A stretch of 64,000 nt of DNA, taken from NCBI RefSeq assembly GCF_003063295.1, contig NZ_MUXF01000007.1:1-64000 (forward strand). Direction: 5' to 3'. This DNA comes from Arcobacter lacus. GTDB taxonomy: Bacteria > Campylobacterota > Campylobacteria > Campylobacterales > Arcobacteraceae. Made by a program: the position numbers and the translations under genes. Positions 1 through 64,000 of this stretch are shown piece after piece (the first letter of the stretch is position 1; every line of letters begins with the position of its first letter). The notes beneath the pieces were generated by a model. That model did no database searches. It was given only the letters and a program-made list of their open reading frames with translations, and was not told where the DNA came from.

Positions 1-177
1 ATTTAATTTTTTAACCATTATTATTCTATACAAAATTATTTTTAATACATTATTCTAATTTATTATTATTGATTATTTTATTCATATATTCTTCTTACAT
101 TAAATCTTTACTATCTCTAATTCTCTAATATAACACTGATTTAAAAAAAAATACAATTCTATTATTTTTTAGCCATA

Positions 178-209
178 AAAAAAGCCAAGCTAAAAAACTT
201 GGCTTTTTT
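178..209 (-). terminator. Rho-independent terminator downstream of the MFS exporter gene
   Basis: A 12-bp perfect stem (178-189 with 198-209, core AGCCAAG/CTTGGCT) encloses an 8-base loop, with A/T runs on both sides, so it could end transcription from either direction. It lies about 60 bases beyond the stop codon of the minus-strand MFS gene. The remaining bases 1-177 are AT-rich and I see no gene, RNA or repeat there. Confidence 0.8.
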
Positions 210-271
210 CTTCTTTTGGAATTGACAAATCTTATAATCTTGACTCATATCTTCTTAACATATACAGTTTT

Positions 272-1414
272 TTATTTATATTTTTTATAAAAACTTATAG
301 TTAATATAAGTCCTAAAGTTGCAATACCTGCTCCAACTAAAGATGGATAATTAAAAGAAAGACCAAATATAAGTGGAATTCCTCCCACAAAAGCACCAAT
401 AGAATTTGCTACATTAAATGATGCTTGTACAAAAGCTGCACCTAACATTTCAGAATGTTTTGCATTTTTTAGCATAATCATACTAATAGGCGTTCCCATT
501 GACATAGATAAAACACCACAAATAAATGTAAGAATTATAGAAATTATTTTATTCTCTGAAAATAAAAAAACGAAAACTAAGAAAATTATCATCAAAAAAA
601 GTATAGTAATTATAACTTTTACAGGATCTTTTTTATCAGAAAAATATCCACCCATAATATTTCCTACAACCATTCCTGCTCCTGCAACTATCATCAAATA
701 AGATACGGTTGAAGGATCAAATTTTGAAACATGAATTAAAAGTGGAGCAATATAACTAAACCACGCAAAAAGTCCACCAAAACCTATAATAACGATTGAT
801 AAAATATGCCAAGCTTTTATAGTTTTAAAAAACTCTATCTCTTCTTTAAATGTAACACTTTTTAAAGACTTTAGTTTTGGCATCCAAAGGTATAAAAAAG
901 TTATCGTTAAAAGACCTAATAATGAGACAATTCCAAAAGCATATCTCCAATGCAAGTGATGACCAATATATGTAACCAAAGGAACCATAGCAAGATTTGC
1001 AACTGTAAGTCCAGTAAACATAGATGCTATTGCTTGGGCAGCTTTTCCTTCTTTTGCAAGTTTAGCTGCAACAACAGTTCCTACACCAAAAAATGCACCA
1101 TGTGGAAGACCTGCAAAAAATCTCGACATCAAAAGTGTATTATAATCAGGTGCAATAATTGAAAGTGCATTAAAAAATGTAAATAAAATCATAAAAGTTA
1201 TTAAAACATATTTAGGAGGAAATTTTGCACTAAGTGCAACTAAAATTGGAGCTCCTACTACAACTCCAAGAGCATATGCAGATATTAAATGTCCTGCAAC
1301 TGGAATTGAAATTGCTAAATCATTTGCAACATCGGGAAGTAAACCCATAATTACAAACTCTGTTGTTCCTATACCTAATCCACCTAAGGCAAGGGGAAAT
1401 AATTGTTTAGTCAT
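272..1414 (-). CDS. MFS transporter, DHA1 / AraJ-like sugar or drug efflux family
   Basis: A 380-residue, strongly hydrophobic protein with about 12 predicted membrane segments, the usual length for a 12-TM major facilitator. The N-terminus (GIGTTEFVIMGLLPDVA) and the segment with SRFFAGLPHGAFFGVG around residues 97-112 are typical of the AraJ/YdhP branch of DHA1 exporters. These are inner-membrane proton antiporters that export sugars or small drugs. The start has an AAGG ribosome-binding site on the minus strand. It follows the alpha/beta hydrolase gene on the same strand after a 74-base gap. The substrate cannot be read from the sequence. Confidence 0.85.
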   Translation of the reverse strand: MTKQLFPLALGGLGIGTTEFVIMGLLPDVANDLAISIPVAGHLISAYALGVVVGAPILVALSAKFPPKYVLITFMILFTFFNALSIIAPDYNTLLMSRFFAGLPHGAFFGVGTVVAAKLAKEGKAAQAIASMFTGLTVANLAMVPLVTYIGHHLHWRYAFGIVSLLGLLTITFLYLWMPKLKSLKSVTFKEEIEFFKTIKAWHILSIVIIGFGGLFAWFSYIAPLLIHVSKFDPSTVSYLMIVAGAGMVVGNIMGGYFSDKKDPVKVIITILFLMIIFLVFVFLFSENKIISIILTFICGVLSMSMGTPISMIMLKNAKHSEMLGAAFVQASFNVANSIGAFVGGIPLIFGLSFNYPSLVGAGIATLGLILTISFYKKYK

Positions 1415-1488
1415 ATTGTGCCTTAAAATTTTTTTTTGAATTTTAGTAAAAAAAGTTTATTACTAACTTAAAATAAAGTATTTGAATA

Positions 1489-2250
1489 TCAATGAATCCA
1501 TGATTCTATTTTTGAAGCAAAAAGTACTGGAGATTCAATCATCGGATAATGACCTGCTTCTTTAAATTCTACTATTTCAACATCATCAAATTGTTCAAAA
1601 TATTTTTTTACTTCTGCTGAAGAGAAAACAGGAAAATCATAGCTTCCTGTAATGATTTTTATAGGAATATCTAAACTAATTTGAGTATTTGAAGTACTTA
1701 AAAAGTTTTCATTTAAGTACATATTCATATAACCTAATCTTGCCTCAAGTATAGAACAATCATAGGCTAATTTTATTCTATAATCTTTCCACGTTTGGTT
1801 ATATCTTTGACTAGATTGTTCAACAATTTCTTCTATTTTCCCACTATTTTTTTTCATTTGTGATAATAAATTTTCTTTTGCTTTGGATGTACTTTTTACT
1901 CCTAAGAAGCTAATTGGTGTTATTAAAATAAGTTTATTTAGTCTTTTATCTTCAAAAGCTATATGTTGAGCTATCATAGTTGACATAGAGTGTGCAACTA
2001 ATGTATATTTTTCAATTTTAAGATGAGAAATTAAATTTATTACATCATTTGTAGCTTCTTTTAAATTATATTCACCTAATATATTTTTTGATAATCCATA
2101 ACCTCTTAAATCAACCATAAAATAAGTAAAATCATTTTTGTTTAGATATGGAATACAAGCTTCATAATTAGTACAATCTCCCATTAATTCATGCAAAAAA
2201 ATAATTGCATTTTCACCTTGACCAATTTTTTTGTATTCTAGTATTTCCAT
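1489..2250 (-). CDS. Alpha/beta hydrolase
   Basis: This 253-residue protein has the order of an alpha/beta-hydrolase: an oxyanion segment FLHELMGD (18-25), a nucleophile elbow VAHSMS with Ser88, Asp205 in TGSYDFP and His234 in EAGHYPMIESP. The elbow is AHSMS, not the usual GHSMG; the serine and its flanking histidine remain. No signal peptide is visible, so it is probably cytoplasmic. The start is preceded by AAGGATATTA. It is divergent from the rpsL operon. The family covers esterases, lyases and haloperoxidases, so the substrate stays open. Confidence 0.85.
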   Translation of the reverse strand: MEILEYKKIGQGENAIIFLHELMGDCTNYEACIPYLNKNDFTYFMVDLRGYGLSKNILGEYNLKEATNDVINLISHLKIEKYTLVAHSMSTMIAQHIAFEDKRLNKLILITPISFLGVKSTSKAKENLLSQMKKNSGKIEEIVEQSSQRYNQTWKDYRIKLAYDCSILEARLGYMNMYLNENFLSTSNTQISLDIPIKIITGSYDFPVFSSAEVKKYFEQFDDVEIVEFKEAGHYPMIESPVLFASKIESWIH

Positions 2251-2339
2251 TAATATCCTTTTTAACTAAGCGATTTTAGTAAAATATGACTAAGAATTTG
2301 ATAATTAATCAAATAAAGGAATTTTTAAATATTTTTAGA

Positions 2340-2379
2340 TATAATCCAACACTTTTTTAGAAAACTCACAGGTTTCCTA
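2340..2379 (+). promoter_or_regulatory. str operon promoter (-10 TATAAT) and leader hairpin
   Basis: A consensus -10 box TATAAT lies at 2340-2345, within GATATAATCC, the same context as at purE. There is no convincing -35, as is normal in Campylobacterota. A start near 2352 would give a leader of about 120 nt. Near its beginning, 2358-2365 can pair with 2372-2379 (7 of 8 pairs, 6-base loop). The rest of the 2251-2471 divergent gap shows no other clear element. Confidence 0.6.
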
Positions 2380-2471
2380 GAATGGTAGTATCGTTTCAAA
2401 AATATTTTGAAGTACACGAGAAGCATGAGTGGGGCTATAACTACTCAAACCAAATTTTAAAAAGGAAAGAA

Positions 2472-2855
2472 ATGCCTACAATCAATCAGCTTGTAAGAAA
2501 AGAGCGAAAAAAGGTGATCGATAAATCAAAATCACCAGCTTTAAAAAAATGTCCACAAAGAAGAGGTGTGTGTACAAGAGTATATACAACAACTCCTAAA
2601 AAACCTAACTCGGCTTTAAGAAAAGTTGCAAAAGTTAGATTAACAACAGGATTTGAAGTTATTTCATATATTGGTGGAGAAGGGCATAACCTTCAAGAAC
2701 ACTCTATCGTATTAGTTAGAGGTGGAAGAGTAAAAGATTTACCTGGGGTTAAATACCACATTGTTAGAGGTGCTTTAGATACAGCTGGTGTAAATAACAG
2801 AACAGTTTCTAGATCTAAATATGGTACTAAAAGACCAAAAGCAGCGAAAAAATAA
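2472..2855 (+). CDS. rpsL: 30S ribosomal protein S12
   Basis: S12 of 127 residues starting [10 protein letters not shown]. It sits at the decoding centre and helps control translational accuracy. The conserved loops [13 protein letters not shown] and [13 protein letters not shown] are intact; Lys43 and Lys88, the classical streptomycin-resistance positions, are both wild-type. The reading frame is open upstream to 2382, but the start at 2472 has AAAAGGAAAG directly before it and matches the family N-terminus, so the longer start is rejected. It is the first gene of the str operon with rpsG and fusA. Confidence 0.97.
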
Positions 2856-2859
2856 GTAG

Positions 2860-3339
<480 letters not shown>

Positions 3340-3348
3340 GATAAAATT

Positions 3349-5457
3349 ATGGCTAGAAAAATACCACTTAATAGAGTTAGAAATATCGGTATTGCTGCTC
3401 ATATTGATGCAGGAAAAACTACAACAACTGAAAGAATTTTATTCTATACAGGTGTTTCTCATAAAATTGGTGAGGTTCATGAAGGTGCTGCAACAATGGA
3501 CTGGATGGAACAAGAGCAAGAAAGAGGTATTACAATTACTTCTGCTGCTACAACTTGTCACTGGAATCACCCAAAAACAAATGAGCAATTACAAGTAAAT
3601 ATTATTGACACACCAGGTCACGTTGACTTTACAATTGAAGTTGAAAGATCTATGAGGGTTCTTGATGGTGCTGTTGCTGTATTTTGTTCAGTTGGTGGGG
3701 TTCAACCACAATCTGAAACTGTTTGGAGACAAGCAAATAAATATGGTGTTCCAAGAATTATTTATGTAAATAAAATGGATAGAACAGGAGCAAACTTCTT
3801 TAATGTTGAAGCTCAAGTTAGAGATAGATTAAAAGCGAATCCAGTTCCAATTCAAGTTCCAATTGGTGCAGAAGAAAACTTTAGAGGTATGATTGATTTA
3901 GTAAAAATGAAAGCATATACTTATAATCTTGATGCACAAGCTGGTGAAATGTATAAAATTGAAGATATTCCTGCAGATTTAGAAGATGTTGTTGCTGAAT
4001 ATAGAGAAAAACTTGTTGAAGCTGCAGCTGAATCTAGTGAAGAATTAATGGAAAAATATCTTGAAGGTACAGAATTAACTGAAGATGAAATTGTTGAAGG
4101 ACTTAAAAAAAGATGTTTAGCAATGGAAATTACACCAATGGTATGTGGAACTTCATTTAAAAATAAAGGGGTTCAACCTTTACTTGATGCTGTTGCTATG
4201 TATTTACCAGCACCTACTGAAGTTGCTGATATTAAAGGTGAAACTCAAGATGGTGATGCAATTATCGTTCCTTCAACTGATAAAGGTGAAGTTGCAGCAT
4301 TAGCATTCAAAATTATGACTGACCCATTTGTTGGACAATTAACATTTACAAGAGTTTATAGAGGAATTTTAGAGTCTGGAACTTATGTGTTAAACTCAAC
4401 AAAAATGAAAAAAGAGAGAATCGGAAGATTACTTAAAATGCACGCAAACTCTAGAGAAGAGATTAAAGAACTTTATGCTGGAGAAATTGGTGCAGTTGTT
4501 GGTCTTAAAGATACAATTACAGGAGATACACTAGCAAGTGAAAAAGATCCTGTTATCTTAGAAAGAATGGATTTTCCGGATCCAGTTATTTCTGTTGCTG
4601 TTGAACCAAAAACAAAAGCTGATCAAGAAAAAATGGGTATTGCTTTAGGAAAACTTGCTGAAGAAGATCCATCATTTAGAGTAAATACTGATGAAGAATC
4701 AGGACAAACAATTATTTCTGGAATGGGTGAATTACACTTAGAAATTCTTGTAGATAGAATGAAAAGAGAGTTTAAAGTAGAAGCTGAAGTAGGTGCTCCA
4801 CAAGTTGCTTATAGAGAAACTATCAGAAATGCTGTTAAACAAGAGTATAAATATGCAAAACAATCTGGTGGTAAAGGTCAATATGGACATGTTTATTTAG
4901 AAATTAAACCATTACCTTCTGGAAGTGAGCCAAACTTTAAATTTAACAACGAAATTAAAGGTGGGGTTGTACCAAAAGAGTATATTCCAGCTGTTGAAAA
5001 AGGTTGTGCAGAAGCAATGTTAGGTGGAATTTTAGCTGGATATCCAATGGTTGATATCGAAGTTACATTATATGATGGTTCTTACCACGATGTTGACTCA
5101 TCTGAGATGGCATTTAAACTTGCTGCTTCTATGGGATTTAAACAAGGTTGTAGAAGTGCAGCTGCTGGTGCAGTTATTCTTGAGCCAATTATGAAAGTTG
5201 AAATTGAAACTCCTGAAGATTATATGGGAGACGTAATTGGTGATTGTAATAAAAGAAGAGGACAAGTTCAATCTATGGATGACAGAGCAGGTATCAAACT
5301 TGTTACTGCAATGATTCCATTATCTGAAATGTTTGGATATTCAACAGATTTAAGATCAATGTCTCAAGGTAGAGCAACATACTCTATGATTTTTGATGCA
5401 TACCAAGAAGTTCCAAAAAATGTTTCTGAAGAGATTATGAAAAAAAGAAATGGATAA
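3349..5457 (+). CDS. fusA: Translation elongation factor G
   Basis: EF-G of 702 residues, the GTPase that drives ribosomal translocation. The G domain shows [11 protein letters not shown] (17-27), the switch-I segment [19 protein letters not shown] and NKMD. Domain IV and V features such as [15 protein letters not shown] and the C-terminal [15 protein letters not shown] are present. The length matches the family. It ends the str operon; no tuf gene follows, and a strong terminator comes 20 bases later. Confidence 0.97.
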
Positions 5458-5477
5458 TTTCTAAATTTTCTTTTTAT

Positions 5478-5504
5478 AAAGGGATATGCTTTGCATATCC
5501 CTTT
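5478..5504 (+). terminator. Rho-independent terminator of the str operon
   Basis: A 12-bp perfect stem (5478-5489 with 5493-5504; core GGGATATGC/GCATATCCC), a TTT loop and a T run through 5509 directly after fusA. This is one of the clearest intrinsic terminators in the window. Confidence 0.92.
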
Positions 5505-5607
5505 TTTTTATTTTAAATATTAGAAAAATATTTCATTTTGTAATATTTTTTTGATATTTATTAAATAATTGCTAAAATAGGCAAAATAAAATATTTGAAA
5601 TATTTTT

Positions 5608-5613
5608 TATAAT
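5608..5613 (+). promoter_or_regulatory. Candidate -10 box for nadK-recN
   Basis: TATAAT 39 bases upstream of the nadK start, at the end of a very AT-rich 190-base gap. No -35 is recognisable. The rest of the gap (5510-5600) is A/T-rich sequence with only chance-level inverted repeats. Confidence 0.5.
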
Positions 5614-5651
5614 AGGATAAAATAGAATAAATTTATGAAAATGAGTAAAAT

Positions 5652-6518
5652 TTGAGAGTTGAAAAAAATTTCGAATTATTAAAAAATATAAGAAGCGTTG
5701 GTGTTATTTTAAAACCTGAAAGCCCAGAACTAAAAAATGTTTACCAGAATATAAAAGAGCTATTTAATAAAGTAAATATAGAGACTTTTTTAGAAAAAGA
5801 ATCTGCAAAAATGATAGATTTAGATGGATTTGAATTTGATGATATTTGCAAAAAAGTAGATTTTTTGATATCTGTTGGTGGCGATGGAACTTTATTGGGA
5901 GTAGTAAGAAAATCATTTAAATATGATCTTCCAATTTTAGGAATAAATCTTGGTACTTTAGGTTTTTTGACAGATATTTCTATGAATCAGTTAGAAAATT
6001 TTATAATAGATTTAAAAAAAGATATTTATAAAATTAATACAAGAATGATGATTGAAGGCTGTATTAATAAAAATAGTTTTGTTGCATTTAATGATATAGT
6101 AATTTCAAGAAAGTCAATTTCTTCTATGATAAAAATAAGAGGGAAAATTGATGGAAAATCTTTTAATACTTATTATGGTGATGGAGTGATAGTTTCTACT
6201 CCAACAGGTTCAACAGCATATAATTTATCTGTTGGAGGACCAATAGTTTATCCTTTAACTGAAGCATTTATCATTACTCCAATAGCACCTCATTCATTAA
6301 CTCAAAGACCGATTGTTATGCCAGCTGATTTTGAAATCGAGTTTAAAATAGTTGATAATCAAGGTGCAGTTGTAATAGTAGATGGACAAGAAATTTTTGA
6401 AATTGAAGAAAACCAATCCGTAAAAATAAAAATTGCGCAAAAAAAAGTAAAAATGTTACATAGAATTCAAAGAAACTATTTTGAAGTTTTAAGTGAAAAA
6501 TTAAGATGGGGAAATTAA
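5652..6518 (+). CDS. nadK: NAD kinase
   Basis: A 288-residue cytoplasmic ATP-NAD kinase that phosphorylates NAD to NADP. Diagnostic motifs are SVGGDGTLLG (GGDGT at 76-80), NLGTLGFLTD and TPTGSTAYNLSVGGP. The start is TTG; an ATG at 5635 lies in another frame and reads only six codons, so it cannot serve this gene. The ribosome-binding site is weak. The 3-base gap to recN suggests translational coupling. The length agrees with NadK of related species. Confidence 0.93.
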   Translation: MRVEKNFELLKNIRSVGVILKPESPELKNVYQNIKELFNKVNIETFLEKESAKMIDLDGFEFDDICKKVDFLISVGGDGTLLGVVRKSFKYDLPILGINLGTLGFLTDISMNQLENFIIDLKKDIYKINTRMMIEGCINKNSFVAFNDIVISRKSISSMIKIRGKIDGKSFNTYYGDGVIVSTPTGSTAYNLSVGGPIVYPLTEAFIITPIAPHSLTQRPIVMPADFEIEFKIVDNQGAVVIVDGQEIFEIEENQSVKIKIAQKKVKMLHRIQRNYFEVLSEKLRWGN

Positions 6519-6521
6519 AAA

Positions 6522-8054
6522 TTGATTACTAGAGTTTATTTAAAAAATTGTTTATCATTTGATGAAGTTGATTTAGAGTTTAAATCAGGATTAAATATAT
6601 TTACAGGACCTAGTGGTGCGGGTAAATCCATATTAATGCAAGAGATTTTATCTTTATTTGCATTAACAGAAGTAAAATCTGATATTGGTGAAGTTAATTT
6701 GAATAATTCAAAAATTTGTGATGAAGTTTATGATATATCTTTTGAAGAAGATATTGTTATTAAAAGTATAAAAAAAGATAAAACTAGATATTTTTTAAAT
6801 AATCAAACAATTTCTAAAAAGAATCTTTATGATTTTTCTACAAAACTGATAAAACACTTAAATTTAAGAGATACTTCGGAATTTGATAGTGTAAAACTCG
6901 TTGGATTTTTAGATAGATTATGTTCTGAGAAAAATAGTAATTTTATTCAAATAAAAAATAGTTTTGATAACTTATATAAAGATTTTATTCAAACAAAAAA
7001 AGAGTTAGATAAAATCATAGAAGACGAAACAAAACTTGAAGATTTAAAAGAGTTTGTAAAATTTGAAATTGATAAAATCGAACAGATAAATCCAAAAGTT
7101 GATGAATATGAAGAATTAAATGAAATAAAAAAAAGATTAGCAAAAAAAGAAAAAATTGAAGTGGCAATTAATAAAGCTTCAGGAATTTTAGAGTTTAATC
7201 AAAGTGTTAATAACGTTTTAGAATTGATGGAAGTTGATTCTTCATTTTTTGATGAAACTATGAATGAGTTAAATAATATATTTGAAAAGTTTAATGATAG
7301 CTTGATGGAATTAGATGACATAAATATAGAAAATGTTTTAGATAGAATTGAAAAACTTTCATCGTTACAAAAAAGATTTGGCTCTATAAAAGAGTGTTTA
7401 GAATATAAAGAACAAAAAATAAAAGAGTTAGAATCATATGAAAACATCTCTTTTCAAAAAGAAAATTTAGAAAAGAAATATGAAAATTTACATAAAGAAA
7501 TAAAAGAATTATCTCAAAAGATTTCAGCTTTTAGAAAAGAAAATAGCAAAATTTTAGAAGAAAAAATTAATCAATATTTGCAATTTTTATATTTGAGTAA
7601 TGCAAAAATCATTTTTGAAGAAAAAAGTCTTGATTCAACAGGAATTGATGAAATTAAATTTCAATTAAATCAAGTTGCTCTTGAAACTATTAGTTCAGGA
7701 GAATATAATAGATTAAGACTAGCTCTTTTGACTTCGATGAGCGAGTTGGATATTGGTGAAAATGGTATTTTATTTTTAGATGAAATAGATGCAAATTTAA
7801 GTGGAAAAGAGAGTGAAGCAATAGCAAAAGTTTTAGTGAAATTAAGCTCTTCATATCAAATTTTTGCTATTTCACATCAAACTCAATTAACTTCGAGTGC
7901 AAATCAACACTTTTTAGTTGATAAACAAAATGGAAAATCTACTGTTAAATTATTGAATAAAGATGAAAAAATCAATGAAGTAGCAAGAATGATAAGTGGT
8001 GAAAAGGTTACATCTGAAGCCTTAGAATTTGCAAAAAATTTATTAAATAATTAA
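6522..8054 (+). CDS. recN: DNA repair protein RecN (short epsilonproteobacterial form)
   Basis: An SMC-like ABC ATPase of 510 residues involved in double-strand-break repair. Visible are Walker A GPSGAGKS (29-36), a long charged coiled coil (about 150-350), the signature ISSGEYNRLRLAL and Walker B GILFLDEIDANLSG. It is somewhat shorter than E. coli RecN (about 550 residues), mainly in the coiled coil. The start is TTG, three bases after nadK; a nadK-recN pair is common in bacteria. Confidence 0.9.
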   Translation: MITRVYLKNCLSFDEVDLEFKSGLNIFTGPSGAGKSILMQEILSLFALTEVKSDIGEVNLNNSKICDEVYDISFEEDIVIKSIKKDKTRYFLNNQTISKKNLYDFSTKLIKHLNLRDTSEFDSVKLVGFLDRLCSEKNSNFIQIKNSFDNLYKDFIQTKKELDKIIEDETKLEDLKEFVKFEIDKIEQINPKVDEYEELNEIKKRLAKKEKIEVAINKASGILEFNQSVNNVLELMEVDSSFFDETMNELNNIFEKFNDSLMELDDINIENVLDRIEKLSSLQKRFGSIKECLEYKEQKIKELESYENISFQKENLEKKYENLHKEIKELSQKISAFRKENSKILEEKINQYLQFLYLSNAKIIFEEKSLDSTGIDEIKFQLNQVALETISSGEYNRLRLALLTSMSELDIGENGILFLDEIDANLSGKESEAIAKVLVKLSSSYQIFAISHQTQLTSSANQHFLVDKQNGKSTVKLLNKDEKINEVARMISGEKVTSEALEFAKNLLNN

Positions 8055-8070
8055 ATTAAAGTTATTTTAC

Positions 8071-8076
8071 TATAAT
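8071..8076 (+). promoter_or_regulatory. -10 box of the first chemoreceptor gene
   Basis: TATAAT at 8071-8076, 32 bases upstream of the start codon. It would give a leader of about 25 nt containing the ribosome-binding site GGGAGA (8098-8103). Confidence 0.6.
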
Positions 8077-8108
8077 TAGAACCTAGAACATTATATGGGA
8101 GAGATAAA

Positions 8109-10514
8109 ATGTTATCAAATATGACTATAAAGGCTAAGATTCTAATTCTTTCTTTGATTGTAATTATTGTTGTAACTGTATCAATTAGTATTGATTCAAT
8201 TATTTCAATAAAAAATCTTTCAGAAAAAAATATTGAAAACTATAAAAAAGAAGCATATTTAAAAAAAGAAGTAGAACTTAAAAACTATGTTACTTTAGCA
8301 TATAAAATGGTTGAAATCTATTATAATAAAGTTGATGCAGATAAATCTAATGAAAAAGAGATACAACAAGAAGCATTAAAAGCAATTGCTGATTTAAAAT
8401 ATGCAAAGAATGACTATTTTTGGATAAATGATTCAAGTCCTAAAATGATTATGCATCCTATAAATTCTGCTTTAAATGGCAAAGATTTATCAACGTATGC
8501 AGATCCATATGGTAAAAAACTATTTATAGAAATGGCGAAAATTTCGACAGAAAATAAAGCAGGTGGTTTAGTAAAGTATTGGTGGGATAAACCAAATAAG
8601 AAAAATGACCCTAAAGAGAAATTTTCTTATGTTCAAAAATTTGAACCTTGGGATTGGATCATTGGAACAGGAGCTTATGTTGATGATGTAGAAACAGAAG
8701 TAGCTTTAATGAAAGAAAGAGTAAATAGTGAGATAAGAAGTGTTGTTATCAACCTTTTGATTTTTTCATTAATTCTTGCCGTAGTATTCTTTTCAATATA
8801 TAACTACTTTGTAAATCAAGCAATCATTAAACCTCTTAGAAATATCAATGAAGCAATAATAGATATGACAGAGGAAAAAGGGAATACTGATCATATTGAT
8901 AAAAAGTCAAATGATGAAATAGGTAAATTAACTGATAGCTTTAACAATTATATTAAAAAACTAAAATCAGGATACATGGAAGATGCAAAAGTAATTGAAA
9001 ATGTTGATGAAGTTATTGAAAAAGTAATAAATGGATTTTATGTTTATAAAGTTGAAAAAACATCTTCAAATCCACAAATAGAAAAATTAAGAAATTCTAT
9101 TAATTCTATGATAGATAAAACAAATCAAAATTTATTAGGATTAAATAATATTTTAATTGATTATGGAAGTTCAAATTTCTCTTTAAATGATTCAAAAATA
9201 GATACATCAAAAGTTGGAGGAATAATTTCTTCTTTAGTCGCAAGCACACAATTAATAGGTGCTTCAGTATCAGAATTTTTATCAATGATTGTAAATAGTG
9301 GAAAAAAATTAAATGAAGATACAGATAATTTATCAAAATCTGCAAGTAAATTATCTGATTCTGCTAGTAGCCAAGCTGCATCACTAGAAGAAACAGCAGC
9401 TGCAATTGAAGAGATTACTTCTATTGTAAAATCTACTGTTCAAAAAACTAAAACAATGTCATCTTTAGCAGAGCAATTACAACTTTCTTCAAAAGATGGA
9501 GAACTTTTAGCTTCTAAAACAAATAAAGCAATGGATGACATAGATACACAAGTAAATTCTATTAATGAAGCAATTAGTGTGATAGATCAAATAGCATTCC
9601 AAACAAATATTTTATCTTTAAATGCAGCAGTTGAAGCAGCAACAGCTGGAGAAGCAGGAAAAGGATTTGCAGTTGTTGCTCAAGAAGTGCGAAATCTAGC
9701 TTCAAGAAGTGCAGAAGCAGCAAGAGAAATAAAAAATATAGTTGAACTTGCAACATCAAAAGCAAATGAAGGAAAAGCAATTGCAAATGAGATGATAAAT
9801 GGATATACAGTTTTAAATAGTAAAATTAATGAAACAATTAATTTAATTGAAGATGTATCTATTGGAAGTAAAGAAGAAGAAAAAGGTATTTTACAGATAA
9901 ATGATACGATTAATGCTTTAGATAAAGCTACACAGTCAAATGCAAATTCTGCAATAGATATTAGTAAATTAGCGAATGAAGTTTCAGATTTATCAAAAAA
10001 CTTGCTAAAAATTGCAGATAGAGCTAAATTTAATAAAGCAAATCAAAAAGAGATAGAAGATATTGATTTAGTATTTACTGTTTCTAAATTAAAAAATGAT
10101 CATGTTAGATTTAAGTTGGTAAATTTAAGTAAAATTGCAACGACAAAAACTGCATGGAGTGTTACTAAACCAACAGAATGTGATTTAGGTAAATGGTTAA
10201 TTGAGCAAGAAAAAAATGCTAAAGCTTTTACAAAAACACAAAATTGGAAAGATTTAAAAACAAATCATGAAATGGTACATAATAGTATTCAAGAATATAT
10301 AAATGAAGAGTGTAAAGATAATTCAAATAATGAAGTTTTAAATTCTTTATCTCATAAAATGGATAGTTCTATATTTGAAGTGTTTAAAGGACTTGACCAG
10401 TTAAAAAAAGATAATCTAGTTGAAAATAAAATTGAAAAAGAGATATTTACTGAATCTAATGTAAAAACTCCTACTCCAAAAACTTCACAAAATGATGAAT
10501 GGGAAAGCTTTTAA
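8109..10514 (+). CDS. Methyl-accepting chemotaxis protein with Cache, HAMP, CZB and CheR-type C-terminal pentapeptide
   Basis: An 801-residue transmembrane chemoreceptor. TM1 is at about 9-31. A periplasmic sCache_2-like sensor follows (NDYFWINDSSPKMIMHP; KFEPWDWIIGTGAYVDD). TM2 is at about 212-234, then HAMP (about 235-285) and a cytoplasmic signalling domain whose tip NILSLNAAVEAATAGEAGKGF contacts CheA/CheW. After it comes a CZB zinc-binding domain with NDHVRF (His665) and CDLGKW (Cys691). The last residues, DEWESF, fit the xWxxF signature of CheR-docking pentapeptides. It is a single-gene unit with its own promoter and terminator. The ligand is unknown; sCache_2 receptors often sense small organic acids. 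Confidence 0.92.
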   Translation: MLSNMTIKAKILILSLIVIIVVTVSISIDSIISIKNLSEKNIENYKKEAYLKKEVELKNYVTLAYKMVEIYYNKVDADKSNEKEIQQEALKAIADLKYAKNDYFWINDSSPKMIMHPINSALNGKDLSTYADPYGKKLFIEMAKISTENKAGGLVKYWWDKPNKKNDPKEKFSYVQKFEPWDWIIGTGAYVDDVETEVALMKERVNSEIRSVVINLLIFSLILAVVFFSIYNYFVNQAIIKPLRNINEAIIDMTEEKGNTDHIDKKSNDEIGKLTDSFNNYIKKLKSGYMEDAKVIENVDEVIEKVINGFYVYKVEKTSSNPQIEKLRNSINSMIDKTNQNLLGLNNILIDYGSSNFSLNDSKIDTSKVGGIISSLVASTQLIGASVSEFLSMIVNSGKKLNEDTDNLSKSASKLSDSASSQAASLEETAAAIEEITSIVKSTVQKTKTMSSLAEQLQLSSKDGELLASKTNKAMDDIDTQVNSINEAISVIDQIAFQTNILSLNAAVEAATAGEAGKGFAVVAQEVRNLASRSAEAAREIKNIVELATSKANEGKAIANEMINGYTVLNSKINETINLIEDVSIGSKEEEKGILQINDTINALDKATQSNANSAIDISKLANEVSDLSKNLLKIADRAKFNKANQKEIEDIDLVFTVSKLKNDHVRFKLVNLSKIATTKTAWSVTKPTECDLGKWLIEQEKNAKAFTKTQNWKDLKTNHEMVHNSIQEYINEECKDNSNNEVLNSLSHKMDSSIFEVFKGLDQLKKDNLVENKIEKEIFTESNVKTPTPKTSQNDEWESF

Positions 10515-10522
10515 AAGCTTTC
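10503..10522 (+). terminator. Terminator overlapping the chemoreceptor stop codon
   Basis: A perfect 20-base palindrome formed by two halves of GAAAGCTTTT-type sequence (8-bp stem, TTAA loop) followed by TTATTTTAT. The stop codon (10512-10514) lies in its centre, so the last codons and the terminator share bases. Confidence 0.65.
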
Positions 10523-10576
10523 TTATTTTATAAATAATCAAAAACATTACTACTTATAGATTTATTAAAAAGAAGA

Positions 10577-10582
10577 TATAAT
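10577..10582 (+). promoter_or_regulatory. -10 box of the U32 protein gene
   Basis: TATAAT in the context GATATAATATC, 41 bases before the start codon. No -35 is visible. Confidence 0.55.
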
Positions 10583-10623
10583 ATCTCCTAAAATAATTTA
10601 TATAGAATATTTAAAGGAATTTA

Positions 10624-11913
10624 ATGAATAGTCAAAAAGTAGAGTTACTTTCTCCTGCAGGAAATTTAGAAAAATTAAAAATAGCTATAAAATATGGTGC
10701 AGATGCCGTTTATGCAGGAGTTAGTCACTTTAGTTTAAGAATTAGAGCAGGAAAAGAGTTTACATTCGAAACTTTTAAAGAAGGAATCGATTATGCTCAT
10801 GCCAGAGGAAAAAAAGTATATGCAACAATAAATGGATTTCCATTTAATTCGCAAATTGAACTACTTAAAAAACACATTGCAACTATGGCGGCACTTAAAC
10901 CTGATGGATTTATTGTTGCAGCTCCTGGAGTTGTTAAGCTTTGTAGGGAAATTGCTCCAGAAATTGATATACATTTATCAACTCAAGCAAATGTTTTAAA
11001 TTATCTTGATGCACAAGTATTTTGGGATATGGGTGTAAAAAGAATAGTTGTAGCTAGAGAAATTTCACTAAAAGATGTAACTGAAATCAAAAAACATTTA
11101 CCAGATATGGAAATAGAAATTTTTGTTCATGGTTCAATGTGTTTTGCATATAGTGGAAGATGTTTAGTAAGTGCAGTTCAAATGGGAAGAGTACCAAATA
11201 GAGGAAGTTGTGCAAATGATTGTAGATTTCAATATACATTATATGCTGCAAATGAAGATCATAATACGTTATTTAGATTAGAAGAAGAACCAGGTGTTGG
11301 AACATATATTTTTAATTCAAAAGATATGAACTTAGCTTCACATATAAAAGAGATTTTGGATTCAGGAGCTGTTGATAGTTTAAAAATAGAAGGAAGAACA
11401 AAATCTCCATATTATGCAGCAGTAACTGCAAAAGCATATAGAAATGCAATTGATGATTATTATGCTGGAAAATTTGAGCCAGATCTTTATCAAAAAGAGT
11501 TACATACTACAAAAAATAGAGGATTCACAGACGCATATTTAATTCATAGACCATTTGAAAAAACAGACTCACAAAATCATGATTATGCTTTAAGCAAAGG
11601 AAGTTATGAAGTAACAGGACTTGTAACAGAAGATGAAGAACATTTCTTATGTAAATATAAAGTTTATCCAAATGAAGATATTGAAATTTTTACACCAAAT
11701 GATGAAATCCTAGAAGAGTGTGAAAATGAAATAGGAAAAATTTTCAAAAAAGATGATGGTTTATATTATATTAATTTTAAAAAGATTTTAACTGAAACAA
11801 ATAAAGAGTTAGAATCAGTACATAGTGGAAATGTAAATAAAATTAAATTACCAGGACGTCTTCCATATCTTACTATGTTTAGAGTTGAAAATATTGATCA
11901 AATTGTAGAATAA
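10624..11913 (+). CDS. U32 family protein, TrhP/YegQ-like (tRNA uridine hydroxylation)
   Basis: A 429-residue U32-family protein. It has the N-terminal ELLSPAGNLEKLKIAIKYGA and four cysteines, Cys173, Cys180, Cys196 and Cys200 (in SMCFAYSGRC and NRGSCANDC), in the pattern conserved in U32 proteins that carry an Fe-S cluster. Members of this branch (TrhP/YegQ) hydroxylate uridine-34 of tRNA and use prephenate-linked chemistry; older databases call them collagenase-like peptidases. The length matches YegQ. It has an AAAGGA ribosome-binding site. Assignment to TrhP, not another U32 subgroup, is inference. Confidence 0.8.
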   Translation: MNSQKVELLSPAGNLEKLKIAIKYGADAVYAGVSHFSLRIRAGKEFTFETFKEGIDYAHARGKKVYATINGFPFNSQIELLKKHIATMAALKPDGFIVAAPGVVKLCREIAPEIDIHLSTQANVLNYLDAQVFWDMGVKRIVVAREISLKDVTEIKKHLPDMEIEIFVHGSMCFAYSGRCLVSAVQMGRVPNRGSCANDCRFQYTLYAANEDHNTLFRLEEEPGVGTYIFNSKDMNLASHIKEILDSGAVDSLKIEGRTKSPYYAAVTAKAYRNAIDDYYAGKFEPDLYQKELHTTKNRGFTDAYLIHRPFEKTDSQNHDYALSKGSYEVTGLVTEDEEHFLCKYKVYPNEDIEIFTPNDEILEECENEIGKIFKKDDGLYYINFKKILTETNKELESVHSGNVNKIKLPGRLPYLTMFRVENIDQIVE

Positions 11914-11932
11914 AGTAATATTATTTAATAAA

Positions 11933-13177
11933 ATGATTTTTTTTAGAGTTTCAGAAAATATAAATATAAAAATAACTGATGGGACATTAGTTAATTATTT
12001 AAAATTTAAAGCACCAGTGTCCTTAGAAAATGAAACAGTTTATATGAGCACTCGTGAAGATTTTAATGATTTGAAAGATATTTTTCAAAAAGTTGATAAA
12101 AATAAATATTTTGTAAAAATATTAAAAGAAGAAAATATTAGGACAAATGTAAATTTTCCAATTGAATTAGGAATTTTAAATCAATTTGAATATGAAAGAG
12201 ATATAGACACTTTCTTTGACTTAAAGCCTACAGATATTTATAAACAGTTGAAAAATATTGATAAAAAAGAAGTTTCAATTGCACTAATAGGTGGAGTAGG
12301 AAAAAGTATTAGCCAAATTGTTTCATCATGTACCGCTTTGAGAATTTTACATAAAAAATTAAAGGAAATTTATAAAAATGTAAAATTCGATGTTTTTATA
12401 AATGCTTCAAATAATAGTTATTATAGTAGAGATAAAGAGATTTATAAAACTCAAAATTATATAAATAATATTTTCCCTTTGAGTATAAATTCAAAAAAAC
12501 TTTGTGAGTATGATTATTTTATAGATAATAGTTTAAATGCTCAGGATATACTAAAAGAATTAAATAATGTAGATGCTTGGCTTTATAAGTTTGGAATAAA
12601 TTATAAAAAAGTAGATCAATTAGAAAAATATAATAATTTAGATCTGTCTCAATACAAAATACAAAATGATTTAAAAACAAAAATAGAACAAGCTAGAAAA
12701 AAAGGTAAATTGCTCTTATTTCACCCATATTCTGCAAATATAAATAAATCTATTCCTCAAGTTATTGCAATTGATTTATTAAAAAAATTATTAAAATTAG
12801 AAGAGTATGTGATAGTCACAACTTTACAAGTTGACTCTAAGTTGAAAGATAGCAATTTTATTGATTTAACAAATGAATCAAAATCTATTAGTGATTTCAT
12901 TTACATTATTTCAAATATGGATAAAATCATAACTGCTGATACGTCAACTTATCATATCAGTGATAGTTTTATGATTCCAACTGTTGTGATATTTACTGAT
13001 AAAGATTATGAAAAAAAAATAAAATATTATAAATACACAAAAGCAATTTATGTAAAAGATAAGTCAAAAAATTTTTCAAATTTTATTTATGAAAGTGAAG
13101 ATTTGACACTTTACAAATTGGAAGCTTGGAAAAAATTGAAGATAGATAAGATTATGAAAATATTAGATAATTTTTGA
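11933..13177 (+). CDS. Glycosyltransferase family 9-like protein (heptosyltransferase-like), function unknown
   Basis: A 414-residue protein with no signal peptide. I do not recognise an exact family. The C-terminal half resembles GT9/heptosyltransferases: LLLFHPYSANINKS around residues 262-275 resembles their sugar-nucleotide loop, and IITADTSTYHISDSF (Asp336, His341) resembles the D-T/S-x2-x-H motif, followed by PTVVIF. The N-terminal half is divergent, with a glycine-rich ALIGGVGKSISQ. It lies 20 bases after the U32 gene and just before purE. A role in surface glycan synthesis is only a guess. Confidence 0.55.
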   Translation: MIFFRVSENINIKITDGTLVNYLKFKAPVSLENETVYMSTREDFNDLKDIFQKVDKNKYFVKILKEENIRTNVNFPIELGILNQFEYERDIDTFFDLKPTDIYKQLKNIDKKEVSIALIGGVGKSISQIVSSCTALRILHKKLKEIYKNVKFDVFINASNNSYYSRDKEIYKTQNYINNIFPLSINSKKLCEYDYFIDNSLNAQDILKELNNVDAWLYKFGINYKKVDQLEKYNNLDLSQYKIQNDLKTKIEQARKKGKLLLFHPYSANINKSIPQVIAIDLLKKLLKLEEYVIVTTLQVDSKLKDSNFIDLTNESKSISDFIYIISNMDKIITADTSTYHISDSFMIPTVVIFTDKDYEKKIKYYKYTKAIYVKDKSKNFSNFIYESEDLTLYKLEAWKKLKIDKIMKILDNF

Positions 13178-13183
13178 TATAAT
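13178..13183 (+). promoter_or_regulatory. -10 box of the purE operon
   Basis: TATAAT immediately after the stop codon of the preceding gene, in the same GATATAATCC context as the rpsL promoter. It sits 34 bases upstream of the purE start. Confidence 0.6.
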
Positions 13184-13217
13184 CCTGAACTTTTAAAAAA
13201 ATAAAAAGGAAAAAATA

Positions 13218-13712
13218 ATGAATTTTATCTCAATATTAATGGGTAGTAAATCAGATTATGAAATAATGAAACACTGTGCTGATACTTTTGAAAAATTTAA
13301 TGTAAAGTATGAACTAGTTGTATCTTCAGCTCACAGAAGTCCAGAAAGAACAAAAAATTATATTAAAGAAGCTGAAGAAAAAGGTGCAGTTGCATTTATT
13401 GCTGCTGCTGGAATGGCCGCTCATTTAGCAGGTGCAGTTGCTGCAAGCACAACAAAACCAGTTATTGGTGTTCCTATGAAAGGTGGAGCAATGGATGGTA
13501 TGGATGCTATGCTTTCAACTGTTCAAATGCCTGCAGGTATGCCTGTTGGAACTGTAGCTCTTGGAAGAAGTGGTGCAGTTAATGCAGCATATTTAGCTAT
13601 GCAAATTTTAGCAATTTTTGATAAAGAATTATCTACAAAATTAAAAGAAGATAGAATTGTTCAAGCTAAAAAAGTAGAAAGTGATTCTAAAGACGTAGAA
13701 GTAATTTTATAA
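13218..13712 (+). CDS. purE: N5-carboxyaminoimidazole ribonucleotide mutase (PurE)
   Basis: A 164-residue class I PurE that converts N5-CAIR to CAIR in purine synthesis. It shows MGSKSDYEIM, the active-site SSAHRSPERT, and AAGMAAHLAGAVAASTTKPVIGVP. The length is normal. The ribosome-binding site is AAAAGGAAAA. The stop codon overlaps the next start by one base (TAATG), so it is coupled to the glutaredoxin-like gene and glyQ. Confidence 0.95.
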   Translation: MNFISILMGSKSDYEIMKHCADTFEKFNVKYELVVSSAHRSPERTKNYIKEAEEKGAVAFIAAAGMAAHLAGAVAASTTKPVIGVPMKGGAMDGMDAMLSTVQMPAGMPVGTVALGRSGAVNAAYLAMQILAIFDKELSTKLKEDRIVQAKKVESDSKDVEVIL

Positions 13713-13942
13713 TGAAGCCAATCGCACTATTTACTTTGCCAAATTGTAAATGGTGTGAAGAGGCAAAAGTGTATTTTAAAAGTAAAAAACTAAAATATAA
13801 TCTTATAGATTTATCAAAGAATAAACAAGCTTTAAAAGATTGTCAAAAGCATTGTTCAGGTGCTCCAGTTCTTTTAATAGGAAATAGTTGGATTTGTGGC
13901 TTTGACAAAAATAAAATAAACAAAGAGTTAGGAATAAAATGA
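13712..13942 (+). CDS. Glutaredoxin-like protein
   Basis: A 76-residue thioredoxin-fold protein with a CKWC active site (Cys12 and Cys15) after LFTLPN, and the cis-proline region [10 protein letters not shown]. It would reduce disulfides in the cytoplasm with glutathione or another thiol. It is translationally coupled on both sides: one base shared with purE and an ATGA overlap with glyQ. The physiological partner is unknown. Confidence 0.85.
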
Positions 13943-14820
13943 TTACATTCTCACAAATGTTATTAAAATTACAAGAATTTTGGGCAAAGCAAGGTTGTAA
14001 TATTGTTCAACCTTATGATATTCCTGCTGGGGCTGGAACATTTCATCCCGCAACATTACTTAGAAGTTTAGATTCAACACCTTGGAGTACAGCTTACGTT
14101 GCACCTAGTCGAAGACCAACTGATGGAAGATATGGAGAAAATCCAAATAGATTAGGTGCTTATTATCAATTTCAAGTTTTAATAAAACCAAGCCCTGATA
14201 ATATTCAAGATTTATATTTACAATCTTTAGAATTTTTAGGTTTAGATGTATCTAAACATGATATTAGATTTGTAGAAGATAATTGGGAATCACCAACATT
14301 AGGAGCTTGGGGACTTGGTTGGGAAGTTTGGCTTGATGGTATGGAAGTTACTCAGTTTACATATTTTCAACAAGTAGGAGGACTTCCTTGCTCTCCTGTT
14401 GCTGTTGAAATAACTTATGGAACAGAAAGACTTGCTATGTATTTACAAGGTGTTGATTCTGTATTTGATATTGTATGGAATGAAAATGAATTTGGAAAAA
14501 CAACATATGCTGATGTTCATAAAGAAGGTGAGTACGAATTTTCTAAATATAATTTTGAAGTAGCAAATACTGAAATGTTATTTAGACATTTTGATGATGC
14601 TTTTAATGAATGTAAAGTTTGTTTAGATGCTGGACTTCCTCTTCCTGCATATGATCAATGTATGATTGCAAGTCATGCTTTTAATACTTTAGATGCAAGA
14701 AAAGCAATTTCAGTAACTGAAAGACAAAATTATATTCTAAAAGTGCGAGAATTAGCGCAAGGTTGTGCCGTTTTATATAAAGAACAAGAAAGTGATAGAT
14801 TAAAACGAGTAGGAAGATAA
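13939..14820 (+). CDS. glyQ: Glycine--tRNA ligase alpha subunit
   Basis: A 293-residue catalytic alpha subunit of the heterotetrameric glycyl-tRNA synthetase. It starts [20 protein letters not shown] and contains [19 protein letters not shown] and [20 protein letters not shown], which are specific to GlyQ. The beta subunit gene (glyS) is not in the window, as is usual in Campylobacterota where the two are separated. It overlaps the preceding gene by 4 bases and heads the glyQ - Nif3-like - FlgZ-like - waaA series. Confidence 0.96.
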
Positions 14821-14822
14821 AT

Positions 14823-15578
14823 TTGAAACTTCAAGAAATTTATGATGTTTTAAATGAAATTTCTCCTTTTGAATTACAAGAAAAATGGGATAATTCAGGA
14901 ATTCTTGTAGGTTCTTTTGAAGATGAAATAGAAAACGTTTATATTAGTATGGATTTGGATTTAGAACTTGCAAGAGATTTAAAGCCAAATTCACTTATTA
15001 TTACTCATCATCCTTTGATTTTTTCTGGAATAAAAAGAGTAAATTTTGATACTTATAGTACAAAGATTTTGAAAGAATTAATAAAAAAAGATATTTCTCT
15101 TATTTCAATGCATACAAATATTGATAAAACACATTTAAATAAATATGTAATAGAAAAAATTTTAGGATTTAAAATAGAAAATTCATCAGAATTTATATCT
15201 TATTGTAATGTAAATATGAATTTTGATGAATTGGTAAAATATGTATCTAAAAAATTAAATTTAAAAACTACTAAAGTAGTTAGAAGTAAAGAGTTTATAA
15301 AAGATATTGCCGTTGTAACAGGTTCTGCAATGTCTTTGCTTGACCAAATAAAAGCTGATTGTTTCCTAACAGGTGATATAAAATATCATGATGCAATGGA
15401 AGCAAAAGCAAGAAATATATCTTTGATTGATATAAGACATTATGAAAGTGAGTGCTATTTTAATAGCTTAGTTGAAACTCTTTTAGAAGAGTATTTGAAA
15501 AAAAATAAATTAAAAGCTATAATTACAGCTTCAAAAAATCCATTTGAGTTTTTTATAGAAGGAGAAACGGTTGAATAA
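14823..15578 (+). CDS. Nif3-like dinuclear metal centre protein (YbgI family)
   Basis: A 251-residue member of the Nif3/YbgI family, toroidal hexamers with a two-metal site. It shows FELQEKWDNSGILVGS near the N-terminus, the metal ligands in IITHHPLIFSG, SMHTNIDKT, and the C-terminal HYESECYF. Some members are annotated GTP cyclohydrolase I type 2, but the function of most is unsettled. The start is TTG, two bases after glyQ. It matches HP0959, which holds the same position in Helicobacter pylori as I recall. Confidence 0.87.
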   Translation: MKLQEIYDVLNEISPFELQEKWDNSGILVGSFEDEIENVYISMDLDLELARDLKPNSLIITHHPLIFSGIKRVNFDTYSTKILKELIKKDISLISMHTNIDKTHLNKYVIEKILGFKIENSSEFISYCNVNMNFDELVKYVSKKLNLKTTKVVRSKEFIKDIAVVTGSAMSLLDQIKADCFLTGDIKYHDAMEAKARNISLIDIRHYESECYFNSLVETLLEEYLKKNKLKAIITASKNPFEFFIEGETVE

Positions 15579-16296
15579 GTATTTAGAAGATTTGATAAAG
15601 TTATCAAAATATGATACGGCAATAAGTTCATTTGAACCAAAAATTGAGAGCCAAAAAGCAAAACTAGCAACTTTTGTTGAAACTGCAGAAGTTATAAAAG
15701 CTTCAATAAATTCAATTTATTTAGAAATTGATGATGTAAAATCAAAAAGAACAAAAAATAATATTCATTTAGCAGAATTAAAATCAAAATTAGACGGAAT
15801 TGCTAAAAAAAATAAAGATGTTCATAATGAAAAAGAGTTAAAAGCTTTACAATTAGAAGAAGAGATTGCAAAAGAACAAATTTCATTTGCAAATGAAGAA
15901 ATAGATAGACTTGATAATCTTGCAAAAGCTAAAGAAGAGACTTTAAAAGAGTTACAAGAAAAACTTGCAGCTGAAGAAGCTGATATAAAAGAGATTAAAG
16001 TTGCAGTTGATAGTACAATTGAAGAGATTAGCAAAGAAAGAAATGTAGTTTATCAACAAAGAAGTGAACTTCTAGAGCAATTTGATAATAAAATTTTAAC
16101 ATTCTATGAAAAAATCAAAAGATGGGCAAAAGATACAGCTGTTGTTCCTGTAAAAAAACAAGCTTGTTATGGATGTTTTATGAAAATAAATGACAAAACT
16201 TATGCTGAAGTTTTAAGAGGCGAAGAGATTGTTAATTGTTTACATTGTGGAAGAATTCTTTATAAAGAAGATGAAGAAGACGAACAAAAGGCTTAA
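15571..16296 (+). CDS. C4 zinc-ribbon coiled-coil protein, HP0958/FlgZ family
   Basis: A 241-residue protein. The first about 190 residues form a long charged helical hairpin, followed by a C4 zinc ribbon with Cys199, Cys202, Cys223 and Cys226 (CYGC ... CLHC). In Helicobacter pylori the homologue HP0958 (FlgZ) stabilises RpoN (sigma54) and affects flagellin mRNA. The start is TTG, overlapping the Nif3-like gene by 8 bases, with GGAGAAACGG before it. The gene order around it is that of HP0960-HP0956. Whether it acts on RpoN here is uncertain, since no sigma54-type flagellar promoter was seen. Confidence 0.85.
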   Translation: MNKYLEDLIKLSKYDTAISSFEPKIESQKAKLATFVETAEVIKASINSIYLEIDDVKSKRTKNNIHLAELKSKLDGIAKKNKDVHNEKELKALQLEEEIAKEQISFANEEIDRLDNLAKAKEETLKELQEKLAAEEADIKEIKVAVDSTIEEISKERNVVYQQRSELLEQFDNKILTFYEKIKRWAKDTAVVPVKKQACYGCFMKINDKTYAEVLRGEEIVNCLHCGRILYKEDEEDEQKA

Positions 16297-16298
16297 TT

Positions 16299-17450
16299 TT
16301 GAGCTTTTTGTTTAGTATATTTTATACTCTTATATTAACTATTGTATATATACTTGCAATTCCTTATTTAATATTAAAATCAAGAAATCCAAAATATAAA
16401 AAAGCAATTCCATCAAAATTTTTTTTAATAGATAATAAAAAGTTTGAAGAAAATAAAATTTGGTTTCACAGTTGTTCTATGGGCGAAACAAGAGCTATAA
16501 AACCATTAATTGAAAATTACAAAAATAATGTAAATCTTTCTGTTATCACAAATACAGGTTTTGATGAAGCAAAAACAATAACTCAAAATGTAAGATTTTT
16601 ACCTTTTGAAATTTTTTTACCTTTTTGGATAACTAAACAAAAAGTTTTAGTTGTTATGGAAGCAGAACTTTGGTATATGCTTTTTTTAGTTGCGAAAAGA
16701 AAAGGTGCAAAAACTTTTTTAATAAATGCTAGAATTTCAGATAAATCATATAATTCTTATAAAAAATTTGCATTTTTTTATAAGATGATTTTTAAAAATA
16801 TTGATAAAGTTTTTGCACAAAGTGAAGTTGATAAAACTAGACTTGAAGAATTAGGTGCAACAAATATTGAAGTTATTGGAAATATAAAATTAGCGCAACT
16901 TCCTTCTAAAAAACTTGATTTATCAAAACCTAAAGGTATTTTAATAACAGCAGGAAGTACACATGAAAATGAGGAAGAATTAGTTTTAAAATCTTACAAA
17001 AAAGAGTTTGGAAAGTTGGTTATTGTTCCAAGGCATCCTGAAAGATTTATTAAAGTTGATAATTTAATTAAAGAGTATATAAAAGGTAAAAATTTAACAT
17101 ATCATAAATATAGTGAGAATGAAAATTTTAATTCAGATATAATTTTAGTTGATAAAATGGGAATATTAAATGATATTTATGCAATTTCAGATGTTGTGAT
17201 TCTTGGTGGAGCATTTGGAAAAATTGGAGGACACAATCCAATAGAACCTGCATATTTTGGTTGTAAATTAATAAGTGGAAAAAATATTTTTAATCAAAAA
17301 TCACTTTTTGAATGTATAAATAATTATTACTTAGTAGAAGAAAATGAGTTAGGTAATTATTTAGAAAAGCTAGAAGAGTTAGAAAAACCAAGTTTAACAA
17401 AAGCGGGTTCATTTGAGCCTATTATTAAGGAGATAAATAAATGGCTGTAA
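16299..17450 (+). CDS. waaA: 3-deoxy-D-manno-octulosonic acid (Kdo) transferase
   Basis: A 383-residue inner-membrane glycosyltransferase that adds Kdo to lipid A precursor, an essential step of lipopolysaccharide synthesis. It has an N-terminal membrane anchor (about 3-24), HSCSMGETRA, the ELWYM segment, AGSTHENEE, VPRHPERF and the C-terminal GGAFGKIGGHNPIEPA. It is slightly shorter than E. coli WaaA (425). The start is TTG, two bases after the FlgZ-like gene, and the end overlaps the RluA-type gene by 10 bases. Confidence 0.94.
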   Translation: MSFLFSIFYTLILTIVYILAIPYLILKSRNPKYKKAIPSKFFLIDNKKFEENKIWFHSCSMGETRAIKPLIENYKNNVNLSVITNTGFDEAKTITQNVRFLPFEIFLPFWITKQKVLVVMEAELWYMLFLVAKRKGAKTFLINARISDKSYNSYKKFAFFYKMIFKNIDKVFAQSEVDKTRLEELGATNIEVIGNIKLAQLPSKKLDLSKPKGILITAGSTHENEEELVLKSYKKEFGKLVIVPRHPERFIKVDNLIKEYIKGKNLTYHKYSENENFNSDIILVDKMGILNDIYAISDVVILGGAFGKIGGHNPIEPAYFGCKLISGKNIFNQKSLFECINNYYLVEENELGNYLEKLEELEKPSLTKAGSFEPIIKEINKWL

Positions 17451-18196
17451 CATATGATAAAGCATATAAATTACTTGCACTTCAAGAAAAAATATCAAAT
17501 TCGAAAGCAAAAGAATTAATAGACAAAGGCGTTGTAAAAGTAGGAGATAAAAAAGTTTTAATAGCACGAGGTGAAATTAGAACTGATACAAAATTTACAA
17601 TTAAAGAGATAAATAAAGTAAAAGTTATATTTGAAGATAAAGATATTTTAGTTGTAGATAAACCAGCTTTTCTAACTGCTGATGAAGTTTGTAAAAAATT
17701 TGAAAATGCAATTTTACTTAATAGACTTGATAAAGAAACAAGTGGTGTTATGATGTTTGCAAAAAATGAAGAGTTTCAAAAAAAAGCAATTAAAGAGTTT
17801 CAAGCGAACAGAGTTTATAAAGAGTATGTTGCTATTGTTGAAGGAAAAGTTGTTGATGAAATAGAAATTGATAAACCAATTTTAACAACAAAAGATAGAG
17901 GAATGGCAAAATCAAAAATCGATGTAAAAAGAGGAAAACCTGCAAAAAGTACGGTTTATCCTTTGTTAGTTGAAGGAAATAAATCAAAAATAAAAGTTGT
18001 AATAGAAAGTGGAAGAACTCATCAAATTAGAGTTCATTTAAATTCTGTTGGGCTACCTATTATTGGTGATGCTATTTATGGAAGAGTTAGTTCAAATGTA
18101 AATAGAGTTTTACTTCACTCAAAAATCACAAAAATATTTGATTATACATTTGAAGCACATGAACCAAAAGAATTCAAAGTGTATGATTTTAATTAA
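17441..18196 (+). CDS. RluA-family RNA pseudouridine synthase
   Basis: A 251-residue protein with an N-terminal S4-like RNA-binding domain (about 10-60, KAKELIDKGVVKVGDKKVL). The catalytic domain carries the RluA signature NRLDKETSGVM with the catalytic Asp97, and SGRTHQIRVHLNSVGLPIIGD. It converts specific uridines of rRNA or tRNA to pseudouridine. It overlaps waaA by 10 bases. The homologue at the same position in Helicobacter is HP0956. Target nucleotide unknown. Confidence 0.9.
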   Translation: MAVTYDKAYKLLALQEKISNSKAKELIDKGVVKVGDKKVLIARGEIRTDTKFTIKEINKVKVIFEDKDILVVDKPAFLTADEVCKKFENAILLNRLDKETSGVMMFAKNEEFQKKAIKEFQANRVYKEYVAIVEGKVVDEIEIDKPILTTKDRGMAKSKIDVKRGKPAKSTVYPLLVEGNKSKIKVVIESGRTHQIRVHLNSVGLPIIGDAIYGRVSSNVNRVLLHSKITKIFDYTFEAHEPKEFKVYDFN

Positions 18197-18214
18197 TTTT
18201 TAAGCTTTTAAAAA

Positions 18215-18246
18215 ATATCAAAGTCCATAATAATGGGCTTTGATAT
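18215..18246 (+). terminator. Hairpin at the end of the glyQ-waaA-RluA transcript
   Basis: A 12-bp stem (18215-18226 with 18235-18246, one G-T pair) around an 8-base AT loop, 19 bases after the RluA-type stop codon. No T run follows, so it may act as an RNA 3' end or a factor-dependent terminator, not as a classical intrinsic one. Confidence 0.45.
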
Positions 18247-18346
18247 AAGTAAAACCTAAAAATAATCTTAAATACTATTCTTTTTAAACTATTTTAAAGT
18301 AAATCTTTTGTAAACTCACAAACTTTAATTAATGTGGAGAGAAATT

Positions 18347-19699
18347 TTGTTTGATTCAATAACAGGTTCGATACGAAATGCAGTAAATAAAATTAGATAT
18401 CAAGATGATATAACAGCCTTAAATAAAGCAACAGCTGAATTAAAAAAAGCTTTGTTAAAAGCAGATGTTCATCATAAAACAACAAAAGAGCTAATAACTG
18501 CTGTTGAATTACAAACAAAAACTGCTGGTATTGGACAAGACTCATTTTTAAAAGCTTTAAAAGATGAATTAACGAAACTTTTAACAGCTAATGGAAATCA
18601 AGGTTTTGTTTTTGCTTCAACTCCTCCAACTACTATTTTAATGACTGGATTACAAGGTAGTGGAAAAACTACTACTACTGGAAAATTAGCAAATTATTTA
18701 AAAATTAGAAAGAAAAAAGTTTTAGTTGCAGCTTGTGATTTACAAAGATTAGCAGCAGTTGAGCAATTAAAACAAATAGCAGCTCAAATTGAAGTTGATA
18801 TTTATTTTGATGATAATGAAAAAAATCCAGTAAAAATTGCACTTGCTGCAAAGCAAAAAGCTATAAAAGAGCATTATGATGTTCTTTTAATTGATACTGC
18901 TGGAAGGCTTGCTATTGATGAAGAGTTAATGCTTCAATTAAAAGAGGTAAAAGATGCTATAAATCCAAATGAGATTTTTTATGTAGCAGATTCTTTAACA
19001 GGACACGATGCAACTAAAACAGCAATTACTTTTAAAGAAAAAATTGGAATTGATGGAGTTATTTTATCAAAATATGATGGTGATACAAAAGGTGGGGTAG
19101 CACTTAGTATTGCAAATCAAGTTGAAGTTCCTTTAAGATTTATTGGTATTGGTGAAAAAATGCCAGATTTAGAAGTATTTATTCCTGATAGAATAGTTTC
19201 AAGACTTTTAGGACTTGGAGATATTGAAGGGCTTGCTGAAAAAACTTCTGCAATAATGGATGCAAAAAAAGCAAAAGATGTTAGTAGAAAAATCAAAAAA
19301 GGTACATTTAACTTTAATGACTTCTTGGAACAACTTTCTATGATGAGCAAACTAGGAAGTATGAAATCTATTATTGGAATGATTCCTGGACTTTCTTCTA
19401 TGGCTCCAGCTTTAAAAGATATGGATTTTGAAAATTCAGTTGAATTAAAAAGAATCAAAGCACTTATTAGTTCAATGACTCCAAAAGAGAGAGAAGACCC
19501 AGAACTTATGAATGCAAGTAGAAAAAGAAGAATTTCTTTAGGTTCTGGATTATCTGAAGTTCAAGTAAACAAGATATTAAAACAGTTTAAAAATGCTTCA
19601 AAAATGGCGAAACAACTTTCATCTAAAGGCGGAATGAAAGGTTTACAAAATATGTTGTCTCAAATGGGACCAGGTGGAATGCCAAAAATTCCAAGATAA
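18347..19699 (+). CDS. ffh: Signal recognition particle protein Ffh
   Basis: SRP54 homologue of 450 residues that binds signal peptides and 4.5S RNA and docks with FtsY. It has an N-domain, the G-domain with P-loop GLQGSGKTTTTGKLA (from residue 101), DTAGRLAIDEELM and TKYDG-type SKYDGDTKGG, then a methionine-rich M domain ending GGMPKIPR. I choose TTG at 18347 over the in-frame ATG at 18332: GGAGAG sits 5 bases before it and the product then begins MFDSITGSIRN as in other Ffh proteins. Confidence 0.94.
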   Translation: MFDSITGSIRNAVNKIRYQDDITALNKATAELKKALLKADVHHKTTKELITAVELQTKTAGIGQDSFLKALKDELTKLLTANGNQGFVFASTPPTTILMTGLQGSGKTTTTGKLANYLKIRKKKVLVAACDLQRLAAVEQLKQIAAQIEVDIYFDDNEKNPVKIALAAKQKAIKEHYDVLLIDTAGRLAIDEELMLQLKEVKDAINPNEIFYVADSLTGHDATKTAITFKEKIGIDGVILSKYDGDTKGGVALSIANQVEVPLRFIGIGEKMPDLEVFIPDRIVSRLLGLGDIEGLAEKTSAIMDAKKAKDVSRKIKKGTFNFNDFLEQLSMMSKLGSMKSIIGMIPGLSSMAPALKDMDFENSVELKRIKALISSMTPKEREDPELMNASRKRRISLGSGLSEVQVNKILKQFKNASKMAKQLSSKGGMKGLQNMLSQMGPGGMPKIPR

Positions 19700-19754
19700 T
19701 TTTATTAAATAGTGTTGAGCTGTGAACTTAAAAAAAGAGTTTAGAATTCAATAC

Positions 19755-19760
19755 TATAAT
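19755..19760 (+). promoter_or_regulatory. -10 box of the rpsP operon
   Basis: TATAAT, 19 bases before the rpsP start and about 55 after ffh. The leader would be short and hold the ribosome-binding site AAAAGGAAAG. Confidence 0.6.
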
Positions 19761-19779
19761 TCAAAAAAGGAAAGAAAAC

Positions 19780-20007
19780 ATGACAGTAATTAGATTAACA
19801 AGAATGGGAAGAAATAAAAAACCATTTTATAGAATCGTTGTAACAGATTCAAGAAAAAGAAGAGATTCAGGATGGATTGAATCAATTGGTTATTTTAACC
19901 CAGTTGTTGAACCAAAAGTTTTAAAAATTGATGAAGAGAGATATAACTATTGGTTAAGTGTTGGTGCAAAACCATCTGAAAAAGTTAAAAAATTAGCTTC
20001 AAAATAA
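19780..20007 (+). CDS. rpsP: 30S ribosomal protein S16
   Basis: A 75-residue S16 starting [20 protein letters not shown], with [19 protein letters not shown], all typical. It binds 16S rRNA in the 30S body. A strong AAAAGGAAAG precedes the start. It is followed by khpA and rimM, the usual neighbours. Confidence 0.97.
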
Positions 20008-20020
20008 TTTGTAGAAAAAT

Positions 20021-20260
20021 ATGATAACTCAATTTATAGAAAATTATGCGAAACTTATTGTTGGCGTACCAGAAGATGTTACAGTTAAAAAAGAGATAAT
20101 TGATGATAATTTTGCTGAGATAACGATTGTTGTAAATAGCATTGATATTGGCAAGCTTATCGGTAAAAATGGTAATATGATAAATGCTTTAAAAACTATG
20201 GCTAATGGTTGTAAAGCAAAAGATGGTATTTCTTATAAAATACAAGTAGTAGTAAAATAA
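20021..20260 (+). CDS. khpA: KH-domain RNA-binding protein KhpA
   Basis: A 79-residue single KH-domain protein with the GKLIGKNGNMINALKTMANG (GxxG) RNA-binding loop. KhpA proteins bind many RNAs, often with KhpB, and are commonly encoded between rpsP and rimM as here. The ribosome-binding site is weak. The stop codon abuts the rimM start. Confidence 0.92.
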   Translation: MITQFIENYAKLIVGVPEDVTVKKEIIDDNFAEITIVVNSIDIGKLIGKNGNMINALKTMANGCKAKDGISYKIQVVVK

Positions 20261-20797
20261 TTGTCTATGAATAGTAATATCTATGTTGCAAAACTTGGAA
20301 AAACAGTTGGTCTACAAGGTCATTTAAGACTTTTTATTGACTCTGATTTTCCTGAGCAATTTAAAAAAGGTGTTACTTTTAGCACAAACAGAAATCTTCA
20401 ACTAAAAGTTTTAGAATATAACTCTTCAAGAGAACTTGTAAAATTTGAAAACTATGAAGATGTAGAACTAGCAAAAAAACTTACAAATCAAGAACTTTAT
20501 GCAACTATAGAACAAACAAAAGAAAATTGTAAATTGGCTAAAAATGAATTTTTTTGGTTTGATTTAATTTCATGTGAAGTTTTTGAAAATAATTTAAAAT
20601 TGGGTACTGTAAAAGAGATACATAGATATCCATTAAATGATTATTTAGAGATAATAACAGATAGTGAACTTGTAAAAAAAGCTTTGCCTAAAAACTTTTT
20701 AATACCACACATCTTTGATAAATTTATTTTAAATATTGATATTGAAAATAAAAGAATTGATGTAATTAATTCTTTTGATATTTTAGAAAACTCTTAA
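20261..20797 (+). CDS. rimM: 16S rRNA processing protein RimM
   Basis: A RimM of up to 178 residues, a 30S assembly factor that acts on the head and binds S19. The N-terminus contains VAKLGKTVGLQGHLRLF; the C-terminal PRC-barrel part contains FWFDLISCEVFEN and NDYLEIITDSE. The start could be TTG at 20261, directly after khpA, or ATG at 20267 (two residues shorter). trmD and rplS, which often follow rimM, are absent: the next gene is on the opposite strand and the two stop codons overlap. Confidence 0.9.
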   Translation: MSMNSNIYVAKLGKTVGLQGHLRLFIDSDFPEQFKKGVTFSTNRNLQLKVLEYNSSRELVKFENYEDVELAKKLTNQELYATIEQTKENCKLAKNEFFWFDLISCEVFENNLKLGTVKEIHRYPLNDYLEIITDSELVKKALPKNFLIPHIFDKFILNIDIENKRIDVINSFDILENS

Positions 20798-21738
20798 TAA
20801 TTACAACTTTTATCAAATGCTTCTTGAGTCATTTCTAATTCATAAGCCTCTTTAAAACCCTTAGAAACTAACTTATTATATAACTCTTTTCTTGTTTCAT
20901 CATCAGAAAAAGGTCCAAAATATAACTCTATAATATTCTCTTCATCTCTACATAAATGAACATTTGGATTTATTGAAATAACTTTATCTAGGAAATTTTT
21001 CTTCAATTCACCTTTTATTTTTGCTATATTAATTAGTTTTATGAAGTCATTATTATTACTATTTTTGTTATCTGCTATGATATCTTGTTTTGTAGAATTT
21101 TGCTCTTTTATATTTTGTTGATTTTGAGTTGTTTCTATTTTCTCATCAGCTTTTATATCATTTTGAGCTTTTTGCTCTGTTGCATTATTCTTAGGATTTT
21201 CATTTGAATCTTTTATATTTTCATTTTTTACATTTGAATCTACAGTTTCAGGACTTTTTGAAATTGGTTCATTTAGTTTTTTTTCTTCAAGAAGCTTTTT
21301 TTCGTTTTCAGCTTTAATTTTTTCTAATCTACTTTGTTCTATATTTTTATTTGTCAACAAAGCAAGTTGTTCATTTAATTTATCTGGATCTAAGGTATTA
21401 AAATCAAAACTATATTCTTCATGTTTAGGTTCTTCTTGTTGCGGTAATTGATCTGGTTGTGTTTGATTTTCAACAGTTTTTTCTGGAGTTTCTATTACAA
21501 CTTGAGTACTTTTGTCTTCTTCTTTTGACATAAACAAATTAAAAATATAAAAAATTGAAATTATAACAAGAACAGATATTAAAAAAGCAATTACATATAT
21601 TAAAATTTTTCTTAAAAAGTTGTTGTTTTTAGGTTCAACATTATTTTCAGAATTAGCTTCCAATGCTTCATTTATAATTTCAGTTGATTTTTTATCTTCA
21701 ACATTTGTATTATTATTTTCTGATTCTTTGTTTGGCAT
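20794..21738 (-). CDS. Single-pass membrane protein with C-terminal SPOR-like domain
   Basis: A 314-residue protein: a polar cytoplasmic N-terminus, one membrane segment (about 44-69), then a long low-complexity stretch rich in Asn, Lys, Glu and Gln (about 75-240). The C-terminal part has a SPOR-like pattern, VHLCRDEENIIELYFGPFSD followed by a helix. SPOR domains bind denuded peptidoglycan strands at division sites. The topology fits that idea, but the SPOR call is by pattern only. It overlaps the rimM stop on the opposite strand and lies 2 bases after the next minus-strand gene. Confidence 0.6.
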   Translation of the reverse strand: MPNKESENNNTNVEDKKSTEIINEALEANSENNVEPKNNNFLRKILIYVIAFLISVLVIISIFYIFNLFMSKEEDKSTQVVIETPEKTVENQTQPDQLPQQEEPKHEEYSFDFNTLDPDKLNEQLALLTNKNIEQSRLEKIKAENEKKLLEEKKLNEPISKSPETVDSNVKNENIKDSNENPKNNATEQKAQNDIKADEKIETTQNQQNIKEQNSTKQDIIADNKNSNNNDFIKLINIAKIKGELKKNFLDKVISINPNVHLCRDEENIIELYFGPFSDDETRKELYNKLVSKGFKEAYELEMTQEAFDKSCNY

Positions 21739-21740
21739 TT

Positions 21741-22112
21741 TTACTCTTTACTTAATTTAGTTTCTTTCATTAACTCATAATATTTTTTTCTATAAGCTTT
21801 TAATTCTTCTTTCTTTCTCTCTCTGTATTCTTTGTCATATTCAAGCCTTTTCTCTTTATTCTGTTCATAATAAGCTCTTTTAGACTCTTTATAATCATTT
21901 ATTTTTGCTATTATTGATTCTTTTCTATTATCAATATATTGCTTTTGCTTAGAAGCAATACTTTTCATTTTTAATAAAAAGTCACCACTATTTAACTCTT
22001 TTTCATAGTCTATCTCATTTTTTGCTTTATTTTTGAGATAATAAGCTCTTTTTTTCTTTTTATGTGCTAAGAAATTTTGTTCTCGTCTTTTTTTTAGTTC
22101 ATTCAAATTCAT
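21741..22112 (-). CDS. Small highly basic Lys/Tyr/Arg-rich protein, function unknown
   Basis: A 123-residue protein without membrane segment or signal peptide. It is dominated by Lys, Arg, Glu and Tyr and has imperfect repeats around KKRAYYLKNK (about 20-30), SKRAYYEQNKEKRLEYDKEY and ELKAYRKKYYELM. The heptad-like spacing suggests one long positively charged helix. Similar Tyr/Lys repeats occur in nucleic-acid-binding regions of some phage proteins, but I do not recognise the family. It lies between flgG and the SPOR-like gene on the same strand with close spacing, so it is probably expressed with flgG. Confidence 0.6.
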   Translation of the reverse strand: MNLNELKKRREQNFLAHKKKKRAYYLKNKAKNEIDYEKELNSGDFLLKMKSIASKQKQYIDNRKESIIAKINDYKESKRAYYEQNKEKRLEYDKEYRERKKEELKAYRKKYYELMKETKLSKE

Positions 22113-22131
22113 TTTAAAATTATTAAATTAA

Positions 22132-22920
22132 TTAACTTTTTAATCTATTAACTATATCCAACATATTATCAGCTGTTGTAATTGCTTTTGAATTTGCTTC
22201 ATATGCTCTTTGTGCTGTTATTAAATCAACCATTTCATTAACCAATTTCACATTAGAACTTTCAAGCATTCCTTGTTTTAAACTTCCAAATTGTTCTGTT
22301 GTTGGATCTCCTTGTATTACATCTCCAGAAGCTTCACTTTGCATAAATAATGAATCTCCTAATGGAGTTAATCCAGCAGGATTTATAAAATCAGCAAGAA
22401 CTATTTGTCCTAATTCTATTGTATCACCTGTTTGAGGATCTTTTGCTGTTACTAAACCATCCGTTCCAACTGTAATATCTTTAACATTATCTGGAACAAC
22501 TATTTCTGGTTCAAGAGGATATCCATTCCCATTCACTATTGTTCCTTCATCATTCAATTTAAAATTACCATTTCTTGAATATGCTATTTCTCCACTTGGA
22601 AGTGTAATTTGAAAAAAACCTTCACCAGCAATTGCTATGTCAAGTGGATTTCCGGTTGTTTTTAAATCACCTTCTGTAAAATCTTTTTGTATATTTGATA
22701 TTCTAACTCCTAGTCCAACATCAATTCCTGTGGGATTTAAAGTCGTTTGAGTTGTTTGTCCGGCTGTATAATTTAACGTTTCATATATTAAATCTTGAAA
22801 CTCTGCTCTATCTTTTTTAAAACCTGTTGTATTTACGTTTGCAATATTATTTGATGTAACATCAATTTGATGTTGCATTGCATTCATCCCTGTTGCTGCT
22901 GTATAAAGTCCTCTAATCAT
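22132..22920 (-). CDS. flgG: Flagellar distal rod protein FlgG
   Basis: A 262-residue FlgG. The N-terminus MIRGLYTAATGMNAMQHQID and NNIANVNTTGFKKDRAEFQD, the middle LDIAIAGEGFFQ, and the C-terminal NEMVDLITAQRAYEANSK are diagnostic for the distal rod. It forms the axle section inside the P and L rings. The length is typical. It is the only structural flagellar gene on the minus strand here, divergent from cheY, with an AAAGGATATTCT ribosome-binding site. Confidence 0.95.
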   Translation of the reverse strand: MIRGLYTAATGMNAMQHQIDVTSNNIANVNTTGFKKDRAEFQDLIYETLNYTAGQTTQTTLNPTGIDVGLGVRISNIQKDFTEGDLKTTGNPLDIAIAGEGFFQITLPSGEIAYSRNGNFKLNDEGTIVNGNGYPLEPEIVVPDNVKDITVGTDGLVTAKDPQTGDTIELGQIVLADFINPAGLTPLGDSLFMQSEASGDVIQGDPTTEQFGSLKQGMLESSNVKLVNEMVDLITAQRAYEANSKAITTADNMLDIVNRLKS

Positions 22921-22939
22921 AGAATATCCTTTCTATTAC

Positions 22940-22972
22940 ATATAGCATTAATTATATTTTATATAGCATTAA
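22940..22972 (-). promoter_or_regulatory. flgG promoter region with two 12-bp direct repeats
   Basis: On the minus strand a TATAAT -10 box corresponds to 22951-22956. It is flanked by two exact copies of ATATAGCATTAA (plus-strand reading) at 22940-22951 and 22961-22972, 21 bp apart, which is two helix turns. The first copy covers the expected start site and the second lies just upstream of the -10. They could be operator half-sites. Confidence 0.45.
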
Positions 22973-23035
22973 ATTTTGATAAAATCTAAAATATATTATT
23001 TTATAATCTTAAGTAAAAATTTAAAACAAATTATA

Positions 23036-23041
23036 TATAAT
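23036..23041 (+). promoter_or_regulatory. -10 box of the cheY-led flagellar operon
   Basis: TATAAT within TATATATAATG, 39 bases before the cheY start. A second TATAAT is at 23002-23007. No -35, sigma28 or sigma54 sequence is recognisable in the 160-base divergent gap. Confidence 0.5.
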
Positions 23042-23080
23042 GCATAGCTTATTGATATATTAATATATAAAGGGAATCAA

Positions 23081-23452
23081 ATGAGAATTCTAATAGTTGA
23101 TGATAGCTCTACGATGAGAAGAATCATTGCCAATGTAGTTATGCAATTAGGATTTGCTAAGGAAAACTTTGATGAAGCAGAAGATGGATTAAAGGCTTGG
23201 AAGCTTCTTAGTGAAGGGCATTATGATGTAATTTTAACAGATTGGAATATGCCAAATATGAATGGGTTAGAACTTGTAAAAAGAGTTAGAGCAGAGGGAA
23301 CTCACCAAAAAACTCCAATTATTATGATTACAACTGAAGGTGGAAAAGGTGAAGTTATTACTGCTTTAAAAGCAGGTGTAAATAACTATATTGTTAAACC
23401 TTTTAATGCAGAAGTTTTAAAAGAAAAATTAGATGGTGTATTAAAAAAATAA
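23081..23452 (+). CDS. cheY: Chemotaxis response regulator CheY
   Basis: A 123-residue single receiver domain. The acid pocket Asp7-Asp8, the phosphorylation site Asp54 (LTDWNMPN), Thr84 and Lys106 (VKPF) are all present. Phosphorylated CheY binds the flagellar switch. It is the first gene of the large plus-strand block, with GGGAATC upstream, and lies 14 bases before the CheZ gene, which pairs the signal with its phosphatase. Confidence 0.95.
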   Translation: MRILIVDDSSTMRRIIANVVMQLGFAKENFDEAEDGLKAWKLLSEGHYDVILTDWNMPNMNGLELVKRVRAEGTHQKTPIIMITTEGGKGEVITALKAGVNNYIVKPFNAEVLKEKLDGVLKK

Positions 23453-23466
23453 TATAAGGTTTTATC

Positions 23467-24390
23467 ATGAGTATGAGTCAAGAAGATATTGAAGCTTTAA
23501 TGAGCGGTTTAGACATCGCAAGTGATGGAAATAGTGAACAAACAGAAGAAACTATTGAACCTGCAAAAGTTAATACAAAAGAGATAGAAGAACTTTTGTC
23601 TCAAACAGAAGAAATCAAAGATAAAGATGATGTAGTAGCACTCTCAAATGTTGAATCTAGTATTCCAACAGAAGATAATGCAAATAAAAATAATAAAATA
23701 AATGAAATAGAAAATCTATTGAATGATATTGAAATAAATTCTTCTACTGAACTAGATTCTTCTGATAAAAACAAAAAAATTGAAGAAAATGATAAATCTG
23801 ATAGAAGCGAAGATGATATTGTAAAAGATTGGACTTCTTCAAAAATAAATGAAGGAGTTTTCCCTTTTCCTGCTGAAAGTGATACAAAGGTTGTAACACA
23901 ATTAAGTCAGGTTGCAAATGATTCAGAAGAAAAAGTTTCTCAAATATTTGATGTTTTAAGTCTAGGTCTGGATAATAATAATGAGCTTAGAAAGGCATTT
24001 AAAGAATATGATAGTTTTATTACATCTCAAACAAGTTTATTAGTGTCTTTAAATAATAAATTTCCAAATATAAAAATCTTTGATGAACATTTAAAAAATA
24101 CTCATACTGTGAAAGAATCATTGGATAAATTAAAAGCATTACTTGATGATGAAGATATGCATATCTTTCAAGGAATGGAATTAATGCAATTTAATGATAT
24201 AAATAGACAAAAAATTGAAAGAGTAATGTCTGTTATTAGAAAATTATCTATTTATTTAAATAATTTATTTGAAGATGATGGTAAAACAACAAATTTACCT
24301 ATGGCAAAACATATTCATGGAGATGATACAGAAGATTTGGTAGGTGAAGATTTAGATAAATTAATAGCAGAATTTTCTCAAAAAGATTAA
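23467..24390 (+). CDS. cheZ: CheZ-type CheY-P phosphatase (HP0170/Cj0700 family)
   Basis: A 307-residue protein of the divergent epsilonproteobacterial CheZ family. The catalytic helix GMELMQFNDINRQKIERV carries Asp244 and Gln248, equivalent to the D-x3-Q pair of E. coli CheZ. The N-terminus MSMSQEDIEALMSGLD resembles the CheY-binding peptide of FliM/FliY. A disordered acidic linker (about 20-135) follows. The end has KHIHGDDTEDLVGEDLDKLI, probably the second CheY-binding helix. The gene follows cheY by 14 bases. It fits removal of the phosphoryl group from CheY-P. Confidence 0.82.
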   Translation: MSMSQEDIEALMSGLDIASDGNSEQTEETIEPAKVNTKEIEELLSQTEEIKDKDDVVALSNVESSIPTEDNANKNNKINEIENLLNDIEINSSTELDSSDKNKKIEENDKSDRSEDDIVKDWTSSKINEGVFPFPAESDTKVVTQLSQVANDSEEKVSQIFDVLSLGLDNNNELRKAFKEYDSFITSQTSLLVSLNNKFPNIKIFDEHLKNTHTVKESLDKLKALLDDEDMHIFQGMELMQFNDINRQKIERVMSVIRKLSIYLNNLFEDDGKTTNLPMAKHIHGDDTEDLVGEDLDKLIAEFSQKD

Positions 24391-24404
24391 ATAAAGGAAA
24401 TATT

Positions 24405-25124
24405 ATGAATCAAGGTGTTTATCCATTAGCTGCATCAATGATTAATCAAATAAATAGATTAGATCAGATAAGTAATAACCTTGCAAATGTTAATACTCTT
24501 GGATTTAAACAAGAGGGTACAACTGAAACAACATTTAACTACTATTTGCAAAAAATGGAAAATGAACAAAAAGTTATGTTAAAGGAAAGTGTTGTAACAA
24601 ATAATATTCCAAAAATAGATTCTAGATATACGAATGCAGAAATGGGACCTATCGTTATGACAGGAAATAAACTAGATTTTGCATTAAATGAACCAGACAC
24701 TTTTTTTAAGATTCAAAATGATAACGGAGATATTGTTTACACAAGAGATGGAGCATTCAAAAATTTAGATGGTTTTTTAGTGGACTCAAATGGAAACAAT
24801 GTTTTGAATGCTGATAATGAAGCTATTGTTGTGGAAGATGGTTTTGAACTACAAATTGGTGTTGCAAAAACTCCTTATACAAATTTAGAAAAATTAGGTG
24901 ATAACACATATTTGGCAAAAAATGAAGATGAAATTGAAAATTTTGAAAATAATGATAATAGAATTTTAAGAGGTGCAGTAGAACAGTCAAATGTAAATTC
25001 TGTGACAGCAATGGTTGAATTGATTGATGCTCATAGAAGATTTGATCAATCACAAAGAGCAGTTAAAACAATAGATGAATTGAATGCGAGTTTAATAGAA
25101 AAAGTTGGAGGCAATACTAGATAA
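24405..25124 (+). CDS. flgF: Flagellar proximal rod protein FlgF (FlgG2-like)
   Basis: A 239-residue rod protein of the FlgF/FlgG group. It has QISNNLANVNTLGFKQEG near the N-terminus, the rod-core strand LDFALNEPDTFFKIQN and the C-terminal NSVTAMVELIDAHRRFDQSQ. It is shorter than FlgG and ends differently, which supports FlgF. In Campylobacter such genes may be called flgG2. It overlaps flgB by one base. Confidence 0.85.
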   Translation: MNQGVYPLAASMINQINRLDQISNNLANVNTLGFKQEGTTETTFNYYLQKMENEQKVMLKESVVTNNIPKIDSRYTNAEMGPIVMTGNKLDFALNEPDTFFKIQNDNGDIVYTRDGAFKNLDGFLVDSNGNNVLNADNEAIVVEDGFELQIGVAKTPYTNLEKLGDNTYLAKNEDEIENFENNDNRILRGAVEQSNVNSVTAMVELIDAHRRFDQSQRAVKTIDELNASLIEKVGGNTR

Positions 25125-25522
25125 TGGAAGCAAGTGAAGTAACAGGTAAACTTTTTGAGCAATTAAATTTTAGAGGCGAAAAACAAAAAGTTATTTCAAG
25201 TAACATAGCAAATATAAATACTCCAAACTATAAAACAAAAGATTTAGTATTTGAAGAGGAATTAGATAAAAATTCTAATATGCTGCAACTAAAAAGAACA
25301 ACAAGTAACCATATGTATAACCTTGATTTTACAGGACAATCAAATCAAAAATTGATTCAAGTTCCTGGATTAGTAGAACAAAATGATGGAAATAATGTTA
25401 ATTTAGATAGTCAAATGAGTGAACAATCAAAAAATAAAATTTTATTTGATGGAATTCAAGCAGCAATAAAAAGAGACTCTAATCTTTTTAAATCAGTTAT
25501 TGATTCTTCATCAAAAAATTAA
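25124..25522 (+). CDS. flgB: Flagellar proximal rod protein FlgB
   Basis: A 132-residue FlgB with VISSNIANINTPNYKTKDLVFE and a C-terminal helix with LFDGIQAAIKRDSNLFKS. It forms the first part of the rod above the MS ring. Its partner flgC and the adaptor fliE are 16 kb downstream, not adjacent, so the classical flgB-flgC-fliE group is split. The start codon overlaps the flgF stop. Confidence 0.92.
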   Translation: MEASEVTGKLFEQLNFRGEKQKVISSNIANINTPNYKTKDLVFEEELDKNSNMLQLKRTTSNHMYNLDFTGQSNQKLIQVPGLVEQNDGNNVNLDSQMSEQSKNKILFDGIQAAIKRDSNLFKSVIDSSSKN

Positions 25523-25539
25523 TTTAGGATAAGTATTTT

Positions 25540-27264
25540 ATGGATCAACTTTTAAAGTTTATAAATAATTTAAATAAATCACAAAGAATAATTTTAGTAA
25601 GTGGGTTTGCTTTATTATTTATAATTGTAGTTGGTTTCTTGATATATTCAAGTATAAAAGCAGAAGATAAAAAATTGAATTATACAATTGCGTCAAATCT
25701 TACTCAAGCTGATGTTATGAGAGCAAGTGAAGAATTAGAAGCTTCAGGTATTCAGTTTATTGTAACAGGAACAGGAAATAATCTCATTTTAAAAACATCA
25801 CAAGAATTTATTAATATTGCAAAAATTAAATTAGTTACAAGTGAAGCTGCAACAAATAAACATGTTGGTTGGGAAATTTTTGAGAAATCTTCATTGGGAA
25901 CTACAAATTTTGAAAATAAAGTAAAATATTTGAGAGCTTTAGAAGGTGAACTTTCTCGTTCATTAGAGTCATTATCAGGTGTTTTAAAAGCAAATGTAAA
26001 AATTGCTATTCCCAAAGAAACAATTTTTACAGAAAAGAGAGCTGACACAACTGCTTCAGCTGTTATCTCATTGAAACAGGGAATACATTTAACTAAAAAA
26101 CAAATAGATGGTATTAAAAATTTTATCGCATCAGCAGTGCCTGATTTAAAACAAGAGAATATTCAATTAATAGACCAAGATGGAAATTTATTAGAGCAGA
26201 ATGTAGATGAAGAAAACACTTTAAGATCTGCTGCTCAAAATAAATATAAAGACAAAATAGAAAAAGATTATGAAGAAAAAATCATATCTTTATTAGAACC
26301 AGTTGTTGGAGTTGGTAGAGTAGTTGCAAAAGTAAATGTTGCTTTGGACTTTGTAAAAAAAGATATTGAAGAAGAAATTTATAGTCCAGAAGGAAGTATT
26401 CGTTCGCAACAAGTAATTGAAAATACAAATAATACTCAAGGAATGCTTCCGAATAATGGTGGAATTGCAGGAGTTGATAACAATATACAAATTCCAACAA
26501 CTGTTGGAGATGGTTCAAAAATATCATCAAATAGCGAAGGTACAAATACAGTTACAAACTATGAAATATCACGAAAAATAATTTCTCAAAAAGATAGTAA
26601 TTACACAAATATAAAAAGAATTACGGCTTCTGTTACTTTTGATTCTGCTGTTTTAAAAGATCATCCAGATAAAGGTGAATTTATAGCTTCATTAGAATCT
26701 CTTTCAGGAGATGCTATAGGTTATGATAGGGGAAGAGGCGATACAATAACAGTTAAAGATTTTAAATTTGTAGGTGCAAAAACTTTAAATGAAAATGGAC
26801 AATTAGTAGACGAATTTGGAAATGTAATAAATTCTGCTGAAAGTAGTGGGGTAGCAGGAACTTTAGCTACAGTAAAATCAATTTTACAAGATTATAAAGA
26901 TTATATACAATATTTAATAGTTGCAATTTTATTATTTATTTTCTATAAAAAATTTATTGCTTCAAGTGATATTGTTATTTTAGGTGATGGAAATAAGAAA
27001 AAAGTTGATGTAGATGATGAAAATATAGTTAATGAAATGTTGACTAATTATGAAAATGAATTTGATACTGCTACTGCTCAAGGAAGATTAAAATCTAAAG
27101 TAAAAAGTCAAATTTTAAATAATATTGAAGGCTTAGATGAAGAATCAGCAGCAAAATATGAAGTTTTTATAGAAGAATTAGATAGAGAAATAAATAATAG
27201 TCCAGCAGAAATGGCAAGAATGATAGAGTTGTTACTGAGTGAAGGTAATGCAAATTTTAAATAA
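25540..27264 (+). CDS. fliF: Flagellar MS-ring protein FliF
   Basis: A 574-residue FliF, the inner-membrane ring on which the motor is built. TM1 is at about 18-39 and TM2 at about 455-473. Between them are the periplasmic ring-building domains (WEIFEKSSLGTTNFENKVKYLRALEGEL) and an Asn/Gly-rich beta-collar insert near 290-335. The cytoplasmic C-terminus ends with the FliG-binding helix MARMIELLLSEG. The length is typical. fliG follows after 12 bases. Confidence 0.95.
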   Translation: MDQLLKFINNLNKSQRIILVSGFALLFIIVVGFLIYSSIKAEDKKLNYTIASNLTQADVMRASEELEASGIQFIVTGTGNNLILKTSQEFINIAKIKLVTSEAATNKHVGWEIFEKSSLGTTNFENKVKYLRALEGELSRSLESLSGVLKANVKIAIPKETIFTEKRADTTASAVISLKQGIHLTKKQIDGIKNFIASAVPDLKQENIQLIDQDGNLLEQNVDEENTLRSAAQNKYKDKIEKDYEEKIISLLEPVVGVGRVVAKVNVALDFVKKDIEEEIYSPEGSIRSQQVIENTNNTQGMLPNNGGIAGVDNNIQIPTTVGDGSKISSNSEGTNTVTNYEISRKIISQKDSNYTNIKRITASVTFDSAVLKDHPDKGEFIASLESLSGDAIGYDRGRGDTITVKDFKFVGAKTLNENGQLVDEFGNVINSAESSGVAGTLATVKSILQDYKDYIQYLIVAILLFIFYKKFIASSDIVILGDGNKKKVDVDDENIVNEMLTNYENEFDTATAQGRLKSKVKSQILNNIEGLDEESAAKYEVFIEELDREINNSPAEMARMIELLLSEGNANFK

Positions 27265-27276
27265 GGAATAAAGTAA

Positions 27277-28290
27277 ATGGCTGTAGCAGATGCTTATGAA
27301 GATATTGATATTCTAAAAGGAATGTCAATGTTGGAGAAAATTGCAAGATTTTTCGTTTTGATAGGTGAAGAATCTACTGTAAAAATATTCCAATATTTAG
27401 ATAAAGATTATGTTGAACAAATTTCAACTGCTATTACACAAATACGCTCAATAAATAAAGATGTTTCATTAGCTATTCTTGAAGAATTTCATCTTTATAC
27501 TAGAACAAAAGGTTTTATTAGTTCTGGTGGATATGATTTTGCAAAAGACATCTTATATAAATCAATAGGACAAGAAGCAGCAGATGAAGTTTTAGAAAAG
27601 CTATCAAGAATGAAAATGGCTTCTCAAGCATTTTCTTATCTTGATGGGATTAATCCAAAACAATTAAGCGATTTTATTAAAGATGAATCTCCTCATACAA
27701 TAGCTGTTATTTTAGCACATATGGATCCATCAAAATCAGCAGATGTATTGATGGAATTAGATGAAGAAATTAGAGTTAAAGTAAGTATTCAAATTGCGAC
27801 AATAAAAGATGTTTCTCCTGATGTTGTAAGAACTATTTCAGTTGTTTTAGAAAGAAAACTTGAATCTTTATTATCTTCTATTGTTGATGTTGGTGGAGTA
27901 AAAGTTGTTGCAGATATGTTAAATAAACTAGGACCAAAATCGATAGATATCTTAAAAAATATTAATGGTATTGATACTTCTTTAGCAACAAGAATCAAAG
28001 ATAATATGTTTGTATTTGAAGATTTATTAAATCTAGATGTAGAATATATTATGAAAATTTTACAAGGTGTCGAATCAGCAGATGTTGCAGTTGCTATGAA
28101 AAATACAACAGAAGAACAAATTGAAAAAGTTACAAGTGCAATGTCACAAAGGGTAAAAGATAGATTTAAAGAAGAATCAGAAATGCTTACAAAAGTTAAA
28201 ATCAAAGATATTGAAGCTGCACAAAGAAGAATGCTTGATGTCGCACAAAAAATGATGGAAGATGGAATAATAGAAAGAGAGAATATATAA
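27277..28290 (+). CDS. fliG: Flagellar motor switch protein FliG
   Basis: A 337-residue FliG. The middle part has SPHTIAVILAHMDPSKSADVLMEL (an armadillo repeat with EHPQ-like region) and the C-terminal domain has VEYIMKILQGVESADVAVAMKN and MSQRVKDRFKEE, with charged torque-helix residues that meet the stator. It lies between FliF and FliM/FliY in the C ring. The stop codon overlaps the fliH start (TAATG). Confidence 0.95.
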   Translation: MAVADAYEDIDILKGMSMLEKIARFFVLIGEESTVKIFQYLDKDYVEQISTAITQIRSINKDVSLAILEEFHLYTRTKGFISSGGYDFAKDILYKSIGQEAADEVLEKLSRMKMASQAFSYLDGINPKQLSDFIKDESPHTIAVILAHMDPSKSADVLMELDEEIRVKVSIQIATIKDVSPDVVRTISVVLERKLESLLSSIVDVGGVKVVADMLNKLGPKSIDILKNINGIDTSLATRIKDNMFVFEDLLNLDVEYIMKILQGVESADVAVAMKNTTEEQIEKVTSAMSQRVKDRFKEESEMLTKVKIKDIEAAQRRMLDVAQKMMEDGIIERENI

Positions 28291-29024
28291 TGGCTGAAAA
28301 TGTATATTCAAGTGCAAAAGTTGTATCAAAAAAAGATGATGTAGAAAAATATGAATTGGTAAGCTTTATAAAAAATGATCCCGAGCCAGAAACTATAATC
28401 ATAGATGAAGAATTAGAACAAAGTGATAATGCAGAAGAAAAAAATAATTTAAAAGAAAATAAAGCAGCAAGAGAAGAAGAAAAAAAAGTAGTAATAAATG
28501 AAATTATTGGAAAAATAGATCCTATATTACAAGAAGTACAAAGTTTAACTATTAAATTAAATGAAATTTCAGAAAAAGTTACAAATATAGAACAAGAAGG
28601 TGTTTCTAAAGGTAAAGATATTGATGCGCAAGTTGTAAAAGCTATTAAAGATTTAAAGCAGTATGCAGCTTTTTTTGAACAAGCTACTTTTCAAATGGAA
28701 ACGAAGTTATTAAAGACATCGATTTCAATTGCACAAAAGATTATAAACATTGAAGTAGGTGAAAATTCTTCAAAAATAGCAAAACAAACTATAACTCAAC
28801 TTTTAGATAAAATAAAATCTGCTTCAAAAGTGAAAATACATTTAAACCCAAAAGATTATCATATTCTAAAAGCTGAATTAACTTTAGAACCTTTTATTGA
28901 ACTTTGTGAAGATTCAAATGTAGTTGCAGGTGGAGTTGTAATTGCAAGCGATTTAGGTAATTTTGATGGAAGCATTGAAGCAAAAGTTAGTTCTATGTTA
29001 GAATCTTTAGATTTAGTAATATAA
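28290..29024 (+). CDS. fliH: Flagellar assembly protein FliH
   Basis: A 244-residue FliH-type protein with an acidic disordered N-terminus, a central coiled coil (about 60-125), and a C-terminal domain containing KTSISIAQKIINIEVGEN and IHLNPKDYHILKAELTL. FliH is the stator-like regulator of the FliI ATPase in the export apparatus. The family is divergent, but the position after fliG supports the call. Confidence 0.88.
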   Translation: MAENVYSSAKVVSKKDDVEKYELVSFIKNDPEPETIIIDEELEQSDNAEEKNNLKENKAAREEEKKVVINEIIGKIDPILQEVQSLTIKLNEISEKVTNIEQEGVSKGKDIDAQVVKAIKDLKQYAAFFEQATFQMETKLLKTSISIAQKIINIEVGENSSKIAKQTITQLLDKIKSASKVKIHLNPKDYHILKAELTLEPFIELCEDSNVVAGGVVIASDLGNFDGSIEAKVSSMLESLDLVI

Positions 29025-29036
29025 AAAGCATTTTTA

Positions 29037-29045
29037 TGCTATAAT
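29037..29045 (+). promoter_or_regulatory. Internal promoter before fliN (extended -10)
   Basis: TGCTATAAT, a consensus extended -10, sits in the only real gap (49 bases) between fliH and fliN. The bases just before it, 29028-29039, form a small AGCAT/ATGCT hairpin with a TTTT loop. It may allow separate expression of fliN-flgD-flgE. Confidence 0.55.
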
Positions 29046-29073
29046 AGAAAAATAATAAAAAAAAGTATTAATT

Positions 29074-29361
29074 ATGGAAATAAGTGAAAGAGTTTACGAT
29101 TTATTAGTAGATACAGAAATTGTCGTAGATGTTATGTTAGGAAGTACTAATATATCTATTGGTGAATTTCTTAAATTAACAGAAGGTGACATTATTTCGT
29201 TACATAAACCTGCTGGTTCAGGTGGTGAAATTTATGTGAATTCGCGTATAATTGGAACTGGTGATATAATCGTAATTGATGAGAAACTAGCAGTTAGAGT
29301 TCAAGATGCTATGGATTCTGATAATGTTGTTAGATATTTCTTTGATGAACATATGATATAA
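29074..29361 (+). CDS. fliN: Flagellar motor switch protein FliN
   Basis: A 95-residue protein that is essentially one SpoA (C-ring) domain. It has DVMLGSTNISIGEFLKLTEGD, HKPAGSGGEIYVNSRIIGTG and VIDEKLAVRVQD. FliN builds the lower C ring with FliM or FliY and contacts FliH. A separate fliY lies at 36959-37828, so the cell has both. Confidence 0.9.
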   Translation: MEISERVYDLLVDTEIVVDVMLGSTNISIGEFLKLTEGDIISLHKPAGSGGEIYVNSRIIGTGDIIVIDEKLAVRVQDAMDSDNVVRYFFDEHMI

Positions 29362-29372
29362 AAGGAGATAAC

Positions 29373-30050
29373 ATGGCAAGTACTATTTCAGCGACTGGAT
29401 CAACGGATGCAAGTGGAAACACATATACAACTAGTGTAAGTAACGATTCTTTAACTACAAATGATTTTTTAACACTTATGATTGAGCAGTTAAAGTTGCA
29501 AGATCCAACAAAGCCTTATGATTCGTCTCAAATGCTTGAAACACAAATGCAAATGTCAACTTTAAATGCAAATATGCAAATGATTTCAACTTTGGAATCT
29601 ATTTCGCAATCATTCCAACAAACTTCAGTGACAAATGCTGCTGGGTTAATTGGAAAAACTATTGAAGATGGTTCTACAATGTCAGATGGAAGCTTAAAAG
29701 CATATACGGTTGAATCGATAGAAAATTATGATGGAACATTAACTGTAAAAGCTAGAGAATGGTTATATTTGTATAATGGAATTCAAATGAATGTTGATGG
29801 TGAAATAACATCAGCAAATTATGATGAATATGGAAATCTTTATAATGCAAATGGTGAAAAAACAGGAGAAGTAATAGTCTTAGATTCTATAGGAAAACCT
29901 GCACAAAATAGTGATGGAAGTCTAAAAATAAAAGATGCTGATGGAAATGAAACAACGGATCATAATTATGAATTAAGTGGAAAAAGTACAGTTGTGGTTT
30001 CAGACGAAACAACGGATATTCCATTTTCATCAATAACAAAAATATCTTAA
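29373..30050 (+). CDS. flgD: Hook-cap / hook assembly protein FlgD
   Basis: A 225-residue FlgD. The N-terminus has TTNDFLTLMIEQLKLQDPTKP and MQMSTLNANMQMI, the family hallmark. The C-terminal beta part is Ser/Thr/Asp-rich. It forms the scaffold under which hook subunits polymerise. It is followed after 15 bases by flgE, as expected. The ribosome-binding site is AAAGGAGAT. Confidence 0.93.
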   Translation: MASTISATGSTDASGNTYTTSVSNDSLTTNDFLTLMIEQLKLQDPTKPYDSSQMLETQMQMSTLNANMQMISTLESISQSFQQTSVTNAAGLIGKTIEDGSTMSDGSLKAYTVESIENYDGTLTVKAREWLYLYNGIQMNVDGEITSANYDEYGNLYNANGEKTGEVIVLDSIGKPAQNSDGSLKIKDADGNETTDHNYELSGKSTVVVSDETTDIPFSSITKIS

Positions 30051-30065
30051 TTAAAAGGATAAAAA

Positions 30066-31817
30066 ATGATTAGTGCGTTATGGAATGGAGTTTCAGGTAT
30101 TTCAAACTATGATAAAGGAATTGCTGTTGAATCAAATAATATAGCAAACTCGAGCACTACAGCATATAAACTAAATGAAACAACTTTTTCAGATATGCTA
30201 TATACTAATGGTGGTTATGGAAAAGGTGTAACAACTCAAAGTATATCAAAACAGTTTGCCCAAGGGAATATTAATTCTTCAGGTGGAACATTGGATATGG
30301 CAATAGATGGAACAGGTTTTTTTATAGTAAGTGACAAAAATGGTGGAATTTACTATACAAGAGCTGGAGATTTTCAGCAAACAAAAGATGGTTGGCTACA
30401 AACTCAAGATGGAATGAATGTTTTAGGACTAGTTCCTCAAAGTAAATTAATCTCTTCTACAAATCCACAAGATACAATGTTCACAACAGAATATTCGAAA
30501 AATATTGTTTCTACAAATATAAATGATGGAAATGGTACGATTAGTAATATAAATGCCAAAACAACTGACTATACAAAAACAGCAACTACAGATGATTCTT
30601 CTTTAAAAGGTGATAACTATAAGTCTGCACAAGCAAAAATAAACGATATTGATGCTTTGATTACTGATTATTTAAATAAATTGAATAAGTATGATGGAAC
30701 ACAAAATTCAGTTGCATCTGTTTCTCAAATTTCGACAGTTGATTTCTCTTCACAATTTTCAAATCTTTTAAGCGAAGGTAATAGTATTTCTCTTAATATT
30801 GATGGAAAGAGTTTTAGTGTTTCTTTTAACAATGATGGTGTTGCATCAGAGCAGGATATGCAAGATTTATATAATTTCTTAAGTACACAAGGAAAATCAA
30901 GTTTTGGTTTAGTTGATCCTTCTACTATTCCTACTCAGACTCAAGTAGATGATTTATATTTAGCAATTCCCGATCAAGCGATTATTGATGCAATGCCAAC
31001 TTCTACAGCAGCAGAAATAGCAGCAAAAGCAGCTGCACAAGCTCAAAGAGACCAAGCAGTAACTGATTATCAAACAGCTTATCAAGCAAGAGCAGATGCT
31101 CAAACTTCTTATAATAGTGCTAAAAATACAATTTCAGCTTATAAAGATTTAGCAGATAAAATCTCTAATACTGCAGGATACACTGCGAGTGTAAAAGATG
31201 GCGTTTTAACTGTTGAAAGTTTAGTTGCTGGTAATTCATTTAATATAACAAATGCAAAAATAAATGATACAGGAGTAAATTCTACTATAACACAAGAAGC
31301 AGTAACTGGTTCTGGAATGGCTATGGTTGACAGTGCTAAAGATGCTTTAAAAGAAGCTGTTGAAGCTGCAGGTGGAAAATTTTTAGAGATAACAAATGTT
31401 ATGGAATATGCTAACTTAGGAAGTTATGGAACAAATGAATTAAATTTAAGATTAGATACATTAGGTTTAGTTGAAGGTGATTTTGGAGAAGTAAGTATTT
31501 CTGATGATGGATTTATTTTTGTATCGAGTGGCGATAACAAATTTTTAGTTGGAAGAGTTAGTACAGCAGCGTTTAAAAATGAACAAGGCTTAGAAGCTGT
31601 TGGAGATAATAAATTTGCTGCAACAAAATCATCAGGTACTGCTTACAATGCAGATGGTATGAATACGATAAAAGAGAAATCTCTTGAAAGATCAAATGTA
31701 AGCTATTCAGCTTCTTTAACATCTTTAATGGTTTATCAAAGAGCTTATGAGGCGAGTTCAAAATCTATTACGACTTCTGATGATTTTTTGAAAACAGCCA
31801 TAGACATGGTAAAATAG
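30066..31817 (+). CDS. flgE: Flagellar hook protein FlgE (first copy)
   Basis: A 583-residue hook protein. It starts MISALWNGVSGISNYDKGIA, has SNNIANSSTTAYKL, LDMAIDGTGFFIV and the C-terminal SLTSLMVYQRAYEASSK. Between the conserved D0/D1 parts there is a large insert beginning with INDIDALITDYLNKLNKYDG (about 192-212) and an Ala/Gln-rich helical stretch (about 315-360). It directly follows flgD. A second hook gene follows after a structured 102-nt gap. Confidence 0.92.
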   Translation: MISALWNGVSGISNYDKGIAVESNNIANSSTTAYKLNETTFSDMLYTNGGYGKGVTTQSISKQFAQGNINSSGGTLDMAIDGTGFFIVSDKNGGIYYTRAGDFQQTKDGWLQTQDGMNVLGLVPQSKLISSTNPQDTMFTTEYSKNIVSTNINDGNGTISNINAKTTDYTKTATTDDSSLKGDNYKSAQAKINDIDALITDYLNKLNKYDGTQNSVASVSQISTVDFSSQFSNLLSEGNSISLNIDGKSFSVSFNNDGVASEQDMQDLYNFLSTQGKSSFGLVDPSTIPTQTQVDDLYLAIPDQAIIDAMPTSTAAEIAAKAAAQAQRDQAVTDYQTAYQARADAQTSYNSAKNTISAYKDLADKISNTAGYTASVKDGVLTVESLVAGNSFNITNAKINDTGVNSTITQEAVTGSGMAMVDSAKDALKEAVEAAGGKFLEITNVMEYANLGSYGTNELNLRLDTLGLVEGDFGEVSISDDGFIFVSSGDNKFLVGRVSTAAFKNEQGLEAVGDNKFAATKSSGTAYNADGMNTIKEKSLERSNVSYSASLTSLMVYQRAYEASSKSITTSDDFLKTAIDMVK

Positions 31818-31837
31818 AGTAAATATAAAATAAAAAT

Positions 31838-31906
31838 ATAATGTTCATACTTTAGTACAAAGGTGTGTATTAAGGTATGAACATTATGTTCATCACAACC
31901 TTAATA
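31838..31906 (+). promoter_or_regulatory. Mutually exclusive hairpins between the two hook genes
   Basis: Hairpin A pairs 31838-31858 with 31867-31887: 13 perfect outer pairs (ATAATGTTCATAC arm) plus 8 inner pairs with two G-T, 8-base loop. Hairpin B pairs 31868-31876 (TATTAAGGT) with 31898-31906 (ACCTTAATA), with further pairing inside between ATGAACAT and ATGTTCAT. B uses the 3' arm of A, so only one can form. B ends one base before the ribosome-binding site AAAGGA (31908-31913) of the second hook gene. TATAAT at 31837-31842 could be a promoter whose transcript lacks the 5' arm of A. Confidence 0.65.
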
Positions 31907-31919
31907 TAAAGGAAAAATT

Positions 31920-34151
31920 ATGATAGGCGCATTATGGACTGGAGTTGCAGGACTTGCTTCTCAAACAACAGCAATAGACAATGAATCAAATAACGTAGCA
32001 AATGTTAATACGGTTGGATATAAAGCTTCAAGAATATCTTTTGCAGATCAAATTTATCAAAATCAAATAGGTAAAGGATCATATGTACAAGATGCAGAGA
32101 AACTTTTTACACAAGGTTCAATGAAAATAACTGGTGCAAGCTATGATATAGCATTAAAAGGTGATGGATTTTTTACAGTAATAAATCAAAATACTTTAGG
32201 GACAGCAGAGACTTTTTATACAAGAGCTGGAAACTTTAGAATGGGAACAAGTGGAACTTTGCAAACAGCAGATGGATATGAAGTTCAAGGTTGGGCAATG
32301 AGCTCAATAGATGAAAAAAATGATGTTGTAAGTACAAATTCAAATGTATCAAGATTTACAACTGATTTTACAAAAAATGTAGGATCATCTATTATCAAAC
32401 ATGGTGATTTTATTGAAACAGTTGCAGCTAAAACTACAAATTATGATGAAACAGCTGCTTCTGATTCAACAGCAGTATTCACAGGAGCTGGACAGAAAAC
32501 AAAAGCTTCAAAATTAAAAGATATAGATTTAGCTATTACAAATTATAATGCTTGGTTAACAAAATATCAAGATGATCCAGATGCTTCTTCTTCTGGTTCA
32601 ACTGCACAAGTATCTCAAGTAAACTTTAAAACAGGATTACCACCAACATCAATTATTGGAAAAGAGGGTGACTCAATAGAAGTTACAATTGATGGTAATA
32701 CTTATAGCCAAAACTTTGTAGTAACTAAAACAACAACTAGTTATAGACAAGATATATGGGATTCATTGAGTGCAGCTGAAAGAACACAACATGGTTTGGT
32801 TGATCCAGCATCAATAGTTTCAGGTTCAGCTACAGAAGAAGAAGAAATAGCTGCTTACGATAAAGTAGCAGGAAAAATTGAGACATATAAAGCTTTAGCA
32901 GATAAAATATCAAATTCTGGGCCTGGTGGAATGGTAGCTTATTTAGCTAAAAATACATCAAATCCAACAGCAGATGTTTTAGATCCTAATGGTACTTATG
33001 AAATGTCAACAGAGATTTCAGATATGCTTCAAGGAGTTATTCAAATAGAGTCTTTAATTCCTGGAACAGAATTCAAAATAACTTCGGTTAGTGAGTTACA
33101 AGGTGGGACTAAAACAACAGTAAAAGGAAGTTATCAATCAACTGCAACAGCAGTAGCAGGTTCTGGGAAAGCTGCACTTGAAGAGGCGAGAGATGCTTTA
33201 TCAAGATTAGTTACAGGGAATCAACAAAGTGTTTATACAACTCAAGATTTATATGGTAATGCAGATTCTACAACATCAGGGAGGGTATATAATTTTAATA
33301 TAACTGTATATGATAAAGATTTGGGATATGATATTCCTGTACCAAATGATGGAAATGTCCCTCCCCAGGCATATCCTATTACTTTTGGACCAAATGCTTC
33401 AATAGATGATATTGTTACTGCTATAAACAATAATACATCACCATCAGGACCACAATTAGGTGATTATATAACAGCAAAAAATGTAAATGGATATTTAGTT
33501 ATTGAAACAAATGATGCAAATTATGATGTTGAATTTGATGCCGCATTAACATATACGAATCCAGCCGGAGATTGGATAAGAGATCCTTCGGATCCAGCTG
33601 TTCCACCTGCAGCACCTACTCTACCTTTAATTCAGGATCCAACTACTATCGTAACAGATGATACTTTAATTGAAGTTAATCCAGACTACTCAGGAAGAAA
33701 AGGTGCAGGTGCGGAATTTATGGAAATTACTACTAGAATAGATCAAACAACTACTCAAAGTAGTTTGCAGTTAAGACTTGATAAATTGGGAATTTCTGAT
33801 AGTCAATTTGGTTCTTTCTCTGTAGATGAAACAGGACTTGTAACTATAACTGAAGGTGGAGTTGAGTATGCTGTTGGACAGGTTTCAATTGCAAGATTTA
33901 CAAATAATCAAGGACTTTTAGCAGTTGGAGATAATAATTTTCAAGCTACACAAGAATCTGGAAAAGCAATTTATAGTATAAATAATAATAATACATCAGG
34001 TATGCAAGGACAAACACTTGAATTAAGTGAAGCAGATTTAAGTGAAAGTTTAGTAAACTTAATGGTATTTCAAAGAGCTTTTGAAGCAAATGCAAAATCA
34101 ATTACAACTGCTGATGAAATGCTTACAACTTTAATTAACTTAAAAAGATAA
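31920..34151 (+). CDS. flgE2: Second flagellar hook protein, FlgE paralogue
   Basis: A 743-residue hook protein starting MIGALWTGVAGLASQTTAID, with SNNVANVNTVGYKASRISFADQ, YDIALKGDGFFTVI and the C-terminal SLVNLMVFQRAFEANAKSIT. It shares an insert motif LKDIDLAITNYNAWLTKY (about 199-217) with the first copy but adds about 160 residues, including a proline-rich stretch near 555-575 (DPAVPPAAPTLPLIQDP) with locally higher GC. Longer FlgE (700-870 residues) is normal in Campylobacter. Which copy forms the main hook cannot be told. Confidence 0.9.
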   Translation: MIGALWTGVAGLASQTTAIDNESNNVANVNTVGYKASRISFADQIYQNQIGKGSYVQDAEKLFTQGSMKITGASYDIALKGDGFFTVINQNTLGTAETFYTRAGNFRMGTSGTLQTADGYEVQGWAMSSIDEKNDVVSTNSNVSRFTTDFTKNVGSSIIKHGDFIETVAAKTTNYDETAASDSTAVFTGAGQKTKASKLKDIDLAITNYNAWLTKYQDDPDASSSGSTAQVSQVNFKTGLPPTSIIGKEGDSIEVTIDGNTYSQNFVVTKTTTSYRQDIWDSLSAAERTQHGLVDPASIVSGSATEEEEIAAYDKVAGKIETYKALADKISNSGPGGMVAYLAKNTSNPTADVLDPNGTYEMSTEISDMLQGVIQIESLIPGTEFKITSVSELQGGTKTTVKGSYQSTATAVAGSGKAALEEARDALSRLVTGNQQSVYTTQDLYGNADSTTSGRVYNFNITVYDKDLGYDIPVPNDGNVPPQAYPITFGPNASIDDIVTAINNNTSPSGPQLGDYITAKNVNGYLVIETNDANYDVEFDAALTYTNPAGDWIRDPSDPAVPPAAPTLPLIQDPTTIVTDDTLIEVNPDYSGRKGAGAEFMEITTRIDQTTTQSSLQLRLDKLGISDSQFGSFSVDETGLVTITEGGVEYAVGQVSIARFTNNQGLLAVGDNNFQATQESGKAIYSINNNNTSGMQGQTLELSEADLSESLVNLMVFQRAFEANAKSITTADEMLTTLINLKR

Positions 34152-34159
34152 TTTTATAA

Positions 34160-34185
34160 ATAAAGCAAGGCTTTTCTTGCTTTAT
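34160..34185 (+). terminator. Terminator after the second hook gene
   Basis: A 10-bp perfect stem (34160-34169 with 34176-34185; core AAAGCAAG/CTTGCTTT), a 6-base loop and a short T-rich tail. It lies 8 bases after the stop codon and probably ends or attenuates the hook transcript inside the flagellar block. Confidence 0.75.
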
Positions 34186-34204
34186 TTTATATACAGGAAG
34201 AAAT

Positions 34205-34531
34205 TTGGATTTTTTAATATCATCAATACTTGGAATATTATTGTTATACTTTATCTCTAGTGCAAATGTGTATCGTTCTATGTATAAAAAAATGAATGAA
34301 GAAAAAATTATTGTAGAAGAAGATATGGTTAAGCTTGAGGCTTTAATTGAAAGATATGAAAAACAAGTAAAAATTGGTACAAACACTTTAAAAACAAATC
34401 AAGAGAATTTACAAGTTGCAAGAGATGATTTACAAGCATTAAGGCTTGAAAATATAAATCTTAAAAATAAAATTAATGATTTACAAAAAAGAAATGAAGA
34501 ACTTTTTGCACAAGTTAATGCTATTGTTTAA
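34205..34531 (+). CDS. Membrane-anchored coiled-coil protein, unknown function
   Basis: A 108-residue protein with one N-terminal membrane segment (about 3-22, FLISSILGILLLYFISSANV). The rest is a continuous coiled coil rich in Glu, Lys, Asn and Leu (about 28-105). It is not FliJ, which has no membrane anchor. The start is TTG with AGGAAG just before. It lies after the hook terminator and overlaps the following TPR gene, so the two are probably co-expressed. The function is unknown; a scaffold role near the flagellar base is a guess. Confidence 0.65.
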   Translation: MDFLISSILGILLLYFISSANVYRSMYKKMNEEKIIVEEDMVKLEALIERYEKQVKIGTNTLKTNQENLQVARDDLQALRLENINLKNKINDLQKRNEELFAQVNAIV

Positions 34532-36584
34532 GATACAAATACTTAGAAAATTAGTATATAAAATACTTTTTAGTATTTTTCTTTTTAACTCTATTTTATA
34601 TGCTAATAATGATTTATTAGAATCTCAACCCGAAATTATTTTTGAAACTGATAGGCTTTTGGATTCTCAAGAAAATTTAGAAATACAAGTAGATTTTAAT
34701 AAAGCAGTTTTACATTTAAAAAAAGGCGAATATGAAGAAGCTATAAAACTTTTTGAAAAAACTTCTTCATTTATAGAGATCCCATCACTTTTAAATATAG
34801 GAATTGCCTACTACAAGTTAGAAAATATTGAACTCTCAAAAGAGTATTTAAGTAAAATATATGAAAAAAAGTCAAATCTTGTAAATCAAACTTTTTCTTT
34901 TATATCAGCTTGTTATTATTTATATGAGATAACAAAAGATGATAAATATATAGTTGATTTAGTAACAATATTTCAAAATAGTAATAAATTAAGTGATCAT
35001 AAACAAGTTATTACAGATATAAAGGATTCAATTTTAAAAGAGTTAGCGAATAGATACCTTATTGTGAAGGATTATAAAAATGCTTTAGGGGCATTAAATG
35101 CTATGAGTTATTCTCTAGATTTAAAAAAAGCAATGATATATATAAAACTTAATCAATATATAAAAGCAGCAGCAATTCTTAAAAAATTGAAAGAGATAGA
35201 AAAAGATCCTCAGACTTTCGATAAAATTTTGTGGATATCAACTTTTGTAGATTTAAAACTAAATAAATTTGAAGATGTTAAATTAACTTTAGATTTAATA
35301 AATAGTAGAAAATCAAAATTTAAAGTTAATACAGAACTTCCACTTCAAATCTTTTTTAATAAAGAATTATATAGTACAAAAGAGTACTTTGAATCTGTTT
35401 TGAAATTTGATGAAACAAGAAAGTTAGATTTTATTTATTATTTTGCACCTTTTGTATTTTCTGATTCACAAGAGATAATATATGATTCAGTAAAAGGGTT
35501 TATATATAGCCAACAAAGTAATGTTACTAACTTAGAAGATATGGTCGAATATAATTCAAAATTTTTAAAGATTGTTAAAGAAGATCCTATTTTAAGAGTA
35601 AATGAACTAAATGAATTAATAAAAAAAGCAGAAAATAATAGAGCTTATATGTTCTATAATTTGGCTTTATCTTATGCACAAATTAATGATATTTATAATG
35701 CAAGTAAATATTTTGAAAGAGCATATAAACTAAATCCAGGTAATAAACTATATTCTGTTATGTATCTAATCACTGCAAGTAAAACATCACTAGGAATAGA
35801 TGATAAACAAAAAGAATATTTAGATACAAATATAAGAAATAGTGGAGGATTATATAGCTATTTTGCAAAAGAAATTTATAAATTATTTGTAAATACTCAA
35901 TATATTTCAAATGAACCTTCATATGAATATGAAAATACAATGTTCTATAAAGCAATAGACTTTTTAAAAACAATGGATGCAAACAAATCTTTATATAATC
36001 ATAAATTACTTGATGAATATGAAAGAGATCCTTTAATTTATCTAATAAAATTAATACAAAGAAAACCTCAAGAAAATGATTTTACTTATTATTCAAGAAT
36101 ACAAGATAATATCCCTTTAATTTATAATAATAATTTTTTACAAGGTGCTTTGATTATTCCTAAATACTATATTGATATATTAAAAGCTTTGGGTATTTTT
36201 TCTAGAGCAGATTTTTATATTGAAGGAAATAAGAGCCCAACATACATATTAACTACAGTTATGAGAAATTTGTATCTAAATAAAGAAGAAGATGCTATAC
36301 AAAGTTTAAATTATTTGAGAGATAATTATAAATATGATAATAGATTTACTATGTACTTGACAGTTGCTGCATATCTAGAAGCAAGAAGATATGAAGATGC
36401 TTCTATTCAAATATCTTTAATAAAAGCATTTTATAAAGATACTGACACAGATTTTTTAACAGCTATTCAATTAATACAAAATTTGAATATTAATAGTGCA
36501 AAACAATTTTTAAATATAAAATATCAAAATCCATTAATTGATTTTCAGATGATAGGATTTGATGAATATTTACAATCTTTATAA
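34518..36584 (+). CDS. Exported TPR-repeat protein (flagellar motor-associated candidate)
   Basis: A 688-residue protein with an N-terminal signal sequence (KILFSIFLFNSILYA, likely cleaved before NND) and an all-helical solenoid. A clear TPR is FYNLALSYAQINDIYNASKY near 378-397, and others resemble YEEAIKLFEKTS near 60-72. In Campylobacter, TPR proteins PflA and PflB build the periplasmic motor disks; the position in this block suggests a similar role, but homology is not established. ATG at 34518 or TTG at 34524 is a better start than 34476, as only these leave a clean signal peptide. It overlaps the preceding gene by 14 bases. Confidence 0.65.
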   Translation: MLLFKIQILRKLVYKILFSIFLFNSILYANNDLLESQPEIIFETDRLLDSQENLEIQVDFNKAVLHLKKGEYEEAIKLFEKTSSFIEIPSLLNIGIAYYKLENIELSKEYLSKIYEKKSNLVNQTFSFISACYYLYEITKDDKYIVDLVTIFQNSNKLSDHKQVITDIKDSILKELANRYLIVKDYKNALGALNAMSYSLDLKKAMIYIKLNQYIKAAAILKKLKEIEKDPQTFDKILWISTFVDLKLNKFEDVKLTLDLINSRKSKFKVNTELPLQIFFNKELYSTKEYFESVLKFDETRKLDFIYYFAPFVFSDSQEIIYDSVKGFIYSQQSNVTNLEDMVEYNSKFLKIVKEDPILRVNELNELIKKAENNRAYMFYNLALSYAQINDIYNASKYFERAYKLNPGNKLYSVMYLITASKTSLGIDDKQKEYLDTNIRNSGGLYSYFAKEIYKLFVNTQYISNEPSYEYENTMFYKAIDFLKTMDANKSLYNHKLLDEYERDPLIYLIKLIQRKPQENDFTYYSRIQDNIPLIYNNNFLQGALIIPKYYIDILKALGIFSRADFYIEGNKSPTYILTTVMRNLYLNKEEDAIQSLNYLRDNYKYDNRFTMYLTVAAYLEARRYEDASIQISLIKAFYKDTDTDFLTAIQLIQNLNINSAKQFLNIKYQNPLIDFQMIGFDEYLQSL

Positions 36585-36590
36585 TTTTTT

Positions 36591-36599
36591 TGTTATAAT
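36591..36599 (+). promoter_or_regulatory. Internal promoter before the FlaG-like/fliY genes (extended -10)
   Basis: TGTTATAAT, an extended -10, lies in the 47-base gap before the FlaG-like gene. It is the same TGnTATAAT form as before fliN. The start codon of the next gene has the ribosome-binding site TAGGAGAATC. Confidence 0.55.
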
Positions 36600-36631
36600 A
36601 AAAGACAATTACTCACACGTAGGAGAATCTT

Positions 36632-36943
36632 ATGGAAATTGGAAGAGTTGCACAAGTAGATAATGCAAAAGAAAATAACATAGAGAAAGCTCAAAAAGTT
36701 AGTACAGTAGATGAACAAAATAAAGTTATTCAAGAAGATGAATATAAAAAAAACTCGAGTAAACTTCCTAATACGGAGTTAAATGAGGTAATTATTGATA
36801 ATGTTCAATTTGGTTATAACAAAGAGTCAAAAGATTTCTTTGTGAAAGTAACTAGAGGTGAAGCAGAATATAAATACCCAACTGAAGATATGATGAAAGT
36901 AAAGGCTTTCCTTTTACAAGAATTAGAAAAACAAGATAGATAA
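36632..36943 (+). CDS. FlaG-like small flagellar protein
   Basis: A 103-residue protein with a charged, disordered N-terminal half. The C-terminal half, VQFGYNKESKDFFVKVTRGE followed by YKYPTEDMMKVKAFLLQE, has the pattern of FlaG proteins (strand, strand, IPPEE-like turn, helix). FlaG affects filament length in several species. The usual neighbour fliD is absent here, and fliY follows. The call rests on pattern and context. Confidence 0.5.
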   Translation: MEIGRVAQVDNAKENNIEKAQKVSTVDEQNKVIQEDEYKKNSSKLPNTELNEVIIDNVQFGYNKESKDFFVKVTRGEAEYKYPTEDMMKVKAFLLQELEKQDR

Positions 36944-36958
36944 TATAAAGGTAATATT

Positions 36959-37828
36959 TTGGCATCAGATTTATCAAATATACTAAAGAATGAACTTTCA
37001 AATACACTGGAACAGCTGTTATCAAAAAAAACAAAAGTTGATAGTGTTGAAAAGTTTAAAAATGATACAAATTTAGGGCAACTTATTGAATGTAATGTAA
37101 AACTTGACATGAAAGGTTTGTCTTCGAGAATCCATTTTTATGTTCCAACTCTAAGCGCAACAAAATTTGAATATTTAATGCTTGGTGGGATGGGTGATTT
37201 AAAAGAGACAATTGATGATGAAACAACAGATGCAATAAATGAGATAATATCAAACATTTGTGGTAGTTTTTCAACATCAGTAAATGCACAAGGTTTACAT
37301 GATGTTAGTTCTATAAAAGCTGAAATAAAAAGTACAATAAAAGTTGAAAATTCTGTCTTGTCTGCAAAAGATGATGCATATGAATTTATAGTTAGTTTAG
37401 ACGAAGAAAAATACCCTTTTATTATTGTTTTTGATAAACTTCTTTTACCATACTTTTCTTCAATAACGGGAATTCATCAAGAAGAACCAAAAATACAAAT
37501 AGTACCATCTACACCACTTTCAAATAATACGGGGAGTAATAGTAACTCTTCTCTCTCACCTACTTCAAAAAACTTAGAACTCTTGTATAATGTAAAACTA
37601 AAATTAAGTGTAAGATTAGGAACAAAAATAGTTTTACTAAAAGATATTTTAAGATGGGATGTTGGAGAAATTATAGAACTTGAGCAAATGGTAAATGAAC
37701 CACTTGAAATTTTGATAAATGGTGTAAAAATTGGAGAAGGTGAAGCTGTAATTGTTGAAGGAAAATTTGGTTTAAAAATTAAAAGAATCATAAATGAAGA
37801 TTTTCAAATTGATAAAATAGGATTATAA
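36959..37828 (+). CDS. fliY: Flagellar motor switch protein FliY (CheC-like plus SpoA)
   Basis: A 289-residue protein. The N-terminal part (about 1-165) has the CheC/CheX-like fold pattern, with TTDAINEIISNICGSFSTSV, followed by a Ser/Asn/Pro linker. The C-terminal SpoA domain (about 205-285) has VKLKLSVRLGTKIVLLKDIL and LINGVKIGEGEAVIVEGKFG. This is the domain order of FliY, the C-ring protein of Bacillus and Campylobacterota. An obvious FliM-type CheY-binding peptide is lacking at the N-terminus. The start is TTG with AAAGG upstream. Confidence 0.85.
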   Translation: MASDLSNILKNELSNTLEQLLSKKTKVDSVEKFKNDTNLGQLIECNVKLDMKGLSSRIHFYVPTLSATKFEYLMLGGMGDLKETIDDETTDAINEIISNICGSFSTSVNAQGLHDVSSIKAEIKSTIKVENSVLSAKDDAYEFIVSLDEEKYPFIIVFDKLLLPYFSSITGIHQEEPKIQIVPSTPLSNNTGSNSNSSLSPTSKNLELLYNVKLKLSVRLGTKIVLLKDILRWDVGEIIELEQMVNEPLEILINGVKIGEGEAVIVEGKFGLKIKRIINEDFQIDKIGL

Positions 37829-37829
37829 A

Positions 37830-38132
37830 ATGGAAATTAATAGTAATAATCTGATAAATAAAGATATCTTTCAAACAAATAAATTTGACAATGTAAATAC
37901 TGAATCTTTAAAAGAAGATAAAGCTTTAAGGCAAGTTAGTAACGATTTTGAAGCATTTTTCTTAAATCAAATATTAAATACTTCTTTAAAAGATACAGCA
38001 GTTGCCGGTGAGGGAACTGGCTCAGATATAATAAAAGGTATGTATTTACAATCTATTGCTGATAATTCAACAGGTACTTTTGGAATTAGTGATATGTTAT
38101 ATGACTTTTTAAGTCAAAATAATAAAAAATAA
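37830..38132 (+). CDS. flgJ: Rod-binding protein FlgJ (short form without muramidase)
   Basis: A 100-residue protein matching only the N-terminal rod-capping domain of FlgJ: VSNDFEAFFLNQILNTSLKD and GTFGISDMLYDFL. The C-terminal muramidase of the E. coli protein is missing, which is normal in Campylobacterota. Another enzyme must open the peptidoglycan for the rod. It begins one base after fliY. Confidence 0.85.
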   Translation: MEINSNNLINKDIFQTNKFDNVNTESLKEDKALRQVSNDFEAFFLNQILNTSLKDTAVAGEGTGSDIIKGMYLQSIADNSTGTFGISDMLYDFLSQNNKK

Positions 38133-38146
38133 AAGTAGGATTTTTT

Positions 38147-38524
38147 ATGATAGAAGTTATTATTGAGAATATGAACAAATTGATTGATGAGTTGAAAGAT
38201 TCAATAAATTTAGATATTGAAGATATAAAAGCTGCAAAGCAGGAAGAACTTTTAAAAAGAAATGATAAAAAACTTTCTATTATTCAAGAAATAACAAATT
38301 TAAAACAAGATTTAAATCAAGAATTAATAAAAAAACTTCAAGCAGGTGTTGATGTTAACATTTATAGAACAAAGGTTGATTCTTTAGAAACTAATTTGAA
38401 AGATTTAAATGAATTAAATAAAAAACTAGCTTCTATTGTTTTGCCAATTCAACAAATGTATAAAGAATTAATAGATGATGTTGCTTCAAAGCAAGGAGGA
38501 CAAATTTTTGATATTAAAGCTTAA
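38147..38524 (+). CDS. FlgN-like flagellar export chaperone
   Basis: A 125-residue, fully helical protein (LIDELKDSINLDIEDIKAAK, ERNDKKLSIIQEI-type central helix), in size and pattern like FlgN, the chaperone for the hook-junction proteins FlgK and FlgL. In Campylobacter a similar gene follows flgJ and flgM. Here flgJ is directly upstream, which supports the call; flgL is 11 kb downstream. The sequence itself is not diagnostic. Confidence 0.55.
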   Translation: MIEVIIENMNKLIDELKDSINLDIEDIKAAKQEELLKRNDKKLSIIQEITNLKQDLNQELIKKLQAGVDVNIYRTKVDSLETNLKDLNELNKKLASIVLPIQQMYKELIDDVASKQGGQIFDIKA

Positions 38525-38903
38525 TTTTTTATCTTTAATATTAACTAATTACCTTTTCGCTATTACAGTATTAATTTCAAAAGATGCTCTAAAATATGAA
38601 GAGAAGATTGATACTTCAAATGTTATAGTGAAAGAGGTTGAAACTATTGGTAAAACTTGTAATCCTTTGACTTTACAACAGTTAGAAAGTAGTCAATTCA
38701 TAACTACACATTATATAAATAAAAATACAATTATTTGTGAAAAAGATGTTAAAGGCTTAGAAAATGAAGGTATTGTTTTTAATTTTGGTGGATTAAAAAT
38801 TGAAAAAAAAGGAAAAATAATTTTTGAAAATAGTGAGTTTATTAGAATAAAAAACTTAGATGGAACAATAGAACAAATATATAAAGATGGAAGATTAAAA
38901 TGA
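38508..38903 (+). CDS. Small exported SAF/FlgA-like protein
   Basis: A 131-residue product if translation starts at TTG 38508, which has a perfect AAGGAGG 8 bases before it; the longer frame from 38475 lacks this. The N-terminus is then a short signal peptide (LNFLSLILTNYLFA). The body, with TLQQLESSQFITTHYINKNT and ICEKDVKG, looks like a SAF domain, and the end IRIKNLDGTIEQIYKDG resembles the end of FlgA, the P-ring chaperone. It is far shorter than normal FlgA (about 220). It overlaps the FlgN-like gene by 17 bases and flhF by 4. Confidence 0.5.
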   Translation: MILKLNFLSLILTNYLFAITVLISKDALKYEEKIDTSNVIVKEVETIGKTCNPLTLQQLESSQFITTHYINKNTIICEKDVKGLENEGIVFNFGGLKIEKKGKIIFENSEFIRIKNLDGTIEQIYKDGRLK

Positions 38904-40051
38904 ATAAACTCTCTTTTTTAGGTGAAACTCCTACAGTTGCATTAAGAAAAGCTCAAGAAGAATGTGGTGAAGATGCAATAGTAATATCTACAAAAAAAAT
39001 AGCCAATGCAAATGGCTTAAATAAAGATATGTATGAAATTGTAGTAGCCGTTGAAGATGAAGATACAAAAAAGAATTTAGTTTATACAAAATCTGCAATT
39101 ACTAAAGCAAATGAAAATCAAGAAGCTATAAAAGCACAAGTCTATGATTTTAAAGAAGAAATTCTAAAAATGCAACATCTTCTAGAACAAGTTCAAAAAT
39201 CAATTTGGGATCCCAAAAGTCAACTTTTTGATTTAACTATTCCTCCTGAATTTGCTCCAATGTATGATATTTTTGAGAAAAATGAATTTGATCAAGAAAT
39301 GACTTATTCAATTATGAAAAAAACTATAAAACAACTTCCAATTTCTTTAAAATCAAATCCAAAAAAAATAAATGACTTTTTTAAATTAATTTTGAGAAGA
39401 GTTATTCCAATAAAGCATGAAGTTCCTTTAAGACCACAGCAAAGAAAAATTATAATGATGGTAGGACCAACTGGAGTTGGAAAAACTACAACAATTTCAA
39501 AATTGGCCGCACGATATGCTTATAAATTAGGACAAAATTACAAAGTTGGAATTGTTACTCTAGATTCATTTAGAGTTGGAGCCGTTGAACAACTACAAGC
39601 TTATACAAATATTATGAGGTTACCTTTAGAAATTGTAAAAAAGCCTGATGATTTATCAGAAGCACTTTTAAGACTAAAAGATTGTAATTATATATTTATT
39701 GATACAGCTGGTTCTAGTCAATATGATATAGATAAAATTGAACTTATAAATGAATACCAAAAAAAAGTTGAAGAATTACCAATAGAGAAAATTTTGGTAC
39801 TTCCTGCAAATGTTAAACATAGTGATTTATTAGAAGTTTATAAAAATTATTCAATTTTAGATATAGATTATTTAACTTTTACAAAACTAGATGAAACAAG
39901 AAGTTTTGGAAATCTAATCTCTTTTGCTCATAAAACAAAAAAATCTATTACATATTTTTCTATTGGACAAAATGTTCCTGATGATTTAATAGTTTCTGAT
40001 GCTACTTTTTTAATAGATTGTTTTATGAATCAAGAGTGTGCTAGGAGATAA
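38900..40051 (+). CDS. flhF: Flagellar SRP-like GTPase FlhF
   Basis: A 383-residue GTPase of the SRP family that fixes the site of flagellum assembly at the pole. The N-terminus ETPTVALRKAQEECGEDAIV is typical. The NG domain has the P-loop GPTGVGKTT (189-197), TLDSFRVGAVEQLQAY, IDTAGSS and TKLDETRSFG. flhG follows after 2 bases, the conserved pair. Confidence 0.94.
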   Translation: MNKLSFLGETPTVALRKAQEECGEDAIVISTKKIANANGLNKDMYEIVVAVEDEDTKKNLVYTKSAITKANENQEAIKAQVYDFKEEILKMQHLLEQVQKSIWDPKSQLFDLTIPPEFAPMYDIFEKNEFDQEMTYSIMKKTIKQLPISLKSNPKKINDFFKLILRRVIPIKHEVPLRPQQRKIIMMVGPTGVGKTTTISKLAARYAYKLGQNYKVGIVTLDSFRVGAVEQLQAYTNIMRLPLEIVKKPDDLSEALLRLKDCNYIFIDTAGSSQYDIDKIELINEYQKKVEELPIEKILVLPANVKHSDLLEVYKNYSILDIDYLTFTKLDETRSFGNLISFAHKTKKSITYFSIGQNVPDDLIVSDATFLIDCFMNQECARR

Positions 40052-40053
40052 TT

Positions 40054-40878
40054 GTGCTTGATGCAAAACTATCACAAGCTAGTAAATTAATAGATATTAC
40101 CAATAAAATAAAAAGAAATATTCAAAATTCTAGAACTAAACTTTTAACAATTACTTCTGGAAAAGGTGGTGTAGGAAAATCTACTTTTACTGCTAATATA
40201 GCTTTTTTATTAGCTCAAAGGAATTTAAAAGTTGCAGTATTGGATGCTGATATTGGTTTGGCAAATATGCAAGTTTTATTTGATATTAAGCCTCAGTGTA
40301 CTTTATTTGAATATGTAAATGGGCAAAAAAGTTTAAATGAGATTATTTTAGAAACTAAGTATAAAAATATTTTTTTAGTTGCAGGTAAAAGTGGTTATGA
40401 ATATGCTTCTGGTACAAATAGTTTTGTATTTACAAGGCTTATAAATGACATAATTTCTTTAAATCAATTTGATATTTTAGTAGTTGATACAGGTGCTGGA
40501 TTAAATGATTATGTAAAAGAATTTTTGTCAGTATCTGAAAATATTTTAGCAATTACAACAACAGATCCAAGTGCGTTAACTGATGTTTATTCTTTATTGA
40601 AAATGTTAGCTATTGATAAAAATAGTCTAATGTTATGTTTTAATCATACAAAAAATTACCAAGTTGGAGAGACAATTACAAATTCTTTATCAAATTTGGC
40701 AAAAAAGAATAGACTTAAAGAAGATTTTATGATAAAATATTTAGGTAGCATATCTAGTTCAGAAAATATCTCGGTAACTGGAAGGTTAAGAAAATTGTTT
40801 GTTAATGAGTTTCCTGTTGATGAAATAACAAAACAAATGCATAGAGTCGTAGAAAATATATTAAAAAATATTGAATAA
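40054..40878 (+). CDS. flhG: MinD-like ATPase FlhG (FleN)
   Basis: A 274-residue ParA/MinD-type ATPase that controls flagellar number together with FlhF. The deviant Walker A GKGGVGKST is at 36-44, followed by VLDADIGLANMQVLF and DTGAGLNDYV. A short membrane-targeting helix seems to lie at the C-terminus (HRVVENILKNI). The start is GTG with GGAGA upstream. In Campylobacter flhG is followed by fliA; here no sigma factor follows. Confidence 0.93.
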   Translation: MLDAKLSQASKLIDITNKIKRNIQNSRTKLLTITSGKGGVGKSTFTANIAFLLAQRNLKVAVLDADIGLANMQVLFDIKPQCTLFEYVNGQKSLNEIILETKYKNIFLVAGKSGYEYASGTNSFVFTRLINDIISLNQFDILVVDTGAGLNDYVKEFLSVSENILAITTTDPSALTDVYSLLKMLAIDKNSLMLCFNHTKNYQVGETITNSLSNLAKKNRLKEDFMIKYLGSISSSENISVTGRLRKLFVNEFPVDEITKQMHRVVENILKNIE

Positions 40879-40891
40879 AGGAGTTGTTTAA

Positions 40892-40939
40892 ATGTTAAAA
40901 ATTACTTTAAATAATTCTGTTTTTCAAGAGAGATTGTAA
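40892..40939 (+). CDS. Possible 15-codon peptide gene after flhG
   Basis: ATG at 40892 is preceded by AAAGGAG (40877-40883) at 8-base spacing, one of the best ribosome-binding sites in the block. It opens a frame of 15 codons, MLKITLNNSVFQERL, closing one base before the next gene. The next gene has only a weak AGAGAG site inside this frame. It may be a translated coupling peptide or a remnant. There is no support beyond the start signal. Confidence 0.35.
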   Translation: MLKITLNNSVFQERL

Positions 40940-40940
40940 A

Positions 40941-41324
40941 ATGGTAATAGAACGATTTTCTCAAAATTTAATAAATAGTGGTATATTTAAAATATATATT
41001 GCAACTGGTTTTTTTGCAACTTTAATATTTTTTGTAGTGAATTCAGAATTATTTAGCCCAATAGAGATGATATTAGGTAGTATTTTGATTACGATAATTC
41101 TAAAGGGATTGAGTAATTTGATGCTTTCTTTTATGGTAAGTTCTTTTAGTCTTGAAAATAAAAAAGCAGAATTTGATTTTAAATATAATGAAGAAAAAAT
41201 AAATATTTTATTAAATCAGCTTGTTACTAAAGACGCAGATAAAATAAATAAAGATAGTGCAAATAATGATGAATTTAGTGTAGAAAATAATGAGGATACT
41301 CAAATTCAAGATAAAGCTAGTTAA
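40941..41324 (+). CDS. Unknown two-TM membrane protein between flhG and fliE
   Basis: A 127-residue protein. Two hydrophobic segments lie at about 13-35 and 40-68 (FATLIFFVVNSELF; MILGSILITIILKGLSNLML). The polar tail is rich in Asp, Glu, Asn and Lys (about 75-127). I do not recognise it. It takes the place where fliA usually stands after flhG in Campylobacter but has no sigma-factor features. The fliE gene follows after 11 bases, so it is part of the flagellar operon. Confidence 0.6.
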   Translation: MVIERFSQNLINSGIFKIYIATGFFATLIFFVVNSELFSPIEMILGSILITIILKGLSNLMLSFMVSSFSLENKKAEFDFKYNEEKINILLNQLVTKDADKINKDSANNDEFSVENNEDTQIQDKAS

Positions 41325-41335
41325 AGGAGTAAAAT

Positions 41336-41656
41336 TTGATTGGTACAATAAATTCTTTAAACTCATTAAATCCTTTAAAGATAAATTTGAATGCTGTTCA
41401 AGAAACACAATCTAATGAAAATGGTGAATTGGCAGGAAAATCTTTTCAAGAGCTACTTGATGGAGCGGTTAATGATGTTAATGATACACAAATTAAAGGG
41501 TATGACTCAATGAAAGAGATTGCAACAGGAAAGGTTGTAAATCTTCAAGAAGCAGTACAAAAAATTGAAGAAGCAGAATTAACTATGAAATTGGCATTAG
41601 AGGTTAAAAACAAAGCTATAAGTGCTTATAGAGAAGTTATGAGAATGCAAATCTAA
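41336..41656 (+). CDS. fliE: Flagellar hook-basal body protein FliE
   Basis: A 106-residue FliE, the adaptor between the MS ring/export gate and the rod. The C-terminal half has TGKVVNLQEAVQKIEEAELT and EVKNKAISAYREVMRMQI, the family hallmark. The start is TTG with AAAGGAG upstream. It is followed by flgC after 14 bases. Confidence 0.93.
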   Translation: MIGTINSLNSLNPLKINLNAVQETQSNENGELAGKSFQELLDGAVNDVNDTQIKGYDSMKEIATGKVVNLQEAVQKIEEAELTMKLALEVKNKAISAYREVMRMQI

Positions 41657-41670
41657 TTGAAGGAGTTGTT

Positions 41671-42135
41671 ATGGGTTTTTTTGATGGATATAATGTAGCA
41701 ACATCTGGAATGAGTGCTCAAAGAACTAGAATAAATGTAGTAAGTGCAAATATTGCAAATGCTAAGACAACTCATACAGCAGAAGGTGGTCCTTACAAAA
41801 AGCAAGAAGTTGTTTTTGAAGATGTATTAGTTGCTAATACAAATAAAAGAACAAATGCAAATGATATTGAAACTACTAATTCGCCGCTTTCAGAATATTC
41901 TTTAAGAGGTGTAGGTGTACGAAAGATAATTCAATCTGATGCTGAACCAGTTTTAAAATATGATCCAACTCATCCTGATGCAGATGAAAAAGGTTATGTA
42001 GCATATCCTGATATTAACCCAGTTATTGAAATGGTAAATTTAATAGAAGCTATGAGATCTTACGAAGCAAATGTGACTTCTTTTAATACTCATAGAGGTA
42101 TTGATAGTAAAACTTTAGAAATATTAAATTCATAA
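41671..42135 (+). CDS. flgC: Flagellar proximal rod protein FlgC
   Basis: A 154-residue FlgC with ATSGMSAQRTRINVVSANIA near the N-terminus, GGPYKKQEVVFEDVL, YDPTHPDADEKGYV and the C-terminal VEMVNLIEAMRSYEAN-type helix. The length is typical of FlgC. The ribosome-binding site is AAGGAG. It is separated from flgB by 16 kb. Confidence 0.93.
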   Translation: MGFFDGYNVATSGMSAQRTRINVVSANIANAKTTHTAEGGPYKKQEVVFEDVLVANTNKRTNANDIETTNSPLSEYSLRGVGVRKIIQSDAEPVLKYDPTHPDADEKGYVAYPDINPVIEMVNLIEAMRSYEANVTSFNTHRGIDSKTLEILNS

Positions 42136-42147
42136 AAAGATAGATAA

Positions 42148-44082
42148 ATGGCAAGTTTAGTAGATGTTTTTGTACAGAACAAGACTACATCAATAGATGT
42201 CCCAACATCAACTTCTAAGGATGATGGAGTAAAAGAAACGCCATCTTTATTTGATTCTTTATTGAGTGATTCTACTAAAAAACTTGAAAAATCACAAGAA
42301 GAAATAAAACCAACAGAAAAAAATATTTTAGAAGAAGCAGAATCATTAGACACTTTAAAAGTAGAAGATAATGACCTTGAAAACTCTGAAAATAAAACTG
42401 AAAATAAAACGCAAGAAAAAGAAATACCATCTTCTCAAAATTTTAAAAATAATAAAACAACTCAAAAATCAACATCCCTTTTAGATAGATTAGTTATTGA
42501 AGCAAAAAGTGAAATTTCTGAAGAAAATGGAATTCCTCAAAATCCTTTAGATAAATTGGTTGGAAATTTAGAAAAAAGTGAAAATGAACTAACTTCTGAT
42601 AATAAAAAAGTTGAAGAAAATAGTAGCTTAATAACGAACGAAGAAACAGTAATAATACCAGAAACAAATAGTGAAGATATAGTTCTTGGAGAAAATATTG
42701 AAGAAATAAGTAATATTGAAAAACCTATTTTAGAAACAAAAAATAAAATAAAAGAAAAAATAAACATAGATATAAATGATATAAAAATAGATAATAAAGT
42801 TCAAGTTGTTGAAACAAATAATGAGAATATAGATATAAAAAATCTTTCTAATAATGATTTAAAAATTGATAATGATAAAAAAGAAATAAAAACAAAAGAA
42901 ATAAAGACAGAAGAACAAACAAAATCAGAAGATAAAATAATTTTAAATCTTAATTCACAAGAATTTCCAGAAGTGATAACTCCTGATGAAAGTATTGTTA
43001 TTGAAAATAATAAGATTGAACCTTCTATAAATACTCAAATTATAGATGATGCATTGGTTTCATCTCCAGTAGTTGAGGATAAAAAGTTAGTCGTTCAGAA
43101 TAAAATAGAAGAAAAAGTTGAACCTAAAAAAAGTTTAATGGACTATTTAATTGAGAAAAATAGTGAAAACAGTATTACAGAAATGCAAGATACAGAAAAT
43201 GTAGCTTTAGTACAAGAAAAGACTATTATTTCAAATTCAAAAGATTTTGTTTCAAGCCTTTATTTAGGTGAACAAAAAAATTCCATGGTTAATCAATTCT
43301 TATTTAATAAAAATGAAGCTATGAAATTATTGCAAAATGGCTCAATTTCACTTGAAGATATAGAAAAGAGTGCAAATATACTAAATTTAGAATTAGATGA
43401 CGTTTCTATTGAACAAGATAATCTTATGCAAACTTTAAAAAGTACAAAACAAGACGTAAATTTAAGTGATGAGAAAAAAAATATTTTAGATACAATGCTT
43501 AATGAAAAAAATATTAGAAGTGCTGATGTAAAAAACTTAATAACTCAATCTGTTGAAGCAAGTAATGCTTTACTTGATAATACATTAAATGTTTCAAATG
43601 ATGTAACAATTGATGTTAGTCCAACTTTATTAAATAATCTACAGTCAAGAATTATTGGTGCTAAACAACAAATGTCTCAAATGATGTCAGATGTTGCAAG
43701 ACAAATGTATGAAAACTATAAGCCACCAGTTACAGTATTTAAAATTAATTTAAATCCAGTTGAGCTTGGTAGTATTGCTATTTTAATGAAAAATGATAAA
43801 AATAATAGCTTAAATATAAGCATGAGCGTGTCAAATGTCACAACTTTAGATACGTTGCTAGATAATCAAAATATTTTAAGAAACTCTTTATCTAAAACAT
43901 TCAATGAAAATACTCAATTTAATCTTGATTTTAGTTCTTCTAGCCAAAGTAATAGTGGAAGTGGACAACAGCAATCTTCAAATAAACAAAATAGAAAATA
44001 TGAAGATAAAATTGATACTCAATCAGTTCTAAAATTAAAAGAAGAAAATAGAGATAGAGATGATAGTTTAGATTATATGTAA
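42148..44082 (+). CDS. fliK: Flagellar hook-length control protein FliK
   Basis: A 644-residue protein. The first about 400 residues are low-complexity (Glu, Lys, Asn, Ser, Thr), as expected for a secreted molecular ruler. The C-terminal domain (about 510-600) has VFKINLNPVELGSIAILMKN and LDTLLDNQNILRNSLSKTF, the Flg_hook signature that switches FlhB specificity. It is longer than E. coli FliK (375). Its last base overlaps the fliR start. The context with flgC, fliR and flhB fits. Confidence 0.85.
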   Translation: MASLVDVFVQNKTTSIDVPTSTSKDDGVKETPSLFDSLLSDSTKKLEKSQEEIKPTEKNILEEAESLDTLKVEDNDLENSENKTENKTQEKEIPSSQNFKNNKTTQKSTSLLDRLVIEAKSEISEENGIPQNPLDKLVGNLEKSENELTSDNKKVEENSSLITNEETVIIPETNSEDIVLGENIEEISNIEKPILETKNKIKEKINIDINDIKIDNKVQVVETNNENIDIKNLSNNDLKIDNDKKEIKTKEIKTEEQTKSEDKIILNLNSQEFPEVITPDESIVIENNKIEPSINTQIIDDALVSSPVVEDKKLVVQNKIEEKVEPKKSLMDYLIEKNSENSITEMQDTENVALVQEKTIISNSKDFVSSLYLGEQKNSMVNQFLFNKNEAMKLLQNGSISLEDIEKSANILNLELDDVSIEQDNLMQTLKSTKQDVNLSDEKKNILDTMLNEKNIRSADVKNLITQSVEASNALLDNTLNVSNDVTIDVSPTLLNNLQSRIIGAKQQMSQMMSDVARQMYENYKPPVTVFKINLNPVELGSIAILMKNDKNNSLNISMSVSNVTTLDTLLDNQNILRNSLSKTFNENTQFNLDFSSSSQSNSGSGQQQSSNKQNRKYEDKIDTQSVLKLKEENRDRDDSLDYM

Positions 44083-44831
44083 TGGAAGAACTATTATCTT
44101 TACTTAATGAACAAACTGTTTATCAATTTCTTCTTTTATTTGCTAGAATATTAGCTTTTGTTGTTTTTATGCCAGTTTTTGGACATACAGCAATTAATGT
44201 AACGGTTAGAGTTGCTTTTTCTTTTTATCTTACGATATTTATATATCCATTTGTTGATATTGTTACGAGTATAAATCAAAACAATTTTATAATAAGTTTA
44301 GTTTCTGAAATAACTTTGGGATTAGTTGCTGCGATGCTTGTGAATATAATATTTTCAGCAGTTAGAATTATTGGAGAATTTATAGAATATTCAACTGCCT
44401 TATCTATGGCTATGATGTTTGATCCTACAACAAATTCTCAAGAAGGATTAGTGGCAAAACTTCTTTTTTGGATTGCTTTAATGTTATTCTTTCAAACAGG
44501 AATGTATGAAATGACTTTAGTAATTTTGGCAAAAAGTTTTACGATGATACATCTAGGAAGTTTTAATGTTTTTTCTTACGATGGAATACAACTTGCAATA
44601 GATGAAATAAAAAGAATGTTCTCATTTGCTTTTGCTTTTGCTTTACCACTATTTTTTATAGGTTTTATCATGGATGTATATTATGGATATGGTACAAAAT
44701 CAATGCCAGCATTTTCACCATTTATTATTACTTTTCAACTTAAATTTGCACTAATATTTATATTTTTAATATTAGGAATGGAAATATTTGCTGATGCTTT
44801 TATAAATTATTTTATTACAAAATTTGAATAG
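44082..44831 (+). CDS. fliR: Flagellar export gate protein FliR
   Basis: A 249-residue membrane protein with about six hydrophobic segments. It has FLLLFARILAFVVFMPVFGH, GEFIEYSTALSMAMMFDPTT and FALPLFFIGFIMDVYYGYG, typical of FliR. It forms the export gate with FliP and FliQ, which are not in the window. It overlaps fliK by one base, and flhB follows after 9 bases. Confidence 0.93.
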   Translation: MEELLSLLNEQTVYQFLLLFARILAFVVFMPVFGHTAINVTVRVAFSFYLTIFIYPFVDIVTSINQNNFIISLVSEITLGLVAAMLVNIIFSAVRIIGEFIEYSTALSMAMMFDPTTNSQEGLVAKLLFWIALMLFFQTGMYEMTLVILAKSFTMIHLGSFNVFSYDGIQLAIDEIKRMFSFAFAFALPLFFIGFIMDVYYGYGTKSMPAFSPFIITFQLKFALIFIFLILGMEIFADAFINYFITKFE

Positions 44832-44840
44832 AGGTTATTG

Positions 44841-45890
44841 ATGGCTGATGATCAAGAAAAAACAGAAGAACCCACGTCCAAAAAGCTTGAAGATGCAAAA
44901 AAAGAGGGGAATGTTAGTAAATCAATGGAAGTTGTGGGAGCTTCTATTTTAACTTTAGGATCAATATTTTTATTGTTTTTCTCTGGCTCTTCTATGTTGG
45001 AGATAAAAAAATTGATGATGCTTTCTTATAATTTTATAGGGCAAGAGATGGATAGTGCACTTTATTATTCAATTACTTATACTATGGTTATAACTTTATT
45101 AAAGGCATTAGCACCATTATTTATATTAGTTATTCTTCTTGGTTTGGTAGGAAACTGGGCTCAATTTGGATTTATAGCAATCCCTTTAAAATTTGATTTA
45201 CAAAAATTAGATCCAATAAAAGGATTAAAAAATATTTTTGGTTTAAAAAAATTATTAGAAGCTTTAAAATTAACTTTAAAATTAGCAATTATAATTGCAG
45301 TTATGTTTCTTGTTTTTAGTATAACTTATAATGATTTTTTAGCAATGATGAATAAAGAAACTATGGCAACTGTCTCATCAATGCTTGAACTAACGATATA
45401 TTTTGTATTTACAATTCTACTTATTATCATTATTTTTGCTATAATGGACTTTTACTTTTCAAGATATTATTATATGAAATCTTTAAAAATGAGTAAACAA
45501 GAGATTAAAGATGAATATAAAAATATGGAGGGAGATCCTCAAGTAAAAGGTAGAATTAGAAGAATTCAGATGCAAATGGCACAAAAAAGAATGATGAGTA
45601 ATGTACCAAATGCGGATGTTGTTATTACAAATCCAACTCATTATGCAGTTGCTTTAAAATATGATAATAAAGTGAATTCAGCACCTGTTCTTGTTGCAAA
45701 AGGTATTGATTTTTTAGCATTAAGAATAAAAGATATTGCAAAAGAAAATAATGTAACAATAATTGAAAATCCAGCACTTGCTCGTGCTTTATATGATCAA
45801 ATTGAGGTAGATAAAGAGATACCAAATCAGTTTTATAAAGCTATTGCTGAAATATTCTCTTATATTTATGAGTTAAAAAGAAAAAGGTAA
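44841..45890 (+). CDS. flhB: Flagellar export switch protein FlhB
   Basis: A 349-residue protein. It starts MADDQEKTEEPTSKKLEDAK, has four membrane segments (about 32-55, 77-115, 140-165, 185-210), and the autocleavage site NPTH at residues 264-267. Cleavage there, triggered by FliK, changes export from hook to filament substrates. I prefer ATG at 44841 to TTG at 44838 because GAGG is 6 bases before the ATG. The C-terminal domain is complete. Confidence 0.94.
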   Translation: MADDQEKTEEPTSKKLEDAKKEGNVSKSMEVVGASILTLGSIFLLFFSGSSMLEIKKLMMLSYNFIGQEMDSALYYSITYTMVITLLKALAPLFILVILLGLVGNWAQFGFIAIPLKFDLQKLDPIKGLKNIFGLKKLLEALKLTLKLAIIIAVMFLVFSITYNDFLAMMNKETMATVSSMLELTIYFVFTILLIIIIFAIMDFYFSRYYYMKSLKMSKQEIKDEYKNMEGDPQVKGRIRRIQMQMAQKRMMSNVPNADVVITNPTHYAVALKYDNKVNSAPVLVAKGIDFLALRIKDIAKENNVTIIENPALARALYDQIEVDKEIPNQFYKAIAEIFSYIYELKRKR

Positions 45891-45893
45891 AAA

Positions 45894-47894
45894 TTGAAGT
45901 TTATATTTGGATTATTTTTATTAATAAATGTTTTAATTGCTCAACAAGAGAAAGATTTTTATTATAGTTTTATTGATTCAAATGGACAACAAATACCACA
46001 AAAAGTGACTCAAACAATAGTAGATGGATTAAATTATTTGCAGTATATAAGAAGTTTAGCACAAGATGGTAAAACAACAGAAGCCTTCTCAAAAATAAAA
46101 GAATTTAAAGATATAAATAAAACAAAGGTTTTGTATTCAGATATAATGATTTTATATTCTGAATTAGCTTTAAAAAATCAATCAAAAAAGTTATTGTTAG
46201 AAACTTCAAGTGAGTTAGAAAAAGCAATAAATGCATCTTTAATAAATCAGCAAGATTTACTAAAAGCCTATATGATTTTAGTAGATTTGAAACTTGGAAT
46301 AAATAAAATTGAGGATGCAAAATATTTTTCTAAAATAATCATAGATAATTTTGATGATGAACTCACAAAAACTTATGGAAAAATATCTCTCTCGAAAGTT
46401 TATAAGTATCAAAAAGATTATGATAAAGCTACAAAAACTCTTTTTGAAATATTATCTTCAACAAAAGATAAGCAAGTTGCAACAGTAGTTGGAAATGAAT
46501 TATTTGATATTTATTTGTTACAAAATAAAACAGAAGAAGCTAAAGAATTAATGACTCAAATTCTTAAAACAAATATGGCTTTTTATATCAATGATGTTTA
46601 TTTAGCAAATAAAAAAATTGATATATTTGCAAAGCTTGGTATGATAGAACAGTCAATAGAACTTTTACAAGGAATTATTGCAAACTCGAAAAAAGATGAT
46701 GCAATTGAAGACGCAAAATATAAATTAGCAAATATATATATGCAATTATACGATAAAACAGATGTTTATTTAGATAAAGCCAAAGTTTTATATAAAGATA
46801 TTTTAGATAATTATCCAAAAGGAAATCATATATCAGATGCACAAATGTATTTGGATGAAATTCTGATGAGACAGAATATTTTAATTCCAAATAATGTTGC
46901 CGAAAAATATACAAATATTGAAGATATGCAACAAAAAGCTTTACTTCAAGAATTGATAAACAATGCTAGAGATAAAAAGTATGAAGAAGTTTTAAAAGTT
47001 GAAAAAGTTTATAAAGAAATACCAAGTTCTATTTTTAAAAGATTTGGTTACGATAATGTTTATGAAATATTAGATAATGTTTATATTGGACTTATAAGAG
47101 ATTATTTATCTAAAGAAGAATGTAGTGAGCTAAATAAAATTTTAAAAAATATTAAATTCTCAATTTGGCAAAAATTAGTTGATGATGAATTTATTAGAAG
47201 TGGTTTAATTCATTGTGTTGTTGAGGTTCCTTCCGAAGAATCATATACTCAAATTAAAAATATTTTTAGTGATACAAAAGATGCAAATATATATTTAGTT
47301 CTTGAAACTATGGCTTATTCACTAAATTTTACTGATGATGCTTTGTATTTTTCATCAAAAATTGAAGCTATAAATGATAAAAAAGTTCTAGAGAAAGAAT
47401 TTCTATACAAATATCAAGTAATTAAAGCAAAAAATGATTTTAACAAATTAGATAGATTTTTAAAATCTGTATCTGAAAATGAAGAGTATATTTCACAAAA
47501 TGAAAATAACCCTATTATTATAGACTTTTATCATGATTATTATGGTTATTTATTAAGAACTAATATTGAAAAAGCAAATGAAGTATTAAAAAAACTTTAT
47601 GATAAACAAAATGAATTTAAAGCTTTTGTTTATTCTCCTTTAGTTGAAAGTGATTTGTCAAAAATTGCAAAAAAAGAGAATAAAATACAAGAAGCGCTTA
47701 ATTATTTATTGCAAGCATTAGAGCATTCAAAAAGAATAAAACCAGATGAATTAGCAAGAATCTATTATGAAATATTATCTTTATATGATAATTTAGGTGA
47801 TAGTAAAAATAGTAGCGAATACCTTCAAAAGTGTAAAGATTTAAAAAATGTATCTGAAGGTAATTTATATAAAAAAATGTGTGATACGAAATGA
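45894..47894 (+). CDS. Exported helical-repeat protein, PflA-like
   Basis: A 666-residue protein with a signal peptide (FIFGLFLLINVLIA, cleavage before QQEKD) and an almost fully helical body of tandem TPR-like pairs, such as DKATKTLFEILSSTKDKQVA and EDAKYKLANIYMQLYDKTDV, to the end NLYKKMCDTK. I think it is the counterpart of PflA, the paralysed-flagellum protein that forms part of the periplasmic motor disks in Campylobacter; this is from memory of the family and its position between flhB and fliI. The start is TTG. It overlaps fliI by 4 bases. Confidence 0.65.
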   Translation: MKFIFGLFLLINVLIAQQEKDFYYSFIDSNGQQIPQKVTQTIVDGLNYLQYIRSLAQDGKTTEAFSKIKEFKDINKTKVLYSDIMILYSELALKNQSKKLLLETSSELEKAINASLINQQDLLKAYMILVDLKLGINKIEDAKYFSKIIIDNFDDELTKTYGKISLSKVYKYQKDYDKATKTLFEILSSTKDKQVATVVGNELFDIYLLQNKTEEAKELMTQILKTNMAFYINDVYLANKKIDIFAKLGMIEQSIELLQGIIANSKKDDAIEDAKYKLANIYMQLYDKTDVYLDKAKVLYKDILDNYPKGNHISDAQMYLDEILMRQNILIPNNVAEKYTNIEDMQQKALLQELINNARDKKYEEVLKVEKVYKEIPSSIFKRFGYDNVYEILDNVYIGLIRDYLSKEECSELNKILKNIKFSIWQKLVDDEFIRSGLIHCVVEVPSEESYTQIKNIFSDTKDANIYLVLETMAYSLNFTDDALYFSSKIEAINDKKVLEKEFLYKYQVIKAKNDFNKLDRFLKSVSENEEYISQNENNPIIIDFYHDYYGYLLRTNIEKANEVLKKLYDKQNEFKAFVYSPLVESDLSKIAKKENKIQEALNYLLQALEHSKRIKPDELARIYYEILSLYDNLGDSKNSSEYLQKCKDLKNVSEGNLYKKMCDTK

Positions 47895-49198
47895 TAAATA
47901 TAGAAGAATTACTAAGTAAAATTGATTCGGCAACTTTGCCTATTGCTTTTGGTCGAATTACAAATATTTCAGCGATTACATTAACTGCAGTAGGTCTTGA
48001 AGTCGCTGTTGGAGATATTGTAAGAATAGAATCTGAACAAAGGCTTTATTCAGTTTTAGGAATGGTTTCAACTATAAATGATAACTCTTTTGTGATTGTA
48101 CCTTTTTCTTTTATAGAAGGCTTTAGAATTAATGATAAAGTATTTTTACAAAGAGATGGTTTGACTGTAAAATGTGGAAATGGACTTTTAGGAAGAGTTG
48201 TAAATGCTTTAGGTGAACCAATTGATAATAAAGGTAAGATAAGAGATTTAGATGAAAATTCAGCTATTAATAAAATCTCTATGTCTCCACTAGAAAGAGG
48301 GATAATTGATCAAAAATTTTCAACAGGTGTTAAAGCAATAGATTCAATGTTGACTTGTGGAAAAGGACAAAAAGTTGGTATTTTTGCTGGTTCTGGAGTT
48401 GGAAAATCAACTTTGATGGGTATGATAGTAAAAGGTTGTGAGGCTCAAGTAAAAGTTGTAGCATTAGTTGGAGAAAGGGGAAGAGAAATTCCTGAATTTA
48501 TTCATTATAACTTAAATGATGATTTGGAAAATACAGTAATTGTTGCTGCAACTTCAGATGAATCAGCATTAATGAGGAAATATGGTGCATTTACAGCTAT
48601 GAGTATCGCTGAATATTTTAGAGATAAAGGTCTTGATGTTCTCCTTATGATGGATAGTGTAACAAGGTTTGCAATGGCTCAAAGAGAAATTGGATTAAGC
48701 ACAGGAGAACCACCTGTAAGTAGAGGGTATCCACCTTCTGTTTTTGCACTTTTACCACAATTAATGGAAAGAGCGGGAAATAATCAAAAAGGTTCGATTA
48801 CTGCTTTTTTTACTGTTTTAGTAGATGGTGATGATATGAATGATCCAATTGCAGATCAAAGTAGGTCAATTCTTGATGGACATATTGTTTTAACAAGAGA
48901 GTTAACTGAACAAGGATTTTATCCCCCAATTAATCTTTTAAAATCTGCTTCAAGGGTAATGGATAAAGTTGTTACAAAAGAGCATTATAATGATTTTTTA
49001 AAGTTAAAAAGAGTATTATCACTAATAAAAGAGAATGAAGTTTTAGTTAGAGTTGGTGCATACAAGAAAGGTATGGACCCAGAACTTGATAATGCAATGG
49101 CAAGAAAAGAGAGAATACGAGAGTTTTTAACTCAAAGTACACAAGAAAATGTCTCTTTTGATGAAATCATTGCAAATTTTAGAAAGGTTTTACAATGA
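47891..49198 (+). CDS. fliI: Flagellum-specific ATPase FliI
   Basis: A 435-residue ATPase of the F1-beta-like type. The P-loop is AGSGVGKST (166-174). VGERGREIPEFI, LLMMDSVTRFAMAQREIGLS and PPVSRGYPPSVFALLPQLME are FliI signatures. It unfolds and feeds export substrates together with FliH. It overlaps the PflA-like gene and flgL by 4 bases each (ATGA). No fliJ is seen nearby. Confidence 0.96.
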   Translation: MINIEELLSKIDSATLPIAFGRITNISAITLTAVGLEVAVGDIVRIESEQRLYSVLGMVSTINDNSFVIVPFSFIEGFRINDKVFLQRDGLTVKCGNGLLGRVVNALGEPIDNKGKIRDLDENSAINKISMSPLERGIIDQKFSTGVKAIDSMLTCGKGQKVGIFAGSGVGKSTLMGMIVKGCEAQVKVVALVGERGREIPEFIHYNLNDDLENTVIVAATSDESALMRKYGAFTAMSIAEYFRDKGLDVLLMMDSVTRFAMAQREIGLSTGEPPVSRGYPPSVFALLPQLMERAGNNQKGSITAFFTVLVDGDDMNDPIADQSRSILDGHIVLTRELTEQGFYPPINLLKSASRVMDKVVTKEHYNDFLKLKRVLSLIKENEVLVRVGAYKKGMDPELDNAMARKERIREFLTQSTQENVSFDEIIANFRKVLQ

Positions 49199-50325
49199 TT
49201 GCACAAGTTAATTCATCAATATATAGATTAAATAATATGAATGATGCGCAAGATAAATTAAATTCTCAAATGAATGGAGAAAAACTTCAATATGGAAGTG
49301 ATGACTCTATGCTTTTTGGAAGGCTTGCTCTTATAAATGATAAGATATTGACTCAGACAGGTATAAAAGAACAAATTGAAAGAACAAATGTTTTAAATAC
49401 AAATGCAGATTCTGCTATATCTAGTGTAAAACTTAAATTGGATTCAATAAAAGAAGAGCTTATTAAAGCAAATACATCAACGACAAGTATTGAAGGATTA
49501 GAAGCAATCGCACAAAATCTTTCTGGGTATAAGCAAAATCTTTTAGATTTGGCAAATACACAAGTCGAAGGGCAATATGTATTTTCAGGTTCAGACTCTT
49601 CAGTGAAAGCATTTACAATGGATGCTAATGGAAAAGTAACATATAATGGGAATGATAGCTTAAGAAAAATTGCAGTTGATGAAGGTTCTTATAGAGAATC
49701 TGGAGTTAACGGGCTTGAACTTTTTTATTACACAGCTGATACAGCAGCAAAAGGTGAAACTTTAAATTTTGAAGAAGGTGATAGAATACTTGATCAAGAT
49801 GGAAATGAATGGACATTAGATACAGCAACGAATACTTTATCTAAAAAAAATTGGGATGGTTCTTTCGATACATTATCTGTTACTCCTCCAACTGCTCCAG
49901 CTACTGAATATAGTGTAACTATGCCCATGACAGATGGCACAAAGTTTGAAGCAAAAAGAAGTATTTTTGATTTACTAGATCAAGCAGTAAATAGCTTAAA
50001 AGGTTTAGATAGTAGTGGAAATCCTACTCTAACTTATGATGAAAGACGTGCAGGAGTTTCAGCAGCACAAGATGAAGTAGATAAAGCTATTGATAATGTG
50101 AGCATCGCACATGCAAATTTAGGTGGAAGAAACAAAACATTCAATAATTCATTGGATATAATTACTTCAAAAATTACTCAATATGATAAGACATATACAG
50201 AAATAGGATCTTCTGACTTAACTGAAGTTGGAATTAAACTTAAAAGTTTAGAATTAATGTTCTCAGCTTTATATTCAACAATTAGCCAAACAAATCAGTT
50301 GTCGTTAGTTAATTATATGAGATAA
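49195..50325 (+). CDS. flgL: Hook-filament junction protein FlgL
   Basis: A 376-residue flagellin-like protein. The N-terminus (YRLNNMNDAQDKLNSQMNGE, DSMLFGRLALINDKILTQT), LANTQVEGQYVFSGSDSSVK and the C-terminal LKSLELMFSALYSTISQTNQ fit FlgL (HAP3). The middle (about 195-260) is a beta-rich insert. It is about half as long as FlgL of C. jejuni and nearer the size in other phyla. Its partner flgK is not in the window. It overlaps fliI by 4 bases. Confidence 0.85.
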   Translation: MIAQVNSSIYRLNNMNDAQDKLNSQMNGEKLQYGSDDSMLFGRLALINDKILTQTGIKEQIERTNVLNTNADSAISSVKLKLDSIKEELIKANTSTTSIEGLEAIAQNLSGYKQNLLDLANTQVEGQYVFSGSDSSVKAFTMDANGKVTYNGNDSLRKIAVDEGSYRESGVNGLELFYYTADTAAKGETLNFEEGDRILDQDGNEWTLDTATNTLSKKNWDGSFDTLSVTPPTAPATEYSVTMPMTDGTKFEAKRSIFDLLDQAVNSLKGLDSSGNPTLTYDERRAGVSAAQDEVDKAIDNVSIAHANLGGRNKTFNNSLDIITSKITQYDKTYTEIGSSDLTEVGIKLKSLELMFSALYSTISQTNQLSLVNYMR

Positions 50326-50351
50326 TTGACTAATCTAACTAAAATGACTTT

Positions 50352-52463
50352 ATGAAATTTGATTTAAAAAAGATATTCACAAGAGATTTAATCGCAGTAG
50401 CATTGTTTCTTTCAATGCTTGCGATTATAATAGTTCCTTTAAATAAAGAAGCACTTGACTTTTTTATATCAGTATCTTTGGCTATATCTTTTCTTATTCT
50501 ATTAATATCTTTATATATTCAAAAGCCAGCTGATTTAACAACTTTTCCTACACTTATTTTGATTTTAGTTGTATTTAGGCTTGCTTTAAGTATTGCAACA
50601 ACAAGATCCATTTTAGGAGAAGGACATAATGGTCCTGATGCTGTAAGTTCAATTATTACTGCATTTGGGCAATTTGTTGTTGGTGGAAATATGGTTATAG
50701 GTGTAATCATATTTATCATATTAGTTTTAATAAATTTTATGGTTGTTACAAAAGGTGCAACAAGAGTTGCAGAAGTTACTGCGAGATTTACACTTGATTC
50801 TATGCCAGGTAAACAAATGGCAATTGATGCAGATTTAAATGCTGGATTTATAGATGATAAGCAAGCGCAAGAGCGAAGAAGAGCATTAATTTCTGAAGCA
50901 AATTTTTATGGAGCTATGGATGGATCTTCAAAGTTTGTTAAAGGTGATGCTATTGCAAGTATCATTATTACTTTAGTAAACTTAGTTGGAGGAATTTTAG
51001 TTGGTCTTTTTCAACATGATTTATCTGTTGCACAAGCAGGAGAAACGTATACAATTTTGACAATCGGAGATGGATTAGTTAGTCAAATTCCTGCACTATT
51101 ATTGTCAACTGCAACAGCTATTATTATTACTCGATCAAATACAGATGAAGAGAAATTTGCAACACAAACAGTTAATCAACTTATTAAAGACAGTAAATCT
51201 TTAATTTTAGTTGGTATTGGTTTAATGCTTTTTGCATTAGTTCCTGGTTTCCCAACATTTATTTTAATGGTAATGGGTATTTTAATGTCTGGATTAGGAT
51301 ATATTATTATTATGATTGATAGAGGTGATGATAATATTGTAACAAGAGTTTTAAAAACACCAGAAGTCAAAAAAGTTGATAAGCCAGCAGATTTAAAAGA
51401 AAAAAGAAGAACCGCTTCTGTTGCTGATGAAACCCAAACTATTGAAACAATTATGAAATTAGAAGTTCTAGAATTAAAATTAGGAATTAGACTTTTACAG
51501 TTAGTTCAAGGAAACTCTGAACTTCTAGATAAAATTAAAGCAATAAGAAAAACGATAGCTAGTGAATTAGGTTTTGTAATACCACAAATTAGAATTTCAG
51601 ATGATACACATTTATCACCAAATGAGTATCAACTTTACCTTAAAAGAATACCTTTAGTAAAAGGAAAGATTGAAGTAGATAAATTTCTTGCTATGGGTGG
51701 AATAGGAAATGAAAAATTACAAGGGCTTCATGTAAAAGAACCAGTATTTAATCTTGATGCAACATGGATAACAGGAGACTTAAGAGAAGAAGCTTTGATG
51801 AAAGGTTTTACTGTTGTTGATGCTCCAACTATTATTTCTACTCATATTTCTGAAATTATTAAAAGACATGCAGAAGATATTATAACAAGACAAGATATTG
51901 TTGATATTGTTGAAAGATTGAAAAAAGATTTCCCTATAGTAATAGAAGAAGCTATGAAAGTTACTTCTTATGGAGTACTGTTAAAAGTTTGTAAAGATTT
52001 ACTACATGAAAAAATACCAATTATTGATATGCTAACAATTATTGAAGCAATAGCAGATATTGCTGAATTTACAAAAGCACCAGAAATTTTATTAGAACAT
52101 GTTAGAGCAAAACTATATAGATTAATTACTCAAAAATTCAAAGATACTGATGGTATTTTACACATTGTAACTATAAAACCTGATGTTGAGCAACAATTTA
52201 TTGGGAAATTACAAGAGCATCATGGAATTTCTCAACTGATGTTATCTATTGCAGAAATAAACAATCTTGTAACTAAAACAAAACAACTTCTTGATGATGT
52301 AGAACTCAAAGGTTTTTCTAAAGTTTGTATGGTTGTTGATCCTGTTTTAAGAAAAAGAATATCAGAAATTTATGAAAAATTTGGACTTCAAATTGCTGTC
52401 TTATCTCATGCTGAATTAGATTCAAAAGCAAATTTTGCTATTGAAGGTACTTTAGAGTTCTAA
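50352..52463 (+). CDS. flhA: Flagellar export gate protein FlhA
   Basis: A 703-residue FlhA. The N-terminal half has about eight membrane segments with the FHIPEP-family motif ATTRSILGEGHNGPDAVSSI and RVAEVTARFTLDSMPGKQMA. The cytoplasmic half (about 350-703) forms the nonameric export platform. The length is typical. Unlike its neighbours it has no recognisable ribosome-binding site; a three-codon frame starting at 50344 overlaps its ATG. It closes the flagellar block. Confidence 0.95.
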   Translation: MKFDLKKIFTRDLIAVALFLSMLAIIIVPLNKEALDFFISVSLAISFLILLISLYIQKPADLTTFPTLILILVVFRLALSIATTRSILGEGHNGPDAVSSIITAFGQFVVGGNMVIGVIIFIILVLINFMVVTKGATRVAEVTARFTLDSMPGKQMAIDADLNAGFIDDKQAQERRRALISEANFYGAMDGSSKFVKGDAIASIIITLVNLVGGILVGLFQHDLSVAQAGETYTILTIGDGLVSQIPALLLSTATAIIITRSNTDEEKFATQTVNQLIKDSKSLILVGIGLMLFALVPGFPTFILMVMGILMSGLGYIIIMIDRGDDNIVTRVLKTPEVKKVDKPADLKEKRRTASVADETQTIETIMKLEVLELKLGIRLLQLVQGNSELLDKIKAIRKTIASELGFVIPQIRISDDTHLSPNEYQLYLKRIPLVKGKIEVDKFLAMGGIGNEKLQGLHVKEPVFNLDATWITGDLREEALMKGFTVVDAPTIISTHISEIIKRHAEDIITRQDIVDIVERLKKDFPIVIEEAMKVTSYGVLLKVCKDLLHEKIPIIDMLTIIEAIADIAEFTKAPEILLEHVRAKLYRLITQKFKDTDGILHIVTIKPDVEQQFIGKLQEHHGISQLMLSIAEINNLVTKTKQLLDDVELKGFSKVCMVVDPVLRKRISEIYEKFGLQIAVLSHAELDSKANFAIEGTLEF

Positions 52464-52496
52464 AACTCGCTGCTTTTTTATATTTAAGGAAATTAT

Positions 52497-53681
52497 TTGA
52501 AACAATATATTTTATTTTTAAAAGAGAATAAAATTATTAGAGATTTATCTTTAGTAAATTTTATTTCATCTTTTGGTGCCTGGTTTTCTACTGTTGCAAT
52601 ATATACAATGGTTGTAGAATTTGGTTCTACAGAACTTGCAATTTCTGTTGTTACCGCAATGCACTTTATTCCTGCAATTATAATTGCACCATTGAGTGGA
52701 GCAATTATTGATAGAGTTAGAATTAAACCTTTGATGATATCTTTACTTTTTGTAGAATTGCTTATGACAATTATGTTTTTAACAATAAATGATTTGAGTC
52801 ATTTATGGATTTTATTAATTTTTATTTTTATTAGAATGAGTGCAGCTTCAATGTATTTTTCAACAGAGATGTCACTTTTAGCTAAACTTTTAGATGGTAA
52901 AAATCTTCAAACTGCAAATGAGATAAATTCTATAATTTGGTCATTTACTTATGCTGTTGGTATGGCAACAAGTGGATTTATAGTAAATTTATATGGTGTA
53001 AAAACCGCAATTATGGTTGATGTATTTATATTTGTTTTAGCAATTATTGTATTTTTACAAATTAAACTTAATATAGAACATAAAAAAGTTACTGAAAAAA
53101 TTTTTGAATTAATGAAAGATGGTTTTTTATATATCAAAAATAATAAGGTTATTTTGCACTTGATATTTTTACACGCAAGTGTTGGATTAACTTCTTATGA
53201 TGCTTTGATTACAATTTTGGCAAAAAATCAATATAAAGAGTTGATAGCTGTTCCTTTAGCTATTGGTCTTTCAAATGCTATAAGAGCAGTAGCATTGATG
53301 ATTGGTCCACTTTTTTTAAATAAAATTATAAATAAAGAGAATCTTCATTATTTATTAGTTTTTCAAGGAGTAACTATAATTCTTTGGGCTTTAACACAAG
53401 ATAATTTTTATTTATCTTTAGTTTCTTTATTTTTTGTAGGATTAAGTACAGCGTTCTTGTGGTCATATACATATTCTCTTTTACAAAATAGTTGTGATAA
53501 TAAATATATTGGAAGAGTAATATCGTATAATGATATGTTTTTTATGTTATCAAATGTTTGTACAACTATGTTTATTGGTTTTATGGCACATATTACAACA
53601 ACGCAAGTTATTACGGTTTGTTTAGGAGTAGCATTTTTATTATTTGCTTATTACTATACAAAAATTTTAAAACTGATTTAA
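52497..53681 (+). CDS. MFS transporter, EntS-like (MFS_3 type)
   Basis: A 394-residue protein with about 12 membrane segments. SLVNFISSFGAWFSTVAIYTMV, AIIIAPLSGAIIDRVRIKP and FLWSYTYSLLQNSCDNKYIGR place it in the MFS_3 group that includes the enterobactin exporter EntS and macrolide exporters. The start is TTG with AAGGA upstream. It follows flhA by 33 bases, but its content is unrelated to flagella. The substrate is unknown. Confidence 0.82.
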   Translation: MKQYILFLKENKIIRDLSLVNFISSFGAWFSTVAIYTMVVEFGSTELAISVVTAMHFIPAIIIAPLSGAIIDRVRIKPLMISLLFVELLMTIMFLTINDLSHLWILLIFIFIRMSAASMYFSTEMSLLAKLLDGKNLQTANEINSIIWSFTYAVGMATSGFIVNLYGVKTAIMVDVFIFVLAIIVFLQIKLNIEHKKVTEKIFELMKDGFLYIKNNKVILHLIFLHASVGLTSYDALITILAKNQYKELIAVPLAIGLSNAIRAVALMIGPLFLNKIINKENLHYLLVFQGVTIILWALTQDNFYLSLVSLFFVGLSTAFLWSYTYSLLQNSCDNKYIGRVISYNDMFFMLSNVCTTMFIGFMAHITTTQVITVCLGVAFLLFAYYYTKILKLI

Positions 53682-53682
53682 G

Positions 53683-53707
53683 AAAGGCTTTTTTCTAAAA
53701 GCCCTTT
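53683..53707 (+). terminator. Hairpin after the MFS gene
   Basis: A 10-bp stem with one bulged C (53683-53692 with 53697-53707; AAAGGCTTTT/AAAAGCCCTTT) beginning 2 bases after the stop codon, with a 4-base loop. The following sequence is only moderately T-rich, so termination may be partial. Confidence 0.5.
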
Positions 53708-53774
53708 AGAGTTTTGCTACTTTTAGAAATTTTTTATAAGTTTCGTTAAAAAGTAGTTATTAAATGATAGGTTT

Positions 53775-53801
53775 CCTTTTAAATGGAAACCATTTAAAAG
53801 G
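53775..53801 (+). promoter_or_regulatory. Perfect inverted repeat covering the ribosome-binding site of the flavin reductase gene
   Basis: CCTTTTAAATGG (53775-53786) and CCATTTAAAAGG (53790-53801) are perfect complements with an AAA loop. The second arm contains the AAAAGG of the ribosome-binding site that serves the ATG at 53809. In RNA the hairpin would hide it; in DNA it is a 27-bp dyad suitable for a dimeric repressor. A nested 7-bp repeat, GGTTTCC/GGAAACC, is at 53770-53791. Confidence 0.65.
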
Positions 53802-53808
53802 AGAGAAA

Positions 53809-54372
53809 ATGATTTTAGATTATAAAGATGTAAATGATTTAAATAGATACAAAATAATGTCTGGAAGTATAGTTCCACGACCAATAGCATGGATAGTAAC
53901 AGAAGATAATGGAGTTTTAAATGCTGCACCATTTTCTTATTTTATTCCAATTTCTACAAATCCAGCTCTTGTAATTGTTGCTATTGGAAGAAAAGAGAAT
54001 GAAAGTCCAAAAGATACTTTAGCAAACATATTAAAAACAAAAAAAGCAACAATTTGTTTCCCAAATAAAGACAATGTAGATCAAGTTCAAAAATGTGCTA
54101 CTCAATTACCAAAAGATGAGAGTGAAATAGAAAAATATGAAATAGAAGTAAAAAAAGAATTAGAAGATTATCCTCCTATGATTTGTTCTACTCAAACTGC
54201 ACTTTTTTGTGAGTATTATGATACTTATAAAGTTGAAGGGGATACAACTCCTGTTATTTTAAAGATAAATTATCAATATATTGAAGATGGACGAATAAAT
54301 GAAAGAAATCATACAAATATAGATAGTATCGGTCGAGTAGGAGTTACTTTTAAAGCTATGGTTGATTTATAA
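53809..54372 (+). CDS. Flavin reductase-like domain protein
   Basis: A 187-residue protein of the flavin reductase-like (FMN-binding split-barrel) family. SGSIVPRPIAWIVTEDNGVL, NAAPFSYFIPISTNPALVIV and KDTLANILKTKKATICF are typical. Such proteins bind FMN and supply reduced flavin or act as oxidoreductases. The frame is open upstream to 53764, but the ATG at 53809 has AAAAGGAGAG before it and begins the family's normal N-terminus. It lies upstream of the arsenic operon with a terminator between them, so a link to arsenic is not shown. Confidence 0.83.
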   Translation: MILDYKDVNDLNRYKIMSGSIVPRPIAWIVTEDNGVLNAAPFSYFIPISTNPALVIVAIGRKENESPKDTLANILKTKKATICFPNKDNVDQVQKCATQLPKDESEIEKYEIEVKKELEDYPPMICSTQTALFCEYYDTYKVEGDTTPVILKINYQYIEDGRINERNHTNIDSIGRVGVTFKAMVDL

Positions 54373-54375
54373 TAA

Positions 54376-54402
54376 AAAAATCTCTCTTATTGGGAGATTT
54401 TT
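54376..54402 (+). terminator. Terminator of the flavin reductase gene
   Basis: A 9-bp perfect stem (AAAAATCTC at 54376-54384 with GAGATTTTT at 54394-54402) and a 9-base loop, starting 4 bases after the stop codon. The T-rich 3' arm serves as the tail. It directly abuts the ars palindrome. Confidence 0.72.
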
Positions 54403-54442
54403 AGACATTTATATATCAAGATATCTTGATATATAAATGTCT
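54403..54442 (+). promoter_or_regulatory. 40-bp perfect palindrome, probable ArsR operator
   Basis: The left half 54403-54422 and right half 54423-54442 are exact reverse complements with no spacer; the centre reads ATCAAGATATCTTGAT. It lies 38 bases before arsC and covers the -35 of the predicted promoter. Small ArsR repressors bind such AT-rich dyads, and an arsR gene is in the same operon, so autoregulation is the obvious reading. Confidence 0.75.
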
Positions 54443-54454
54443 TTGTGATAAAAT
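54426..54454 (+). promoter_or_regulatory. ars operon promoter
   Basis: -35 TTGATA (54426-54431), a 17-bp spacer and an extended -10 TGATAAAAT (54446-54454). The -35 lies inside the 40-bp palindrome, so a bound repressor would exclude RNA polymerase. Expected start near 54461, giving a 20-nt leader with AAAAGGAC before arsC. Confidence 0.65.
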
Positions 54455-54480
54455 TTCCAAAACTTTATAAAAGGACAAAT

Positions 54481-54879
54481 ATGAAAAGAGTTTTGATATT
54501 ATGTACAGGAAATTCTTGTAGAAGTATTATTGCTGAAGCACTTATAAATGCAAAGTTAGATGGAATTAGTGCAGATAGTTCTGGTGTTCGTGCAAGTGGA
54601 AAAGTAAATCCAAATGCAAAAAAACTTCTTGAAGATAAAGGGATTTGGAAGGAAGAGTATCACTCTAAAACACTTGATACAGTTATAAACAATGAATATG
54701 ATTTAGTAGTAACAGTTTGTGACCATGCAAATGAAACTTGCCCAATGTTTCCAAAAGCTGTAAAAGTTATTCATGTGGGATTTGAAGACCCTGATGGAAA
54801 AGGGTTTGAAGCTTTTGAAAAAACATATAAAGAGATAGAAGAAAAACTTCTTCCAAAAATTGTTGAGGTATTAAAATAG
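54481..54879 (+). CDS. arsC: Arsenate reductase ArsC, thioredoxin-linked (LMW-PTPase fold)
   Basis: A 132-residue arsenate reductase of the low-molecular-weight phosphatase fold. The P-loop CTGNSCRS gives Cys8 and Arg14; Cys80 and Cys87 (VTVCDHANETCP) are the relay cysteines of the thioredoxin-coupled type. It reduces As(V) to As(III) for export. ATG at 54481 with AAAAGGAC upstream is chosen over the open extension to 54445. It is the first gene of the operon and abuts the permease gene. Confidence 0.93.
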   Translation: MKRVLILCTGNSCRSIIAEALINAKLDGISADSSGVRASGKVNPNAKKLLEDKGIWKEEYHSKTLDTVINNEYDLVVTVCDHANETCPMFPKAVKVIHVGFEDPDGKGFEAFEKTYKEIEEKLLPKIVEVLK

Positions 54880-55845
54880 ATGTTTGATTGGCTTGTGAAC
54901 TTAACTTCAATTTTTGTATTTGATATTTTAGGACTTTCAAAAGGAACTCATTTAGGTGAAGCTTTAAATTTTTTTATTTATGATACGATAAAAATTTTTA
55001 TATTGCTAATTACAATTATTTATATGGTTACACTTCTTAGAAGCTATTTTCCAGTAGAAAAAGCAAGAGATTATTTAAGTGGAAAACACAAAATTGTTGG
55101 ACATATTATGGCTGCTATTTTTGGAGTTATAACTCCATTTTGTTCTTGTAGTGCAATTCCACTTTTTTTAGGATTTTTACAAGCAAGAATTCCTTTAGGA
55201 GTGACATTTTCATATTTGATTTCTGCACCACTTAGTGATGCAGTTGTAATTGCTATGTTATTTTCACTTTTTGGTTGGAAAATAGCTTTATTATATGTAG
55301 GAATTGGTCTATTAATAGCTATTGTATCTGGACTTATAATTGGAAGTATGAATTTAGAAAAAGAGGTTTTAATAGAAGTAAAACCAATAAATAGCTGTTG
55401 TAATGGCTCAAATAGTGATGAAACTTTATTTTCCCAAAGAGTAAAAGAGTCTTGGGAATATACAAAAGATATATTTAAAAAGATTTATTTATATGTGATA
55501 ATTGGTGTTGGAATTGGAGCATTTATTCATGGTTATATTCCTGCTGATTTTATCAGCAAATATGCAGGCGGAGATGTTTGGTATGCGCCAATAGTTGCAG
55601 TTATTATGGGAATACCTATGTATTCAAATGCAGCAGGGATTTTACCACTTGTTGAAGTTTTAACACAAAAAGGAATGCTTTTAGGAACGGCTTTAGCATT
55701 TATGATGGCAGTTGTTGCACTTAGTTTGCCAGAAGCTATGATTTTAAAAAGAGTTTTGAGTTTAAAACTTATCTCAATATTTTTTGCAATTGTTGGAGTT
55801 GCGATACTTCTAACAGGGTATTTATTTAATTATTTAATAGGATGA
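54880..55845 (+). CDS. ArsP-like permease (DUF318 family)
   Basis: A 321-residue membrane protein with about eight hydrophobic segments. The motif ITPFCSCSAIPLFLGFLQAR is the hallmark of the DUF318/ArsP permeases, and IMGIPMYSNAAGILPLVEVL is the repeated second half. ArsP of Campylobacter exports trivalent organoarsenicals; other members of this family act with thioredoxin-like partners and have unknown substrates. It starts directly after arsC, and a thioredoxin-like gene follows after 4 bases. An insert with a double cysteine (SCCNG, about 171) lies in the loop. Confidence 0.82.
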   Translation: MFDWLVNLTSIFVFDILGLSKGTHLGEALNFFIYDTIKIFILLITIIYMVTLLRSYFPVEKARDYLSGKHKIVGHIMAAIFGVITPFCSCSAIPLFLGFLQARIPLGVTFSYLISAPLSDAVVIAMLFSLFGWKIALLYVGIGLLIAIVSGLIIGSMNLEKEVLIEVKPINSCCNGSNSDETLFSQRVKESWEYTKDIFKKIYLYVIIGVGIGAFIHGYIPADFISKYAGGDVWYAPIVAVIMGIPMYSNAAGILPLVEVLTQKGMLLGTALAFMMAVVALSLPEAMILKRVLSLKLISIFFAIVGVAILLTGYLFNYLIG

Positions 55846-55849
55846 AAAA

Positions 55850-56086
55850 ATGAAAATAGAAGTTTTAGGAACAGGTTGCTCTAAATGCAAAGCTTTAGAA
55901 GAAGCTGTAAAACAAGCAGTTGCAAAAATCGGTGGATTTCACGAAGTTAAAAAAGTTGAAGATATAGTTGAAATTATGAATTATGGTGTTATGAGTACGC
56001 CAGCACTTGTTGTTGATGGAGTTGTAAAATCTACTGGAAAAGTTTTGAGTGTTGATGAACTGTTACTACTATTTAAAGGAATATGA
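55850..56086 (+). CDS. Small thioredoxin-like redox protein
   Basis: A 78-residue thioredoxin-fold protein with CSKC (Cys10, Cys13) after EVLGTG and the cis-Pro segment MSTPALVVDGVVKSTGKV. It belongs to the redox-active disulfide protein 2 / MTH895 type, often encoded beside DUF318 permeases. It may pass electrons to ArsC or service the cysteines of the permease. It overlaps arsR by 4 bases. Confidence 0.85.
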   Translation: MKIEVLGTGCSKCKALEEAVKQAVAKIGGFHEVKKVEDIVEIMNYGVMSTPALVVDGVVKSTGKVLSVDELLLLFKGI

Positions 56087-56397
56087 TGGATATTTTTTTA
56101 CAAACAGTTGGTGCAATAAATGATGAAACAAGAGTCAAAATATTACATTTTATAGATATACACAATGAAGTTTGTGTTTGTGATATAGAGAACTCTTTTT
56201 CAATGATACAATCAAGAGTTTCAAGACACTTAAAAATATTAAAAGATGGAGGTTTTTTAAGAGTTGATAGAAGAGGGCGTTGGGCATATTATAGTATAAG
56301 AACACCTTTAGATGTTTTTAGACAATCAATTTTAAAAGAAATTAGTTATTTGAACTTAGAAATTCCTGCATTAAAAAAAGGTTGTGAGGTATGTTAA
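56083..56397 (+). CDS. arsR: Arsenic-responsive repressor ArsR
   Basis: A 104-residue winged-helix repressor. The As(III) site EVCVCDIENSF has Cys31 and Cys33 in helix 3, and the recognition helix SRVSRHLKILKDGGFLRVDR follows, with RRGRWAYYSI in the wing. A further pair, Cys101 and Cys104, is at the very C-terminus and could give an extra thiolate ligand. It should repress the operon at the palindrome before arsC until arsenite binds. ATG overlaps the thioredoxin-like gene and its end overlaps arsB by 7 bases. Confidence 0.93.
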   Translation: MMDIFLQTVGAINDETRVKILHFIDIHNEVCVCDIENSFSMIQSRVSRHLKILKDGGFLRVDRRGRWAYYSIRTPLDVFRQSILKEISYLNLEIPALKKGCEVC

Positions 56398-57641
56398 TTC
56401 CTGTTTGCATATTTTTAGTAACATTATTTTTAATCATTACTCAACCAAAAGGTTTACAAATAGGAACAACAGCTATTTTAGGTGCAATTGTTGCTTTAAT
56501 TTTAGGTGTAGTAAGTATCAATGATGTTTTAGATGTAACAAGTATAGTTTGGGATGCAACATTAGCTTTTATTGGAATCATTATTTTATCTTTAGTTTTA
56601 GATGAAATTGGCTTTTTTGAATGGTGTGCTTTAAAAATGGCAAAATTTTCAAAAGGAAGTGGAATAAGAATGTTCATTTATTCTATTTTATTGGGAAGTT
56701 TTGTTTCAGCACTTTTTGCAAATGATGGAGCAGCACTTATTTTAACACCTATTTTATTGGCAAAAATGAGAGTTTTACAATTAAGTACAAAAACTATAAT
56801 TGCTTTTTTACTTGCAGGTGGTTTTATAAGTGATAGTGCATCTTTACCTTTTGTATTTTCAAATCTTACAAATATAGTAACGGCAAACTATTTTAATATA
56901 GGTTTTGTGGATTATTTTCTTAATATGATTGTTCCTTTTATTGTGAGTGTTATTGCTTCGATAGTTTTTTTATGGTTAATTTTGAGAAAAGATATTCCAA
57001 AAAAAGTTGATGTAAGACTTTTAAAAGAACCCAAAAGTGTTATAAAAAATATGAATCTATTTTATTTTTCTTGGTTTTTTCTAGCCTTTTTGTTGAGTGC
57101 TTATGCTTTAGGAGATATTTACAAACTTCCTATCTCTTTTTTTGCATTAGGTGGTGCATTAGTTCTTTTAATAATTGCAAGTTTAACAAAAAGTGTAAAT
57201 GCAAAAAATATTATAAAAGAAGCCCCTTGGCAAATCGTTTGGTTTAGTATTGGTCTTTATATTGTTGTTTATGGTTTAAAAAATGCAGGATTAACTGAAT
57301 ATTTAACAACGATATTAAATTATTTAGTTTTACAAGGTGATACAATAGCTATCATATCAACAGGTTTTATAAGTGCAATTTTAAGTGCAGTTATGAATAA
57401 TCTTCCAACAATTATGATTATGGATATAGCATTAAAAGATATACCAAATGAGGCTTTAGCTTATGCAAATATTATTGGATGTAATTTAGGTCCCAAAATG
57501 ACACCATTTGGAAGTTTAGCAACTCTTCTTTGGCTTCATGTTTTAGCAAAAAAAGGTATAAAAATAAGCTTTTGGGAATATAGTAAATTTGGTTTGATTA
57601 TTACACCACCTGTTTTACTACTTGTTCTTTTAGCAGTTTAA
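56391..57641 (+). CDS. arsB: Arsenite efflux protein ArsB
   Basis: A 416-residue permease of the ArsB/NhaD ion-transporter superfamily with about 12 membrane segments. LSLVLDEIGFFEWCALKMAK, ANDGAALILTPILLAKMRVL and MNNLPTIMIMDIALKD are ArsB motifs. It expels As(III) by proton antiport. The length is near that of E. coli ArsB (429). It is the last gene of the operon; a hairpin shared with mscL overlaps its stop codon. No acr3 or arsA is present. Confidence 0.9.
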   Translation: MLIPVCIFLVTLFLIITQPKGLQIGTTAILGAIVALILGVVSINDVLDVTSIVWDATLAFIGIIILSLVLDEIGFFEWCALKMAKFSKGSGIRMFIYSILLGSFVSALFANDGAALILTPILLAKMRVLQLSTKTIIAFLLAGGFISDSASLPFVFSNLTNIVTANYFNIGFVDYFLNMIVPFIVSVIASIVFLWLILRKDIPKKVDVRLLKEPKSVIKNMNLFYFSWFFLAFLLSAYALGDIYKLPISFFALGGALVLLIIASLTKSVNAKNIIKEAPWQIVWFSIGLYIVVYGLKNAGLTEYLTTILNYLVLQGDTIAIISTGFISAILSAVMNNLPTIMIMDIALKDIPNEALAYANIIGCNLGPKMTPFGSLATLLWLHVLAKKGIKISFWEYSKFGLIITPPVLLLVLLAV

Positions 57642-57658
57642 AATAAATTTAAACTGCT
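57632..57658. terminator. Shared hairpin between convergent arsB and mscL
   Basis: An 11-bp perfect stem (AGCAGTTTAAA at 57632-57642, complement at 57648-57658) with the loop ATAAA. It includes the stop codons of both genes, which are only 7 bases apart. There is no long T run, but the AT-rich stem base may serve both directions. Confidence 0.55.
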
Positions 57659-58077
57659 GTATTTCCACAATAACCACATTTTTTTGCAGCAACTGGAATT
57701 TCCATAGCACAATCTGAACAAATTTTTGTTTTTGGTGCCGGAGCTTCAACATTTCTTAGTTTATTGTAAGATTTTATAAACATAAATACAACAAATCCTA
57801 AAATTAAAAATGAGATTGTATCATTCATAAATACACCAAGTTTTATTGCTGGTGCACCTGCTTTTTCAAGTTCTGCCAAAGTTGCATAACTATTTCCATC
57901 AAGCGAAATAAATAATTGAGAAAAATCAACTTTTCCTAACAACAATCCAATTGGAGGCATAACCACATTTTCAACAAGTGATTTTACAAAAGTTGCAAAA
58001 GCTGCACCAAAAATAAAACCAACAGCCATATCAACTACACTTCCTTTTATAAGGAAGTCTTTAAACTCTTTTAACAT
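57649..58077 (-). CDS. mscL: Large-conductance mechanosensitive channel MscL with C-terminal zinc ribbon
   Basis: A 142-residue channel subunit that releases solutes under hypo-osmotic shock. The N-terminal helix and TM1 are MLKEFKDFLIKGSVVDMAVG and FIFGAAFATFVKSLVENVVM; TM2 is at about 82-103. Instead of the usual C-terminal amphipathic bundle alone, it ends in a C4 zinc-ribbon: Cys120, Cys123, Cys134 and Cys137 (CSDC ... CGYC). ATG at 58077 with AAAGGAAAA upstream is chosen over the extended frame to 58122. It is convergent with arsB. Confidence 0.9.
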   Translation of the reverse strand: MLKEFKDFLIKGSVVDMAVGFIFGAAFATFVKSLVENVVMPPIGLLLGKVDFSQLFISLDGNSYATLAELEKAGAPAIKLGVFMNDTISFLILGFVVFMFIKSYNKLRNVEAPAPKTKICSDCAMEIPVAAKKCGYCGNTAV

Positions 58078-58099
58078 AATTTTTCCTTTAATTTTTTTA

Positions 58100-58105
58100 A
58101 TTATA
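58100..58105 (-). promoter_or_regulatory. -10 box of mscL
   Basis: TATAAT on the minus strand (58105 down to 58100), 23 bases from the start codon, giving a very short leader with AAAGGAAAA. Confidence 0.5.
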
Positions 58106-58243
58106 TTTAAAAGAAGATACAAAATTAGTAAAAGAAGTGAAATAAAAATAAATAATTATTAAATAATCTGTAAATTTCAGTTTGATTACAAAAAATAATT
58201 ATATAACCTTTTATTCAAATAATAAAGAATATATTGCTAAAAA

Positions 58244-58249
58244 TATAAT
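58244..58249 (+). promoter_or_regulatory. Possible -10 box of the second chemoreceptor
   Basis: TATAAT 15 bases before the ATG. If used, transcription would begin within the ribosome-binding site AGGAAG (58253-58258), so the real promoter may be further upstream in the AT-rich 58123-58240 stretch, where I see no better candidate. Confidence 0.3.
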
Positions 58250-58264
58250 TTTAGGAAGAGTATT

Positions 58265-61177
58265 ATGAATAATTTGAAGCTTAGGAATAAAATCTTACTT
58301 ATATTGGTATTACCGATTTTAGCGATTTTTATGCTTTCATCTGTTTTGATTTTTGAAAAAATTGAGAAAAAATCAAATATGAATAAAACTTCAAGTTATA
58401 TTGATTTTACTGTTAAAATCTCAAAAGTTTTAACGGCTTTTCAAAAAGAGAGAGAATTATCAATTTTATATCTAAATAGTTATGGAAAAATAAAAAAAGA
58501 TGAGTTAGAAAAAGAAATAATAAATAGTAATCAAGAATCAAAAGAACTAAATGAGTTCATAGAAAGTTTTGATTTAATAAAAAAAGATAATAATCTTTTA
58601 GAAAAAATAGATAAATTGAAAAAGTCTTTTATTAAATTAGATGAAATTAGAAAAAATATAATAGATTTGAGAGTTGATATAAAAGAAATAGAAAATCTTT
58701 ATAATGAAATTAATGCAAATCTTATATCTTTTTTTGATGATTTATTAATATATTCAAATAGCAAAGAGTTATCAAAATCTTCTTTGATATATGTTTCTAT
58801 AATAAATGTAATAGAAAAAGCTTACAATGAAAAAATTTTAGTAAAAAGTATATTTGAGCATAATTTTATGTCAAATAGTAACTATAACAATTTCATATCA
58901 CTAATAGTTTTTCAAGACTCATATTTAGAAGTAATGAAGAAAAATTTATCAAATGAACAACTTGATTATTTTAAAAAACAATTGGAAAATAGTAGTTTTA
59001 AAGATATTGAAACATTAAGAAGTATAATTTTTCTTAAAATAGAAAAAGAGAACCTTTTATCACAGATAAAAGAGGCTTTTGGATATGGTGGGTTGATACA
59101 TTTATATAAAAACTATGTTTTAACAAAAGATGAAAATTTATTAAATAAAATTCAAAAAAGTCACACTAAAATATTAAGAGCAATAAAAGATTATAAAAAA
59201 TTAAAGTTTTCAAAAGAAGAAGAGGAATTTTTAAATAACATCCAATTCGCTATTGATACATATATGTCAGCAGCATATAATAATGAACGTATAGATGAAA
59301 CACAAATTGATTCAAAAACTTTACAAGCAATAGATACTTTGTCAAAAAATATTTATGGTGCAAATACCAAAAAATGGGAAGAAGCATCTTCTATCAAAAT
59401 CAATGCTTTTGAAAATATAAAAGATAAAATGGTTGAAGATATGCTTTTATATATAAATACAAATGTTAAGAATTTAGATAATCAAATAGTATTATTCTCT
59501 TTATTTTTAATTTTTTTAATCATATTAATTTTTGCTGTAATTGTATTAATGACAAGTAAAGTTTCAAAATCTATTAAAAAATTTGAAAATAATTTAACTC
59601 AATTTTTCTCTTATTCTATGAGAGAAAAAGATGAAATATATTTGGATAAACTTGAAGGAAAAGACGAATTTGCTTTAATGACAAAAAATATGAATATTCA
59701 AGTTGAAAAAATAGAAAGAATTATTGAAAATGATAAAAAAGTTATTCTTGAAATAACAGATATTATGGAAAAAGTAAATAATGGCTTTTTTGAATATTCA
59801 ATAAAAACAAAAGCTTCAACAAAAGAGTTACAAACTTTGGTTGAAATTATAAATAAAATGATTGATAGAACAAGATTGAAAATTGATAGTTTAAATATGC
59901 TTCTAAATAGTTATACTCAGGGTGATTATAAATTTAAATTAGATGAACAACATACAAAAGGAATGTATGGAGATTTTGGCATACTTTGTAATTCAACTGT
60001 TCTTTTAGGACAATCTTCTTCAGAACTTATTGCTATGATTACAAATGCTGGTGTTGAACTTGAAAAAAATACAAAAATCCTGACAAACTCTTCAAATGAA
60101 TTGGCTGTTTTATCTTCAGAACAAGCAAATTCTTTAAAACAAAGTTCTGTTGCTCTTGAACAAATCACAGCAAATATAAAAAATAACAATGAAAATATGG
60201 GACAAATGCTAAAAATCTCAGATGAACTAAATAGTTCTGCAATAGAAGGAAATAAATCTGCAAATCAAACTTTTGTATCAATGGATGAAATAAGTAAAAA
60301 AGTAAATGCTATAAATGAAGCAATAATTGTAATAGACCAAATAGCATTTCAAACAAATATTCTTTCTTTAAATGCTGCTGTTGAAGCTGCAACTGCAGGT
60401 GAAGCTGGAAAAGGTTTTGCAGTTGTTGCACAAGAAGTGCGAAATTTAGCAAGTAGAAGTGCTCAAGCTGCAAGTAAAATAAAAAGTTTAGTTGAAAGTG
60501 CAAACTTTGAGGCAAATGAGGGTAAAAATATTGCAGATAATATGATAAAAGGTTATGAAAGTTTAGCTTCAAAAATCTCTCAAACAAAAGAGATAATAAA
60601 TAGTGTTACGATTTTTAGTAAAGAGCAAGAAATAGGAATTATTCAAATAAATGATACGATTTCAAAGATTGATTTTGCTACACAAAAAAATGCCAAAACG
60701 GCTTTAAATATAGATAATTTATCAAACGAAGTTTCGAAATTGTCTAATAAATTGCTTCAAATTACTTCACAGTCAAAAATCGATGATAAATATTATGAAA
60801 TGGTTGAAAATATAGATTTAATAAAAGAGTTATCAACTTATAAAAATGATCATATAAATTTTAAAAAAAGATATTATAAGACATTAAATAATTTTACAAA
60901 TATTGTTATTGATAATTCAGAATTTTGTAATATAGGTAAGTGGATGACATCTTGTGAAAATAATAATGAGATTTTTGCAAAAAATGAAAAATGGAAAGTT
61001 CTAAAACAAACTCATAAAGATGTTCATCAAAAAATGCAAGAATATATTACTCAAAATGCAAATAAAATTGAAAATAAAATACTTAGACAAATTGCAAGTC
61101 AAATAGAAGATGCAACTATGAAATTTTTCGATAGTTTAAATGATATTTTATATTTGGATTCAAAAAATAAAAAGTAA
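58265..61177 (+). CDS. Methyl-accepting chemotaxis protein with NIT-like sensor and CZB domain
   Basis: A 970-residue chemoreceptor. TM1 is at about 8-29. The periplasmic part has FQKERELSILYLNSYGK (about 57-73) and AFGYGGLIHLYKNYVL, the pattern of NIT (nitrate/nitrite-sensing) domains. TM2 is at about 406-430. HAMP-like and signalling helices follow with the tip NILSLNAAVEAATAGEAGKGF. The C-terminal CZB zinc domain has NDHINF (His863) and CNIGKW (Cys888). Unlike the first receptor it lacks the xWxxF tail and ends DSKNKK. It stands alone. The ligand is a guess from the domain name only. Confidence 0.88.
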   Translation: MNNLKLRNKILLILVLPILAIFMLSSVLIFEKIEKKSNMNKTSSYIDFTVKISKVLTAFQKERELSILYLNSYGKIKKDELEKEIINSNQESKELNEFIESFDLIKKDNNLLEKIDKLKKSFIKLDEIRKNIIDLRVDIKEIENLYNEINANLISFFDDLLIYSNSKELSKSSLIYVSIINVIEKAYNEKILVKSIFEHNFMSNSNYNNFISLIVFQDSYLEVMKKNLSNEQLDYFKKQLENSSFKDIETLRSIIFLKIEKENLLSQIKEAFGYGGLIHLYKNYVLTKDENLLNKIQKSHTKILRAIKDYKKLKFSKEEEEFLNNIQFAIDTYMSAAYNNERIDETQIDSKTLQAIDTLSKNIYGANTKKWEEASSIKINAFENIKDKMVEDMLLYINTNVKNLDNQIVLFSLFLIFLIILIFAVIVLMTSKVSKSIKKFENNLTQFFSYSMREKDEIYLDKLEGKDEFALMTKNMNIQVEKIERIIENDKKVILEITDIMEKVNNGFFEYSIKTKASTKELQTLVEIINKMIDRTRLKIDSLNMLLNSYTQGDYKFKLDEQHTKGMYGDFGILCNSTVLLGQSSSELIAMITNAGVELEKNTKILTNSSNELAVLSSEQANSLKQSSVALEQITANIKNNNENMGQMLKISDELNSSAIEGNKSANQTFVSMDEISKKVNAINEAIIVIDQIAFQTNILSLNAAVEAATAGEAGKGFAVVAQEVRNLASRSAQAASKIKSLVESANFEANEGKNIADNMIKGYESLASKISQTKEIINSVTIFSKEQEIGIIQINDTISKIDFATQKNAKTALNIDNLSNEVSKLSNKLLQITSQSKIDDKYYEMVENIDLIKELSTYKNDHINFKKRYYKTLNNFTNIVIDNSEFCNIGKWMTSCENNNEIFAKNEKWKVLKQTHKDVHQKMQEYITQNANKIENKILRQIASQIEDATMKFFDSLNDILYLDSKNKK

Positions 61178-61192
61178 TAAATACTTTTTATT
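61166..61192. terminator. Shared hairpin between convergent chemoreceptor and DUF5718-type genes
   Basis: An 11-bp perfect stem (61166-61176 with 61182-61192; AAAAAGTA/TACTTTTT core) and the loop ATAAA. It covers both stop codons. The stem length and loop are the same as in the arsB/mscL hairpin. Confidence 0.55.
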
Positions 61193-62024
61193 GAACTATT
61201 TGATGAAGTTTTGAACACTGTCCTAAATATGGAGCTATTCCACACATATCATTCATAATGTCATTGAAACTATGAGCACGAGCATTGTAAACATATACAA
61301 AAATTTCATCACCTTTTTTCAAAAAGTTTTTCTTACCAAAATCAGTATAAGCTGTTGCACCTGCAGCGATTAAAATACCTTTTGCTTTGTGAGCATCTTT
61401 TAAAAATTGCCCAAGTTCTTCAAGTGGTCCACAATCTTCTTGACAATTTAAAATATCAATCATCCAATCTTTTAATTTATTAAAAAAATAACTGTATGAT
61501 TTAACCGCACTTGTAGTTCCATAGTCATATACGATACCATCTCTTTTGATAAAAGAAGAGATATGATATTTACTTAAAATTCCTTTTTCACTAAAATCAT
61601 CAATTTCTATAATATCTTGTGAAATTCCTTTTGTTTTTTCTCCCCAATTCTTTTTACAACTTAGTTTATTTCCATCTTGAACTCTAAGAGAACAATCATT
61701 AAATGCTGCAAAATATTTTGGAATAATATCAATTACTTTTTCATTTTCATATACAAAATCACAAATCAGAGCAACTTCAGCTTCAATTTGTAAGTTATCT
61801 TCTTCTCTACCATGAGTTAAAATAATTTCATCACATATTGGATATGTTCCTAAAAAACTATCGTGTCCTTTTATATAAAATGGGAACATTCCTTTTGGTG
61901 CATCTTTTTCTTTTGTTTCAATTACAGAGAATTCATCTGCTTCACCAGCTTCTCCTAAATGATTTGCGAAGTTTCCTGCAACTGCAAAACCTAAATAATC
62001 TTTTAAATCTTCTAATAAATTCAT
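61188..62024 (-). CDS. FAH-superfamily-like protein (DUF5718 type), function unknown
   Basis: A 278-residue cytoplasmic protein. GFAVAGNFANHLGEAGEADE near the N-terminus, the acidic EAEVALICDFVY (about 81-92) and YFAAFNDCSLR (about 103-113) resemble the fumarylacetoacetate hydrolase fold, where Glu and Asp bind Mg and ND-S-R is conserved. I believe it belongs to DUF5718, for which no function is known to me. Several cysteines lie in the C-terminal half. It is transcribed alone, convergent with the chemoreceptor. Confidence 0.6.
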   Translation of the reverse strand: MNLLEDLKDYLGFAVAGNFANHLGEAGEADEFSVIETKEKDAPKGMFPFYIKGHDSFLGTYPICDEIILTHGREEDNLQIEAEVALICDFVYENEKVIDIIPKYFAAFNDCSLRVQDGNKLSCKKNWGEKTKGISQDIIEIDDFSEKGILSKYHISSFIKRDGIVYDYGTTSAVKSYSYFFNKLKDWMIDILNCQEDCGPLEELGQFLKDAHKAKGILIAAGATAYTDFGKKNFLKKGDEIFVYVYNARAHSFNDIMNDMCGIAPYLGQCSKLHQIVQ

Positions 62025-62143
62025 AATATTTCCTATAATTTTTTAAAACGAAAGGTAAAGTTGTAGCATAACATTAATTAAATCTATAATAAGTCAAAAA
62101 AGAAATATAAATTAATAACGTAAGGATTTTTTAAAAAAAGGAG

Positions 62144-62172
62144 TTTACAAAAGGTTAAAAACCTTTTGTAAA
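62144..62172 (-). terminator. Terminator of the fumarase gene
   Basis: A 13-bp perfect stem (62144-62156 with 62160-62172; ACAAAAGG/CCTTTTGT core) with a 3-base loop, followed on the minus strand by a T run (62132-62140). It lies 8 bases after the fumarase stop codon. Bases 62025-62143 hold no gene. Confidence 0.88.
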
Positions 62173-62179
62173 ACAAAAA

Positions 62180-63673
62180 TTAGATAGTTCTCCATTTTGC
62201 TGGTCCAGTTGTATGAATAGAGTTACCTTCTGTATCAACAGCAACAGTAACAGGCATATCAACTACATCAAATTCATAAATAGCTTCCATTCCAAGTTCT
62301 TCAAATGCCAAAGTTTTTGCACCTTTAATTGATTGAGAGATTAAATAAGCTGCTCCACCAGTTGCAATTAAATAAATAGATTTATACTCTTTTATTAAAT
62401 CAATAGTTGGTTGTTTTCTTTCAGCTTTTCCAATCATTCCCATGATACCAATTTCCATCATATCTTTAGTAAATTTATCCATTCTTGTTGATGTTGTTGG
62501 TCCTGCAGGTCCTACTACTTCATCTCTTACAGGATCAACTGGTCCAACGTAGTAAATAAATCTGTCTTTTAAATCAACACCATTTGGAAGTGGTTTTCCT
62601 GCATTTTTGTATTCAACAATTTTTTTATGAGCTGCATCACGTGCAGTTAAAATTTTTCCTGAAAGTAATAAAGTATCACCTGATTTAAACTCTTGTAATT
62701 TTTCTTTTGTTAAATCTGCAATATTTACTCTTTTAATAGTATCCATTGGTAATTCAATATCTGGCCATAAATCTAAAGATGGGTTTTTAAATATTGCAGG
62801 TCCATCACCTTTTAATTTAAAGTGAATATGTCTTGTTGCTGCACAGTTTGGAATCATAGCAACTGGAAGTGAAGCTGCGTGACATGGATAATCTAAGATT
62901 TTAACATCTAAAACAGTTGTTAACCCCCCTAAACCTTGTGCACCAATTCCAACTTTATTGATATCTTCATAAAGTTTTAATCTTAATTCTTCTAAAGCAT
63001 TTTGAGGACCTCTTGCTTTTAATTCATGAATATCAACATGCCCCATTAAAGACTCTTTTGCTAAAAGCATTGCTTTTTCTGGATTTCCACCAATTCCAAT
63101 ACCTAAAATCCCTGGAGGACACCATCCTGCACCCATTTGTCTAACATTATCCATAACCCAATCATAAATTGAATCACTTGGATTTAATACAGCAAATTTA
63201 GATTTATTTTCACTTCCTCCACCTTTTGCAGCAACTGTAATATCTAATTCATCAGAATTATCAGTTGTTATATGAATAACTGCTGGAGTATTGTTTTTTG
63301 TATTTGTTCTTTTTCCTGCTGGATCTGCAACTACAGAGTATCTTAAAGTATTATCAGGATCTGTATAACCTTTAGCAACACCTGCATTTAAAATGTCTTC
63401 TAAGTTTCTTGAAATATCTAAATTAGCTTTTAAACCAATTCTTATAAAAATATTTACACTTCCTGTATCTTGGCAAAGGGGTCTATGACCCATAGCACAC
63501 ATTTTTGAATTTATTAAAATTTGCCCAATAGCATTTTTAGCTGATTCAGATTGCTCTTTTTCATACGCTTCAACCATTCCTTTTACGAAATCTTCTGGAT
63601 GGTAAAACGAAATATATTGACAGGCAGATGCAACTGAATCTATAATATCTTGTTCTGTGATTTTTTTACTCAT
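62180..63673 (-). CDS. fumA: Fumarate hydratase class I (iron-sulfur, single chain)
   Basis: A 497-residue class I fumarase in which the alpha and beta parts are fused, as in E. coli FumA/FumB but shorter than their 548 residues. It interconverts fumarate and malate in the citric acid cycle. Fe-S cysteines lie in GHRPLCQDTG, GAGWCPPGILGIGIGG and IPNCAATRHIHF. The beta part has GPVDPVRDEVVGPAGPTTST and GKAERKQPT. ATG has AAAAGGAAAA upstream. It has its own promoter and terminator. Confidence 0.93.
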   Translation of the reverse strand: MSKKITEQDIIDSVASACQYISFYHPEDFVKGMVEAYEKEQSESAKNAIGQILINSKMCAMGHRPLCQDTGSVNIFIRIGLKANLDISRNLEDILNAGVAKGYTDPDNTLRYSVVADPAGKRTNTKNNTPAVIHITTDNSDELDITVAAKGGGSENKSKFAVLNPSDSIYDWVMDNVRQMGAGWCPPGILGIGIGGNPEKAMLLAKESLMGHVDIHELKARGPQNALEELRLKLYEDINKVGIGAQGLGGLTTVLDVKILDYPCHAASLPVAMIPNCAATRHIHFKLKGDGPAIFKNPSLDLWPDIELPMDTIKRVNIADLTKEKLQEFKSGDTLLLSGKILTARDAAHKKIVEYKNAGKPLPNGVDLKDRFIYYVGPVDPVRDEVVGPAGPTTSTRMDKFTKDMMEIGIMGMIGKAERKQPTIDLIKEYKSIYLIATGGAAYLISQSIKGAKTLAFEELGMEAIYEFDVVDMPVTVAVDTEGNSIHTTGPAKWRTI

Positions 63674-63705
63674 AAATTTTCCTTTTTTTGTTTAGAAATT
63701 GGATT

Positions 63706-63714
63706 ATTATACCA
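63706..63714 (-). promoter_or_regulatory. Fumarase promoter (extended -10)
   Basis: On the minus strand this reads TGGTATAAT, a consensus extended -10, 33 bases before the fumarase start. It is the same TGnTATAAT form seen inside the flagellar block. Confidence 0.6.
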
Positions 63715-63779
63715 ATGCACTTATGAAAATACTCTTTTTTTTTATTCCAAAAAAGAGAATATTTAGAAAAAGTGTTTAG

Positions 63780-63795
63780 TTTTGATATATCAAAA
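63780..63795. promoter_or_regulatory. 16-bp palindrome upstream of fumarase
   Basis: TTTTGATATATCAAAA is a perfect palindrome about 70 bases upstream of the fumarase -10. It could bind a dimeric regulator; its TTGATAT half-site resembles part of the ars palindrome, but such AT-rich sequences also arise by chance. Confidence 0.3.
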
Positions 63796-63833
63796 ATTTT
63801 ATCTAGAAATAGTATGTTAAGAAAAGAAACAAA

Positions 63834-63848
63834 AGCCCTAAAGGGGCT
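63834..63848 (-). terminator. Terminator of the gene at the window's right edge
   Basis: A 5-bp GC-rich stem (AGCCC/GGGCT) with a 5-base loop; on the minus strand it is followed by TTTGTTTC. It lies about 14 bases after the stop codon of the partial gene. Confidence 0.55.
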
Positions 63849-63861
63849 AATGTTTAAAATA

Positions 63862-64000
63862 TTAAGCAAAGAATCTTTTTTCAGTTTCTTCCATTAATTT
63901 AGCACCAGAGAATTTAGCTCTTTGTACTAATTCCCAAAAGTATCTATAAGTTGCTCTATCATGTAATTCACCATCGTATTGGATTGGTCCCCACTCAGCA
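63862..64000 (-). CDS. Partial CDS (C-terminal 45 residues), not recognised
   Basis: Reading in from the right edge on the minus strand, an open frame gives 45 residues, including AEWGPIQYDGELHDRATYRY and ending EETEKRFFA, before a TAA at 63862-63864. The codon use and the terminator after it support a real gene that continues outside the window. The sequence is rich in aromatic and charged residues, with no motif I can name. Confidence 0.7.
   Translation of the reverse strand, partial: AEWGPIQYDGELHDRATYRYFWELVQRAKFSGAKLMEETEKRFFA

Follow-up and report, generated by a model that had tools for sequence, protein, structure and literature searches.

Two hook-type genes stand in tandem within a long run of flagellar genes in Arcobacter lacus, which raises the question of whether the RNA between them sets the output of the second relative to that of the first. 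In the window, as we call the whole 64,000-nt stretch of DNA that was analysed, flgE1 (30066..31817, + strand, 583 aa) is the upstream partner and flgE2 (31920..34151, + strand, 743 aa) the downstream one. Both products match the FlgE/F/G (FlgEFG) family and share 42% identity. FlgE2 finds matches at E<=1e-60 in 87 of 104 Arcobacteraceae genomes, and a search of 17 genomes of other families returned no relative at E<=1e-25. The gap between the two genes spans 31818-31919; the gaps around flgD, directly upstream, measure only 11 and 15 nt.

Alternative hairpins in the flgE1-flgE2 gap

The original prediction held that the gap could fold into either of two hairpins, A or B, which exclude each other. 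Folding of 31818-31930 gives a minimum free energy (MFE) of -32.1 kcal/mol, whereas 200 shuffled sequences average -12.9 and none reaches that value (z = -7.3), and after GC correction the gap ranks second in structure among the 100-nt stretches of the whole 64-kb window. The strongest structure of the window lies elsewhere. It is a perfect 40-nt palindrome at 54403-54442 (AGACATTTATATATCAAGATATCTTGATATATAAATGTCT), conserved in many genomes of the genus and located just 5' of a low-molecular-weight phosphatase-type (arsenate reductase-like) gene and an ArsP-type permease gene, and it looks like an ordinary ArsR-type operator.

All coordinates given in the original prediction proved correct. 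Hairpin A is present as described, with 31838-31858 pairing to 31867-31887 through 21 pairs including two G-U. It is in fact longer than first noted, since the 5' arm (31835..31859, + strand) and the 3' arm (31866..31890, + strand) form a 25-bp stem closed by a 6-nt loop. Hairpin B had been placed at 31868-31876 with 31898-31906, plus inner pairs; this outer part is a perfect 9-bp match, and the inner pairing of 31877-31883 with 31887-31893 proves to be the conserved core of the hairpin. The stretch 31868-31883 is common to both structures, so A and B are mutually exclusive, and B ends one base 5' of AAAGGA (31908-31913, + strand), the Shine-Dalgarno sequence of flgE2. The MFE structure further contains a small hairpin C, absent from the prediction, in which CCTT (31899..31902) pairs with AAGG (31909..31912), the core of the Shine-Dalgarno sequence, and thus covers it. 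In the window the outer part of B competes with C, as the 3' side of that part (31898..31906, + strand) overlaps the 5' arm of C.

Three short + strand segments describe the exchange. We call seg1 (31842..31848) the portion at the foot of the 5' arm of A that pairs with seg2; seg2 (31877..31883) is the shared segment, bound to seg1 in A or to seg3 in B; and seg3 (31887..31893) is a second copy of seg1 that forms B with seg2. Since the top of A persists in either state, the exchange is short and confined to the foot of A. In the full-length RNA of the window A is about 5.6 kcal/mol more stable than B, and B is therefore predicted to form there only when the 5' arm is absent or made unavailable.

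Conservation and covariation in Arcobacteraceae

The FlgE2 protein served as query for homologous loci across genus and family, and from every genome the DNA preceding the gene was extracted. After setting aside loci with an upstream gene other than flgE1 or with another type of gap, 74 loci from 14 genera of Arcobacteraceae were retained. Named relatives, by which the family is identified, include Aliarcobacter, Arcobacter, Poseidonibacter, Malaciobacter and Halarcobacter. A different long hairpin (CCTTATGATTAAA...TTTAATCATAAAGG), whose 3' arm holds the Shine-Dalgarno sequence, occupies the gap between flgD and a second hook gene at L028, L031 and L120-L124; these are second-locus hook genes of several genomes, with 90% of cells paired and weak covariation across nine sequences.

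The 74 loci share one layout, consisting of seg1, the top of A, seg2, seg3, hairpin C and the start codon. The stem of hairpin A comprises 16-25 bp, and its loop usually has 3-4 nt. Between genera the sequences of seg2 and seg3 differ and their pairing is kept: they read ATGAAC/GTTCAT in genus g1, GTGAAC/GTTCAC in g6, TTGAACA/TGTTTAA in g33, ATAAACA/TGTTTAT in g29 and TTGAATA/TATTCAA in g40. The spacing of the two segments varies between loci, as expected of a loop, and the conserved columns are mostly the paired segments, the Shine-Dalgarno sequence and the start of flgE2. Only the window has the outer half of B (31868-31876 with 31898-31906), which is missing from the nearest relative (G003) and the rest. 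A hairpin stands at the place of C in most of the family, in another register in other genera; statistically, its presence throughout the family is modestly supported (permutation p 0.036).

Several loci depart from this layout in detail. At two loci of genus g7 (L107 and L108) the pairing of seg2 and seg3 is weak or shifted a few bases downstream (CATTTAAAATT with AATTTTAAATG at L108), possibly a re-registered hairpin B. Three loci of g2 (L074, L094 and L095) have gaps of 175-215 nt that retain seg1, seg2 and seg3, much of the extra sequence lying before seg1 and between seg3 and the Shine-Dalgarno sequence. In five genomes of g1 (G007, G009, G027, G026 and G014; loci L006, L007, L011, L012 and L013) a further repeat, AGTATAAAC, directly follows the flgE1 stop codon; it precedes seg1 and can pair with it, giving a chain of competing hairpins.

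Pair statistics were computed on an alignment of 32 diverse loci. For A, 96.3% of cells are paired as against 35-51% when the partner is slid, changes on both sides occur at 17 of the 20 aligned pairs, and the covariation score is 0.451 compared with 0.177 after shuffling; RNAalifold, unprompted, also predicts A. For B, 95.7% of cells are paired (27-50% when slid) and 19 cells are changed on both sides, compared with 6.7 in shuffles, while a count of further pair types shows no excess over shuffles in the same 32 loci. The duplex of seg2 and seg3 outperforms shuffled sequences at p<0.05 in 69 of 74 loci, and genus-median p values combine to 4e-13 (Fisher). Moreover, seg2 and seg3 pair better within their own genus than when swapped between genera (permutation p 5e-5).

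The clearest sign of a shared segment is found at the first base of seg2. The seg1/seg2/seg3 triples at this position read U-A-U in 35 loci, A-U-A in 24 and C-G-C in 4 (63 of 74 in all), and so a single base of seg2 follows two partners. The third base of seg2 forms a G-U wobble with seg1 in 59 of the 74 loci and a G-C pair with seg3 in 44, indicating that seg3 is often the better partner. Among the aligned pairs G-U greatly exceeds A-C (84 vs 4 in A and 18 vs 0 in B), which suggests a constraint on the + strand RNA. Mapped on a tree of the FlgE1 C-terminus, changes in seg2 number four at position 0, two at position 5 and one at position 6, and independent pairs number two to three, with none discordant. 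Given so few independent changes, the case for B rests equally on preserved complementarity and on repeated covariation. Both stems are thus kept by compensatory change in relatives, where a lack of conservation would have spoken against the original prediction. A conserved RNA structure in the flgE1-flgE2 gap is, in our judgement, virtually certain to be real, and both of its pairings, A and B, are very probably under selection.

Across the family the two states are modelled to lie near balance. Relative to the full A, the state combining the top of A with B differs in free energy by +1.1 kcal/mol at the median, with quartiles of -0.9 and +3.2 (+5.6 in the window, favouring A), and the modelled equilibrium means are 0.74 for A vs 0.19 for B. 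Blocking seg1 in the model raises the median probability of B to 0.94. In most of the family, an RNA starting at seg2 folds into hairpin B, usually with C behind it. RNA lacking the 5' arm, which the original prediction expected to fold B, should do so in nearly all loci. Loss of that arm is the one modelled trigger producing B almost throughout, irrespective of how far away the stop codon lies. It had further been supposed that B would present flgE2 differently to the ribosome. This holds for the window, in which modelled accessibility of the Shine-Dalgarno sequence rises from 0.49 to 0.86, and does not extend to the 74 loci (medians 0.35 vs 0.37). The rise in the window is explained by competition, as the outer half of B captures the 5' arm of C. 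The outer pairing responsible (TATTAAGGT/ACCTTAATA) is absent even from G003. Sequestration of the Shine-Dalgarno sequence as the switched output was therefore rejected beyond the window.

A further structure is possible where flgE1 ends, since its final codons can base-pair across the stop with the first part of the gap. This pairing reaches at least 6 bp in 58 of 70 loci and overlaps seg1 in 51 of 70; the window has no hairpin across its flgE1 stop codon. The pairing is genus-specific (-8.6 kcal/mol with the genus' own sequence vs -5.6 when swapped, permutation p 5e-5) and beats shuffles at p<0.05 in 31 of 70 loci, against none of 70 for control coding bases located 30-60 nt upstream, which retain a small own-genus advantage (-4.7 vs -4.2).

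Competing readings of the exchange

We consider it rather probable that the gap RNA controls flgE2 relative to flgE1. The best explanation overall, and one that we put forward tentatively, is a processing switch that would separate the two hook messages and provide flgE2 with a 5' hairpin. In the intact message A would form and offer its near-perfect stem of 16-25 bp as an RNase III-type substrate. Near-perfect stems of this kind are plausible substrates of RNase III, and the genome of the window carries genes for RNase III and for an RNase J-type protein; a long stem alone, however, does not prove an RNase III site. A cut in A, or loss of its 5' arm by other means, would free seg2 from seg1 and allow it to pair with seg3. 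The flgE2 message so produced would begin with hairpins B and C, and in most relatives, though not in the window, the flgE1 message would end near its own stop-codon hairpin. The two hook messages of one operon might then decay and be translated at different rates, with unequal amounts of the two hook proteins as the outcome. Selective RNA processing and stabilisation in operons provides a precedent for such unequal output (PMC10667835, PMC5927463). Counting against a processing switch are the 5.6 kcal/mol by which A is favoured in the window, the lack of a hairpin over the flgE1 stop codon there, the small number of independent events behind the covariation of B, and the shifted or weak pairing in g7.

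The main rival is a translational switch driven by the ribosome. Here, a ribosome finishing flgE1, on its last codons or its stop, would remove seg1, or the hairpin hiding seg1, and the resulting choice of A or B would set initiation on flgE2, in the manner of translational attenuators or of structure-mediated translational coupling. The ability of the flgE1 end to pair with seg1 in 51 of 70 loci agrees with this proposal, as does the freeing of the Shine-Dalgarno sequence by B in the window (0.49 to 0.86). With a ribosome placed on the flgE1 stop codon, the model also yields B in 26 of 70 loci, essentially those in which A lies within about 5 nt of the stop; in the 29 loci where this distance is at most 5 nt, B rises from 0.27 to 0.94. 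However, where A lies farther from the stop (41 loci, among them the window and its closest relatives), the modelled ribosome has no effect, and we rejected it as a universal trigger on that ground. In nearly all loci, moreover, the two states leave the Shine-Dalgarno sequence equally accessible (medians 0.35 and 0.37), and coupling is weakened by RNA structure immediately behind a stop codon (PMC12548453). On this evidence a translational switch appears somewhat doubtful. A leader peptide initiated from a start codon in seg2 was considered separately and rejected, since the small frame has no conserved length or stop.

Alternatively, the structure could be static, with A decoupling the translation of flgE2 from that of flgE1 or stabilising the upstream message, and with B tolerated rather than used. 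A is much the stronger element and mostly dominates at equilibrium (0.74 vs 0.19), and RNA structure after a stop codon is reviewed as reducing translational coupling (PMC12548453), as an insulator would. Yet seg3 tracks seg2 across genera (p 5e-5) and remains complementary to it in 95.7% of cells, which would be unexpected of an unused copy, and we think a purely static role unlikely.

The original prediction had invoked a local promoter, with TATAAT at 31837..31842 (+ strand) as the -10 box of a short transcript that, without the 5' arm, must fold B. The hexamer exists and such a transcript would indeed fold B, but the promoter itself finds no support: TATAAT occurs in 7 of 74 gaps and stands just before seg1 in the window only, G003 has ATATAGTG at the same place, and an automatic promoter scan did not list the + strand TATAAT. 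We regard this origin of B as very unlikely. Repeated inverted hexamers (GTTCAT...ATGAAC...GTTCAT) could in principle form a DNA operator bound by a regulator, a reading made highly improbable by the varying spacing of the half-sites, by sequences that differ between genera while their pairing is kept, and by the tolerance of G-U but not A-C, a sign of + strand RNA. Two other candidates were discarded, a repeat element or mobile palindrome, because the sequence is single-copy in the genome, and an intrinsic terminator, because the core of A is followed by TTATGTTCAT with no U run and no + strand terminator-like site.

These comparisons bear on the trigger of a processing switch. A trigger serving the whole family must free seg2 everywhere; the stop-codon ribosome and the local promoter both fail to do so, and cleavage in A is thus the remaining general route. 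Based on the modelled folding, we consider processing a possible trigger of the exchange.

Comparison with known systems

A covariance model of the gap RNA has one match in the window's own genome, and in 299 genomes of the order its convincing matches are confined to Arcobacteraceae. Two weak matches fall outside, one in a ribosomal protein operon, where rplK begins directly downstream of nusG, and one in G310 (E 0.0096); beside hook genes outside Arcobacteraceae the gap RNA was not found. At gathering score Rfam has no match in the window, its sub-threshold matches being weak, mostly to microRNA models, with E 0.009 or worse. The main text of an intergenic-region RNA search in Arcobacter sp. 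L contains no flagellar or hook motif (PMC6429828). The gap RNA shows neither a conserved unpaired aptamer motif nor a match to a known class, as would be looked for in a ligand riboswitch.

In erm-type translational attenuators at least three segments precede a ribosome-binding site; their pairings exclude one another, and the middle segment chooses between partners. The analogy of such attenuators is noted in a review (PMC12548453). The gap RNA resembles them in its alternating and exclusive 1:2 and 2:3 pairings. In contrast, the 2:3 pairing frees the Shine-Dalgarno sequence in the window only and not in nearly all loci, and the upstream gene is a full hook gene, with no short leader peptide or stalling drug. 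Nor is there a trigger by a ribosome on an upstream leader peptide; the modelled ribosome on the flgE1 stop works in 26 of 70 loci.

Selective RNA processing and stabilisation is exemplified by cggR-gapA and papBA. The flgE1-flgE2 gap shares with operons of this type (PMC10667835, PMC5927463) hairpins between cistrons, a possible need for unequal products and a candidate processing site. Hairpins able to bound the processed messages are present, namely A, B and C together with the hairpin at the flgE1 stop (58 of 70 loci). Unlike in those operons, the stem here exchanges strands and re-forms a 5' hairpin from a built-in copy, and we infer the cleavage. As in the structure-mediated translational coupling of rpmI-rplT and of phage f1 VII-IX (PMC12548453), RNA structure in or near the gap links neighbouring genes. 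However, two conserved alternative structures are found here instead of one inhibitory hairpin, and the ribosome acts as a modelled trigger in 26 of 70 loci.

In Campylobacter, CsrA/FliW exerts post-transcriptional control over flagellar messages. The element described here would likewise act post-transcriptionally on flagellar genes in a related family, but as an RNA in cis, CsrA being reported lost in Arcobacter (PMC9321776). Arcobacter also lacks RpoN, FliA, FlgM and FlgRS, with no DNA-binding regulators near its flagellar loci (PMC9321776), and the authors of the first Arcobacter genome paper proposed that flagella are controlled there in a completely novel way (PMC2147049). The gap RNA may be part of the control of hook production in a family without the usual flagellar regulators, and the two-state RNA between the hook genes offers a concrete, testable candidate for RNA-level flagellar control in Arcobacteraceae. 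We tentatively propose that it could represent a new class of cis-acting RNA of this family, an intercistronic strand-exchange element carrying a copy of its own 5' arm, which would determine how much of each hook protein is made from a shared message in a lineage whose transcriptional flagellar hierarchy has been lost. In kind, a cis-acting intercistronic RNA with alternative hairpins is known; the built-in copy of the 5' arm and the family-wide triple covariation are unusual, and they make the gap a clear case of a single RNA segment held by two partners.
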